Source: Streptomyces sp. DvalAA-14 (lineage in GTDB: Bacteria; Actinomycetota; Actinomycetes; Streptomycetales; Streptomycetaceae). From it: 39,648 bases of DNA. Of this stretch, positions 1 through 39,648 are shown one piece after another (position 1 is the first letter of the stretch; every line of letters starts with the position of its first letter). A program made the translations under genes and the position numbers. The stretch covers positions 1 to 39,648 of the forward strand of contig NZ_FMCH01000349.1 in assembly GCF_900091855.1 (NCBI RefSeq), written 5' to 3'. The notes below the pieces were generated by a model that saw only the letters and a program-made list of their open reading frames with translations, was not told where the DNA came from and did not search any database.

Positions 1-1
1 G

Positions 2-475
2 CGGCAGGTCGCCCGGGTGGTCCTGCTCGATCCGGCGGACCGGATCTTGCTGTTGCACGGCTTCGATCCGCCGAAACCCTCGGCGACCTGGTGGTGCACC
101 CCCGGCGGCGGGGTCGAGGGCCAGGAGGAGCTGGCGGAGGCGGCCCGGCGGGAGGTCGCGGAGGAGACCGGCATCACCCAGCTGGATCTGGGGCCGGTGC
201 TGTGGCAGCGCACCTGCTCGTTCCGGTTCGACGGCCGGCGCTGGAAGCAGGACGAATGGTACTTCCTGGGCCGTACCGAGACGGTCGAGGTGGACACCGC
301 GGGGCACACCGACCTCGAACGCCGTAGCGTGAACGGGCTGCGATGGTGGACGTGCGAGGAACTTCTCCGCACTCGTGAGACGGTGTATCCGATCAGGCTC
401 GCCGGGCTGCTGCGTACGCTGCTCGACGAAGGCCCCCCGCTATCCCCGATCCCGCTGGGAACGGAGCGCGACTGA
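2..475 (+). CDS. Nudix hydrolase (5' end outside window)
   Basis: The reading frame is open from base 2 and enters from outside the window, so the true start is not visible; a GTG at 17 is probably internal because the codons before it already fit the first Nudix strand. A complete Nudix box is present, with G-x5-E and REVAEETGI inside GGGVEGQEELAEAARREV, the signature that binds Mg2+ and cleaves nucleoside diphosphates linked to another moiety. The tail reads like an ordinary 150-160 residue MutT-type protein. The substrate cannot be told from sequence. The next gene starts about 40 bp downstream on the same strand. Confidence 0.85.
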   Translation, partial: RQVARVVLLDPADRILLLHGFDPPKPSATWWCTPGGGVEGQEELAEAARREVAEETGITQLDLGPVLWQRTCSFRFDGRRWKQDEWYFLGRTETVEVDTAGHTDLERRSVNGLRWWTCEELLRTRETVYPIRLAGLLRTLLDEGPPLSPIPLGTERD

Positions 476-515
476 CGCACAATGGGGGGCACGTACGGCT
501 GAAGGGGAACATGCC

Positions 516-842
516 ATGAGCGCCGAGGACCTCGAAAAATACGAGACCGAGATGGAGCTGAAGCTCTACCGGGAGTACCGCGACGTCGTTGGCCTGTTCA
601 AGTACGTGATCGAGACCGAGCGGCGGTTCTACCTCACCAACGACTACGAGATGCAGGTGCACTCGGTCCAGGGCGAGGTGTTCTTCGAGGTCTCGATGGC
701 GGACGCGTGGGTGTGGGACATGTACCGGCCGGCTCGCTTCGTGAAGCAGGTCCGGGTGCTGACGTTCAAGGACGTGAACATCGAGGAGCTGAACAAGGCG
801 GATCTCGACCTGCCGCAGGACGAGGCCGGCTTCAACGGCTAG
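516..842 (+). CDS. DUF2469 family protein
   Basis: This 108-residue acidic protein (MSAEDLEKYETEMELKLYRE) has the look of the actinobacterial DUF2469 family, which is normally about this length and lies just upstream of yraN. The start at ATG 516 is chosen because it begins the conserved MSAEDLEKYE block and follows a GGGG-type ribosome site about 8 bases upstream; a longer open frame upstream overlaps the Nudix gene and looks non-coding. The middle is rich in aromatic residues (FYLTNDYEMQVHSV, VWDMYRPARFV). No catalytic motif is visible and the function is unknown to me. Confidence 0.85.
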   Translation: MSAEDLEKYETEMELKLYREYRDVVGLFKYVIETERRFYLTNDYEMQVHSVQGEVFFEVSMADAWVWDMYRPARFVKQVRVLTFKDVNIEELNKADLDLPQDEAGFNG

Positions 843-864
843 CCGCGGGGCCGACCGCCGGCCG

Positions 865-891
865 GGTTCGGCAGGTTCGGCGGGTTCGGCG
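865..891 (+). repeat. three tandem 9-bp units (GGTTCGGCR)
   Basis: GGTTCGGCA, GGTTCGGCG and GGTTCGGCG lie head to tail in the gap between the DUF2469 gene and yraN. This is a simple repeat with no visible function; it could vary in copy number between strains. Confidence 0.6.
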
Positions 892-930
892 GGGCGCCGC
901 GAGTGCCGGGCGGGCCGGCGGTGGTCCGGG

Positions 931-939
931 TTATCCACA
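931..939 (+). promoter_or_regulatory. DnaA-box-like site TTATCCACA
   Basis: This is an exact match to the classical DnaA box, in the 163-bp gap upstream of yraN. A single site is not an origin. It could be a DnaA-responsive regulatory site or chance; see the related sites at 6767 and 38058. Confidence 0.4.
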
Positions 940-1005
940 GGTTCGACGTCAAGATCATCTTCGATGGACCACCTTCTGTCACAGTGAGTGACGGAGGTGG
1001 TACCC

Positions 1006-1368
1006 ATGAACGCACGAGGTGCTCTCGGACGCTACGGCGAGGATGTCGCAGCCCGCACCCTGAAGGACGCCGGACTGACCCTGCTCGGCCGCAATTGGCG
1101 GTGCGGACGGCGAGGCGAGATCGACATCCTCGCCACCGAAGGCGACGCCCTGGTGGTGTGCGAGGTGAAGACCCGCCGGGAAAGCGACTTCCAGCACCCC
1201 ATGGAAGCGCTCACCCCGCGCAAACTCACCCGGCTGCGCACCCTGGCCGAACGCTGGACCGCCGAACACGGCGGCGCACCGCCCGGCGGGATCCGCATCG
1301 ACCTGGTCGGCGTGATCCTGCCCACCCGCGGCCCGGCCCGCGTCGAACACGTCCGGGGGGTGGCGTAA
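1006..1368 (+). CDS. yraN: YraN/UPF0102 family nuclease-like protein
   Basis: A 120-residue protein of the UPF0102 family, which has a restriction-endonuclease-like fold. The motifs fit: [20 protein letters not shown], then [24 protein letters not shown], the usual E-x-D...V-x-V-K pattern of the fold. ATG 1006 is preferred over the upstream GTG 988 because GGAGGT at 993-998 sits seven bases before it. The stop overlaps the comM start by one base (TAATG), so the two are probably translationally coupled. The yraN-comM-dprA order suggests a role in DNA uptake or processing, but the cellular function of YraN is not established. Confidence 0.9.
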
Positions 1369-3020
1369 TGGGCTTCGCCCGTACCTGCTCGGTCGCGCTG
1401 ATCGGCGTCGAAGGCGTCGTGGTCGAGGTCCAGGCCGACCTGGAACCCGGCGTGGCCGCCTTCACCCTGGTCGGCCTGCCCGACAAGAGCCTCACCGAGA
1501 GCCGCGACCGCGTGCGCGCCGCGATCGTCAACAGCGGCGAGAGCTGGCCGCAGAAGAAACTCACCGTCGGACTCAGCCCGGCATCCGTGCCCAAGAGCGG
1601 ATCCAGCTTCGACCTCGCCGTCGCCTGCGCCGTACTCGCCGCCAACGACCGCATCGCACCCACATCCATCGCCGACCTGATGATGATCGGCGAACTGGGC
1701 CTGGACGGGCGGGTCCGCCCGGTGCGCGGCGTACTGCCCGCAGTGCTCGCCGCCGCCGACGCCGGCTACCGGCACGTCGTGGTGCCCGAGCGGACCGCTG
1801 CCGAGGCCGCCCTCGTGCCCGGCATCGCGGTGCTCGGCGTGCGCAGCCTGCGGCAACTCGTCGCGGTCCTCAACGACGAACCCGTGCCCGAGGAGGACGA
1901 GGACAGCGCCGACTCCGACGGACGACCCGACCCGATGCTGGCCGGGCTGACCATGCCCGGCGGGGGAGCGGGCACCGGACTCGGCAACGCCCTCGGCGGC
2001 GGCACCGGGACGGCCGGCTCCGGCTACGGCACCCAGGACAGCCCGGACCTCGCCGACGTGGCCGGGCAGCGGGTGGCCCGGCTCGCCCTCGAAGTCGCCG
2101 CCGCCGGCGGTCACCACCTCTACCTGAAAGGACCACCCGGCGCCGGCAAGACCATGCTCGCCGAGCGGCTCCCCGGCATCCTGCCCCCGCTCACCCGGCA
2201 GGAGTCCCTGGAAGTCACCGCCGTCCACTCGGTGGCCGGCATCCTCCCGCCCGGCCGGCCCCTGGTCGACACACCCCCCTACTGCGCCCCGCACCACTCC
2301 GCCACCATGCCGTCCCTCGTCGGCGGCGGCAGCGGACTGCCCCGACCCGGCGCGGTGTCCCTGGCCCACCGGGGTGTGCTGTTCCTCGACGAAGCGCCGG
2401 AATTCAGCGGACGGGCCCTGGACGCCCTGCGACAGCCGCTGGAAGCCGGACACGTGGTGGTCGCCCGGGCCGCCGGAGTGATGCGGCTGCCCGCCCGCTT
2501 CATGCTGGTCCTCGCCGCCAACCCCTGCCCCTGCGGCCGGCACTCGATGCTCGGCGGCGGCTGCGACTGCACCCCCGCCGCCGTACGCCGCTACCAGTCC
2601 CGGCTCTCCGGACCACTGCTGGACCGCATCGACCTGCGCGTGGAGGTCGAGGCGGTCAGCCGCAGCGACCTGATCGGCAGCGACCGGGGCGAATCCTCCG
2701 CCCTGGTCGCCGCCCGGGTCCGGGAAGCCCGCGCCCGCGCCGCGGCCCGCTACGCAGACAGCCCCTGGCGCACCAACAGCGACATCCCCGGCCACCAGCT
2801 CCGCACCCGCTGGCACGTCGCCCCCGGCGCCCTGCACGCCGCCGAACGCGACATGGAACGCGGGCTGCTCACCGCCCGCGGCCTGGACCGGGTGCTCCGC
2901 GTCGCCTGGACACTCGCCGACCTCGCCGCCCACCCCCGCCCCGACACCGGCGACATCCAGCAGGCACTCCAACTGCGCACCGGAATCAGCCGCGGCGCGG
3001 TCCTCGCCGGAGGCATCTGA
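1368..3020 (+). CDS. comM: ComM/YifB Mg-chelatase-like AAA+ ATPase
   Basis: A 550-residue protein with the three parts expected of ComM/YifB. The N-terminal ChlI-like domain includes GLPDKSLTESRDRVRAA and KLTVGLSPASVPKSG. A central AAA+ ATPase has Walker A GPPGAGKT near residue 255 and Walker B VLFLDEAPEF. The C-terminal Mg-chelatase domain includes NPCPCG and the RYQSRLSGPLLDRIDLRVEV block. In naturally competent bacteria ComM is a branch-migration helicase acting during integration of incoming DNA; a role in Streptomyces is inferred only from homology. A Gly-rich linker (about residues 190-225) precedes the ATPase. The ATG overlaps the yraN stop by one base and the TGA overlaps the dprA start by one base. 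Confidence 0.93.
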   Translation: MGFARTCSVALIGVEGVVVEVQADLEPGVAAFTLVGLPDKSLTESRDRVRAAIVNSGESWPQKKLTVGLSPASVPKSGSSFDLAVACAVLAANDRIAPTSIADLMMIGELGLDGRVRPVRGVLPAVLAAADAGYRHVVVPERTAAEAALVPGIAVLGVRSLRQLVAVLNDEPVPEEDEDSADSDGRPDPMLAGLTMPGGGAGTGLGNALGGGTGTAGSGYGTQDSPDLADVAGQRVARLALEVAAAGGHHLYLKGPPGAGKTMLAERLPGILPPLTRQESLEVTAVHSVAGILPPGRPLVDTPPYCAPHHSATMPSLVGGGSGLPRPGAVSLAHRGVLFLDEAPEFSGRALDALRQPLEAGHVVVARAAGVMRLPARFMLVLAANPCPCGRHSMLGGGCDCTPAAVRRYQSRLSGPLLDRIDLRVEVEAVSRSDLIGSDRGESSALVAARVREARARAAARYADSPWRTNSDIPGHQLRTRWHVAPGALHAAERDMERGLLTARGLDRVLRVAWTLADLAAHPRPDTGDIQQALQLRTGISRGAVLAGGI

Positions 3021-4312
3021 TGCCCGCCCGCGACGAACACGGCACACCGCCCGCGGCGCGCGGCGGACCGGGAACCCCCGAGGCCGTCGAGGCCGAACTG
3101 CGCCGCCACTACCAGCCGAGCCCACACCGCGACGGCCATGCCGACCCCGGGGGCGACGAACTCGGATACGCCGTCCCCTGGGCGGAACGGCTGGCCCGGG
3201 TCACCCTGACCCGGGTCGCCGACCCCGGCGACGACATCATGGGCCGGGCGCTGCGCGAACGCGGCCCGGACGCGGCACTGCGCGCCGCCCGCACCGGACA
3301 GCGCCTGCCCCGAGCCGGCGAAGGGCGGACCGAGAGCTATGCCGCCCGGGCCGCCCGCGCCGACCCGCTGGCCGACCTCGCCGCCGCCTGGAAAGCCGGC
3401 GCCCGCTTCCTGTGCCCCGGGGACGGCGACTGGCCCGCCCAACTCGACGACCTCGGCGCCCAGCGGCCCTACGGGCTCTGGGTGCGCGGCCGGCCCTCAC
3501 TGCGGCTGTGGGCGCTGCGGTCCGTCGCCGTGGTCGGCGCCCGTACCTGCACCGACTACGGAGCGCACATGGCCGCCCGGCTCGGCGCCGGACTGTCCGC
3601 CGCGGGCTGGGCGGTCGTCTCGGGCGCCGCCTACGGCATCGACGCCGTCGTACACCGCAGCGCCCTGGCCGCCGGCGGCGCCACCATCGGCGTGGTCGCC
3701 AGCGGCGTCGACGTGCCCTACCCGCCCGGCAACGCCCAACTGATCGGGCAGATCGCCGAACACGGCCTGCTGATCGGCGAACTGCCGCCGGGCGACCACC
3801 CCACCCGGGCCAGATTCGTGCTGCGCAACCGGGTCATCGCCGCCCTCACCCGCGGCACCGTCGTGGTCGAGGCCCGCTACCGCAGCGGATCCCTGATCAC
3901 CGCCCGCCGAGCCGCCGCCCTGGGCCGCGTCACCATGGGCATCCCCGGCCCCTGCACCAGCGGCCTGTCCGAGGGAGTGCACGAACTGCTGCGCGCGGAC
4001 GCCCTCGTGGTCACCGACGCGGCCGAAGTCGCCGAACTCGTCGGGGAGATCGGCGCCGACCTCGCCCCCGCCCGGCACGGCCCGATCCTGCCGCGCGACC
4101 GGCTGCCCGCCCCCACCGCCCGCGTCCTCGACGCCCTGCCCGCCCACGGCCACGCGGACACCGAGGACATCGCGACGGCGGCCGGCGCCACCGCCCGGGA
4201 CACGCTCGGCCGGCTCTACGAATTGCAGGCCCTCGGCTTCGTCGAACGCCACAAAGGCCGCTGGACATTGGTCCGTACCACCCGAAACCCCACGTCGAAT
4301 CGCGATGGTTGA
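3020..4312 (+). CDS. dprA: DNA-processing protein DprA
   Basis: A 430-residue DprA/Smf protein. The Rossmann-like DprA core is clear: SVAVVGARTCTDYG, VVSGAAYGIDAVVHRSAL, GVVASGVDVPYPPGNAQL and RFVLRNRVIAALTRGTVVVEA. A C-terminal winged-helix region (ATARDTLGRLYELQALGFVER) is present. DprA loads RecA onto incoming single-stranded DNA and protects it. The N-terminal ~100 residues (VPWAERLARVTLTRVADPGD) are typical of actinomycete homologues. TGATG overlap with comM indicates coupling. The stop is followed by about 290 bp of upstream whiG sequence in which I see no other gene. Confidence 0.93.
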   Translation: MPARDEHGTPPAARGGPGTPEAVEAELRRHYQPSPHRDGHADPGGDELGYAVPWAERLARVTLTRVADPGDDIMGRALRERGPDAALRAARTGQRLPRAGEGRTESYAARAARADPLADLAAAWKAGARFLCPGDGDWPAQLDDLGAQRPYGLWVRGRPSLRLWALRSVAVVGARTCTDYGAHMAARLGAGLSAAGWAVVSGAAYGIDAVVHRSALAAGGATIGVVASGVDVPYPPGNAQLIGQIAEHGLLIGELPPGDHPTRARFVLRNRVIAALTRGTVVVEARYRSGSLITARRAAALGRVTMGIPGPCTSGLSEGVHELLRADALVVTDAAEVAELVGEIGADLAPARHGPILPRDRLPAPTARVLDALPAHGHADTEDIATAAGATARDTLGRLYELQALGFVERHKGRWTLVRTTRNPTSNRDG

Positions 4313-4605
4313 CGCCGCCCCTACACCATCAGGTGACAGCGAAACGCTCTGACCTGCCACGATCGCAGGACCGGCCCTGAGCCGCCCGCCAGGCCCGCAT
4401 GATGGCGCGATGGTGGGCAGCCTTGCCCCCACGCCGGGCCCCGCACTCGGCCCGCAGCCCCCGCCGCCGTAGAGGAACGTATCTGCGCATGTCCCACACG
4501 GAAGCCGTAGCAATGAGCGACACTATGGTCACGCTACGCTCGCGGAGGCTCGATTTTCCCACCACCCCGATGACAACGCCACGGCAGAACGGCTCACAAC
4601 GACGC

Positions 4606-5442
4606 ATGCCCCAGCACACCCCCGGGCCGCAGCGGACGACGGCAACGACCGCCGCCCCGACCGCCACCCGGCCCGCCGCCCCCACATCGCTCGACGCGCT
4701 GTGGCGGACCTACAAGTCCACGGGGGACGCACGGCTGCGGGAACAACTGATCCTGCACTACTCGCCACTGGTGAAGTACGTGGCAGGACGGGTCAGCGTC
4801 GGACTGCCGGCCAACGTCGAACAAGCCGACTTCGTCTCCTCCGGAGTGTTCGGACTGATCGACGCCATCGAGAAGTTCGACCCCGAGCGCGCCATCAAAT
4901 TCGAGACCTACGCCATCACCCGCATCCGCGGCGCCATGATCGACGAACTGCGCGCCCTGGACTGGATCCCCCGCTCGGTGCGGCAAAAAGCCCGCGCCGT
5001 CGAACGCGCCTACGCCACCCTCGAAGCGAAACTGCGCCGCACCCCCAGCGAACACGAGGTCGCCGCCGAAATGGGTGTCGGCCTGGAGGAACTGCACGGC
5101 GTCTTCAGCGCACTGTCCCTGGCCAACGTCGTCGCCCTGGAAGAGCTGCTGCACGCCGGCAGCGACGGCGGCGGCCGGCTCAGCCTCGTCGACACCCTGG
5201 AGGACACCGGCGCCGACAATCCCGTCGAAGTCGCCGAGGACCGCGAACTGCGCCGCCTGCTCGCCCGCGCCGTGAACACCTTGCCCGAACGCGAGAAAAC
5301 CGTCGTCACCCTCTACTACTACGAGGGCCTCACTCTCGCAGAAATCGGGCAGGTACTCGGAGTCACCGAAAGCCGCGTCAGCCAGATCCACACCAAATCG
5401 GTGCTCCAACTCCGGGCAAAGCTGGCCGACGTCGGCCGCTGA
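4606..5442 (+). CDS. whiG: RNA polymerase sigma factor WhiG (FliA-type, sporulation)
   Basis: This 278-residue sigma factor has all sigma28-type regions: region 2 ([56 protein letters not shown]), region 3 ([20 protein letters not shown]) and region 4 ([31 protein letters not shown]). It closely resembles WhiG, which commits Streptomyces aerial hyphae to sporulation and is held inactive by RsiG complexed with c-di-GMP. The start at ATG 4606 (MPQHTPG) matches the N-terminus I remember for WhiG; ATG 4570 in the same frame is an alternative. No strong Shine-Dalgarno precedes either. The 4313-4605 gap presumably holds the promoter, but no convincing -35/-10 pair was found. Confidence 0.95.
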
Positions 5443-5471
5443 CATGCGGGCGGACTGTCTACAGTGGAGCA

Positions 5472-6053
5472 ATGCCCAGGATTCGAGCGGCCTCGGTGGC
5501 CGAACACCGGACGATGCAGCGCCGCGCCCTGCTGGACGCCGCCCGCGCGCTGCTCTCCGAGGGCGGCACCGAAGCCCTCACCTTCCCGGCCCTGGCCGAG
5601 CGCACCGGCCTGGCCCGCTCCTCGGTCTACGAGTACTTCCGCTCCCGCGCCGCCGTGGTGGAGGAACTGTGCGCGGTCGACTTCCCGGTCTGGGCCGCCG
5701 AAGTCGAAGCCGCCATGGCCGCCGCCGACACCCCCGAAGGCCAGATCGAGGCATACGTCCGCGCCCAGCTCGGCCTGGTCGGCGACCGCCGGCACCGCGC
5801 GGTCGTCGCCATCTCGGCCGGCGAACTGGACGCCGGCGCCCGGGAGAAGATCCGAGCCGCGCACGGCGGCCTGGTCGCCATGGTCGGCGCCGCCCTGTCC
5901 GACCTCGGCCACGACGAACCCCGGCTGATCGCCATGCTGCTCCAAGGCACCGTCGACGCCGCCGTTCGCCGCATCGAACTCGGCGCGGCCGAGCACCCCG
6001 AGCGGATCATCGAGGCCGCGGTGGCGATGGCACTTCACGGCGTCTCCCGCTGA
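5472..6053 (+). CDS. TetR family transcriptional regulator
   Basis: A 193-residue TetR-type repressor. The N-terminal helix-turn-helix is clear: RALLDAARALLSEGGTEALT, then FPALAERTGLARSSVYEYF followed by RSRAAVVEEL. The C-terminal ligand domain is unremarkable (AYVRAQLGLVGDRRHRAVVA) and the effector cannot be predicted. ATG 5472 is preceded by GTGGAGC. The gene lies 29 bp after whiG on the same strand, so it may be co-transcribed with it, and it converges on the M23 gene across a C-rich 58-bp gap. Confidence 0.88.
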   Translation: MPRIRAASVAEHRTMQRRALLDAARALLSEGGTEALTFPALAERTGLARSSVYEYFRSRAAVVEELCAVDFPVWAAEVEAAMAAADTPEGQIEAYVRAQLGLVGDRRHRAVVAISAGELDAGAREKIRAAHGGLVAMVGAALSDLGHDEPRLIAMLLQGTVDAAVRRIELGAAEHPERIIEAAVAMALHGVSR

Positions 6054-6111
6054 CAGTCCACTGACCCCGGGGGCCTCCCCCCCGCCCCCCCACCCCCTCC
6101 CCCCGGTGCCG

Positions 6112-6714
6112 CTACGCCCCGGCCGACCGCGCCCGCCCCAGCGGCAGCAGCCTCGACGGCTCCGACCGGCGCAGGGACGGCGGCAGCAGCGTCAGCGGGT
6201 CCAGGTAGATGTCGCCGCAGAGCAGACCCCAGTGCAGGCAGGATCCCGGGCAGTGCGGCAGCCGGCCGGCCAGTACGCCCACCGGTCCGCCGGCCGGCAC
6301 CGCGGCGCCCACCGACACACTGCCGCGCACCGGTTCATAGGTGGTGCGCAGACCCCCGGGCAGCTCGACGACGACCACCGGTGTGCCGCCGACCTCCCCG
6401 CTGAAAGCGACCCGGCCCGCCGCTGCGGCGCGCACCACGGCGCCGGGCCCGGCGCGCAGATCCACCCCGCGGTGCCCCGCCGCCCACGGCGTCGCGGGCG
6501 GGTCGAAGGCCCGCAGGACCAGCGGTCTTCCGCCCGCTCCGGGCCCCGCCACCGGCCAGCAGCGCGCGGCCGTACAGCCCGGACCGGCGCCCGGACCCGC
6601 CGCGGATCGGGCCGGGGTCGGCGTACGCGTCGGACCCGGGTCGGCGCCGAGGGCCGGAGCGGCGGTCAGCAGGGCGGTGGTGAGAAGCGTCAGGCAGATC
6701 GTGGTGAGGGTCAT
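6112..6714 (-). CDS. secreted M23-like (LytM) peptidase, degenerate
   Basis: A 200-residue protein starting at ATG 6714 with an export signal (TICLTLLTTALLTAAPALGA). A compact LytM/M23 domain follows: GHRGVDLRAGPGAVVRAAAA supplies the H-x3-D zinc ligands, followed by GGTPVVVVELPGGLRTTYEP and a terminal SCLHWGL. Active LytM enzymes carry H-x-H at that last position; here the first His is replaced by Cys. The enzyme may therefore be inactive, or a regulator of cell-wall amidases like the non-catalytic LytM proteins. It converges on the tetR gene and is divergent from rpsB, with a 266-bp intergenic region between them. Confidence 0.82.
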   Translation of the reverse strand: MTLTTICLTLLTTALLTAAPALGADPGPTRTPTPARSAAGPGAGPGCTAARCWPVAGPGAGGRPLVLRAFDPPATPWAAGHRGVDLRAGPGAVVRAAAAGRVAFSGEVGGTPVVVVELPGGLRTTYEPVRGSVSVGAAVPAGGPVGVLAGRLPHCPGSCLHWGLLCGDIYLDPLTLLPPSLRRSEPSRLLPLGRARSAGA

Positions 6715-6766
6715 GGGGTGATGATCGCGGATCGGGGGGCGGCCGGGACGATCTTGGTCGGGGGGC

Positions 6767-6775
6767 TGTGGATAA
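6767..6775 (-). promoter_or_regulatory. DnaA-box-like site TTATCCACA
   Basis: This is an exact DnaA-box match on the minus strand, in the 266-bp divergent region between the M23 gene and rpsB. It could tie expression of either gene to DnaA, or be chance. No other clear element was found in this gap except the rpsB ribosome site AAGGAG near 6968-6973. Confidence 0.4.
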
Positions 6776-6980
6776 CTCGGGTGTCGCCTGGTACTCCGCC
6801 CGTCCCGTACACTTCCTATGGCGATTCGGGTCACCGGATCGACTTCGCACGCCCCGCCACCCACCCCCGTTCAGGGGCGGTGGCCGCGCCCCTCGGTCCC
6901 TCGTGGCACGGCGCGTCGGGGCGTCAGGCGCGACCGCCGTCCGGCGGCCGCGGTAACCGAGCACATCAAGGAGTACGGCC

Positions 6981-7955
6981 ATGGCCGTCGTCACGATGCG
7001 GGAGCTGCTCGAGAGCGGCGTCCACTTCGGGCACCAGACCCGTCGCTGGAACCCGAAGATGAAGCGCTTCATCTTCACCGAGCGCAATGGCATCTACATC
7101 ATCGACCTGCTCCAGTCGCTGTCGTACATCGACCGCGCCTACGAGTTCGTCAAGGAGACCGTCGCGCACGGCGGCTCCATCATGTTCGTCGGCACCAAGA
7201 AGCAGGCGCAGGAGGCCATCGCCGAGCAGGCGTCCCGCGTCGGCATGCCGTATGTCAACCAGCGCTGGCTGGGCGGCATGCTCACGAACTTCTCGACGGT
7301 CTACAAGCGCCTGCAGCGCCTCAAGGAGCTCGAGGAGATCGACTTCACGGACGTGGCCGCCTCCGGCCTGACCAAGAAGGAACTGCTGGTCCTGTCCCGC
7401 GAGAAGGACAAGCTGGAGAAGACCCTGGGCGGTATCCGCGAGATGCAGAAGGTGCCGAGCGCCGTCTGGATCGTGGACACCAAGAAGGAGCACATCGCCG
7501 TCGGTGAGGCGCGCAAGCTCCGTATCCCGGTCGTCGCGATCCTGGACACCAACTGCGACCCCGACGAGGTCGACTACAAGATCCCGGGCAACGACGACGC
7601 GATCCGTTCCGTCACGCTGCTCACCCGCGTGATCGCCGACGCCGTCGCCGAGGGTCTGATCTCCCGGTCCGGCGCCGCGCTGAACGACAAGAAGACCGAA
7701 GGCGTCGCCGAGCCGCTCGCGGAGTGGGAGCGGGACCTGCTCGAGGGCGAGAAGAAGGCCGACTCCGAGGGCGAGACCTCTGCCGAGGCCCCCGCCGTCG
7801 AGGCCGCCGCCGAGACCGAGGCGCCGGCCGAGGCCGACGCTCCGGCCGAAGCCGCTGCGGAGTCGCCGGCCACCGAGGAGCCGGCCGTCGAGGCCGCCAC
7901 CGAGGCCCCGGCCAGCGAGGCCCCGGCCACCGAGGGCGACGCCGAGCAGGCCTGA
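6981..7955 (+). CDS. rpsB: 30S ribosomal protein S2
   Basis: A 324-residue S2 protein. The S2 core is complete: [58 protein letters not shown] and [20 protein letters not shown]. After about residue 245 the protein continues into a roughly 75-residue Ala/Glu/Pro/Thr tail built from repeats such as EAPAE and [10 protein letters not shown]. Such extensions occur in actinomycete S2. A good AAGGAG ribosome site precedes ATG 6981. A strong hairpin separates it from tsf, the usual partner. Confidence 0.97.
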
Positions 7956-8026
7956 GCCTTCCGGCAGCCGTCCGGCAGGCCACCGCAGCCCGCCGCACAG
8001 CAGCACGACGAGAACCACGCGTGACG

Positions 8027-8052
8027 ACGGCGGGGGCCCACGCCCCCGCCGT
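8027..8052 (+). terminator. rpsB-tsf intergenic hairpin
   Basis: A perfect 11-bp inverted repeat (ACGGCGGGGGC / GCCCCCGCCGT) with a four-base loop lies between rpsB and tsf. No T-run follows, so it is either an intrinsic terminator of the high-GC type or a partial attenuator that sets S2 and EF-Ts output at different levels. Confidence 0.7.
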
Positions 8053-8095
8053 TGACCCGTAGAGCCACCGACCATTCGGGAAGAGACCTAAACCC

Positions 8096-8932
8096 ATGGC
8101 GAACTTCACCGCCGCCGACGTCAAGAAACTCCGCGAGCTCACCGCTGCGGGCATGATGGACTGCAAGAACGCCCTCACCGAGGCCGAAGGCGACCTGGAC
8201 AAGGCCGTCGAGATCCTCCGCGTCAAGGGCCAGAAGGGTGTCACCAAGCGCGAGGGCCGCTCGGCCTCCAACGGCGCCGTGGTGTCCCTGATCGCCGCCG
8301 ACAACTCCGAGGGCGTGCTGGTCGAGCTGAAGTGCGAGACCGACTTCGTCGCCAAGGGTGACAAGTTCGTCGCCGTCGCCGAGGCCGTCGCCGAGCACAT
8401 CGCCGCCAGCAAGCCGGCCGGCATCGAGGCGCTGCTCGCTTCCGAGATCAAGGACGGCCAGTCCGTCCAGGCCTACGTGGACGAGGCCAACGCCACGCTC
8501 GGCGAGAAGATCGTGCTCGACCGCTTCGCCCAGTTCACCGACGGCTACGTCGCCTCCTACCTGCACCGCACCAGCCCGGACCTGCCGCCGCAGGTCGGCG
8601 TGCTGGTCGAGCTGGACAAGGCCGACGCGCAGACCGCCAAGGACATCGCGCAGCACATCGCGGCGTTCGCCCCGAAGTACCTGAGCCGCGACGAGATCGA
8701 CGCCGAGACGGTGGAGAACGAGCGCCGGGTCGCCGAGGCCACCGCCCGCGAGGAGGGCAAGCCCGAGGCAGCCCTGGCCCGGATCGTCGAAGGCCGCGTC
8801 AACGGCTTCTTCAAGGAGAACGTCGTCGTGGAGCAGGCGTTCGCCAAGGACGCCAAGAAGACGGTCCAGAAGGTCCTGGACGAGGCCGGTGTGAAGCTCA
8901 AGCGCTTCGCCCGCTTCCGCGTCGGCGTCTGA
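8096..8932 (+). CDS. tsf: translation elongation factor Ts
   Basis: A 278-residue EF-Ts, the nucleotide exchange factor that regenerates EF-Tu-GTP. The N-terminal UBA-like domain is diagnostic ([20 protein letters not shown]), as is the [10 protein letters not shown] motif (residues about 82-91) that contacts EF-Tu. The C-terminal segment includes [20 protein letters not shown]. The length is normal. ATG 8096 follows an AGAGA-type leader. The gene ends with a strong hairpin before pyrH. Confidence 0.97.
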
Positions 8933-9044
8933 CCACCCCGGCGGCAGACCCTCGGCCCGCCGAGGCGTCTGGCCGACGAATGTCCGACGGCCCCGCTAGG
9001 GTCGTACGCGGTCGGCCGCCCGCCGGCCGGCCGCAGATGTGACG

Positions 9045-9097
9045 AGGAGGCCATTGCCGTCCAGGGAACCCCCGAGGACCCGCGGCAATGGCCTCCT
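9045..9097 (+). terminator. tsf-pyrH intergenic hairpin
   Basis: A perfect 15-bp stem (AGGAGGCCATTGCCG / CGGCAATGGCCTCCT) with a 23-base loop ends 25 bp before the pyrH start and is followed by TTTG. It is likely the tsf terminator. Because the left arm contains a full AGGAGG and the right arm its complement, it could also influence access to nearby ribosome sites. Confidence 0.7.
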
Positions 9098-9121
9098 TTG
9101 TACGTGCACGAGGAGACCCCG

Positions 9122-9916
9122 ATGGACGATGGCGCCGACAACCCCCGAGCCGACCAGCCGCACGACCCGGACACCGGCACCCGCAGCGGTGTCGCGCGCC
9201 GCCGCTACCTGCTGAAGCTGTCCGGTGAGGCGTTCGCCGGAGGAGGTGGCCTGGGCGTCGATCCCGACGTCGTGCACGCCATCGCCCGGGAGATCGCCGC
9301 GGTGGTCAGGGACGGCTACGAGATCGCGCTGGTCGTCGGCGGCGGCAACTTTTTCCGCGGCGCGGAGCTCCAGCAGCGCGGCATGGACCGGGCCCGCTCC
9401 GACTACATGGGCATGCTGGGCACGGTGATGAACTGCCTGGCCCTCCAGGACTTCCTGGAGAAGGAGGGCATCGAGACCCGGGTGCAGACCGCGATCACCA
9501 TGGGCCAGGTCGCCGAGCCCTACATCCCGCTGCGGGCCGTGCGGCATCTGGAAAAGGGCCGGGTGGTGATCTTCGGCGCCGGGATGGGCATGCCGTACTT
9601 CTCCACCGACACCACCGCCGCCCAGCGGGCCCTGGAGATCGAGGCGACCGCCATGCTGATGGGCAAGAACGGCGTGGACGGCGTCTACGACTCCGATCCC
9701 AAGCTCAACCCGGACGCGGTGAAGTTCGACGCGCTGGAGTACGGCGAGGTGATCGCCCGTGACCTGCGGGTCGCCGACCTCACCGCGATCACCCTGTGCC
9801 AGGACAACAAGCTGCCGATCCTGGTCTTCGAGCTGCTCGCGGAGGGCAACATCGCGCGGGCCGTCAAGGGTGAGAAGATCGGCACGCTGGTCAACGACCG
9901 GGGCACCCGGGCGTGA
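9122..9916 (+). CDS. pyrH: UMP kinase
   Basis: A 264-residue bacterial-type UMP kinase of the amino-acid-kinase fold, phosphorylating UMP to UDP. Family signatures are present: [13 protein letters not shown] (phosphate-binding K and SGE), [52 protein letters not shown], and [16 protein letters not shown] 9122 is chosen because GAGGAG lies eight bases upstream; an in-frame upstream ATG at 9098 is inside the preceding hairpin region. The first ~25 residues are a variable polar leader, common in Streptomyces homologues. Confidence 0.95.
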
Positions 9917-10055
9917 CGGCGGCCCGGACGCCCGACACCGGACCCGCGGCCGGCTTGGCCGGGGCGGGGATGGACAACACGCTGCCGGTCGGACACCGTG
10001 CAGGAAAGACGCGCGCAGGGACCAGGCTCTGCCTTCTGAATACCAGGAGCACATG

Positions 10056-10613
10056 GTGATTGAAGAGACCCTCCTCGAAGCCGAGGAGAAGATGGAGAAA
10101 GCCGTCATCGTCGCCAAGGACGACTTCGCGGCGATCCGGACCGGCCGTGCGCACCCGGCGATGTTCAACAAGATCGTGGCCGAGTACTACGGCACCATCA
10201 CCCCGATCAACCAGCTGGCGTCCTTCGCGGTGCCCGAACCGCGGATGGCGGTGATCACCCCCTTCGACAGCAGCAGCCTGCGCAACATCGAAGAGGCGAT
10301 CCGCAATTCCGATCTCGGCGTCAACCCGAGCAATGACGGCCGTATCATCCGGGTGGTCTTCCCGCAGCTCACCGAGGAGCGCCGTCGGGATTACATCAAG
10401 GTCGCCAAGACGAAGGCCGAGGACGCCAAGATCTCCATCCGCAGCGTCCGCCGCAAGGCCAAGGAAACCCTTGACAAGCTGGTCAAGGACGGCGAGTCCG
10501 GTGAGGACGAGGTGCGCCGCGCGGAGAAGGAGCTGGACGACACCACCACGAAGTACGTGGCCCAGGTGGACGAGCTGCTCAAGCACAAGGAGACGGAGCT
10601 GCTGGAGGTCTGA
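10056..10613 (+). CDS. frr: ribosome recycling factor
   Basis: A 185-residue RRF, which with EF-G splits post-termination ribosomes. The sequence is highly typical: [74 protein letters not shown] and [14 protein letters not shown]. The start is taken as GTG 10056, because AGGAG (10045-10049) then has six-base spacing and the N-terminus matches the family; ATG 10053 directly before it would add one residue. It follows pyrH by about 140 bp. Confidence 0.95.
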
Positions 10614-10688
10614 GCCTCCTGCGCACCCGCGGGGCAGCGGACGCCGGTACGTTTCCGGTGCGGGCACCCGCGGCCATGTCCGTTCCCC

Positions 10689-10708
10689 CGGCGCCCCGGG
10701 GGGCGCCG
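10689..10708 (+). terminator. possible hairpin between frr and cdsA
   Basis: An 8-bp perfect stem (CGGCGCCC / GGGCGCCG) with a four-base loop lies 75 bp after frr. The rest of the 207-bp gap is dominated by CGCCCACCAC-like low-complexity repeats (about 10733-10795). No T-run follows, so this is a weak call. Confidence 0.35.
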
Positions 10709-10820
10709 CCGGCCGACGCCACCAGCCGCCGGGCGCCCACCACTCGCCCACCTCAGATGCCACCACCGACGCCCACCACTAACGCCCACCACCGACCACG
10801 ACGACGCGAGGCGAAGCTCC

Positions 10821-11816
10821 GTGAACGACTCTTCCTGGGGCGCTTCGCCACGCGCCGGCCACGTGGTGGAACCTCCGCATACGGCGGGTTCCGCGACGGG
10901 GACCGGGGCCAGGAGGAAGACTCCTTCCATGCCGCCACCTCCGCCGCCCGCCACGCAGCCGCCGTCCGAGCAGCCGCAGCCCGGGCCGGCACCCGCCAAG
11001 AAGTCCGCGGGGCGCAATCTGCGGGCCGCGATAGGGGTCGGCGTCGGGCTCGGTGTGGTCATCATCGCCGCGCTCTTCATCGTCAAGGCCGTCTTCGTCG
11101 GCGTGGTGGTGGCCGCGGTGGTGGTCGGTGTCTGGGAGCTGACCTCCCGGCTCGCCGAACGCAAGGGCATCCGGGCGCCGTTGATCCCGCTCGCGGTGGG
11201 CGGGGTGGCCATGGTCGTGGCCGGCTACGTGTGGGGCGCGGACGGCGCGTGGGTGTCGACGGCGCTCACCGCGCTGGCCGTCCTGGTCTGGCGGATGACG
11301 CGGCCCGCCGAGGACTACCTCCGGGACGTCACCGCGGGCGTCTTCACGGTCTTCTATGTGCCCTTCCTGGCCACCTTTGTGGTGATGATGCTGGCCGCCG
11401 ACGACGGCCCGCGCCGGGTGCTGGTCTTCCTCCTGCTCACCGTCGTCTCCGACACCGGTGCCTACGCGGTCGGCTGGCGCTTCGGCAGCCACCGCCTCGC
11501 CCCGCGCATCAGCCCCGGCAAGACCCGCGAGGGCCTGGCCGGCGCGATGTCCTTCGCGATGATCGCCGGCGCCCTGCTCATGCAGTTCTTCATCGACGAC
11601 GGCCGCTGGTGGCAGGGCATCCTGCTCGGCCTGGCCGCCGCCACCAGCGCCACCCTGGGCGACCTCGGCGAATCCATGATCAAGCGCGACCTGGGCATCA
11701 AGGACATGGGCACCCTCCTCCCTGGCCACGGCGGCATCATGGACCGCCTGGACTCCCTGCTGCCCACCGCCCCGGTGGTCTGGCTCCTCCTCGTCCTGTT
11801 CGTCGGCCAGGGCTGA
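10821..11816 (+). CDS. cdsA: phosphatidate cytidylyltransferase
   Basis: A 331-residue integral membrane CDP-diglyceride synthase, which makes CDP-diacylglycerol for phospholipid synthesis. After a ~60-residue Pro-rich cytoplasmic leader come several hydrophobic helices (AAIGVGVGLGVVIIAALFIV, VLVFLLLTVVSDTGAYAVGW). The C-terminal CDP-DG synthase signature follows: SATLGDLGESMIKRDLGIKD and LLPGHGGIMDRLDSLL. The start is GTG 10821. This is the last host gene before the inserted element, and the downstream 11817-11993 gap shows no gene. Confidence 0.94.
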   Translation: MNDSSWGASPRAGHVVEPPHTAGSATGTGARRKTPSMPPPPPPATQPPSEQPQPGPAPAKKSAGRNLRAAIGVGVGLGVVIIAALFIVKAVFVGVVVAAVVVGVWELTSRLAERKGIRAPLIPLAVGGVAMVVAGYVWGADGAWVSTALTALAVLVWRMTRPAEDYLRDVTAGVFTVFYVPFLATFVVMMLAADDGPRRVLVFLLLTVVSDTGAYAVGWRFGSHRLAPRISPGKTREGLAGAMSFAMIAGALLMQFFIDDGRWWQGILLGLAAATSATLGDLGESMIKRDLGIKDMGTLLPGHGGIMDRLDSLLPTAPVVWLLLVLFVGQG

Positions 11817-11993
11817 CCACCCACCTCCCGATCACGAAGCCGGCCCTCGCGCAGGAGCCGCGCAGGGACGCCGGACGCCGCAAGCGCGAACGCGGCGGTC
11901 AGCTGTCCGACGAGGGCCGGTTGGGCATGCTTTGTCGGGAGCGAGCAGCCGTCGCGGCGGGCGGCCGGGTTCTCATCCGCTCGGGTCGTCCCC

Positions 11994-12106
11994 GGGCCGT
12001 CAGACGACCGCCCCGGACCGCCACGTCCGCCACGAGCCGCCGGAGACGACCGTCACCCCGCGAACGGGCGGGCCGGTGCGCCGGGTCTGAGAGACTGGGA
12101 GGCATC
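11994..12106 (+). promoter_or_regulatory. native rlmN upstream region, now separated from rlmN
   Basis: About 113 bp ending at the displaced rlmN start codon align with 28998-29102 on the other side of the element. Shared blocks include GGGCCGTCAG, GGACCGCCACG, GAGACGACCGTCACC and a 21-bp identical block at 12078-12098. It carries the ribosome site GGGAGG (12097-12102), four bases before ATG 12107. By position this is the host copy: it should have preceded rlmN before insertion and now drives only a 12-codon minigene. The exact -35/-10 was not identified. Confidence 0.7.
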
Positions 12107-12126
12107 ATGCCTGTGCCCGGAGAACT
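12101..12126 (+). repeat. attachment core, left junction (attL)
   Basis: This 26-bp sequence (it begins GGCATCATGCC and ends GGAGAACT) is identical to 29097-29122 and contains the start codon and first six codons of rlmN. Identity stops at A versus T on the right and at GA versus AC on the left, after which a further 21-bp identical block extends outward. Strand exchange must have occurred within the 26 bp. Confidence 0.9.
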
Positions 12127-12145
12127 AGTGTCGGGCGAGCGCTGA
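12107..12145 (+). pseudogene. displaced 5' end of rlmN (12-codon minigene)
   Basis: The native rlmN start, codons M-P-V-P-G-E-L, is continued by element sequence for five more codons (V-S-G-E-R) and then stops at TGA 12143-12145. It retains the native ribosome site. The product would be a 12-residue peptide (MPVPGELVSGER) with no known role. Its last base is the first base of a strong terminator stem. It is probably just a by-product of integration, but the arrangement would efficiently close down the stranded host promoter. Confidence 0.75.
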
Positions 12146-12187
12146 GAAGCCCTCTACCAGCAGCTTTGTGGCTGGTAGAGGGCTTCT
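12145..12187 (+). terminator. strong terminator just inside attL
   Basis: A perfect 17-bp inverted repeat (AGAAGCCCTCTACCAGC / GCTGGTAGAGGGCTTCT) with a nine-base loop is followed by GTTTA. It begins at the stop codon of the 12-codon minigene and lies 18 bp inside the core. It should stop host transcription from entering the element, and being symmetrical it may also stop leftward int transcripts from leaving. Confidence 0.85.
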
Positions 12188-12239
12188 GTTTAGGCGGGGG
12201 GCCGCCACCGGGCCGTCGCGTGGCGAGAGCACCCGGGGA

Positions 12240-12422
12240 TCAACGAGACGGCCCCCTGCGGAAGACCACCAGGAACGGCGCCACGTAGAGGGATGCCTCC
12301 GCCGGGGTTGTTCGCCCTGCGTAGATGAGAATCACTCCTGCTACAAGAGCACCGACGTAGGCAAGACCGTCACCAGAGGGGGGCATGGCGGGCGACTGGC
12401 TTTGTCGCGGACGTTTGTTCAT
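12240..12422 (-). CDS. possible small membrane protein
   Basis: A 60-codon frame from ATG 12422 (MNKRPRQSQSPAMPPSG) contains one or two hydrophobic stretches (LAYVGALVAGVILIYAG and ASLYVAPFLVVF) and ends FRRGPSR. It lies downstream of int on the same strand. No clear Shine-Dalgarno is visible and I do not recognise the protein. Base composition here is less GC-rich than the core genes. It could be a real small membrane protein of the element or a chance frame in the attachment region. Confidence 0.35.
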   Translation of the reverse strand: MNKRPRQSQSPAMPPSGDGLAYVGALVAGVILIYAGRTTPAEASLYVAPFLVVFRRGPSR

Positions 12423-12461
12423 AATGTCGGTGGTGCCTACTTTCTCGAAGTGGGAACCCAG

Positions 12462-12499
12462 GCCACCCGTGTGTGTCAGAAGCAAGCGGGTGGCTTTTT
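12462..12499 (+). terminator. rightward intrinsic terminator with T-run
   Basis: An 8-bp stem (GCCACCCG / CGGGTGGC, loop 17) is followed immediately by TTTTT at 12495-12499. This is the most classical intrinsic terminator in the window and is oriented for a rightward transcript, although no rightward gene precedes it convincingly. It may end a small antisense RNA or read-through from attL. Confidence 0.6.
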
Positions 12500-12674
12500 G
12501 CTGGGCTGGCGGACCTGGCCGCGCGTCAGATTCTTCCCTACGCGCCATGGATTCGCAAATCAACCCCACTCGTAACAAGGGGGTTGACTCTGTCAGGGCC
12601 TGTCGTACCTTTGATTCGAAGGGTCGGGGGATAGTACGGGTCTAGGCCATCGCAGGCGTACGCCAGGGTGCTGC

Positions 12675-13904
12675 CTACGATTTGACGAATACTCGATCGA
12701 TCGCGCGGCGGGCCCGTTCCCGGCTGCTCGGCATGAGGTGTGCGTACACCCGGAGGGTCAGTGCGGGGTCCGCATGGCCCAGGTACTCGCTCACAGCCTT
12801 GATGCTCTCTCCAGCGTCCAGCAACACCGACGCGTAGAAGTGCCTCAGCGCGTGCATGCCGTGCTCCCGCGCGGAGTCGTAGGGCTTGCCCAGCTCGGGT
12901 GTCGGGATGAGGCCAGCAGCGGCAAGCGCGGGCTTCCACTCCTGGATGTTGAAGTTACTGCGCCAGACGATCCCGCCGGCCTGGTTGGAGAAGTACAACC
13001 GCTTGGTGACGAGCGGCCCGTCCGGCTTCTTCCACGGGAGCGTGACCGCGACCGGCTTGCAGTCGTCCACGTGCGAGCGGATCGCGGCGGCGACGGACCC
13101 GGGCAAGGGCACGTCCCGTTCCTTGTTGCACTTCGGCGGGGCGAACACGGCCTTGCCACGGATGAGCTTCACTTGCCGCACCACGTGTAAGGTCCCCGCC
13201 TCGAAATCGATCGCGTCGTCTTCGGCGAGACCGATGATCTCGCCTTGCCGCAGTCCGCAACCGCCGGCCACGTCCACCATCGCCCGGTACCGCTGGGGGA
13301 GGGCCGCCCGCACCGCGAGCACCTGTTCCGGAAGCCAGGGCACCAAGCGAGCCGCGCTGATGGCGGGCGGTCGCACGGACTTGGCGTTGCACGGATTCCG
13401 GTTCAACAGTCCGTCGTCCACCGCTGCGGAGAGAACAGCGCGGACGTTGCCGTAGATGATCCGCGCGTATCCGCCGGACATCGGATCGTCTTCCAGCGCC
13501 TTGACGAGCGCCTGAATGTGGGACGGCCGGAACGAGTCGAGCGGACGGGTGCCGATCCGCGGCAGGACGTGGAGCCTGAGGCGAGTCTCCACGGCGACCT
13601 GAGTTGTCAGGTCGGTCGTCTGGGAGTTCAGCCAGCGCAGGGTGAACTGACGGAATGTCGTACGGCCGGCCTTGGGATCGACGTAGGTACCGCGTGTCAT
13701 GTCCGCGTTGGTCTGGGCTAGCCACTCTTCGGCGAGGCGCCGTTGCCGGTCCGGAAAGGACTTGCTCAGCTCCGTTCCGTCCGGACCGATGTACCGGGCC
13801 CGGTAGCGCATGCCGGTGCCGTAGCGGTCAGTTTTGACGCGGATGGTCTTGCCGTCGGGATTCTGTTCGGTCTTGTACCAGCGGTCTTGGATGTGGCCTG
13901 CCAT
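12675..13904 (-). CDS. int: tyrosine recombinase (element integrase)
   Basis: A 409-residue tyrosine integrase starting at ATG 13904 behind AAGGAG. It has an N-terminal arm-binding-type region (about residues 1-65), a SAM-like core-binding domain (about 85-165) and a catalytic domain. The catalytic residues are visible: R219 in GGCGLRQGE, H351 and R354 in HALRHFYAS, H377 in LGHADP and nucleophile Y387 in LRVYAHL. A Lys in the beta hairpin is likely around KCNKERDVPL. It should catalyse recombination between the element attP and the rlmN 5' end. The gene ends about 550 bp from attL; 12580-12674 holds a 7-bp dyad (12561-12586) and no gene. Confidence 0.95.
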   Translation of the reverse strand: MAGHIQDRWYKTEQNPDGKTIRVKTDRYGTGMRYRARYIGPDGTELSKSFPDRQRRLAEEWLAQTNADMTRGTYVDPKAGRTTFRQFTLRWLNSQTTDLTTQVAVETRLRLHVLPRIGTRPLDSFRPSHIQALVKALEDDPMSGGYARIIYGNVRAVLSAAVDDGLLNRNPCNAKSVRPPAISAARLVPWLPEQVLAVRAALPQRYRAMVDVAGGCGLRQGEIIGLAEDDAIDFEAGTLHVVRQVKLIRGKAVFAPPKCNKERDVPLPGSVAAAIRSHVDDCKPVAVTLPWKKPDGPLVTKRLYFSNQAGGIVWRSNFNIQEWKPALAAAGLIPTPELGKPYDSAREHGMHALRHFYASVLLDAGESIKAVSEYLGHADPALTLRVYAHLMPSSRERARRAIDRVFVKS

Positions 13905-13930
13905 GGTGGGCGACTCCTTGAGGCATGGCG

Positions 13931-13967
13931 GCGGCCGGTGGCGAGCGGGCTGCTCGCCACCGGCCGC
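13931..13967 (-). terminator. xis-int intergenic hairpin
   Basis: A perfect 16-bp stem (GCGGCCGGTGGCGAGC / GCTCGCCACCGGCCGC) with a five-base loop sits between xis and the int ribosome site. Its position suggests attenuation of int relative to xis. No T-run follows on the minus strand, so control by RNA structure is as likely as simple termination. Confidence 0.65.
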
Positions 13968-13992
13968 GGTGAACTCGGTTTGGATGTAGTGG

Positions 13993-14184
13993 CTAAGCGG
14001 CTTCGCTCTGCCCGTTGATCCACGCGCGTACGGCTTCGGGGTCGTAGCGCAGGTGTTTTCCGGCGCGGAATCCGGGTGGGCCGGTGCGCTTCTTACGCCA
14101 GGCGTAGACGGTTTCGACGCTCGGCAGGCGCAGGATCTCGGCGAGTTCTTCGGGGGTGAGGAAGTGGTCGGGGAGTACAGGCAC
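13993..14184 (-). CDS. xis: excisionase / MerR-type HTH protein
   Basis: A 63-residue protein consisting of a single winged HTH of the excisionase/HTH_17 type: FLTPEELAEILRLPSVETVY, then AWRKKRTGPPGFRAGKHLRY and DPEAVRAWI. In AICEs such a gene directly precedes int and encodes Xis, which biases the integrase toward excision. Its 3' end is 88 bp from int with a hairpin in between. A direct role in excision is inferred from position and fold. Confidence 0.9.
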   Translation of the reverse strand: MPVLPDHFLTPEELAEILRLPSVETVYAWRKKRTGPPGFRAGKHLRYDPEAVRAWINGQSEAA

Positions 14185-14256
14185 GCCGGCGGCTCCTGAG
14201 GACTCTTCGGGTGGGATTTTGCTTCGGGACTCGCGTGTGTCCGAGGTGTGGATTTC

Positions 14257-14462
14257 TGCGTCATTGCGTCATCCGCGTCATTCAGGCTTCTGACCTGCGG
14301 TTTCGGGTGACGCAGCGGCCGAGGGGTGCGTCATCGCAGCGTCATGGGCTGCGTCATCGGGTGACGCAGATGACGCAGGATGACGCAGGGGCCGGTGTCT
14401 GCGTCATGGCTGTTGCAGCAGGTCAGGTGCCGTTTTCCGGCTTGCATGACGCAGGTGACGCA
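14257..14462. repeat. iteron-like cluster of TGACGCA repeats (candidate origin)
   Basis: Eleven exact copies of TGACGCA or its complement lie in 206 bp, starting at 14257, 14265, 14308, 14327, 14350, 14362, 14371, 14381, 14400, 14447 and 14456, with near-copies at 14274 and 14338. Three copies at 14362-14387 are spaced nine to ten bases apart in the same orientation. The cluster lies between the replication genes and xis-int, in a 457-bp gap otherwise without genes. Such density points to a specific binding site, most simply the double-stranded replication origin bound by the replication protein, alternatively an operator controlling xis. Confidence 0.8.
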
Positions 14463-14578
14463 GCGTCTTCCCTCTTAGGACAAAAGAGAGGGTGTCCCGC
14501 TGTAGTGCGGTGCCGCTTCAAGCGTGAAGAAGGAGCCGCTTCGCGGCGCGACCACCGGGTGGCGCGGTGCGCCGAACT

Positions 14579-14616
14579 GCAAGAGGAGCACGCAGGGCCG
14601 GTGGTGCTCCTCTTGC
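14579..14616 (-). terminator. terminator downstream of the replication genes
   Basis: A perfect 13-bp stem (GCAAGAGGAGCAC / GTGCTCCTCTTGC) with a 12-base loop lies 26 bp past the stop of the rep ATPase gene on its strand. It probably ends the replication transcript before the repeat cluster. Confidence 0.65.
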
Positions 14617-14641
14617 TTGTTCCGGTCGGAACCGACCCGGT

Positions 14642-16117
14642 TCAGAACGCGGGCTGTTGCCGGTGTGGGGGTGGTGCGGCGGGGCGGGTGATTTCGAGGT
14701 AGCGGCCTTCGCTGGTGCGGCCGGTGTCGATGATGACGCCGCGGGCGGCAAGGGTGGGCTGAAGGCGCTTGAGGCGGTCGGAGAGGACTTTGCCGGTAGT
14801 GGGCCAGCCTTTGGGCAGGGGGCGCAGTTCGTCGCCGCTGTAGAGGCGGCTGAGGCCGTGCAGCCACTCGGTGGAGGTCATCCGCTGAGCCGCGCCCGGG
14901 GTGATGGTCTCGGCATGGCGCAGGACGGTCTGCGCGAGGAGATCACCCTCGATCACGTCGTCGTTGAGGTCGTCCAGACTGGCCCGGTAGGCGCCCAGCG
15001 CTCCGAGGCCGGTGGCCGCGTCGAGCTGCGCGCACAGGTGGGCGAAGTCCGCCATCCGCAGATCGGTGGGAGTCTCCACCGCAACGCTGCGGACCTTGAC
15101 CGTCAGGTCCAGCAGAGACCCGAGAACGACAGGCAGCACCTCCGCGTACTCCGCCCACAACTCCGCCTCAGTGCGCCGCACGCGGGGCCGCTCCAAACGC
15201 AGCGGCAGCAGCCGTTCGGCAAGGTCCGGGCGGATGACTCCCACATCGATACCCGTCAGGAGCAGCGGCCGGCGGTAGCGGGCGCGGAACACGTCCCCGT
15301 CGGTGAACAGGGCCCGCTTGACGCTCTCCGCGCCGGTCACGATGCAGCACATCGCGTCGGACAGGTCCGGGGTCATGTGGGACAGGTTGTCGAGAGCCGT
15401 TACCCATCCGGCCGCCACCGCCGCGATCAGGTTCTCCTCATCCTTCGGTGCCCGGCGCAGGTCTCCGCTCATGCCCTCGATGATCCGGATGAGCATCCGC
15501 CCCCCGGTGGACTTCCCCGCCCCCTGCGGCCCGGTGAGGAACGGCGCCGGCACCGGCACGGACGGCCCGAGGCAGCCGATCAGCCACGCCAGGGCCAGGC
15601 ACTCGGTCTCCGCGGTGGCGAAGTTGCACAACCTGAGCAGCAGGTCGATGCCCTTGCCGTCGGTGTCCTTGACGGGCAGGGGGAGTTCCCCGGTGAGCTG
15701 GGTTCGCCGCCAGCACACTTCCCGTGGGTCGGGGATGAGGATGTCCCACCCGGCGGGGTGGATACGCACGGACCGTCCGTCGTCCCGGCCCAGGTCCAGC
15801 CACGTCGCCCCGTCGAATCCGGGGGCCACCCGGATGTTGACCGGCTGCACGTCCTCGGTCAGCGCGAGCGCTTCAATCAGGTCCAACGCCTCTTTCAGCG
15901 CAGTGCCGTTGAACACACCGCGCCCGTCCCTGAACAGCCCGACCATGAGTTCCTGGCGGTGGCTGCCCGTCGTGCCCTGCGAGCGGATCGGCCGGGCCAC
16001 CGGGTGGCTGTTCTTCTGCGCGTAGACGGTGCCCTCCGCGGTGCGGAAGTACCGAAAGTGCTCTTGCGCGTAGTCGGTAATGACCTCGCGGCCGGGGGTC
16101 TTCTCGTCCTCGGACAC
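14642..16117 (-). CDS. replication-associated ATPase/helicase-like protein
   Basis: A 491-residue protein read from GTG 16117, two bases after the primase-polymerase stop; an in-frame ATG at 16153 would overlap it. Walker A GPQGAGKST lies near residues 196-204 and a Walker B-like WVTALDNLSH follows. The region between (RAPKDEENLIAAVAAGWVTA) and the later LLTGIDVGVIRPDLAERLLP resemble the ATPase half of phage and plasmid primase-helicases. With the upstream primase-polymerase it likely forms the replication initiator of the element, a two-gene version of the RepPP type. The C-terminal ~120 residues may bind DNA (LSDRLKRLQPTLAARGV, winged-helix-like). Confidence 0.8.
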   Translation of the reverse strand: MSEDEKTPGREVITDYAQEHFRYFRTAEGTVYAQKNSHPVARPIRSQGTTGSHRQELMVGLFRDGRGVFNGTALKEALDLIEALALTEDVQPVNIRVAPGFDGATWLDLGRDDGRSVRIHPAGWDILIPDPREVCWRRTQLTGELPLPVKDTDGKGIDLLLRLCNFATAETECLALAWLIGCLGPSVPVPAPFLTGPQGAGKSTGGRMLIRIIEGMSGDLRRAPKDEENLIAAVAAGWVTALDNLSHMTPDLSDAMCCIVTGAESVKRALFTDGDVFRARYRRPLLLTGIDVGVIRPDLAERLLPLRLERPRVRRTEAELWAEYAEVLPVVLGSLLDLTVKVRSVAVETPTDLRMADFAHLCAQLDAATGLGALGAYRASLDDLNDDVIEGDLLAQTVLRHAETITPGAAQRMTSTEWLHGLSRLYSGDELRPLPKGWPTTGKVLSDRLKRLQPTLAARGVIIDTGRTSEGRYLEITRPAAPPPHRQQPAF

Positions 16118-16119
16118 GG

Positions 16120-16968
16120 CTACACCCCCAACCGGGCGCGGGCGTTGGTCCACGCGTCGGTGCAGTGCCGGGCCGATTCCCCTTTGGCCTGTGCGGCGAT
16201 GAACAGCCGCGCGATGTGGGCTTCACCGAGGCAGCCGCACCGGCCATGGGCGGACAGCACGGCAAGGAACGTCCGGTAGACGGTGGCGTGCACACCCTCG
16301 GACGCGGCGGTGATGCGCTGTTCGGCCATGGCAATGCCGCGGTCCAGATACGCGGGGGTGCGGTGACGGCACTGCCCACCCTCGGCCGGCGCGGGCACGG
16401 TGACGGTCGTCGGCCGGACAGCGCTGGGTTCCTTCACGGCCAGCGTGCGCACGGCCTCCGGCAGGACCGTCACCGTGCCGGTGCCGGGGCCGAGCCAACG
16501 GGCGTAGGACATCCAGGATTTGATGTCCATGCCGGGGCGGATCGCGTTGGAAGAGCGCATGCCGCCGCGGTAGATCCAATGCTCGCCGCGGGTGGTGGGC
16601 ACGGTGCGGGTTGCGGGGAGGTTGGCGCGGGCCCAGGTGATGGCCGCGGTGTTGTCGAGGTCCACCACGGTCAGCCCGGCGCCACCGGGGTGGTAGGCGA
16701 CCGCCACGGCCTGCCGCCATGCCAGGGCCCAAGGCGGGGAGGTGATCTCGGTTGGGTCGGTGGTGGCGGCGGCCCATCCGTGGCAGGGCGCCGGGCACTC
16801 GCAGGGGCCCGCGGTGAGCATGTTCGGCCGGCCGCCGCACGCGCTCCGAGTGCAGGCGGGGCAGTTCCCGAACGGCATCTTCCCTGCGCGCAGGGGCAGT
16901 ACAGGGACGCCGGAGGCGGCGAGCGCGAGAGCGGTGGCCAGCGGTTCGGTGGGGACGGGTTGGGGCAT
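16120..16968 (-). CDS. bifunctional DNA primase/polymerase (prim-pol)
   Basis: A 282-residue protein from ATG 16968 behind GGAG. The N-terminal half matches the prim-pol family: LALAASGVPVLPLRAGKMP, a Cys cluster (CPACTRSACGG, then CECPAPCHGW) that may bind zinc, the catalytic VVDLDN acid pair, and the later TTRGEHWIYRG and DIKSWMSYARWLGPGT blocks. Such proteins prime and extend DNA during plasmid replication. The C-terminal part (AYLDRGIAMAEQRITAAS to the end) is helical and of the kind that follows prim-pol domains in actinomycete elements. It probably acts with the ATPase encoded two bases downstream. Confidence 0.85.
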   Translation of the reverse strand: MPQPVPTEPLATALALAASGVPVLPLRAGKMPFGNCPACTRSACGGRPNMLTAGPCECPAPCHGWAAATTDPTEITSPPWALAWRQAVAVAYHPGGAGLTVVDLDNTAAITWARANLPATRTVPTTRGEHWIYRGGMRSSNAIRPGMDIKSWMSYARWLGPGTGTVTVLPEAVRTLAVKEPSAVRPTTVTVPAPAEGGQCRHRTPAYLDRGIAMAEQRITAASEGVHATVYRTFLAVLSAHGRCGCLGEAHIARLFIAAQAKGESARHCTDAWTNARARLGV

Positions 16969-17068
16969 GCTGGTGGTCTCCTGTTCCTTGCCGTGGAGCG
17001 GAGAAACCGGGACGGCCGCGTGTCTTTGGCGAGAGGTGCGGTCGTCCCGGGCGGGGTAGGCGCCGGGC

Positions 17069-17263
17069 ATGAGACCTCGGCGGTGGTGGGTGATGGTGGG
17101 TGCGTGGGGTGTCGAGGTGGGGTTGTTCACCGCGTGGAGCCGCTGGGGGGACCATCACGGCTGGGGTGAATCCGCGGTGACCGGCGTCACCATGGCCACG
17201 TTCGTGTTGATCGTGGTGTTGGTGTGCCGGTGGGTAGCGCAATGGGCCCGTCCGGGGCGGTGA
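17069..17263 (+). CDS. small membrane protein, opposite strand
   Basis: A 64-residue frame beginning MRPRRWWVMVGAWGVEVGL with two hydrophobic segments, the second VTGVTMATFVLIVVLVCRWV. It fills most of the gap between the prim-pol gene and the next minus-strand gene. Its third-position GC is about 85-90 percent by hand count, consistent with coding. It is the only rightward candidate in the left half of the element and no strong ribosome site was seen, so it remains tentative. Confidence 0.45.
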   Translation: MRPRRWWVMVGAWGVEVGLFTAWSRWGDHHGWGESAVTGVTMATFVLIVVLVCRWVAQWARPGR

Positions 17264-17276
17264 GCGCCGGGCGGAT

Positions 17277-17900
17277 TCAGGTGCGGGCAGTGGCAGCGGC
17301 GGCGCGCACTACGGCGAGCGCCTGTTCGGCGCCGACGTGGGCCTGTTCGTTCCACTGCGGATACGGCGTGGTGATGCCGCGATCGGTGAGTACGGCCTGT
17401 ATCTGTCGGCCGGCGTCCACGGCGGTGTGTTCGGTGCCGTAGCCGAGGCGGAAGATGGCGTGCTGGGCTCCGAGGATGCAGCGCCGCCCAATGGCCGAAC
17501 GGGTTCGGCTACCTGTCTGGCCCCAGCCCCACCGCTCCAAGACGAGCGCGGTGAGGTCGAGGTGTTCGGCGGTGGTGATGCGCAGCCGGGCGATGCCTTC
17601 GCCGCGGCGGGCGGGGTGCAGCGAGAGCAGCCGATCGGGCAGCAGCCGCCACAACCCTCCCGGCAGCACCGGTCCGGCCGGAACGGCGGCAGGCACGGCC
17701 GGGGTACGGGTGGCGAGCGCGTCCGCCACCAGTTCTTGCGTGGTGGCGGTGACGAGCGGGTGTGCGGTGTGGCGTTGTTCGGCGAGGTAGCGGGTGATCT
17801 CGTCAACGAGTCCGGCCGCGAGTTCGCCGATGCCGTCGAGGTCGGATGGGTGGTCGGTGTCGATGCAGACGAGCGGCGCGGGGGTGCGGGTGGGGGTCAT
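17277..17900 (-). CDS. conserved hypothetical protein, possibly DUF6197-like
   Basis: A 207-residue soluble protein from ATG 17900. The C-terminal ~95 residues (TTAEHLDLTALVLERWGWGQ, AIGRRCILGAQHAIFRLGYG, PYPQWNEQAHVGAEQALAVV) recall the DUF6197 family common on actinomycete plasmids and elements. The N-terminal part is acidic with CIDTDHPSDLDGIGELAAGL. No catalytic motif was recognised. It lies between the transfer and replication genes, and the next gene upstream ends 26 bp away. Confidence 0.7.
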   Translation of the reverse strand: MTPTRTPAPLVCIDTDHPSDLDGIGELAAGLVDEITRYLAEQRHTAHPLVTATTQELVADALATRTPAVPAAVPAGPVLPGGLWRLLPDRLLSLHPARRGEGIARLRITTAEHLDLTALVLERWGWGQTGSRTRSAIGRRCILGAQHAIFRLGYGTEHTAVDAGRQIQAVLTDRGITTPYPQWNEQAHVGAEQALAVVRAAAATART

Positions 17901-17925
17901 GGGTGGTGGTGCCCTCCGATCGGTG

Positions 17926-18117
17926 TCAGTGCATCTGTCCGATGGCGTGGGCGGTGGCGGTGACGAGCTGGGTGATGGGTCCGGCGGCGCCGGTGGCGGC
18001 GGCGTAGAAGCCGAAGAGGAAGACCACGACCGCGGCGCCGAACGAGGTGGACTTGAAGCGGATGGCCAGGGCGGTGCCGGTGCCGAAGAGCAGCACGGCG
18101 GAGACGGACAGGATCAC
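17926..18117 (-). CDS. small Spd-like membrane protein
   Basis: A 63-residue protein read from GTG 18117, overlapping the previous gene stop by four bases (GTGA). Almost all of it is hydrophobic: VSAVLLFGTGTALAIRF and TSFGAAVVVFLFGFYAAATG form two likely membrane helices. Small membrane proteins of this sort, encoded beside traB, are the spread (Spd) proteins that help intramycelial plasmid distribution in Streptomyces. That role is inferred from location only. Confidence 0.65.
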   Translation of the reverse strand: MILSVSAVLLFGTGTALAIRFKSTSFGAAVVVFLFGFYAAATGAAGPITQLVTATAHAIGQMH

Positions 18118-18425
18118 GGGCGGTCTCCCGGGGTGCGGGTGAACGGGCTGACGGTGGGGGCGTTGGGGGTGGTCGGGGTGGTGCCGCGGTCGTAGGTGTC
18201 GCGCCAGGCGTTGAAGAGGTGGCGGCCGGTGCGTATGCGGATGCCGTGGCCGTTGCAGCGGCGGCAGTGCTTGCCGCGCTTGGGCTTGCCGCGGCGGTCG
18301 GTGGCGAGCGCGAAGCCGAGTCCGTTGCACTTGCGGCACTTGCCGAACGGCGAGACCGCACACACTCCGGCGTAACCGAGCGTGAGGAGTAGGAGGAGGA
18401 GGCTAGCGGCGAGGATGAGGGTCAT
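18114..18425 (-). CDS. membrane-anchored zinc-knuckle protein
   Basis: A 103-residue protein from ATG 18425 behind GAAGGG. It begins with a membrane helix or signal anchor (LILAASLLLLLLTLGYAGVC) and then has two CxxCxG motifs, CRKCNGLG and CRRCNGHG, 28 residues apart, arranged like one DnaJ-type zinc finger. Proteins of this design are frequent beside spd and tra genes of actinomycete elements, and a function in transfer or spread is likely but unproven. It is coupled to the next gene by a GTGA overlap. The palindromic operator pair lies in its upstream region. Confidence 0.7.
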   Translation of the reverse strand: MTLILAASLLLLLLTLGYAGVCAVSPFGKCRKCNGLGFALATDRRGKPKRGKHCRRCNGHGIRIRTGRHLFNAWRDTYDRGTTPTTPNAPTVSPFTRTPGDRP

Positions 18426-18506
18426 GACGGGCCCTTCTGGGGCTGTTCAGGGGTTTTCGCAGGTGGGCCGCTAGAGGATAGGAACCTGCTCAGCGGCCGG
18501 ATGGGG

Positions 18507-18555
18507 CGCTAGCGGTGCCGCTAGACCTAGCGGGGTATGCCGCTAGGTCTAGCGG
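18507..18555. promoter_or_regulatory. paired palindromic operators CCGCTAGNNCTAGCGG
   Basis: Two 16-bp palindromes, CCGCTAGACCTAGCGG at 18518-18533 and CCGCTAGGTCTAGCGG at 18540-18555, are 22 bp apart, about two helical turns. A smaller CGCTAGCG dyad lies at 18507-18514 and a half site CCGCTAG at 18468-18474. They occupy the 139-bp gap between the traB 3' end and the zinc-knuckle gene. They look like operator sites for the downstream genes; alternatively they could be part of the transfer locus recognised by TraB. Confidence 0.75.
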
Positions 18556-18564
18556 CGGAAGCAT

Positions 18565-20799
18565 CTAGCCCGCGTCCCGGTTTCCGTCACGCTCCGCAAC
18601 AACGTCGGTGATGCGGGCCCGCTCGACGCCCTTGCGGTTGGCGCCCTTGCCGGCGTCGGTCTTGCCCCACACCTGAACCGTGGCCACCCCGAACGGCTTC
18701 AGCGCGGCGGCCAGCCCTTCGGGGTCCCAGCCGCCGTAGACGTCGGGGCGCAGGTCGGCCAGGCGGGCGGTGACTGTCTCGGACCACACCTTGGGCTCTT
18801 CGGCCGGGACCACCGCGAGGATGTCCCGCAGCAGGTCGTACCCGGCCGACTCGGACGCCTCGAAGGCTTCCCCGAGCGCGTGCCCGGACAGCGTCCCGGC
18901 GGTCTCGCGGAGCGTGCGGGCGCGCAGGCCGATCGCTTCCGCGGTGGGTGCGTCGACGTAGGCGGAAGAGACGATCCGTGCGTCGGCGCCTTCACCCACG
19001 AAGTAGTGGATGCCCTTGTCCTTCCAGGAGAACATCGTCGCCCGGATGCCCCGCTTGTACGACGACGTGCCCAGGACCATGTCGTTTTCCAACTGGCCCA
19101 TGACCTTCAGGCAGAACCGGGCCGACGCGTTCGCGGAAATGCCGGTGGGCAGGGCTTTGGCGTCCGGGCGCTGGGTGGCCAGCAGCAGCACGATGCCGGT
19201 GGCGGGGCCGCGCTTGACCAGGTCGGTGCAGATCTCTTCGAACTCCGCCCCGTGCTTGGGGTGCTCGAACCACACCTGGCACTCGTCCACCCCGATCACG
19301 ATCGGGTGCAACCCCAGCTTCGGCCGGCTCGCCAACTCGCTGGTCACCTTGGATTCGGGGCAGATGTCCCGGGGCAGGGACCGGATCATCTTCGCCCGCC
19401 GCCGCAACTCGCCGCGGACTTCCCGCAGGTCCGCGAGCGCGTATTCGATGTCCTCGTCATCGTCGCCGGCTCGGTGCCGGTGGGAGACGCGCTCGCCGAC
19501 TGGATCGAGGTCGCCGGTGCCTTTTAGGTCGTAGGTGTGCAGCTCAGCGCGCACATCGAGTGCGGCGATGAGCAGCAGCAGCCGCAGCAGGAACGTCTTG
19601 CCCATGCGGGGGATGGCGCCGATGACGGCCGCGATGTACATCAGGGTGATCTCCACCCACCGGCCACGCTGGTCGGTGCCGAACGCCACGGGCTTGAACA
19701 GGTCCACCGAACCGGACTTCAGCAGCGGCCACGCTGGCTTGCGGGCGGTGGACATGTCCTGATCCCCCACCCACATCACCAGCCGCCCGGTGTGCTCATC
19801 CGGCACCGCTTCCGGCCACACGCACCCCAGCGGTCGGCGCAGACCGGACGCGAGCCGGTCACGGCGCTCGATCACGTCGGTGACGGTCACGCCGTAGGGG
19901 AGATCGCCTTCGGCGCGCCATCCGGGCCCGTCGCGGGTGATGGGGGCGGTGAACGCGAAGCCGTCTCTGCCCTTGCCCTGCGCCTGGTTGATCGCGGGAA
20001 TGCCGAGTGCTCCCAGGGCGCGCAGCACGATGTCACTGGTCAGCTTGGGGGCGCTGGGTAGTTCCACCGCGCGGGTGACGACCGGCGCGTCCGCCCGGCT
20101 GCCGGCTACTCCCATGGCGAGCACGATGGTGCCGACCGCGACGGCTTGCAGCCAGCCCGGCGCCAGCACGTACATCGCCAGCGCCGACCCGACTCCGATG
20201 AAGGCGGCGAGCACCGCGACCAGGGTGCGCAGCCGCACCCGGTTGTCGCGCTGCCGCGACAGCTTCAGATACTCGCCCGCATCCTCGCGGCGGACCGCCG
20301 CGAGGCGGACCGGCTCACCCTCCCGATCGGCCAGCCACCGCACCGAGCCGCCCACGAACTTCGCGGCGCCGCGCGGCGACTGCAACGCCAGGCGGCCGGC
20401 GTAGTAGGGGGAGCGCAGGCCGTGATAGGCGGCCAGGTGCGCGTAATGACCGGCCGTCCACCGGGCGGCCGTCTTGAACTCGGCTGCGGAGCGCAGCCAC
20501 GGCGGCAGCGCCGCCCGACGCCTGGCACCCATCAACCGGCCCAGGTAACCGGGCCCGGCCGCAACCGGACCGTCCACCAACACCCGAGCGGTCGGGTCGC
20601 CCGACCCATCATCCGACGCGTCGCCCGACTCCAACGGGCCGGAGTCGCCCGACGCGTCGCCCGACTCGGAACGAGCTGATCGCGCCTTGCCGAGATCGAC
20701 CACGTTGGTGTCCGGGTCTGCCGACCGGTCGGGGCCGAAGTCGGCTGTCAGGTCGGCTTCGAGCCGGTTGAAGAGTTCGTTCTCTTCCTCGTGATTCAC
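18565..20799 (-). CDS. traB: TraB-type FtsK/SpoIIIE DNA translocase
   Basis: A 744-residue transfer protein read from GTG 20799 behind GAAGGAA. The first ~70 residues are acidic with repeated SGDAS motifs. Two membrane helices lie at about 192-235 (TLVAVLAAFIGVGSALAMYV, LQAVAVGTIVLAMGVAG). The motor domain has Walker A GAIPRMGKT near 394-402, Walker B VIGVDE near 501-506 and the conserved LLLATQRPDAKALPTGISAN. TraB proteins move double-stranded DNA between Streptomyces hyphae and are sufficient for conjugal transfer. The C-terminus (about 690-744) has the winged-helix-like segment expected to read the clt recognition repeats. Confidence 0.92.
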   Translation of the reverse strand: MNHEEENELFNRLEADLTADFGPDRSADPDTNVVDLGKARSARSESGDASGDSGPLESGDASDDGSGDPTARVLVDGPVAAGPGYLGRLMGARRRAALPPWLRSAAEFKTAARWTAGHYAHLAAYHGLRSPYYAGRLALQSPRGAAKFVGGSVRWLADREGEPVRLAAVRREDAGEYLKLSRQRDNRVRLRTLVAVLAAFIGVGSALAMYVLAPGWLQAVAVGTIVLAMGVAGSRADAPVVTRAVELPSAPKLTSDIVLRALGALGIPAINQAQGKGRDGFAFTAPITRDGPGWRAEGDLPYGVTVTDVIERRDRLASGLRRPLGCVWPEAVPDEHTGRLVMWVGDQDMSTARKPAWPLLKSGSVDLFKPVAFGTDQRGRWVEITLMYIAAVIGAIPRMGKTFLLRLLLLIAALDVRAELHTYDLKGTGDLDPVGERVSHRHRAGDDDEDIEYALADLREVRGELRRRAKMIRSLPRDICPESKVTSELASRPKLGLHPIVIGVDECQVWFEHPKHGAEFEEICTDLVKRGPATGIVLLLATQRPDAKALPTGISANASARFCLKVMGQLENDMVLGTSSYKRGIRATMFSWKDKGIHYFVGEGADARIVSSAYVDAPTAEAIGLRARTLRETAGTLSGHALGEAFEASESAGYDLLRDILAVVPAEEPKVWSETVTARLADLRPDVYGGWDPEGLAAALKPFGVATVQVWGKTDAGKGANRKGVERARITDVVAERDGNRDAG

Positions 20800-20829
20800 T
20801 GCTGGTTCCTTCCAGAAATGGAATGGTGA

Positions 20830-20870
20830 GGGGCCCGGCCGTCGCTTTGGTCGGTGGAGGGCCGGGCCCC
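20830..20870 (-). terminator. hairpin upstream of traB
   Basis: A perfect 11-bp stem (GGGGCCCGGCC / GGCCGGGCCCC) with a 19-base loop sits between the stop of the zinc-binding gene (20874) and the traB start (20799). Only about 30 bp remain before traB, too little for an independent promoter plus leader, so the hairpin may attenuate rather than fully end transcription into traB. Confidence 0.65.
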
Positions 20871-20873
20871 GGG

Positions 20874-21209
20874 TCAGAAGTCGAACAGGCTGCACTGATC
20901 CGTCGAGGGGATATGGGTGACCGCGCACTGCGCGGTACGGCGGGCGGCGGTGAAGCAGCCCGGGCACCAGGCGCGCAGTTCAGCGGCGGGAAGTGCCGCG
21001 GCGGCCAGGTCGCCGATGGTCGGGTCGGCGGGTGCGGCGATGAGGCGGACCGTGCCAACGCGGGTGGCGGCGTAGCCGTCGTGGAGGCGACCGCAGCGGC
21101 CTTCGGTCCTGCGGTGGGACTGCCCGCACTGCCCGGTGCAGTGGCAGCGCCCGCCGGCCGCGTCCATCACCGCGCGGAACAGGCCGGCGCCGACGATCGG
21201 GGTGCTCAT
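20874..21209 (-). CDS. Cys/His-rich putative zinc-binding protein
   Basis: A 111-residue protein from ATG 21209, overlapping the methyltransferase stop by four bases (ATGA). The first half has a dense metal-ligand cluster (RCHCTGQCGQSHRRTEGRCG) and the second a CPGC pair (AWCPGCFTAARRTAQC). The pattern resembles HNH-like zinc proteins found in actinomycete elements, but a complete HNH motif is not visible. The function is unknown. It is the last gene of the overlapped operon before the hairpin and traB. Confidence 0.72.
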   Translation of the reverse strand: MSTPIVGAGLFRAVMDAAGGRCHCTGQCGQSHRRTEGRCGRLHDGYAATRVGTVRLIAAPADPTIGDLAAAALPAAELRAWCPGCFTAARRTAQCAVTHIPSTDQCSLFDF

Positions 21210-22177
21210 GCCGCGGCCCGCCGTGCGGGCGCGGGCTCGTCGAGGACGAGGCCGGCGCGCGTGGTGAGAACGCGTATGGCTGCCTCGGCCTGGCGGGGTA
21301 CGACACCGTTGCCCAGTGCCTTGAGTTGCTGGGCGCGGGACAGCCCGGGAACGGCGGTGACGTGGCCCTCGGGCAGGCCCATCAACCACTCCACGAGGAT
21401 CGGGCTCAGGCGTCCCAGAGCGTCGGTTGCGCCGGGCGCGGGGCGTCCGGTGACGTGTTCCCATCGGCGGACGGCCGGGGCGAAGGGACCCCAGTCGGTG
21501 GGCTCAGCACCCACTCCGCGAGGTTCGCCTTGCCCTCCCTCACCCGGCGCTCCGTGCCCGGGGTGCGGGTGACCGCTCCCTTCGTGCCGTCCGTCGCGCG
21601 GGGGGTCGGCAGCAGGCCCACGGTGGTGCGCAAGTCCGCTCCCCCCTGCCCGTGCGGGCCCGCCCCATTGGTGTCCGAGGTCCGCGGCGTCGGCAGCAAC
21701 GGCAAGGATGATGAGTCGCCGTCGCTGGTGGGCAGCGCCGACATCCGACGCGCGTACAAGACACCACTCCGCATCGAACCCGATGCGGGCAAGGTCCCGC
21801 AGGACTTGATCAAATCCAATCCGAAGGTGGTTCGCGACGTTCTCAAATACCGCGAGTTGGGGTCGTAGAACCCCAAGGGCGGTGGCAATGAAGGGCCAGA
21901 TGTGCCGTTCATCGGCGGTTCCTCTCCGCTTGCCGGCGACGCTGAAGGGCTGGCAGGGATAACCGCCGCACAGCACGTCCACCGGCGGCACGTCGCGCCA
22001 GTCCAGCGCGGTGATGTCCCCGAGGTTCGGCACCCCGGGATGGTGGTGGGCCAGGATCGCGGCGGCGCCGGGGTCGTTGTCCGCGACCCAGGCCAGCGAC
22101 CCGCCGATGACGGCCTGGACGGCCATGTCCAGACCGCCGTAACCGGTGCACAGCGACCCGATCCGCAGCCCGCTCAC
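21206..22177 (-). CDS. C5-cytosine DNA methyltransferase
   Basis: A 323-residue enzyme from GTG 22177, with GTGA overlap with the GGDEF gene. Motifs in order: SAM-binding GSLCTGYGGLD (I), catalytic GGYPCQPFSVAG (IV), FENV (VI), HQRRRLIIL (VIII), and C-terminal LKALGNGVVP (X) after VEWLMGLP. The N-terminal and C-terminal parts are convincing, but the middle (about residues 165-235, where the target-recognition domain should be) is low-complexity Gly/His/Ala sequence, and a different frame is better coding there (see 21406-21912). The enzyme may protect the element from restriction during transfer or mark host DNA. Confidence 0.82.
   Translation of the reverse strand: MSGLRIGSLCTGYGGLDMAVQAVIGGSLAWVADNDPGAAAILAHHHPGVPNLGDITALDWRDVPPVDVLCGGYPCQPFSVAGKRRGTADERHIWPFIATALGVLRPQLAVFENVANHLRIGFDQVLRDLARIGFDAEWCLVRASDVGAAHQRRRLIILAVAADAADLGHQWGGPARAGGSGLAHHRGPAADPPRDGRHEGSGHPHPGHGAPGEGGQGEPRGVGAEPTDWGPFAPAVRRWEHVTGRPAPGATDALGRLSPILVEWLMGLPEGHVTAVPGLSRAQQLKALGNGVVPRQAEAAIRVLTTRAGLVLDEPAPARRAAA
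21406..21912 (-). CDS. overlapping frame resembling a methyltransferase target-recognition region
   Basis: This 168-codon frame lies inside the methyltransferase gene on the same strand. It contains SCGTLPASGSMRSGVLYARR, then the repeated LLPTPRTSDTNGAG and LLPTPRATDGTKG, which I recall from the central part of phage and element methyltransferases. By hand count over 21541-21780 this frame has about 89 percent GC at third positions against about 69 percent for the methyltransferase frame, so it is or recently was translated. It may be a true overlapping gene, a segment reached by frameshifting, or the trace of paired frameshift mutations. Confidence 0.45.
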   Translation of the reverse strand: MNGTSGPSLPPPLGFYDPNSRYLRTSRTTFGLDLIKSCGTLPASGSMRSGVLYARRMSALPTSDGDSSSLPLLPTPRTSDTNGAGPHGQGGADLRTTVGLLPTPRATDGTKGAVTRTPGTERRVREGKANLAEWVLSPPTGVPSPRPSADGNTSPDAPRPAQPTLWDA

Positions 22178-22809
22178 GCCGCAACCCCGCCCGACGTGCC
22201 CCGGCGTCCCGCCCGACGACCGGCCAGCGTGGCGAACAGCGAGCCGAGTCCCGCCCGCCGCACCCCCGCGCGGCCCCGTTTGGCCGCGTACATCGCTTCA
22301 TCCGCGCGGCGCAGCAGGTCCGGCAGGGTCTCGCCGGGGAAGTCTGCGGCGCGGGCCCAGCCCAGGGAAACGGTGGTGTGCACGGCCGGGTCGAGGCCGG
22401 CGGCGGGTCGGGCGAGGACCGAGCCGAGTACGGCGAGCATGTCGCCGGCCATGCCGTGCCGGTCGATGACCACCGCGGCGAACTCGTCACCACCCAACCG
22501 GCCCGCCACCCCATCGCGGGCGGTGAAGTGCGCCAGCCGCTCAGCGGTCGCCTTCAGCAGCGCGTCGCCGGCGGCGTGCCCGTGGGTGTCGTTGACCCGT
22601 TTGAAGCGGTCCACGTCGGCGAGCACCACCACCGCCTGCGGATCGCGCAGCAGCAAGGTGGCGCGGCGGGTGAAGCCGTCCCGGGTCCACAACCCGGTCA
22701 GCGGATCACGCCGGGCGGTGTCCAGCCGGCGGCGCAGCCACCACAGGTGTCCCGACCATCCGGCGGCGAGCGGGGCGCCCGCGGCGAGGGTGGTTAACAG
22801 GGTGCTCAT
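22174..22809 (-). CDS. GGDEF domain protein (putative diguanylate cyclase)
   Basis: A 211-residue protein from ATG 22809. A short hydrophobic N-terminus (LTTLAAGAPLAAGWSGHLWW) may anchor it to the membrane. The GGDEF domain is complete: RDPLTGLWTRDGF, LADVDRFKRVNDTHGHAAGD, the signature GGDEF at about 106-110 in GRLGGDEFAAVV, and LRRADEAMYAAKRGRAG. No RxxD inhibitory site is present at the expected position upstream of GGDEF, so product inhibition may be absent. It should make c-di-GMP. It overlaps both neighbours by four bases, so it is made together with the DUF2637 and methyltransferase proteins. Confidence 0.88.
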   Translation of the reverse strand: MSTLLTTLAAGAPLAAGWSGHLWWLRRRLDTARRDPLTGLWTRDGFTRRATLLLRDPQAVVVLADVDRFKRVNDTHGHAAGDALLKATAERLAHFTARDGVAGRLGGDEFAAVVIDRHGMAGDMLAVLGSVLARPAAGLDPAVHTTVSLGWARAADFPGETLPDLLRRADEAMYAAKRGRAGVRRAGLGSLFATLAGRRAGRRGTSGGVAA

Positions 22810-23153
22810 GCCACTGCCGCCGTGCCGAGCAGGGGGGCGGCGGGTGTGCGGGGCAGGTAGCCGACGACTTCCACCGGCACCCCGGCGTAGCGGGTGAGGG
22901 TGATCAGCCACGACGTGCCGCCGTGCGACCCGGCGTCGACCGAGTCGGGGTCGATGGCCAGCGCGGCCCGCCATGCCTCGAACGCCCGGATGTCGTCGTG
23001 CAGGGAGACCCGCAGACCTTCGGTGATCTCGTCGGGGGTGATGATGGTCCTGATCTCGATCGTGGCGTCCGGCAGGGTCGCGAACTGGCTGACGAGCGCG
23101 TGCAGCGCGCCGGCCGCGGCGAGCTTGCGCGCAAGGGTTCCCGGGGTGCTCAT
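22806..23153 (-). CDS. conserved hypothetical protein
   Basis: A 115-residue soluble protein from ATG 23153, joined to both neighbours by ATGA overlaps. It begins MSTPGTLARKLAAAGALHAL and contains TIEIRTIITPDEITEGLRVS and HGGTSWLITLTRYAGVPVEV. It looks like an alpha/beta protein with no catalytic motif that I recognise. Its place immediately before the GGDEF gene suggests a shared function, possibly a partner, but that is only inference. Confidence 0.68.
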   Translation of the reverse strand: MSTPGTLARKLAAAGALHALVSQFATLPDATIEIRTIITPDEITEGLRVSLHDDIRAFEAWRAALAIDPDSVDAGSHGGTSWLITLTRYAGVPVEVVGYLPRTPAAPLLGTAAVA

Positions 23154-24154
23154 GCCGCTTCTCCTTCGGCATCCGTGGCGGACTGCGGGGTGTCCAGCGG
23201 CCACACCGGCCCGTTGGCGCGCTCACCGCGCAGGGTGTCGCGCAGGGTGCGGGCCTGCCCCGCTCCGCAGCGCAAAGCGAGGCGCAGCCCCTCGGCGGTG
23301 ATCTTGCTATCGGGCCACTGCGCGGTCAGGGCCCGGGCCTCGGTCAGCAGGTCCGCCAGCGAACGGCGCCCGGCCGGCCGCTTCGCAGCAGAACGCGCCG
23401 GCCGACGCGGCGCCTTCGGCTTCACCCCGGCGGCGGGAACCTCCGGCGCGGCGGGTGCGGTCACCGGCTCACCGGCCGGAACCGGCTCGGTGCCGGTGGG
23501 GGTGAGTTCACCGAGCTTGAGCAGCACTCGCGTGCGCCGGTCGGTCTGCGACCGCCAACGCCACCCGTGCGCCTCGCGCAGGTCCGCGCGGGCCAACTGC
23601 CGCTCCCGCTCACGGCTCAGCGCGTCGGTGTAGGAGGTGATCTCCCACAGCGTCATCCGCCGCCACAGCGCGAACGTCGTCAGCGGGGCGAGCACCCACC
23701 GGATACGGCGGATCTTCTCCATCCGCCGGCCGGTCACCGCGCCGATGCGCGCCGCATAGACGTGCGCCACGACCTCGGACAGCACCACCCACAGCAGCGG
23801 CATCGTGCCGTGCGCCACCTTCGCCGACACCGAATGACCGGCGGAAACGTTGAGCCAGCACGTCACCGAGGTCAAGAACCACGGCACGAACCGCACCCAG
23901 CTAAGCGCCATGTCCATACGGATCAACAGCAGGTTGACGATGGTGAACACCGGGATGGCCAGGTCGATGGCCAGCGGGAGCATCTGCGGCGTGGCGAAAC
24001 CCCACCGGGCGCCGGCTGCGGAGACCGTGTCGAACGACAGGGCCAAGCCGACCCCGCCGACACCGACCCCCAGCACCCCGGCCGTGGCGAGCAGCAGGCG
24101 CTCACCCCCGGACAGCGGCGGAAGCGGCGGCCGTACCGTCTGCGGGGCGCTCAT
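23150..24154 (-). CDS. DUF2637 membrane protein with C-terminal DNA-binding-like region (Spd-type)
   Basis: A 334-residue protein from ATG 24154. The N-terminal ~130 residues form four membrane helices of the DUF2637 type (LLLATAGVLGVGVGGVGLAL, SFDTVSAAGARWGFATPQML, PLAIDLAIPVFTIVNLLLI, LLWVVLSEVVAHVY). A charged stretch follows (RERERQLARADLREAHGW), then a Pro/Ala-rich linker and a helix-turn-helix-like tail (AEGLRLALRCGAGQARTLRD). DUF2637 proteins are standard members of Streptomyces transfer regions, thought to act in plasmid spread. ATGA overlaps tie it to the genes on both sides. Confidence 0.85.
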   Translation of the reverse strand: MSAPQTVRPPLPPLSGGERLLLATAGVLGVGVGGVGLALSFDTVSAAGARWGFATPQMLPLAIDLAIPVFTIVNLLLIRMDMALSWVRFVPWFLTSVTCWLNVSAGHSVSAKVAHGTMPLLWVVLSEVVAHVYAARIGAVTGRRMEKIRRIRWVLAPLTTFALWRRMTLWEITSYTDALSRERERQLARADLREAHGWRWRSQTDRRTRVLLKLGELTPTGTEPVPAGEPVTAPAAPEVPAAGVKPKAPRRPARSAAKRPAGRRSLADLLTEARALTAQWPDSKITAEGLRLALRCGAGQARTLRDTLRGERANGPVWPLDTPQSATDAEGEAA

Positions 24155-24444
24155 GCCGCCACCCCGTTCCAGCCCTTGCGGCGCCGGCCGGTGTCCTGCG
24201 GCAGGGACGTGATGTTGAACAGGTGCGGGGCGTGCGCCTCGATCGCCTGCGCGGCAACCCGGCTCACCCGGTCAGGGAGGGTGGGGTCATCGGCGAGGAT
24301 GTCCCGGGCCGCGGCCAACCGCACGGCGCGCTCCTCTTCGGTCTCGCCCTCGACACCCAGCCACAGCTCAACCGGGGTACCGAGCGCGAGTTCGACAAAC
24401 TCAGTGGCCGTGACAGCCACATGACCAGCAACGATACTTCTCAT
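24151..24444 (-). CDS. small conserved hypothetical protein
   Basis: A 97-residue protein from ATG 24444 (MRSIVAGHVAVTATEFVELA) preceded by AAGGAG. It contains a Glu-rich helix (GVEGETEEERAVRLAAARDI) and ends RRRKGWNGVAA. It overlaps the DUF2637 gene by four bases and is the first gene of that overlapped run. A 12-bp-stem terminator lies upstream between it and the preceding small gene. No known motif is visible. Confidence 0.68.
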   Translation of the reverse strand: MRSIVAGHVAVTATEFVELALGTPVELWLGVEGETEEERAVRLAAARDILADDPTLPDRVSRVAAQAIEAHAPHLFNITSLPQDTGRRRKGWNGVAA

Positions 24445-24482
24445 GGGTCGTGCACTCCTTAGACGGGGAACGGCCCAAACCA

Positions 24483-24512
24483 GCGGCACCGGAGGTGCAA
24501 CTCCGGTGCCGC
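24483..24512 (-). terminator. terminator between two small element genes
   Basis: A perfect 12-bp stem (GCGGCACCGGAG / CTCCGGTGCCGC) with a six-base loop, followed on the minus strand by TGGTTTG. It lies in the 162-bp gap after the 24607-24783 gene, so part of the leftward transcript probably ends here and only a fraction continues into the transfer operon, unless there is a second promoter close to 24444. Confidence 0.7.
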
Positions 24513-24606
24513 GCACCGTTCATGGGTGGAGAGCCCCGAGCCTGATTCGCTCCGAGCCCCTGGGGCAGGTAACGCAGTTCGTGCGGGCAGGCCGTGTAGC
24601 GGTGCG

Positions 24607-24783
24607 TCAGTCCTCGGTGACCTCGGCCTCAACGGTGTTGTAGACACCGGACTTGCGTTGCACGAACGCCTTGACCTTCTCCCTCGCCTGCTCGGCATCG
24701 TCGGCTTCCGCCGTGCCCTCCCACTGCGACGACGTGCGGCCGATCGGGTTGTGACTGTTCGCGGTCCAACGGAACTTCGCCAT
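24607..24783 (-). CDS. small conserved hypothetical protein
   Basis: A 58-residue protein from ATG 24783 behind AGGAG at a good six-base spacing. It reads MAKFRWTANSHNPIGRTSSQ, then WEGTAEADDAEQAREKVKAF, and ends with an acidic EAEVTED. It looks like a small folded domain (two strands, a helix, a strand). It is separated by a long leader from the promoter near 25266 and is the first gene of the leftward transcript. The function is unknown; similar short proteins are common in Streptomyces mobile elements. Confidence 0.7.
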   Translation of the reverse strand: MAKFRWTANSHNPIGRTSSQWEGTAEADDAEQAREKVKAFVQRKSGVYNTVEAEVTED

Positions 24784-25258
24784 TGGTTCTCCTGATCCTT
24801 GGTCCGGCTCGGTCCGCCGCAGCGGCCGGGGCGTTTCGACCACTCCTCACGAGCAGTCACGGCCGCCGACCTCCGCCCTTACAAGACGGATGTCGGCGAC
24901 TGCGATCACTGGTGAGCGGGCTTCACCGGCCGACCGCCGCAGCGGCCTTGCCAGTCCCGAGCCCTAATCGGGCGCGCCATGTCTCTGCCTGGCACACAGC
25001 AGGGCAGCTCACATCGAGTGGCGCCCCAGAAGAGGGCGTTGTCCAGAGCCGATGTGCGGTGCGTACCGCGCCGACGCGCGGCACCGCTGCCGACGAACAT
25101 CACCCGGTCGTCACGGGGACAGGGACTCTCACCCCATCGCAAGTTCACTGTTCAGTTCTCAATCAACCAGCAGTCCGGAACCCCCGTTGGCGTGCGGCAA
25201 TGCCGCCGTGCCTCGGTCGTCTCCGCCCGCTTGTCCGCTCGCGTCTCCAACGGATTCA

Positions 25259-25302
25259 CATGCAGTACCTGTATTACAGGTACTGCATGGAGGCTGTGTC
25301 AA
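25259..25302 (-). promoter_or_regulatory. leftward promoter overlapped by a 31-bp palindrome
   Basis: On the minus strand TTGACA (25302-25297) and TGTAAT (25278-25273) are 18 bases apart, an almost ideal vegetative promoter, pointing at the transfer operon. The -10 lies inside a perfect palindrome at 25259-25289 with 15-bp arms (CATGCAGTACCTGTA) around one central base. A repressor bound there would cover the -10 and block transcription. The obvious candidates are the adjacent XRE/PLD protein and the GntR protein. The remainder of 24784-25455 shows no gene; it holds a 14-bp direct repeat (CCGCCGCAGCGGCC at 24814 and 24934). Confidence 0.75.
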
Positions 25303-25455
25303 GCAGCCCGCCGAATCTCGTCGGCTTCGCAAGAGGATTTCTTGGTGCACCATCAGCATCGGTGCAGGTCAGGGGACTTGGTTACCTCACCCATGGACAG
25401 CTCGGGTGCATCTGGTTACCGTCAAGAGGTCCCTGGACGTCCCAAGGGGGAGCAG

Positions 25456-26214
25456 ATGTCCAACGAGCGCTTACGGTCAGCCCTACTGGCTCAGGGCATG
25501 AGCGTGCAGGACCTGGCAGACGCCATAGAAGTCAACCCGAAGACCGTGGAACGCTGGATCACTCAGGGGAAAGTCCCGTACCGCCGGCACCAGTACGCCA
25601 CGGCGGCGCTGCTGAAGGTCGATGTGACCCTGATCTGGGACGACGCGCGCTCTGCTGACAGTGCGACGGACCTGAGCAAGGCAGAGATCATTGCTGTGTA
25701 CCCGCACCGGCACGTGGTTCCACCGGGCCTCTGGCGCGAGATGTACGCGCGGGCGCAGACGCACCTTGACGTACTCGTGTACTCCGGTTTCTTCCTCTCG
25801 GAAGATCCCCAGTTTCACGATCTTCTGAAAGGCAAAGCGGACGGGGGGTCTCGGGTCCGCATCCTGCTCGGCGACCCCGACTGTCCAGCAGTCCGTCAGC
25901 GCGGCATTGACGAGGGCCACCAGGTCATGGATGGGAAGATCCGCAACGCCCTGGTCAACTACCGCCCGCTCCTCGTGAGCCGTCCTGACATCGGCTTTAG
26001 GCTGCACGCGACGACGCTCTACAACTCCATCTACCGATCCGATGACGAGATGCTGGTCAACCCGCACGTCTACGGCATCGGCGCGTACATGGCCCCGGTC
26101 TACCACTTGCGCCGACTCCCCGGCGGTGGGCTGTTCAACACGTACGCCAATAGCATTGAGCACACCTGGGAAGGCGCACGCCAGGTCACAGACCACGACT
26201 TCACGGGAGCCTGA
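25456..26214 (+). CDS. XRE-type regulator with C-terminal PLD-like domain
   Basis: A 252-residue protein from ATG 25456 behind GGGGGAG. Residues about 5-55 form a helix-turn-helix (LLAQGMSVQDLADAIEVNPK, TVERWITQGKVPYR). The rest resembles a phospholipase-D-like fold (HLDVLVYSGFFLSEDPQFHD, RVRILLGDPDCPAVRQRG, FRLHATTLYNSIYRSDDEML). The usual HxKxxxxD catalytic motif is reduced to LHATTLYNSIYRSDD without the Lys, so it is probably a sensor rather than a hydrolase. It lies two bases from the Nudix gene and about 165 bp from the 31-bp palindrome, so it is a good candidate regulator of the transfer promoter. Confidence 0.8.
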   Translation: MSNERLRSALLAQGMSVQDLADAIEVNPKTVERWITQGKVPYRRHQYATAALLKVDVTLIWDDARSADSATDLSKAEIIAVYPHRHVVPPGLWREMYARAQTHLDVLVYSGFFLSEDPQFHDLLKGKADGGSRVRILLGDPDCPAVRQRGIDEGHQVMDGKIRNALVNYRPLLVSRPDIGFRLHATTLYNSIYRSDDEMLVNPHVYGIGAYMAPVYHLRRLPGGGLFNTYANSIEHTWEGARQVTDHDFTGA

Positions 26215-26216
26215 GC

Positions 26217-26690
26217 ATGGGACGCATCGACTACCTGCACGACCCTGCCGCACCGCCGGCCAACTCGGTCGTGCCGTCGGTCGTGGCGTTGGTCCAGAAC
26301 GATGCCGGGCAAGTCCTGATGATCAAGCGGTCGGACAACGGTCGGTGGGCACTGCCCGGGGGTGGTCACGATGCGGGGGAGTTCATCAGTGACACCGTGG
26401 TGCGCGAGGTGTGGGAGGAGACGGGAATCAAGGTCGAGGTCTTGGACCTGACAGGGATCTACACCGACCCCGGCCACGTGCTCGCCTACGACGATGGCGA
26501 AGTGCGTCAGCAGTTCAGCATGTGCTTCCGCGCGCGGCCGGTGGGAGGCGAGATCCGCACGAGCAGCGAGACCACCCAAGTCCGTTGGGCGGAGCCGGCG
26601 GACCTGTCCCAATACGACGTCCACCCCACGATGCGTCTGCGGATCGAGCACGCCATGGATCGCTCGCGCACGGCCCCCTACGTCGGCTAG
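26217..26690 (+). CDS. Nudix hydrolase, candidate immunity factor
   Basis: A 157-residue Nudix protein from ATG 26217, two bases after the XRE stop. The Nudix box is perfect: GGGHDAGEFISDTVVREVWE then ETGI. Nudix proteins are carried at this place by several AICEs; in pSAM2 the Nudix-motif protein Pif blocks entry of a second copy of the element. This protein could do the same, or act on a nucleotide signal together with the facing HD protein. Its TAG overlaps the convergent HD gene by four bases. The substrate is unknown. Confidence 0.85.
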   Translation: MGRIDYLHDPAAPPANSVVPSVVALVQNDAGQVLMIKRSDNGRWALPGGGHDAGEFISDTVVREVWEETGIKVEVLDLTGIYTDPGHVLAYDDGEVRQQFSMCFRARPVGGEIRTSSETTQVRWAEPADLSQYDVHPTMRLRIEHAMDRSRTAPYVG

Positions 26691-27253
26691 CGGGCCGCCG
26701 CTGCCAGGCGTTCAAGCACGCGCGCCGTGCTGGCCAGGATCTCCGGCTCGGCACGACGGATGAAGGTCCCGATCAGGCTGTCCGGCCCGTACCGGCCGGC
26801 GATCTCGTTCACCCGGTCAACCGGATTGGTCGGAGTGCCATCCGGCGTGGTGTTCATGTCGCAGTAGGTCACCGCGTCGATGAGGGATGCAGGCGGCCGG
26901 GGGAACTCTGCTTCCAGTTCTTCACGCAGCCCGCGCGCTTCCGCCTCCATCCACGCGCACGAGTGGTGCGCGACTAGGCCCACCACCCGGGGGTCGCCAC
27001 CGACCGTGTCCCGCAGGTACCGGGCGCCATCCAGCGGGTGGAACCCGGTCTTGGCCAGGTCGGGGGAGTAGCCGACATCGTGCAGCACCGCGGCGGCTTC
27101 CAGCACCTCAGCGTCCGCACCGAGTAGGGCCGCGAGGTTCCGAGCCCGCTGGGCAACCCCGAGACTGTGCTCCCAGCGACGTGGCAGCGGCCCGGCGAGC
27201 AGCGATTCGGCAAGCGGGTACGCCCACTCCGTGAGTCCCGTGCTGGTGGTCAA
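26687..27253 (-). CDS. HD domain phosphohydrolase
   Basis: A 188-residue protein of the HD superfamily (metal-dependent phosphohydrolases): RRWEHSLGVAQRARNLAALL provides the first His, EAAAVLHDVGYSPD the HD pair, and VVGLVAHHSCAWMEAEARGL later His ligands. The start is taken as TTG 27253, which overlaps the GntR stop by four bases (TTGA). It is the third gene of the leftward membrane-protein/GntR/HD operon and converges on the Nudix gene. The substrate is probably a nucleotide, but nothing here defines it. Confidence 0.82.
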   Translation of the reverse strand: MTTSTGLTEWAYPLAESLLAGPLPRRWEHSLGVAQRARNLAALLGADAEVLEAAAVLHDVGYSPDLAKTGFHPLDGARYLRDTVGGDPRVVGLVAHHSCAWMEAEARGLREELEAEFPRPPASLIDAVTYCDMNTTPDGTPTNPVDRVNEIAGRYGPDSLIGTFIRRAEPEILASTARVLERLAAAAR

Positions 27254-27720
27254 GGCTGGAAACGCCCCTCTCGGCTCGGCAAGGCCAGTACGGTACGTAG
27301 CTTGCCCTGTCCGCCCTCGCTGAGCAGCCCCTGAGCCTCAAGTTTGTCTAGTGCCCTGCGAATGGTCGGCCGGGAGACGCCAAACCGCTCGCACAACGAA
27401 CTTGAGCTAGGGAATTCAGCTCCCACTGTAAGGCCATCATCGATTATCACTTGAGCGATTTCTATCGTCAGCGGGGGCCTCTCCGGTTGATCACCACTTT
27501 GTATGGTTTGCCATCTAGCTCCTGGTACCCGGCGGGCTAGAGATTCTTTCTCAAGAAAAGCGAAGGCGCGGAGCGCGACGCCGCGTGATACATCGTGACG
27601 CTCCATGATTTCCGCTATTGACGGTAGTTCGACCATGTCTGGATTATCACGCATCTCCTGCATAAGCTCGGTCGCGATCTTCATGTAGGTTCCTCGGGGA
27701 TTGACTGGCTTCTCCTTCAC
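27250..27720 (-). CDS. GntR-like regulator with two winged-helix motifs
   Basis: A 156-residue protein from GTG 27720. It seems to carry two GntR-type helix-turn-helices and no ligand domain: ELPSIAEIMERHDVSRGVAL with RAFAFLEKE (about 30-60), and EFPSSSSLCERFGVSRPTIR with RALDKLEAQGLL (about 102-135). In pSAM2 the GntR regulator KorSA represses transfer and replication; this may be a functional counterpart. GTGA overlaps the membrane-protein stop and its TGA overlaps the HD start. Its first part lies within AT-richer DNA (see 27717-28883). Confidence 0.82.
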   Translation of the reverse strand: MKEKPVNPRGTYMKIATELMQEMRDNPDMVELPSIAEIMERHDVSRGVALRAFAFLEKESLARRVPGARWQTIQSGDQPERPPLTIEIAQVIIDDGLTVGAEFPSSSSLCERFGVSRPTIRRALDKLEAQGLLSEGGQGKLRTVLALPSREGRFQP

Positions 27721-28883
27721 CGATCCTCCTCGTCGGATGTGCCGCGGACTGCTTTTTTCGCTTCCACTGTATGGATGTCCGGATATGGGTAGAAATTCCG
27801 CATCGAGTGCAGCGTTGCAGAAATGTTGTCCCAGTTGATCCTTTCTAGGAAGGCGTCGAAGTCGAAATCTTTCCTAAGCCGAGCCATAAACGGCTCGACC
27901 CAGCCGTAATAGTTCGTGCTCCCTTGCAGGAGGACTGAGAAGCGACGCTTAACGGAGACTTTAACGAAGACCTTCACCTCCATGGCGCTTGCCTTGAAGG
28001 GGTCGAGGTTCATGTATTCTTGCAAAAAATTGAAGGGGACACCCGCCCCGAATCCGTCGCAGACCACTGCAAAATCTATGTCGACTAGCGGCCCCCGGAT
28101 GGCGAGAGACCCGATCGATTCCTTATCGCTCCGGGAAATTCTACTTCCTTGGGGGAGTGTTAGCGAAAAGTGGTGGTAATACTTGTCGCCACTGTAGGCT
28201 GAGACAACTATGGTCGTGATAATTTTATCTCCCGACATCACCCGCTCTGGTTTAGTGCTTGAAGGCCCGAAGCCGTCTCTATCGGCTAGGTCACGGGAGA
28301 ATAGCTCAAATAGTCGGTTCCCTAGTAGAATCTCCGGGAGATCATCGCGAGCGTAATCTTTGATCCTATCTGCGTCGCGCTTGCTGTTGAAATAATCGGT
28401 TAGTTGGGTCGCAAGCGTTTCGAGAATTTGGTACTCGACGGCTTCTTTGATGATCCTCAGAGCTGGACCCAATCGCTCTTCACGGTTGGATGGCCCATCA
28501 GCTTCGCGCTCAAAAGATTTTTCCCATTGTGCTTTGATTGCGGGATTCTCGGCGAAGGCTGCGCGAGTGTGTCGGGTCAGCGCTTCCGAAAATTCATATT
28601 CGGCGGCAGGAGCCAATGCTTCTCTTTCGGCCAAGAAAAAAGCGGACGAAAATGATGCATCATAGACGCGGGGCCTAGTTTTTTGAATGATCAGATATGC
28701 GGCGCAAGCGAGGGAAAGCGACCCGCCGAGAATGCATGAGGCCGTCGTTCCGATAAGCTCGTAAACCCCGGCGCCCAGGACAGCAATGGCAAATGCTAGA
28801 ACTCCTGCGAGAGTCAGTGTCTCCTGGATGCTTCCCCGTGATTCCCGGATTTGGGATATGAAGCCAAGATCATCATTCTGCAT
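27717..28883 (-). CDS. two-helix membrane protein of unknown function in AT-rich DNA
   Basis: A 388-residue protein read from ATG 28883; TTG 28895 is an in-frame alternative. Two adjacent membrane helices lie at about 27-72 (LTLAGVLAFAIAVLGAGVYE, LGGSLSLACAAYLII), followed by ~315 soluble residues with no motif that I recognise (GDKYYHHFSLTLPQ, IDFAVVCDGFGAGVPFNFLQ, RRFSVLLQGSTNYYGWVEPF). Codon use is plainly different from its neighbours, with many A/T third positions, so it is a recent arrival. It is the first gene of an operon with the GntR and HD genes (GTGA overlap) and sits against attR, the usual place for cargo. A defence or exclusion role is possible but not shown. Confidence 0.75.
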   Translation of the reverse strand: MQNDDLGFISQIRESRGSIQETLTLAGVLAFAIAVLGAGVYELIGTTASCILGGSLSLACAAYLIIQKTRPRVYDASFSSAFFLAEREALAPAAEYEFSEALTRHTRAAFAENPAIKAQWEKSFEREADGPSNREERLGPALRIIKEAVEYQILETLATQLTDYFNSKRDADRIKDYARDDLPEILLGNRLFELFSRDLADRDGFGPSSTKPERVMSGDKIITTIVVSAYSGDKYYHHFSLTLPQGSRISRSDKESIGSLAIRGPLVDIDFAVVCDGFGAGVPFNFLQEYMNLDPFKASAMEVKVFVKVSVKRRFSVLLQGSTNYYGWVEPFMARLRKDFDFDAFLERINWDNISATLHSMRNFYPYPDIHTVEAKKAVRGTSDEEDR

Positions 28884-28997
28884 AATGAGTCCCAATCGGG
28901 ATACGGCACTGGGCCAAGGTGCAAGATAGGGCGTGCTCGATCCTAGAGCCTTGGGCCAGGCCGCCGTGGGAGAAAAGCGGGAAGTCGGGCCGTCCCT

Positions 28998-29102
28998 GGG
29001 CCGTCAGGCGACGGCCCGGGACCGCCACGGACCACCAGAGACGACCGTCACCCGGCCGTCCGGACTGGCCATGGCGCCGGGTCTGAGAGACTGGACGGCA
29101 TC
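28998..29102 (+). promoter_or_regulatory. element-borne copy of the rlmN upstream region
   Basis: These 105 bp resemble the native rlmN upstream region at 11994-12106, with shared blocks and small gaps (roughly three quarters identical by eye), and end directly at the rlmN ATG. Because strand exchange was inside the 26-bp core, this DNA came with the element. It now supplies the promoter region and ribosome site of rlmN. The ribosome site reads GGACGG here (29093-29098) where the native copy has GGGAGG. An 8-bp hairpin (28998-29017) is formed by GGGCCGTC/GACGGCCC. Confidence 0.75.
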
Positions 29103-29122
29103 ATGCCTGTGCCCGGAGAACT
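29097..29122 (+). repeat. attachment core, right junction (attR)
   Basis: This is the second copy of the 26-bp core, identical to 12101-12126. It includes the functional rlmN start codon ATG 29103 and codons 1-6; host sequence resumes at codon 7 (L-T-F). Confidence 0.9.
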
Positions 29123-30239
29123 TACTTTCGCTGTGCCGCGCGGAGCCAAGAAGCCGCCGCGGCACCTCGCCGACCTTTCGCCCGCGGAGCGGAAGGAGGC
29201 GGTGGCCGCGCTCGGGGAGAAGCCGTTCCGGGCCAAGCAGCTGTCGCAGCACTACTTCGCCCGGTACGCGGACGATCCGGCGGCGTGGACGGACATCCCG
29301 GCCGCGTCGCGGGGGAAGCTGGCCGAGGACCTGCTGCCGGAGCTGATGACGGTGGTCCGGCACGCCTCGTGCGACGACGGCGACACCCGCAAGACGCTGT
29401 GGCGGCTGTTCGACGGGACGCTCGTCGAATCGGTGCTGATGCGCTACCCGGACCGCGTGACGATGTGCATCTCCTCGCAGGCCGGCTGCGGGATGAACTG
29501 CCCGTTCTGCGCCACCGGCCAGGCCGGCCTGGACCGGAACCTGTCGACGGCGGAGATCGTGCACCAGATCGTGGCGGGCATGCGCTCCCTGCGCGACGGC
29601 GAGGTGCCCGGGAGCGCCTCCCGGGCCGCCGGCTCCGAGGCGGGCCCCGCCCGGCTGTCGAACATCGTCTTCATGGGCATGGGCGAACCGCTGGCGAACT
29701 ACAACCGCGTGGTCGGCGCCATCCGGCGCCTCACCGACCCCGAGCCGGACGGCCTCGGCCTGTCCCAGCGCGGCATCACCGTGTCCACGGTGGGCCTGGT
29801 CCCGGCGATGAACCGGTTCGCCGACGAGGGCTTCAAGTGCCGCCTGGCGGTGTCGCTGCACGCTCCCGACGACGAGCTGCGCGACACCCTGGTACCGGTC
29901 AACACCCGGTGGAAGGTCCGCGAGGTGCTGGACGCCGCCTGGCGGTACTCCGACCTGTCCGGCCGCCGGATCTCCATCGAGTACGCCCTGATCCGCGACA
30001 TCAACGACCAGGCATGGCGGGCCGACCGGCTGGGCCGGATGCTGAAGAGCCACCGGGTGCACGTCAACCTGATCCCGCTCAACCCCACCCCCGGCTCCCG
30101 GTGGACGGCGTCCCGGCCCGAGGACGAGCGGGCGTTCGTCGCCGCGCTGGAGGCGCACGGCGTGCCTGTGACCGTGCGGGACACCCGGGGCCAGGAGATC
30201 GACGGGGCCTGCGGTCAGCTGGCGGCGTCCGAACGCTGA
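29103..30239 (+). CDS. rlmN: 23S rRNA (adenine2503-C2) methyltransferase RlmN
   Basis: A 378-residue radical SAM enzyme that methylates C2 of A2503 in 23S rRNA (and A37 in some tRNAs). The 4Fe-4S motif CGMNCPFC (C129, C133, C136) is in [21 protein letters not shown]-like context, and [34 protein letters not shown] and [14 protein letters not shown] follow as in the family. The start at ATG 29103 lies in the element attachment core, so the first six codons are shared with the displaced copy at 12107. The coding frame is intact, but its ribosome site and upstream region now come from the element. Confidence 0.96.
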
Positions 30240-30297
30240 GCTGCCGCCGGGCAGCGGGCGACGCCCTGCTACCGTGCAGGCATATAAATGAACATTC

Positions 30298-30390
30298 CGA
30301 CAGGGGAGCGCCTGCGACGGCGCTGAGAGTGCGGCCCCCGAGGCCGCAGACCCTCCAACCTGATCCGGGTCATACCGGCGTAGGGAGTCA
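30298..30390 (+). promoter_or_regulatory. TPP riboswitch (THI element)
   Basis: The leader of thiB contains the conserved TPP-riboswitch blocks in order: AGGGGAGC, GGCGCTGAGAGTGCGG, GCAGACCCTCCAACCTGATC, CGGGTCATACCGGCGTAGGGAG. The last block ends just before the thiB start, so the switch probably hides the ribosome site when thiamine pyrophosphate is plentiful. A TATAAA at 30283-30288 is positioned as a -10 for a start near 30295, though no good -35 accompanies it. Confidence 0.93.
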
Positions 30391-30394
30391 GCAC

Positions 30395-31495
30395 ATGAAG
30401 TCCGTCCGTCGGCGTGTCATCGGCACGCTCGTCCTGGCCACCGCGGGAGCCACCGTGCTGGCCGCGTGCGGCAGCAGCTCGGATTCCGGCAGCAAGGGCG
30501 GGAGCGGCGCGGCGGCGTCCAAGACCGTCACCCTCGTCAGTCACGACTCCTTCGCGGCGTCCAAGCCGGTCCTCGCGGAATTCACCAAGGAGACCGGCTA
30601 CACCGTCAAGGTGCTGCGCGGCGGTGACGCCGGCGCCGCCGTGAACCAGGCGATCCTCACCAAGGACCACCCGCGCGGCGACGTCTTCTTCGGCGTCGAC
30701 AACACCCTGCTGTCCCGCGCCCTGGACAACGGCCTGTTCGACCCGTACACGGCCAAGGACCTCGACCAGGTGTCCTCCGACGTCCAGTTGGACGCCGCGC
30801 GGCACCGCGTCACTCCCATCGACTCCGGCGACGTGTGCGTCAACTACGACCGGGCCTACTTCACCGCGCACAAGCTCAGCCCCCCGCAGACCTTCGCCGA
30901 CCTGGTCAAGCCGCAGTACAAGAACCTGCTGGTCACCGAGAACGTCAGCACCTCCTCCCCGGGCCTGGCCTTCATGCTCGGCAGCGCCGCCACCTTCGGC
31001 GACAGCGGCTGGCAGTCGTACTGGAAGCAGCTCAAGAGCAACGGCGTCCAGGTCGTCGACAGCTGGGAGCAGGCCTACGACCAGAGCTTCTCCGGCTCGG
31101 GCGCGGGCAAGAAGGCCGGGGGCGACCGGCCGCTGGTCGTCTCCTACGCCTCCAGCCCGCCCGCCGAGGTGGTCGGCGTCAGCCCGGAGCCCGCGCAGTC
31201 GCCGGTCGGGGTCTCCACCGGCACCTGCTTCCGGCAGATCGAGTTCGCCGGGCTGCTGCACGGCGCGAAGAACACCGCGGGCGGCAAGGCACTGATCGAC
31301 TTCATGATCAGCAAGGTGTTCCAGGAGGACATGCCGCTGCAGATGTACGTGGACCCGGTGCGCAAGGGCGCCACCGAGCCCGCGGTGTTCGTCAAGTACG
31401 GGGCGAAGATCGACCACCCGACGACGCTGGCGCCCGACAAGATCGCGGCCGTGCGGGACGACTGGGTGAAGGCATGGACGTCGATCGTCCTGTGA
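30395..31495 (+). CDS. thiB: thiamine-type ABC transporter substrate-binding lipoprotein
   Basis: A 366-residue exported lipoprotein: signal peptide VIGTLVLATAGATVLAACGS with lipobox LAAC (Cys near residue 25). The mature part resembles ThiB/TbpA and iron-type binding proteins (KTVTLVSHDSFAASKPVLAE, GDVFFGVDNTLLSRALDNGL, VSTSSPGLAFMLGSAATFG, SYASSPPAEVV). Control by a TPP riboswitch and linkage to the fused permease and ATPase support thiamine, or a thiamine phosphate or precursor, as substrate. The stop is overlapped by the permease start. Confidence 0.92.
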   Translation: MKSVRRRVIGTLVLATAGATVLAACGSSSDSGSKGGSGAAASKTVTLVSHDSFAASKPVLAEFTKETGYTVKVLRGGDAGAAVNQAILTKDHPRGDVFFGVDNTLLSRALDNGLFDPYTAKDLDQVSSDVQLDAARHRVTPIDSGDVCVNYDRAYFTAHKLSPPQTFADLVKPQYKNLLVTENVSTSSPGLAFMLGSAATFGDSGWQSYWKQLKSNGVQVVDSWEQAYDQSFSGSGAGKKAGGDRPLVVSYASSPPAEVVGVSPEPAQSPVGVSTGTCFRQIEFAGLLHGAKNTAGGKALIDFMISKVFQEDMPLQMYVDPVRKGATEPAVFVKYGAKIDHPTTLAPDKIAAVRDDWVKAWTSIVL

Positions 31496-33243
31496 CCGCA
31501 GCGGCGGCGGCTTCCAGCCGGCCCGACCGGCTTGACCTGCCCGACCTTCCCGGTAGGCCGGGAAACCCCGGAAAGCCCCGCCGCGGGCCCTGCCCCAGCC
31601 GCGCCACCGCGATCCGGCTCGCCCTGATGACCCCGCCGCTCGCCTTCCTCGGCGTCTTCTTCGCCTACCCCGTCGCCTCCATCGTCGGCCGCGGCCTGCA
31701 CCAGGGCGGCAGCTGGCACCTCGCCCCGATCGGGGACGTGCTCGGCGACGCTTCGATCCGGCACGTGCTGTGGTTCACCTGCTGGCAGGCGGCCGCCTCC
31801 ACCGCGCTGACGCTGGCCCTGGCGCTCCCCGGCGCCTACGTCTTCGCGCGGCTGGACTTCCCCGGCAAGCGGCTGCTGCGGGCGGTCGTCACGGTGCCGT
31901 TCGTCCTGCCGACGGTCGTGGCAGGCACCGCCTTCCTGGCCCTGCTGGGCCGGGGCGGCTTCACCGACGACCTGTTCGGCTTCCGACTGGACACCAGTGT
32001 GTGGGCGATCCTCGTCGCGCACGTCTTCTTCAACTACGCGGTGGTCGTCCGCACCGTCGGCGGTCTGTGGGCGCAACTCGACCCCCGGCAGGAAGAGGCC
32101 GCCCGGATGCTCGGCGCCGGACGGTTCCCGGCCTGGCGGCGGGTGACGCTGCCCGCGCTGGGGCCGTCGGTGGCCGCCGCCGGGCTGATGGTCTTCCTGT
32201 TCACCTTCACCTCCTTCGGCGTGATCCAGATCCTCGGCGGCCCCACCTACTCCACCCTCGAAGTCGAGATCTACCGGCAGACCGCCGAACTCCTCGACCT
32301 GCCGACCGCCGCCGTCCTCACCCTGCTCCAACTCGCCGCCGTCGCCTTGATCCTGGGCGTGCACGCCTGGACGGTACGGCGCCGCGAGGCGACCTTGCGG
32401 CTGGTCGACGCGGCCCGCACCGCGCACCGGCCGCGCGGCGGCGAACGAGCCCTGCTGGCCGCCGTGCTCGGCGTGGTCGCGCTGCTGATCCTGCTGCCGC
32501 TCGGTGTGCTCGTGGCCCGCTCGCTGGACGGCCCCGGCGGCTACGGCTTCACCTACTACCGCGCCCTCACCTCCGCCGACGCCAGCGGCGGCACCTTCCT
32601 GGTCGCCCCCTTGCAGACGGTGTGGAACTCGCTGCGGTACGCGGCCGTCGCCACCGTCGTCGCCCTGCTGATCGGCGGGCTGGCCGCGGCGGCCCTGGTC
32701 CGCAGAGCCGGGCGGCTGGTGCGCGGCTTCGACGCGCTGCTGATGCTGCCGCTGGGCACCTCCGCCGTCACCGTCGGCTTCGGTTTCCTGATCACCCTCG
32801 ACAAGCCGCCGCTGGACCTGCGGGACTCCTGGCTGCTGGTGCCGCTGGCGCAGGCGCTGGTCGGGGTGCCGTTCGTGGTGAGGGTCATGCTGCCGGTGCT
32901 GCGGGCGGTGGACCACCGGCTGCGGGAGGCGGCGGCCGTGCTGGGGGCCTCGCCGGCCCGGGTCTGGCGCGAGGTGGAACTCCCGTTCGTGGGGCGGGCG
33001 CTGGGCATCGCCGCGGGGTTCGCGTTCGCGGTGTCGCTCGGCGAGTTCGGGGCGACGGTCTTCATCGCCCGCCCGGACAGCCCGACCCTCCCGGTCGCCG
33101 TCGCCCGCCTGCTCGGCCGTCCCGGACCCGCCGACTACGGCCAGGCGATGGCCCTGAGCACCATCTTGATGCTGGTGTGCGCCGCCTCGCTGCTGGTCCT
33201 GGAGAACCTCAGGACCAGCTCCGCATCCTCCGGGGAGTTCTAG
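31492..33243 (+). CDS. thiP: thiamine-type ABC transporter permease (fused double domain)
   Basis: A 583-residue membrane protein with about 12 helices, made of two MetI-like permease domains in one chain, as in ThiP. Each half has the EAA loop contacting the ATPase: EEAARMLGAGRFPAWRRVTL in the first and REAAAVLGASPARVWREVEL in the second. The start is uncertain: GTG 31492 overlaps the thiB stop (GTGA), while ATG 31474 would overlap by 22 bases; neither has a well-spaced ribosome site. The stop TAG is directly followed by the thiQ ATG. Confidence 0.9.
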   Translation: MTAAAAASSRPDRLDLPDLPGRPGNPGKPRRGPCPSRATAIRLALMTPPLAFLGVFFAYPVASIVGRGLHQGGSWHLAPIGDVLGDASIRHVLWFTCWQAAASTALTLALALPGAYVFARLDFPGKRLLRAVVTVPFVLPTVVAGTAFLALLGRGGFTDDLFGFRLDTSVWAILVAHVFFNYAVVVRTVGGLWAQLDPRQEEAARMLGAGRFPAWRRVTLPALGPSVAAAGLMVFLFTFTSFGVIQILGGPTYSTLEVEIYRQTAELLDLPTAAVLTLLQLAAVALILGVHAWTVRRREATLRLVDAARTAHRPRGGERALLAAVLGVVALLILLPLGVLVARSLDGPGGYGFTYYRALTSADASGGTFLVAPLQTVWNSLRYAAVATVVALLIGGLAAAALVRRAGRLVRGFDALLMLPLGTSAVTVGFGFLITLDKPPLDLRDSWLLVPLAQALVGVPFVVRVMLPVLRAVDHRLREAAAVLGASPARVWREVELPFVGRALGIAAGFAFAVSLGEFGATVFIARPDSPTLPVAVARLLGRPGPADYGQAMALSTILMLVCAASLLVLENLRTSSASSGEF

Positions 33244-34374
33244 ATGGCGACACAACCCCACGCACAACCCCACGCACAACGCCGGTCCGAGGCGGGGCCG
33301 CGGCCCGAGGTCCGGTCCCTGTCGGAGCCGGCGCCCCCCGCGCTGCTGCGCCTGGACGCCGCGACCGTACGGTTCGGGGCGCGCGCCGCGCTCGACGCCG
33401 TCGACCTGGACGTCGCCGCGCACGAGATCGTCTGCGTGCTCGGGCCCAGCGGCAGCGGCAAGTCCACGCTGCTGCGGGCCGTCGCCGGACTCCAGCGGCT
33501 CGACGCCGGGCGGGTCCTGCTCGACGGCGCCGACCAGCGGGCGGTGCCCGCACACCGGCGCGGGGTGGGCCTGATGTTCCAGGACCACCAGCTCTTCCCG
33601 CAGCGCGACGTCGGCGGCAACGTCGCCTTCGGACCGCGCATGCACAAGGTGCCGCGCGGGCCGCGCGAGCGCCGGGTGGCCGAACTCCTCGACCTGGTGG
33701 GGCTGCCCGGCGCCGCCCACCGGTCCGTCGCCACGCTGTCCGGCGGCGAGCAGCAACGTGTCGCCCTGGCCCGGGCGCTCGCCCCCGAGCCCCGGCTGCT
33801 GATGCTGGACGAACCGCTCGGCCAGCTCGACCGCTCGCTGCGGGAACGCCTCGTGGTGGAACTGCGGCAGCTGTTCGGCCGGTTGGGCACCACCGTGCTG
33901 GCCGTCACGCACGACCAGGGGGAGGCGTTCGCGCTCGCCGACCGCGTGGTGGTGATGCGGGACGGCCGGATCGCCCAGTCCGGGACGCCACTCGAGGTCT
34001 GGCAGCAGCCGGCCTCGGAGTTCGTGGCCCGCTTCCTCGGCTTCGACAACATCACCGAGGGTGTCGTCGACGGGGCCGTCGCGGACACCGTTTGGGGCAG
34101 GGTGCCGGTGCCCGACGGCACTCCGGAAGGGCCCTGCCGGCTGCTGATCCGGCCCGCCGGGGTACGGCTCGGGCCGCCCGGCGGCGGCCTGGGCTGCGAG
34201 GTGGTCGCCCGCACGTTCCGCGGCGGGCACGTCGCGGTGATGCTGCGGCCCGAGCGCGGGCCGGCCCTGGAGGCCGAGTGCGGGCTGCGGGACGCCCCGG
34301 CCGAGGGCGCCCGGGTCGGCGCCGCCTTCGCGGCGGAGGAAGTCGTCGTCCTCGACGGGCCCGCCGCCGGCTGA
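33244..34374 (+). CDS. thiQ: thiamine-type ABC transporter ATPase
   Basis: A 376-residue ABC ATPase that begins immediately after the permease stop. A ~35-residue polar leader with an AQPHAQ repeat precedes the nucleotide-binding domain: Walker A GPSGSGKST, Q-loop MFQDHQLFPQRDVGGNVAFG, signature LSGGEQQRVALARAL, Walker B LLMLDEP and H-loop LAVTHDQGEAFALADR. The C-terminal ~130 residues form a TOBE-like extension (PEGPCRLLIRPAGVRLGPPG), longer than in E. coli ThiQ. It powers the ThiBPQ importer under riboswitch control. Confidence 0.92.
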   Translation: MATQPHAQPHAQRRSEAGPRPEVRSLSEPAPPALLRLDAATVRFGARAALDAVDLDVAAHEIVCVLGPSGSGKSTLLRAVAGLQRLDAGRVLLDGADQRAVPAHRRGVGLMFQDHQLFPQRDVGGNVAFGPRMHKVPRGPRERRVAELLDLVGLPGAAHRSVATLSGGEQQRVALARALAPEPRLLMLDEPLGQLDRSLRERLVVELRQLFGRLGTTVLAVTHDQGEAFALADRVVVMRDGRIAQSGTPLEVWQQPASEFVARFLGFDNITEGVVDGAVADTVWGRVPVPDGTPEGPCRLLIRPAGVRLGPPGGGLGCEVVARTFRGGHVAVMLRPERGPALEAECGLRDAPAEGARVGAAFAAEEVVVLDGPAAG

Positions 34375-34420
34375 GCCCGCCGGCTGAGCCCGCCGGCCGG
34401 ACCCGCCGCAAGCCCGCCGG
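34366..34420. repeat. GCCCGCCGG simple repeats between convergent genes
   Basis: About five imperfect copies of GCCCGCCGGC and variants fill the short gap between the thiQ stop and the LOG-like gene. The inverted combination CCCGCCGGCCGG could serve as a bidirectional terminator. Nothing more specific can be seen. Confidence 0.4.
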
Positions 34421-34435
34421 CCGGGCCCGCGGCGG

Positions 34436-35682
34436 TCAGCTCCTGGTGAGGCGGTTCAGCGCGCCCGGCACGTCCGCCACGCTGTCGACCAGGGCGATCC
34501 GGCGGGCCATCGGCCGGTCCGCCGCCAGGGCCTCCAGCAGCGGCCACACCGGCAGGTGCGTCGTCCAGTGGGCACGGTCCACCAGCACCATCGGGGCGGC
34601 CCGCCCCGCGACGCGTAGTAGTTCGGCGTCGCCGCGTCGAAGACCTCCTGCACGGTGCCGGCCGCCCCCGGCAGGAAGACCACGCCCGCGGTGCAGCGGG
34701 ACAGCAGGCCGTCCTCCCGGGTGGCGTTGGCGAAGAACTTGGCGATGTGCGCGGCGAAGGCGTTCGGCGGCTCGTGCCCGTAGAACCAGGTCGGCAGCCC
34801 GTACGAGGGACCGCCGTCCGGCCACCGGTCCCGTACCGCGAAGGCGGCGGCCGCCCACTCGGTCACCGACGGGCGGAACGAGGGCGCGCCCGCCAGGACG
34901 GCCAGGGCCTTGCTCAGCATCAGGTCGTCGTACGGGGCCGCGTACGCGCCGAAGTTGGCGGCCTCCATCGCGCCGGGACCGCCGCCGGTCGCCACCGTCA
35001 GTCCCTGGCGGGTCAGGTCCCGGGCCAGGCGGGCGGTGCCCGCGTAGGCGTCGGAGCCGCGCTGCATGGCGTGGCCGCCCATCAGGCCCACGACGGGCCG
35101 GCCGCTCAGGCGTTCGTCCAAGGCGTCGCCGACCGAGTCGTCGTGGATCGACCGCAGCATCGAGGCGAGTATGTCGCCGTTGGCGGCGGCCCGCTGGAAC
35201 CACTCGTACGTGCCGGCGTCCGCGGTGGCCGGATAGCCGCCCTCCTCGAGCCCTTCGTACAGTTCCTCGGGCGTGTAGAGCGTGGCCCGATAGGGGTCGA
35301 ACGGCAGGCCGGGCACCGGCGGGAAGACGAGCGCGCCGTTGGCCCGGACGTGCGCCAGGGCCTGCGGCTCCATCGCGCAGCCCAGGAACACCGCTTGCGA
35401 GGTCTCCGCGACCAGCAGTGCGAACGTCCGCTCCGTCAGGTCCACCGCCTGCACCCGGTAACCGGCGAGCGACCCGGTGACGGCGACGTGGTCGAACTCC
35501 TCCAGCGTCTCGATCTCCCGCACGGCGCCCCGCGCGGGCCGCACGACCCCGGGCTCGACGGCCGCCGGCCCGTCCCCCGGCCCGGGCGGCTCGACGCCGC
35601 CCCGGCTCGCGTTGGATTCACCGCCCGGCGCGGGCATCGGCGGTACGTCGGCGGAAGGCGTCTCAGCGGGCACGTCCAGCAC
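34436..35682 (-). pseudogene. LOG-family protein gene with a one-base frameshift
   Basis: From GTG 35682 (GGAGGG six bases upstream) the frame encodes a protein with the LOG-type nucleotide-binding signature: PVVGLMGGHAMQRGSDAYAG, TVATGGGPGAMEAANFGAYA and VFLPGAAGTVQEVFDAATPN. Near 34596-34608 the conserved sequence moves into another frame: NYYASRG is followed by RAAPMVLVDRAHWTTHLPVW only after a -1 shift, and the true end is the stop at 34436. The shift is in a GC-rich run, so it may be a sequencing error, a real mutation, or a shift site. LOG proteins release cytokinin-like bases or hydrolyse nucleotide monophosphates; the ~180-residue N-terminal extension is unassigned. Confidence 0.78.
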
Positions 35683-35885
35683 GATAGCCCTCCGGGCGGG
35701 GCGCGTGGGCCTCACGGCGCCGCCGCCACGCCTGACGGCCCGGCTTCGCGGGGACGCCGCGGCCGGACGGTGGGAGGTGTCCCGCCGCCGCGGTGGATGA
35801 CGGCATCCGCGGCCGCCGGGTGGGTGGTGGGGCGTCCCGGCCGGCCCGTCCCGCCGACGGGGGGCGGTGAGGGCCGCCGCTCCCG

Positions 35886-37007
35886 TCAGGGTTTGGTGGG
35901 GATGGAGGACAGGAGCGCCACCAGGGCCGTGAGGGGGAGGAGGGCGGTCAGGAGGAAGGTGGTGCGCAGGGCGAGGGCGGTGCGCTGGAGGGTGGGGGTG
36001 GCGGCGACCGCGTGCAGGGCCGTTGTGGTGTCGGTGCGGGCGTCTTTGGTGGCGCGCAGGGCGAGGGCGGAGGTGGCGAGGACGCAGAGGGTGATGAGCG
36101 CGGTGGCGAAGAGGGTGACGGGGCCGATGGGGTGGTGGCCGGCGTGCCGGAAGCCGTAGACGGCGAGGGCGGCCGCCGCGGTGGCGGAGAGCAGGCCGAG
36201 GGGGCGGCCGATCGCGCGGGACTCGTGCTGGAGGGCGCGGCCGGCGAGCAGGCGCAAGGGGCCGGGGCGGTAGCAGGCGAGGATGCGACCGCAGGCGTGG
36301 ACCAGGCCGGGACCGGCCACCGCCAGGCCGGCCGTGGCGAGGACCCAGCCGGCGACCGAGCCCGGCGGGATCGAACCCAGGCCGCTGGGCAGCGGGAGCG
36401 CGTGCCCCTGGGTGACGGTCACTTCGACGGCCAGGCCGATCGTGGTGAGCACCACCCCCCACGGCAGACCGCGGGGCGCGTCGTGCGACGGGGCCGATCC
36501 GGGGCGCAGCCGGGATGCGGTGGCGGCGGCGGCGACAGCCGGGACCAGCGCGAGCAGGGTGATCGCGCCGGCCAGCGGCAGCGGCTTGCCCGCGGCCAGC
36601 AGGCCCGGTCCGACCCCGTCGAACGGCACACCGGTCACATCACCGCGCAGCTGGAGGAAGACCAGCAGCGCCACGACGCTGCCGACGGCGCAGACCATCG
36701 CGGTGGTCGCCGCGGCGAGCAGCACGAGGGCGGTCCGGCCGAGCCCGGCCGCCGAGAGGCCCGCGGCGGGCCAGTCGGAGGGCTGCGCCCGGCCCACCGC
36801 GACGGCGAGCTGCGCGGTCACCGCCACCGGCAGCGCGCACCACCCGAGGCGTACGACCGCGTCGGACGCGCCGTGCTCGGGATGGGCCAGTGCCCAGCCG
36901 AGTGAGGACAGCAGCAGCAGCCCGGTGCCCGCCGACGCGGCGACGACCAGGGCCCACCTGGCCAGCGCGGCGGGGCGGCTTCCCCGCAGGACTCGCAGAC
37001 TCAGCAC
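35886..37007 (-). CDS. ABC transporter membrane protein
   Basis: A 373-residue integral membrane protein read from GTG 37007, with about eight to ten helices (ALVVAASAGTGLLLLSSLGW, LVLLAAATTAMVCAVGSVVA, LAGAITLLALVPAVAAAATA, TTFLLTALLPLTALVALLSS). It lies 55 bp after the ABC ATPase on the same strand and is presumably its permease. No substrate motif is visible; the layout suggests a small FtsX-like or drug-export type transporter. The gap 35683-35885 before the LOG-like gene contains no gene. Confidence 0.75.
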   Translation of the reverse strand: MLSLRVLRGSRPAALARWALVVAASAGTGLLLLSSLGWALAHPEHGASDAVVRLGWCALPVAVTAQLAVAVGRAQPSDWPAAGLSAAGLGRTALVLLAAATTAMVCAVGSVVALLVFLQLRGDVTGVPFDGVGPGLLAAGKPLPLAGAITLLALVPAVAAAATASRLRPGSAPSHDAPRGLPWGVVLTTIGLAVEVTVTQGHALPLPSGLGSIPPGSVAGWVLATAGLAVAGPGLVHACGRILACYRPGPLRLLAGRALQHESRAIGRPLGLLSATAAAALAVYGFRHAGHHPIGPVTLFATALITLCVLATSALALRATKDARTDTTTALHAVAATPTLQRTALALRTTFLLTALLPLTALVALLSSIPTKP

Positions 37008-37062
37008 GCGGCCACCGCTTTCTTCCAGGCGCCGCGCGGACCCCGCGCCGCTGTGCCGCCGC

Positions 37063-37785
37063 TCATACCGGGGCCGGTGCGGTGAGTTCGCGGTCCTCGG
37101 TGCGCGTGGCCCCCGCGGGGCGGCCGTCCACCAGGGCGAAGGTGCGGTCGGCGTGCCGGCTGATCTCCGGGTCGCCGGCGGCGAGGACCACGGTGATGCC
37201 GTGCGAGCGGGCCGCACTGGTCAGGGTGCGCAGCAGCTGGTCGCGGTCGGCGCGATGCAGCGGCGCGGTCGGCTCGTCGGCGAAGACCACGTCGGGTCCG
37301 GTGACCAGCGCCCGGGCGATCGCGACGCGCTGCCGCTGGGCGTGCCCCAGGTCGACCGGCCGGCGCTTGGCGATGTCGCCGATGTCGAGCCGGTCCAGCC
37401 ACTCCTGGGCGGCGGCTCTGGACACCCGGTGGCCGTCGCCGCGCATCAGCAGCGGCAGCGCCGCGTTCTCCCACGCGCTGAGTTCGGGCAGCAGTTGCCG
37501 GCCCGCGCCGACCCAGCCGAAGCGTTCGCGCCGCAGGGTCTCCCGGGCCCCCTCGGACAGGGTGTGCACCGGGGAGCTGTTGAACCACACCTCGCCCTCG
37601 TCCGGGACCAGCTGCCCGGACAGGCAGTGCAGCAGCGTGGACTTGCCGGAGCCGCGCGGACCGGTCACCGCGAGGATCTCGCCGGCCCTGACGTTGATCG
37701 AGACGCCGAGCAGGGCCGGCGAGCCCTGGTGGGCGTGGTGCAGGGCGCGGGCCCAGAGCACGTCGTTGTCGGGCGGGGTCCCCAT
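37063..37785 (-). CDS. ABC transporter ATP-binding protein (LolD/MacB type)
   Basis: A 240-residue ATPase from ATG 37785 behind GGAGGA. Walker A is GPRGSGKST, the Q-loop region reads GWVGAGRQLLPELSAWENAA, and Walker B is VVFADEPTAPL. The ABC signature, usually LSGGQ, is degenerate here: LGHAQRQRVAIARAL. The overall pattern (RERFGWV, ENAALPLLMRG) is of the LolD/MacB family of exporters. The His switch at VVLAAGDPEISRHADRTF is also unusual because the normal H after the strand is not present. It pairs with the membrane protein downstream. Confidence 0.82.
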   Translation of the reverse strand: MGTPPDNDVLWARALHHAHQGSPALLGVSINVRAGEILAVTGPRGSGKSTLLHCLSGQLVPDEGEVWFNSSPVHTLSEGARETLRRERFGWVGAGRQLLPELSAWENAALPLLMRGDGHRVSRAAAQEWLDRLDIGDIAKRRPVDLGHAQRQRVAIARALVTGPDVVFADEPTAPLHRADRDQLLRTLTSAARSHGITVVLAAGDPEISRHADRTFALVDGRPAGATRTEDRELTAPAPV

Positions 37786-38057
37786 GCCGTTCCTCCGCGG
37801 GTCGTTCCCCCGGTGCGTTCGGCTGGGGCGTCGAAAGCCAGTACGTCGAACACCGATGCGTCAAACGAGCCGAGGGGTTGGGCGGTCACTTCGGCACCCT
37901 AGGCACGCGGCGGTGACGGCGGCCGCAGGCGCGGCGCCCGGGTCCTCCGGATGGAGGGCACCGGCCGGGGCCGCCCGCATCGCCCCCGCGAGCGCGGCGC
38001 CCCATCCGGTGCCCCGCCCGCTGCCCCGCCCGGCCCTGGATCACCCACATCCCCGCG

Positions 38058-38066
38058 TTGTCCACA
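38058..38066 (+). promoter_or_regulatory. DnaA-box-like site TTGTCCACA
   Basis: This matches the GC-adapted DnaA box of Streptomyces (TTGTCCACA). It lies in the 361-bp divergent region between the ABC ATPase and the aldehyde dehydrogenase, 80 bp before the latter. The significance is uncertain; nothing else definite was seen in this gap. Confidence 0.35.
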
Positions 38067-38146
38067 GCCCAGCTTCTCGCCGACCGGCATCCTGTTTAAG
38101 CTGGGCGGTGTCTCACCGATTGGACAAGCATCAGGGAGCGAGCGCC

Positions 38147-39592
38147 GTGACCGAACTCCGTACTCTGCGCAACTACATCGACGGAGAATTCCGCGACGCC
38201 GCCGACGGGGGCACCACCGAGGTGGTCAATCCGGTGACGGGGGAGCCGTACGCCCGCGCGCCGCTGTCCCGGCAGACCGACGTGGACGCGGCGATGGAGG
38301 CCGCCGCGGCCGCCTTCCCGGGCTGGCGGGACAGCACGCCCGCCGAGCGGCAGCGCGCGCTGCTGAAGATCGCCGACGCGGTCGAGGCCCGGGCCGAGGA
38401 GCTGATCGCCGTCGAGAGCGAGAACACCGGCAAACCGCTCGGGCTGACCGCGAGCGAGGAGATCCCGCCGATGGTCGACCAGATCCGGTTCTTCGCCGGC
38501 GCCGCCCGCATGCTGGAGGGCCGGTCGGCCGGTGAGTACATGGAGGGACTCACCTCCATCGTGCGCCGCGAGCCGGTCGGGGTGTGCGCGCAGGTCGCAC
38601 CCTGGAACTACCCGATGATGATGGCCGTGTGGAAGTTCGCGCCGGCCATCGCGGCGGGCAACACCGTGGTGTTCAAGCCGTCCGACACCACCCCCGCCTC
38701 CGCCGTGCTCCTCGCCGAGATCCTCGGCTCCGTCCTGCCCAAGGGCGTCTTCAACGTGGTGTGCGGCGACCGCGACACCGGCCGGCTGATGGTCGAGCAC
38801 CCGGTGCCGGCCATGGCGTCCATCACCGGTTCGGTACGGGCCGGCATCGAGGTCGCGGCGACCGCGGCGAAGGACGTCAAGCGGGTCCACCTGGAGCTGG
38901 GCGGCAAGGCGCCGGTCGTCGTCTTCGACGACCTGGACAGCGCGGCCATCACCAAGGCGGCCGAGGACATCGCGGTGGCCGGCTTCTTCAACGCCGGCCA
39001 GGACTGCACCGCCGCCACCCGCGTCCTGGTCCAGGAGTCCGTCCGCGAGGAGTTCACCGCGGCGCTGACGAAGGCCGCGGCCGGCACCAAGACCGGCCTG
39101 CCCGACGACGAGGACGTCCTGTACGGCCCGCTCAACAACGCCGCCCAGCTCGCCCAGGTCAGCGGCTTCATCGAGCGGCTCCCCGGCCACGCCAGGATCG
39201 AGACCGGCGGCCACCGGGTCGGCGAGCGCGGCTACTTCTACGCGCCCACCGTCGTCTCCGGGCTCCGGCAGGACGACGAGATCATCCAGCGCGAGGTGTT
39301 CGGACCGGTGATCACCGTGCAGTCCTTCACCGACGAGGACCAGGCGGTGCAGTGGGCCAACGGCGTCGACTACGCGCTCGCCTCATCGGTCTGGACGAAG
39401 AACCACGGGCGGGCCATGCGGATGTCGAAGCGGCTGGACTTCGGGTGCGTGTGGATCAACACCCACATCCCGCTGGTCGCGGAGATGCCGCACGGCGGCT
39501 TCAAGCAGTCCGGCTACGGCAAGGACCTGTCCGGATACGGGTTCGAGGACTACACCCGGATCAAGCATGTGATGACGTCGCTGGACGCCTAA
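38147..39592 (+). CDS. aldehyde dehydrogenase (gamma-aminobutyraldehyde type)
   Basis: A 481-residue NAD-dependent aldehyde dehydrogenase from GTG 38147 behind GGGAG. The family residues are present: APWNYPMMMAVWKFAPAIAA, FKPSDTTP, ITGSVRAGIEVA, general base Glu near 250 in LELGGKAP, and catalytic Cys near 287 in NAGQDCTAATRV, with EVFGPVITV and PHGGFKQSGYGKDLSGYGFE at the end. The closest family by sequence feel is gamma-aminobutyraldehyde/betaine-aldehyde dehydrogenase (PatD/PuuC-like), suggesting a role in polyamine catabolism. The remaining 56 bases of the window after it are GC-rich with a possible hairpin and no gene. Confidence 0.92.
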   Translation: MTELRTLRNYIDGEFRDAADGGTTEVVNPVTGEPYARAPLSRQTDVDAAMEAAAAAFPGWRDSTPAERQRALLKIADAVEARAEELIAVESENTGKPLGLTASEEIPPMVDQIRFFAGAARMLEGRSAGEYMEGLTSIVRREPVGVCAQVAPWNYPMMMAVWKFAPAIAAGNTVVFKPSDTTPASAVLLAEILGSVLPKGVFNVVCGDRDTGRLMVEHPVPAMASITGSVRAGIEVAATAAKDVKRVHLELGGKAPVVVFDDLDSAAITKAAEDIAVAGFFNAGQDCTAATRVLVQESVREEFTAALTKAAAGTKTGLPDDEDVLYGPLNNAAQLAQVSGFIERLPGHARIETGGHRVGERGYFYAPTVVSGLRQDDEIIQREVFGPVITVQSFTDEDQAVQWANGVDYALASSVWTKNHGRAMRMSKRLDFGCVWINTHIPLVAEMPHGGFKQSGYGKDLSGYGFEDYTRIKHVMTSLDA

Positions 39593-39648
39593 GGGCTGTC
39601 CCACTCTTCCGGGCCCGCGGCCCCCGGCAGCTCCGCCGGCCCCGGCGG

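Follow-up and report, generated by a model that had tools for sequence, protein, structure and literature searches.

An AICE at rlmN in Streptomyces that probably supplies the promoter region, start codon and first three codons of its target gene

The comparison of left and right element ends makes it very probable that an AICE of Streptomyces sp. DvalAA-14, by exchanging strands within codons 4-6 of rlmN, replaces the promoter region, the ATG and codons 1-3 of this gene with its own. In the window, that is, the whole stretch of 39,648 bp analysed here, about 17 kb of AICE-like element hold apart cdsA and rlmN. The former (10821-11816, forward strand; Pfam CTP_transf_1 5e-64) belongs to the host and lies ahead of rlmN when the site is empty. 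The latter (29103-30239, forward strand) is a 378-amino-acid open frame with a TIGR00048 match of 6e-94, above the cut-off, whose first three codons appear to be element-borne.

Strand exchange at the start of rlmN

The original prediction described identical 26-bp cores with rlmN codons 1-6 and, outward from them, homologous but diverged DNA. Sequence identity bears out the first of these: 12101-12126 and 29097-29122 (both forward strand) are the same 26 bp and contain ATGCCTGTGCCCGGAGAACT, which corresponds to rlmN codons 1-6 plus two nucleotides. The left stretch would be the attL core, with displaced rlmN codons 1-6. The diverged homology was also recovered, with its outer limit at 11981 and 28985 rather than at 11994 and 28998, since 11981-12126 and 28985-29122 are 82% identical (E ~1e-33). 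Divergence between the copies is uneven. The inner parts (12078-12126 and 29074-29122) have only two mismatches over 49 bp, and the looser outer segment (11981-12058 and 28985-29053) contains the repeat GGGCCGTCCCTGGGCCGTC. The sequence directly 5' of the ATG is GGGAGGCATC in the left copy and GGACGGCATC in the right one. A search of the window's own genome (669 contigs, 7.9 Mb, E <= 0.001) with 11950-12200 returned the two copies and one inverted self-match, a hairpin discussed below; with two places only in this genome, a dispersed host repeat is ruled out. Downstream of rlmN we also observed a TPP riboswitch (30292-30403; RF00059, 71 bits, above the gathering score).

Left and right copies were compared in 39 pairs at rlmN, namely the window and 38 relatives. 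The integrase relatives, taken from named genomes, are the best 80 of more, and the rlmN site is occupied by 38 of these 80 (L172 is the same record as that of G007); G026, G028 and G007 are included among the pairs. The rlmN starts were taken from the same genomes as the relatives, rlmN being present in all 26 genomes searched, and tblastn confirmed the right starts in 39/39 pairs. The search pattern used for the pairs fixes part of the core, and its outcome was cross-checked by a loose search: a left copy was present in every pair, identical to the first choice in 33, with the other six also recovered. For 27 of the 39 pairs (26 plus G007) the right side was retrieved on its own, and its source could be a second element in tandem. 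Furthermore, the pairs are related by kinship, so that the counts that follow are not independent.

From +9 to +16, counted from the A of the ATG, all 39 pairs agree. This stretch, CCCGGAGA in codons 4-6, is 8 bp long and the longest of its kind. Beyond it, agreement is found in 38 of 39 pairs at +17, in all at +18, in 36 at +19 and in seven at +20; in seven pairs the identical block, CCCGGAGAACT, is exactly 11 nt long. Codons 1-3 differ within the pair in ten cases, six of which are changes between Lys/Asn and Ala at codon 3, and one of the ten (L165) has a left copy that is not an rlmN start. In the window the minimal region of strand exchange, on the forward strand, would correspond to 29112-29119 in the right copy and to 12116-12123 in the left one. 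Judged from comparison rather than from cleavage mapping, codons 4-6 of rlmN are the most likely place of the exchange, which the 39 pairs would thus put within the target's 5' coding sequence, as in elements that replace 5' ends. Because the exchange would fall there, the upstream part of the rlmN-joined copy can be read as element-borne, and there is strong sequence support for its promoter region, start codon and codons 1-3 having arrived with the element. With rlmN open from 29103, the element would provide an in-frame start together with the 5' codons that differ in ten of the 39 pairs. What is restored in rlmN is a 5' end, not a 3' end, just as had been proposed at the outset.

Distances among 38 of the pairs provide additional clues. 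Once the host (rlmN) distance is removed, right upstream distances track integrase distances (partial r 0.26, p 0.0005), a modest correlation, and left upstream distances do not (partial r 0.01, p 0.40). A weak host signal is found on both sides (left upstream 0.12, p 0.018; right upstream 0.15, p 0.010). The earlier claim of an exchange within the core, with the right copy brought in by the element, is in agreement with the 39 pairs, with these partial correlations and with the side on which the arm motif described below is found.

The element, its relatives and their arms

As expected of an AICE, the element has a recombinase gene and flanking direct repeats (the 26-bp cores), together with a replication module of the Prim-Pol/Rep type. 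The tyrosine integrase (12675-14264; Pfam Phage_integrase 4.6e-16) possibly starts near 13913, many relatives aligning only from about residue 121. On the same reverse strand as the integrase gene are those of a replication-associated protein (14642-16153), a primase/polymerase (16120-17130; Pfam Prim-Pol 1.5e-9), an FtsK/TraB-like transfer protein (18565-20967) and a DUF2637 protein (23150-24154; Pfam 5.1e-16), the last of which we take to be SpdB-like. The replication-associated protein has no Pfam match, is conserved in sister elements and occupies the position of the YfjI-family gene of a circular plasmid. The transfer protein, also lacking a Pfam match, has homologues in sister elements and NCBIfam matches to EccCa (6.7e-6) and TraB (7.5e-5), both below cut-off. 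Further genes include GntR, HD, Nudix and others. A GGDEF-domain gene (22174-23226) adjoins the DUF2637 gene and is found as well in L114, L126 and the circular plasmid L240. Just upstream of int, 14295-14382 hold two 34-bp direct repeats, 74% alike and with TGACGCAG units, which are possible regulatory or recombination sites.

The inverted self-match mentioned above spans 43 bp (12145-12187) just inside the left end and forms a perfect 17-bp hairpin with a loop of 9. Stems of at least 9 bp within +20 to +110 occur at 33 of 39 left ends, on 12 of 39 right sides and in 82 of 390 shuffles. The hairpin was not listed by the terminator scan; it may represent a terminator or insulator against the displaced rlmN promoter, or a recombination feature.

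Sister elements are found in various targets: the 3' end of pmt (five elements), a gene that is presumably glnA-like, other sites and rlmN. The gene beside one of the pmt elements (L035:6655-8379) has a Pfam PMT match of 1.9e-19, the assignment of the other four being based on their common core sequence. A direct repeat of the target core lies beside the arms in 13 relatives with both ends; it is weak in L126 (22 nt, two mismatches) and L128 (14 nt), and in L118, which has two possible right ends, it is seen with just one of them. The pmt-targeting L114, L122, L123, L124, L127 and L240 carry about 70 bp of pmt-like sequence past the probable exchange point, apparently not needed for gene restoration, and in L240 part of this extra sequence is present twice in tandem.

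We placed 95 integrases in a tree, 40 of them labelled as rlmN-targeting, with the duplicates L172, L196 and L168 left out; the label 'other' of L146 and L152, both short contigs, is provisional. The rlmN label changes six times, compared with a shuffled mean of ~31. Thus, rlmN targeting is clustered but does not form one clade, and a single clade of rlmN-targeting integrases is ruled out. In this tree the integrase of the window falls together with those of two Kitasatospora elements at rlmN (support 96/88). A search for phage integrases of 60% identity or higher gave nothing (13 records), and none of the 11 plasmid matches is named pSLS. The integrases may belong to the pSLS subfamily, whose AICE tyrosine integrases are described as an exception to integration in tRNA genes (PMC3218068).

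Upstream of rlmN, the double motif GGGCCGTCnnTGGGCCGTC is present with at most one mismatch in all 39 element-side copies. It lies at -117 from the ATG in 32 and at -106, -116, -118, -138 or -139 in the rest. On the left side a single copy of 39, the window's own, has the motif at up to three mismatches (two mismatches, -124). The motif alone is unspecific, with 101 matches at up to one mismatch in 35 genomes versus 48 for the reversed control, and therefore the argument rests on its position. In the window's own genome the corresponding figures are two and seven, and the GGGCCGTCnnTGGGCCGTC of the right copy also occurs away from rlmN. Within the window the motif is found at up to two mismatches in three places, 11983, 12199 and 28987, all of them element ends. 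Of 20 fetched relatives with an integrase match (one only a fragment), 14 have the motif, in a single orientation, starting within ~60 bp of the 3' end of that match, and in many of these elements it is found again at the opposite end.

One sister element is on record as a circle, the plasmid NZ_CP107792.1 (18,451 bp), whose gene order resembles that of the window's element and whose integrase is 59% identical over 79% of the query. Here the motif, a pmt-like core and a motif with two mismatches fall within ~350 bp; the second arm is found ~1.9 kb from int, and another two-mismatch motif at the end of int. A candidate hairpin on the circular plasmid was dropped, its best stem being 9 bp with one mismatch.

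Because the motif marks sister elements in other genes as well as a circular plasmid, we read 28985-29050 (forward strand) as the proposed, element-borne P-arm of attP. It consists of the double motif GGGCCGTCCCTGGGCCGTC (28987-29005) followed by ACGACC-type sequence, and these outer ~65 bp look like the P-arm of this integrase family. The copy at 12199-12217 (forward strand), with two mismatches, lies between the left core and int, at a position comparable to that in relatives, and is the proposed P'-arm motif. The motif itself would be a putative integrase-binding site. Part of the proposed arm, GGAGACGACCGTCAC, is also present in the short cdsA-rlmN junction of G032, where it may be scar or host sequence, and arm and host-like DNA are thus not sharply separated. 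Away from rlmN, L034:6308-6414 (G010:C380) holds a copy of the window's arm (90% identity) that includes a promoter-like block, and no related integrase was found in 27,000 of that contig's 28,332 bases. The plasmid collection gave no covering match to the window's right copy.

Empty sites and the origin of the upstream copies

All 35 genus genomes searched have rlmN. In 23 of the 34 other than the window's own, cdsA and rlmN are adjacent, with a gap of 32-204 bp. In the other 11 there are 603 bp or more between the two genes, which in one of them, G007, are on different contigs. We take the short junction as the ancestral state, often interrupted. At up to three mismatches the motif occurs in five of the 11 interrupted genus sites and in one of the 23 uninterrupted ones (shuffles ~0.3%). 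The latter is the 161-bp cdsA-rlmN junction of G020 (L051), which has a perfect arm motif at -126 upstream of rlmN and is likely the scar of a lost element. In G032, the last 24 bp before the ATG match the left copy at 23 positions and the right copy at 21. The original prediction had named empty sites matching the right-hand copy as evidence against itself; neither the motif at one of 23 sites nor the greater closeness of G032 to the left copy amounts to such a refutation.

The left-hand upstream copy of the window (11981-12100, forward strand) contains an rlmN-like block (12086-12098) and a decayed arm motif with two mismatches (11983-12001). Next to it, 11848-11925 (reverse strand) is 77% identical over 78 nt to 16887-16964, a part of the element's prim-pol gene, and matches the primase-polymerase by tblastn (48% over 33 amino acids, E 0.002), which constitutes moderate evidence for a prim-pol gene remnant of an older element. 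Because the decayed arm motif adjoins this primase-polymerase-like remnant, the left copy is probably the attR scar of an earlier element and not pristine host DNA, a conclusion of moderate strength, and the former view of 11994-12096 as native host sequence becomes doubtful. Such accretion would imply that an older element between cdsA and the left copy was mostly deleted with its attR left in place, and that the present element entered that attR. In an alternative scenario, the likeness of left and right would stem from gene conversion between the ends instead of from an older element, and the unusual variant TCTGAGAGACTGG common to both sides is what this would predict. We regard it as rather unlikely, given that the left motif has decayed (two mismatches) and, at -124, is out of register, that the primase-like remnant lies beside it and that some of the arm sequence, along with TCTGAGACACTGG, is likewise present in the short junction of G032.

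The right copy continues into the putative element-borne rlmN 5' cassette (29074-29111, forward strand), composed of TCTGAGAGACTGG at 29082-29094, the proposed extended -10, the ATG at 29103 and codons 1-3. At up to two mismatches, a block TCTGCGACACTGG is found ~20 bases before the ATG in all 39 element-side copies, in 37 of 39 left-side copies and at 32 of 34 genus sites. The flanking positions are mostly freer, an exception being -35, which is G in 38 of 39 right copies, and the window departs from the common form by having TCTGAGAGACTGG in both copies. In a class-wide sample (118 genomes searched, 114 with rlmN, 29 loci examined) the block at the same threshold is present in eight of nine Streptomycetaceae and in two of 20 loci of other families (shuffles 0.07%). 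We read this conserved block as one of the extended -10 type, and it would be the candidate rlmN promoter. A sigma-70 consensus scan, which may miss actinomycete promoters, found none in either copy.

The block TCTGCGACACTGG might also have been kept as an extended core site of the integrase, in which case rlmN would be read from another element promoter, or poorly. Its location within 40 bp of the exchange and its conservation in both copies fit such a role. However, empty genus sites also have the block before rlmN, as do two of the 20 other-family loci in diverged form; a related integrase lies within the 1.5-kb flanks in none of the 29 loci, and sister elements in other genes have other cores. 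This makes a core-site function improbable.

Should the region have been captured from a related host, as initially suggested, the ~105 bp as a whole would be a host rlmN control region. The suggestion stands only for the ~49 bp of rlmN-like promoter and start, and is not supported for the outer, arm-like ~65 bp. The inner part is indeed rlmN-like: 32 of 34 genus sites have its block at up to two mismatches, other families show it weakly, and GGAGACGACCGTCAC of the arm segment recurs in the short junction of G032. Yet elements in pmt and in other genes, and the circular plasmid too, have ends that look like the outer ~65 bp, and the motif is absent, at up to three mismatches, from 22 of 23 uninterrupted host sites, so that capture of the entire region is very unlikely. 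The motif at elements in other genes and on the plasmid led us to reject the whole upstream block as host promoter.

Both window copies carry an arm-like motif and therefore the window by itself cannot decide against an exchange at the outer edge of the homology, with the right copy the host's and the left one the element's, but this is scarcely credible in view of the 39 pairs, where the motif is missing (at up to three mismatches) from the left copy in 38 and always present on the rlmN side, of the 8 bp common to all pairs, which fall in codons 4-6, and of the empty sites, where the motif (1/23) is not the rule.

Under the mechanism that we favor, exchange in codons 4-6, the tyrosine integrase of a Streptomycetaceae AICE would recombine within the 8 bp. 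The proposed attP would comprise, in order, the P-arm (double GGGCCGTC, usually 117 bp before the ATG), a copy of the rlmN -10, the ATG with codons 1-3, the crossover, the P'-arm and int. Integration would strand the old rlmN promoter and start beside cdsA (attL) and would leave the rest of rlmN fused to the element's promoter, its ATG and its codons 1-3 (attR), so that the gene could stay expressed. The swap of regulation at every integration that the original prediction envisaged would be a possible consequence. The rlmN-like block would be retained in the element because rlmN must stay expressed.

Known systems and wider meaning

AICE insertion into rlmN and promoter replacement at the 5' end of a target are each already in print. 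AICE03 of Streptomyces sp. RLB3-6 sits in rlmN between 11-nt direct repeats (PMC9513070). Like the window's element it is an AICE in this gene, and its repeats can be set beside the block of exactly 11 nt in seven of our pairs. That account deals with the site and an integrase swap, and the word 'promoter' is absent from its main text; an AICE in a phospholipid carrier-dependent glycosyltransferase gene is published there too. In the dusA islands, as described for IMEVchUSA3, the element gives its target a new 5' coding sequence and promoter, the supply of the promoter having been demonstrated with lacZ fusions (PMC4482086, PMC8409611). These islands resemble the window's element in inserting at the 5' end of an RNA-modification gene, but are other elements in other hosts, and they alter ~35 N-terminal residues as opposed to three codons at rlmN. 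The SXT ICE, as cited in PMC8409611 and PMC3715440, inserts at the 5' end of prfC and provides a new promoter and N-terminus; it is similar in its 5'-end replacement and differs in being another ICE class, with the release factor 3 gene as target. The SpyCI islands likewise control their target, mutL, through 5'-end insertion, but this normally silences mutL, with a rescue promoter in a decayed integrase gene (PMC3430984). A literature search on rlmN integration, by title and start of abstract and with subscription papers mostly outside its scope, found no promoter replacement at rlmN.

The arm spacing of -106, -117 or -138/-139 from the ATG in 37 of 39 rlmN copies leads us to a broader picture, which we put forward as tentative. 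One AICE integrase lineage may hold its docking arm constant, at a set distance from the exchange point and in phase with the helix, and swap only the target cassette. The rlmN cassette would then be a portable promoter and start, left behind when the element is lost, and the rlmN control region would have turned over repeatedly across Streptomycetaceae. If so, the left copy of the window and the junction of G020 would both be scars of lost elements. The arm motif, given an adjacent core and integrase, helps to delimit this AICE lineage. More generally, the case illustrates how an element can enter a conserved gene at its start and yet spare it, and it offers, for the single gene rlmN, dozens of natural promoter pairs from before and after insertion. 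RlmN methylates A2503 of 23S rRNA. Such pairs allow one to examine whether mobile elements merely tolerate this methylation or tune it, a matter that bears on translation accuracy and on drugs acting at the peptidyl-transferase centre.
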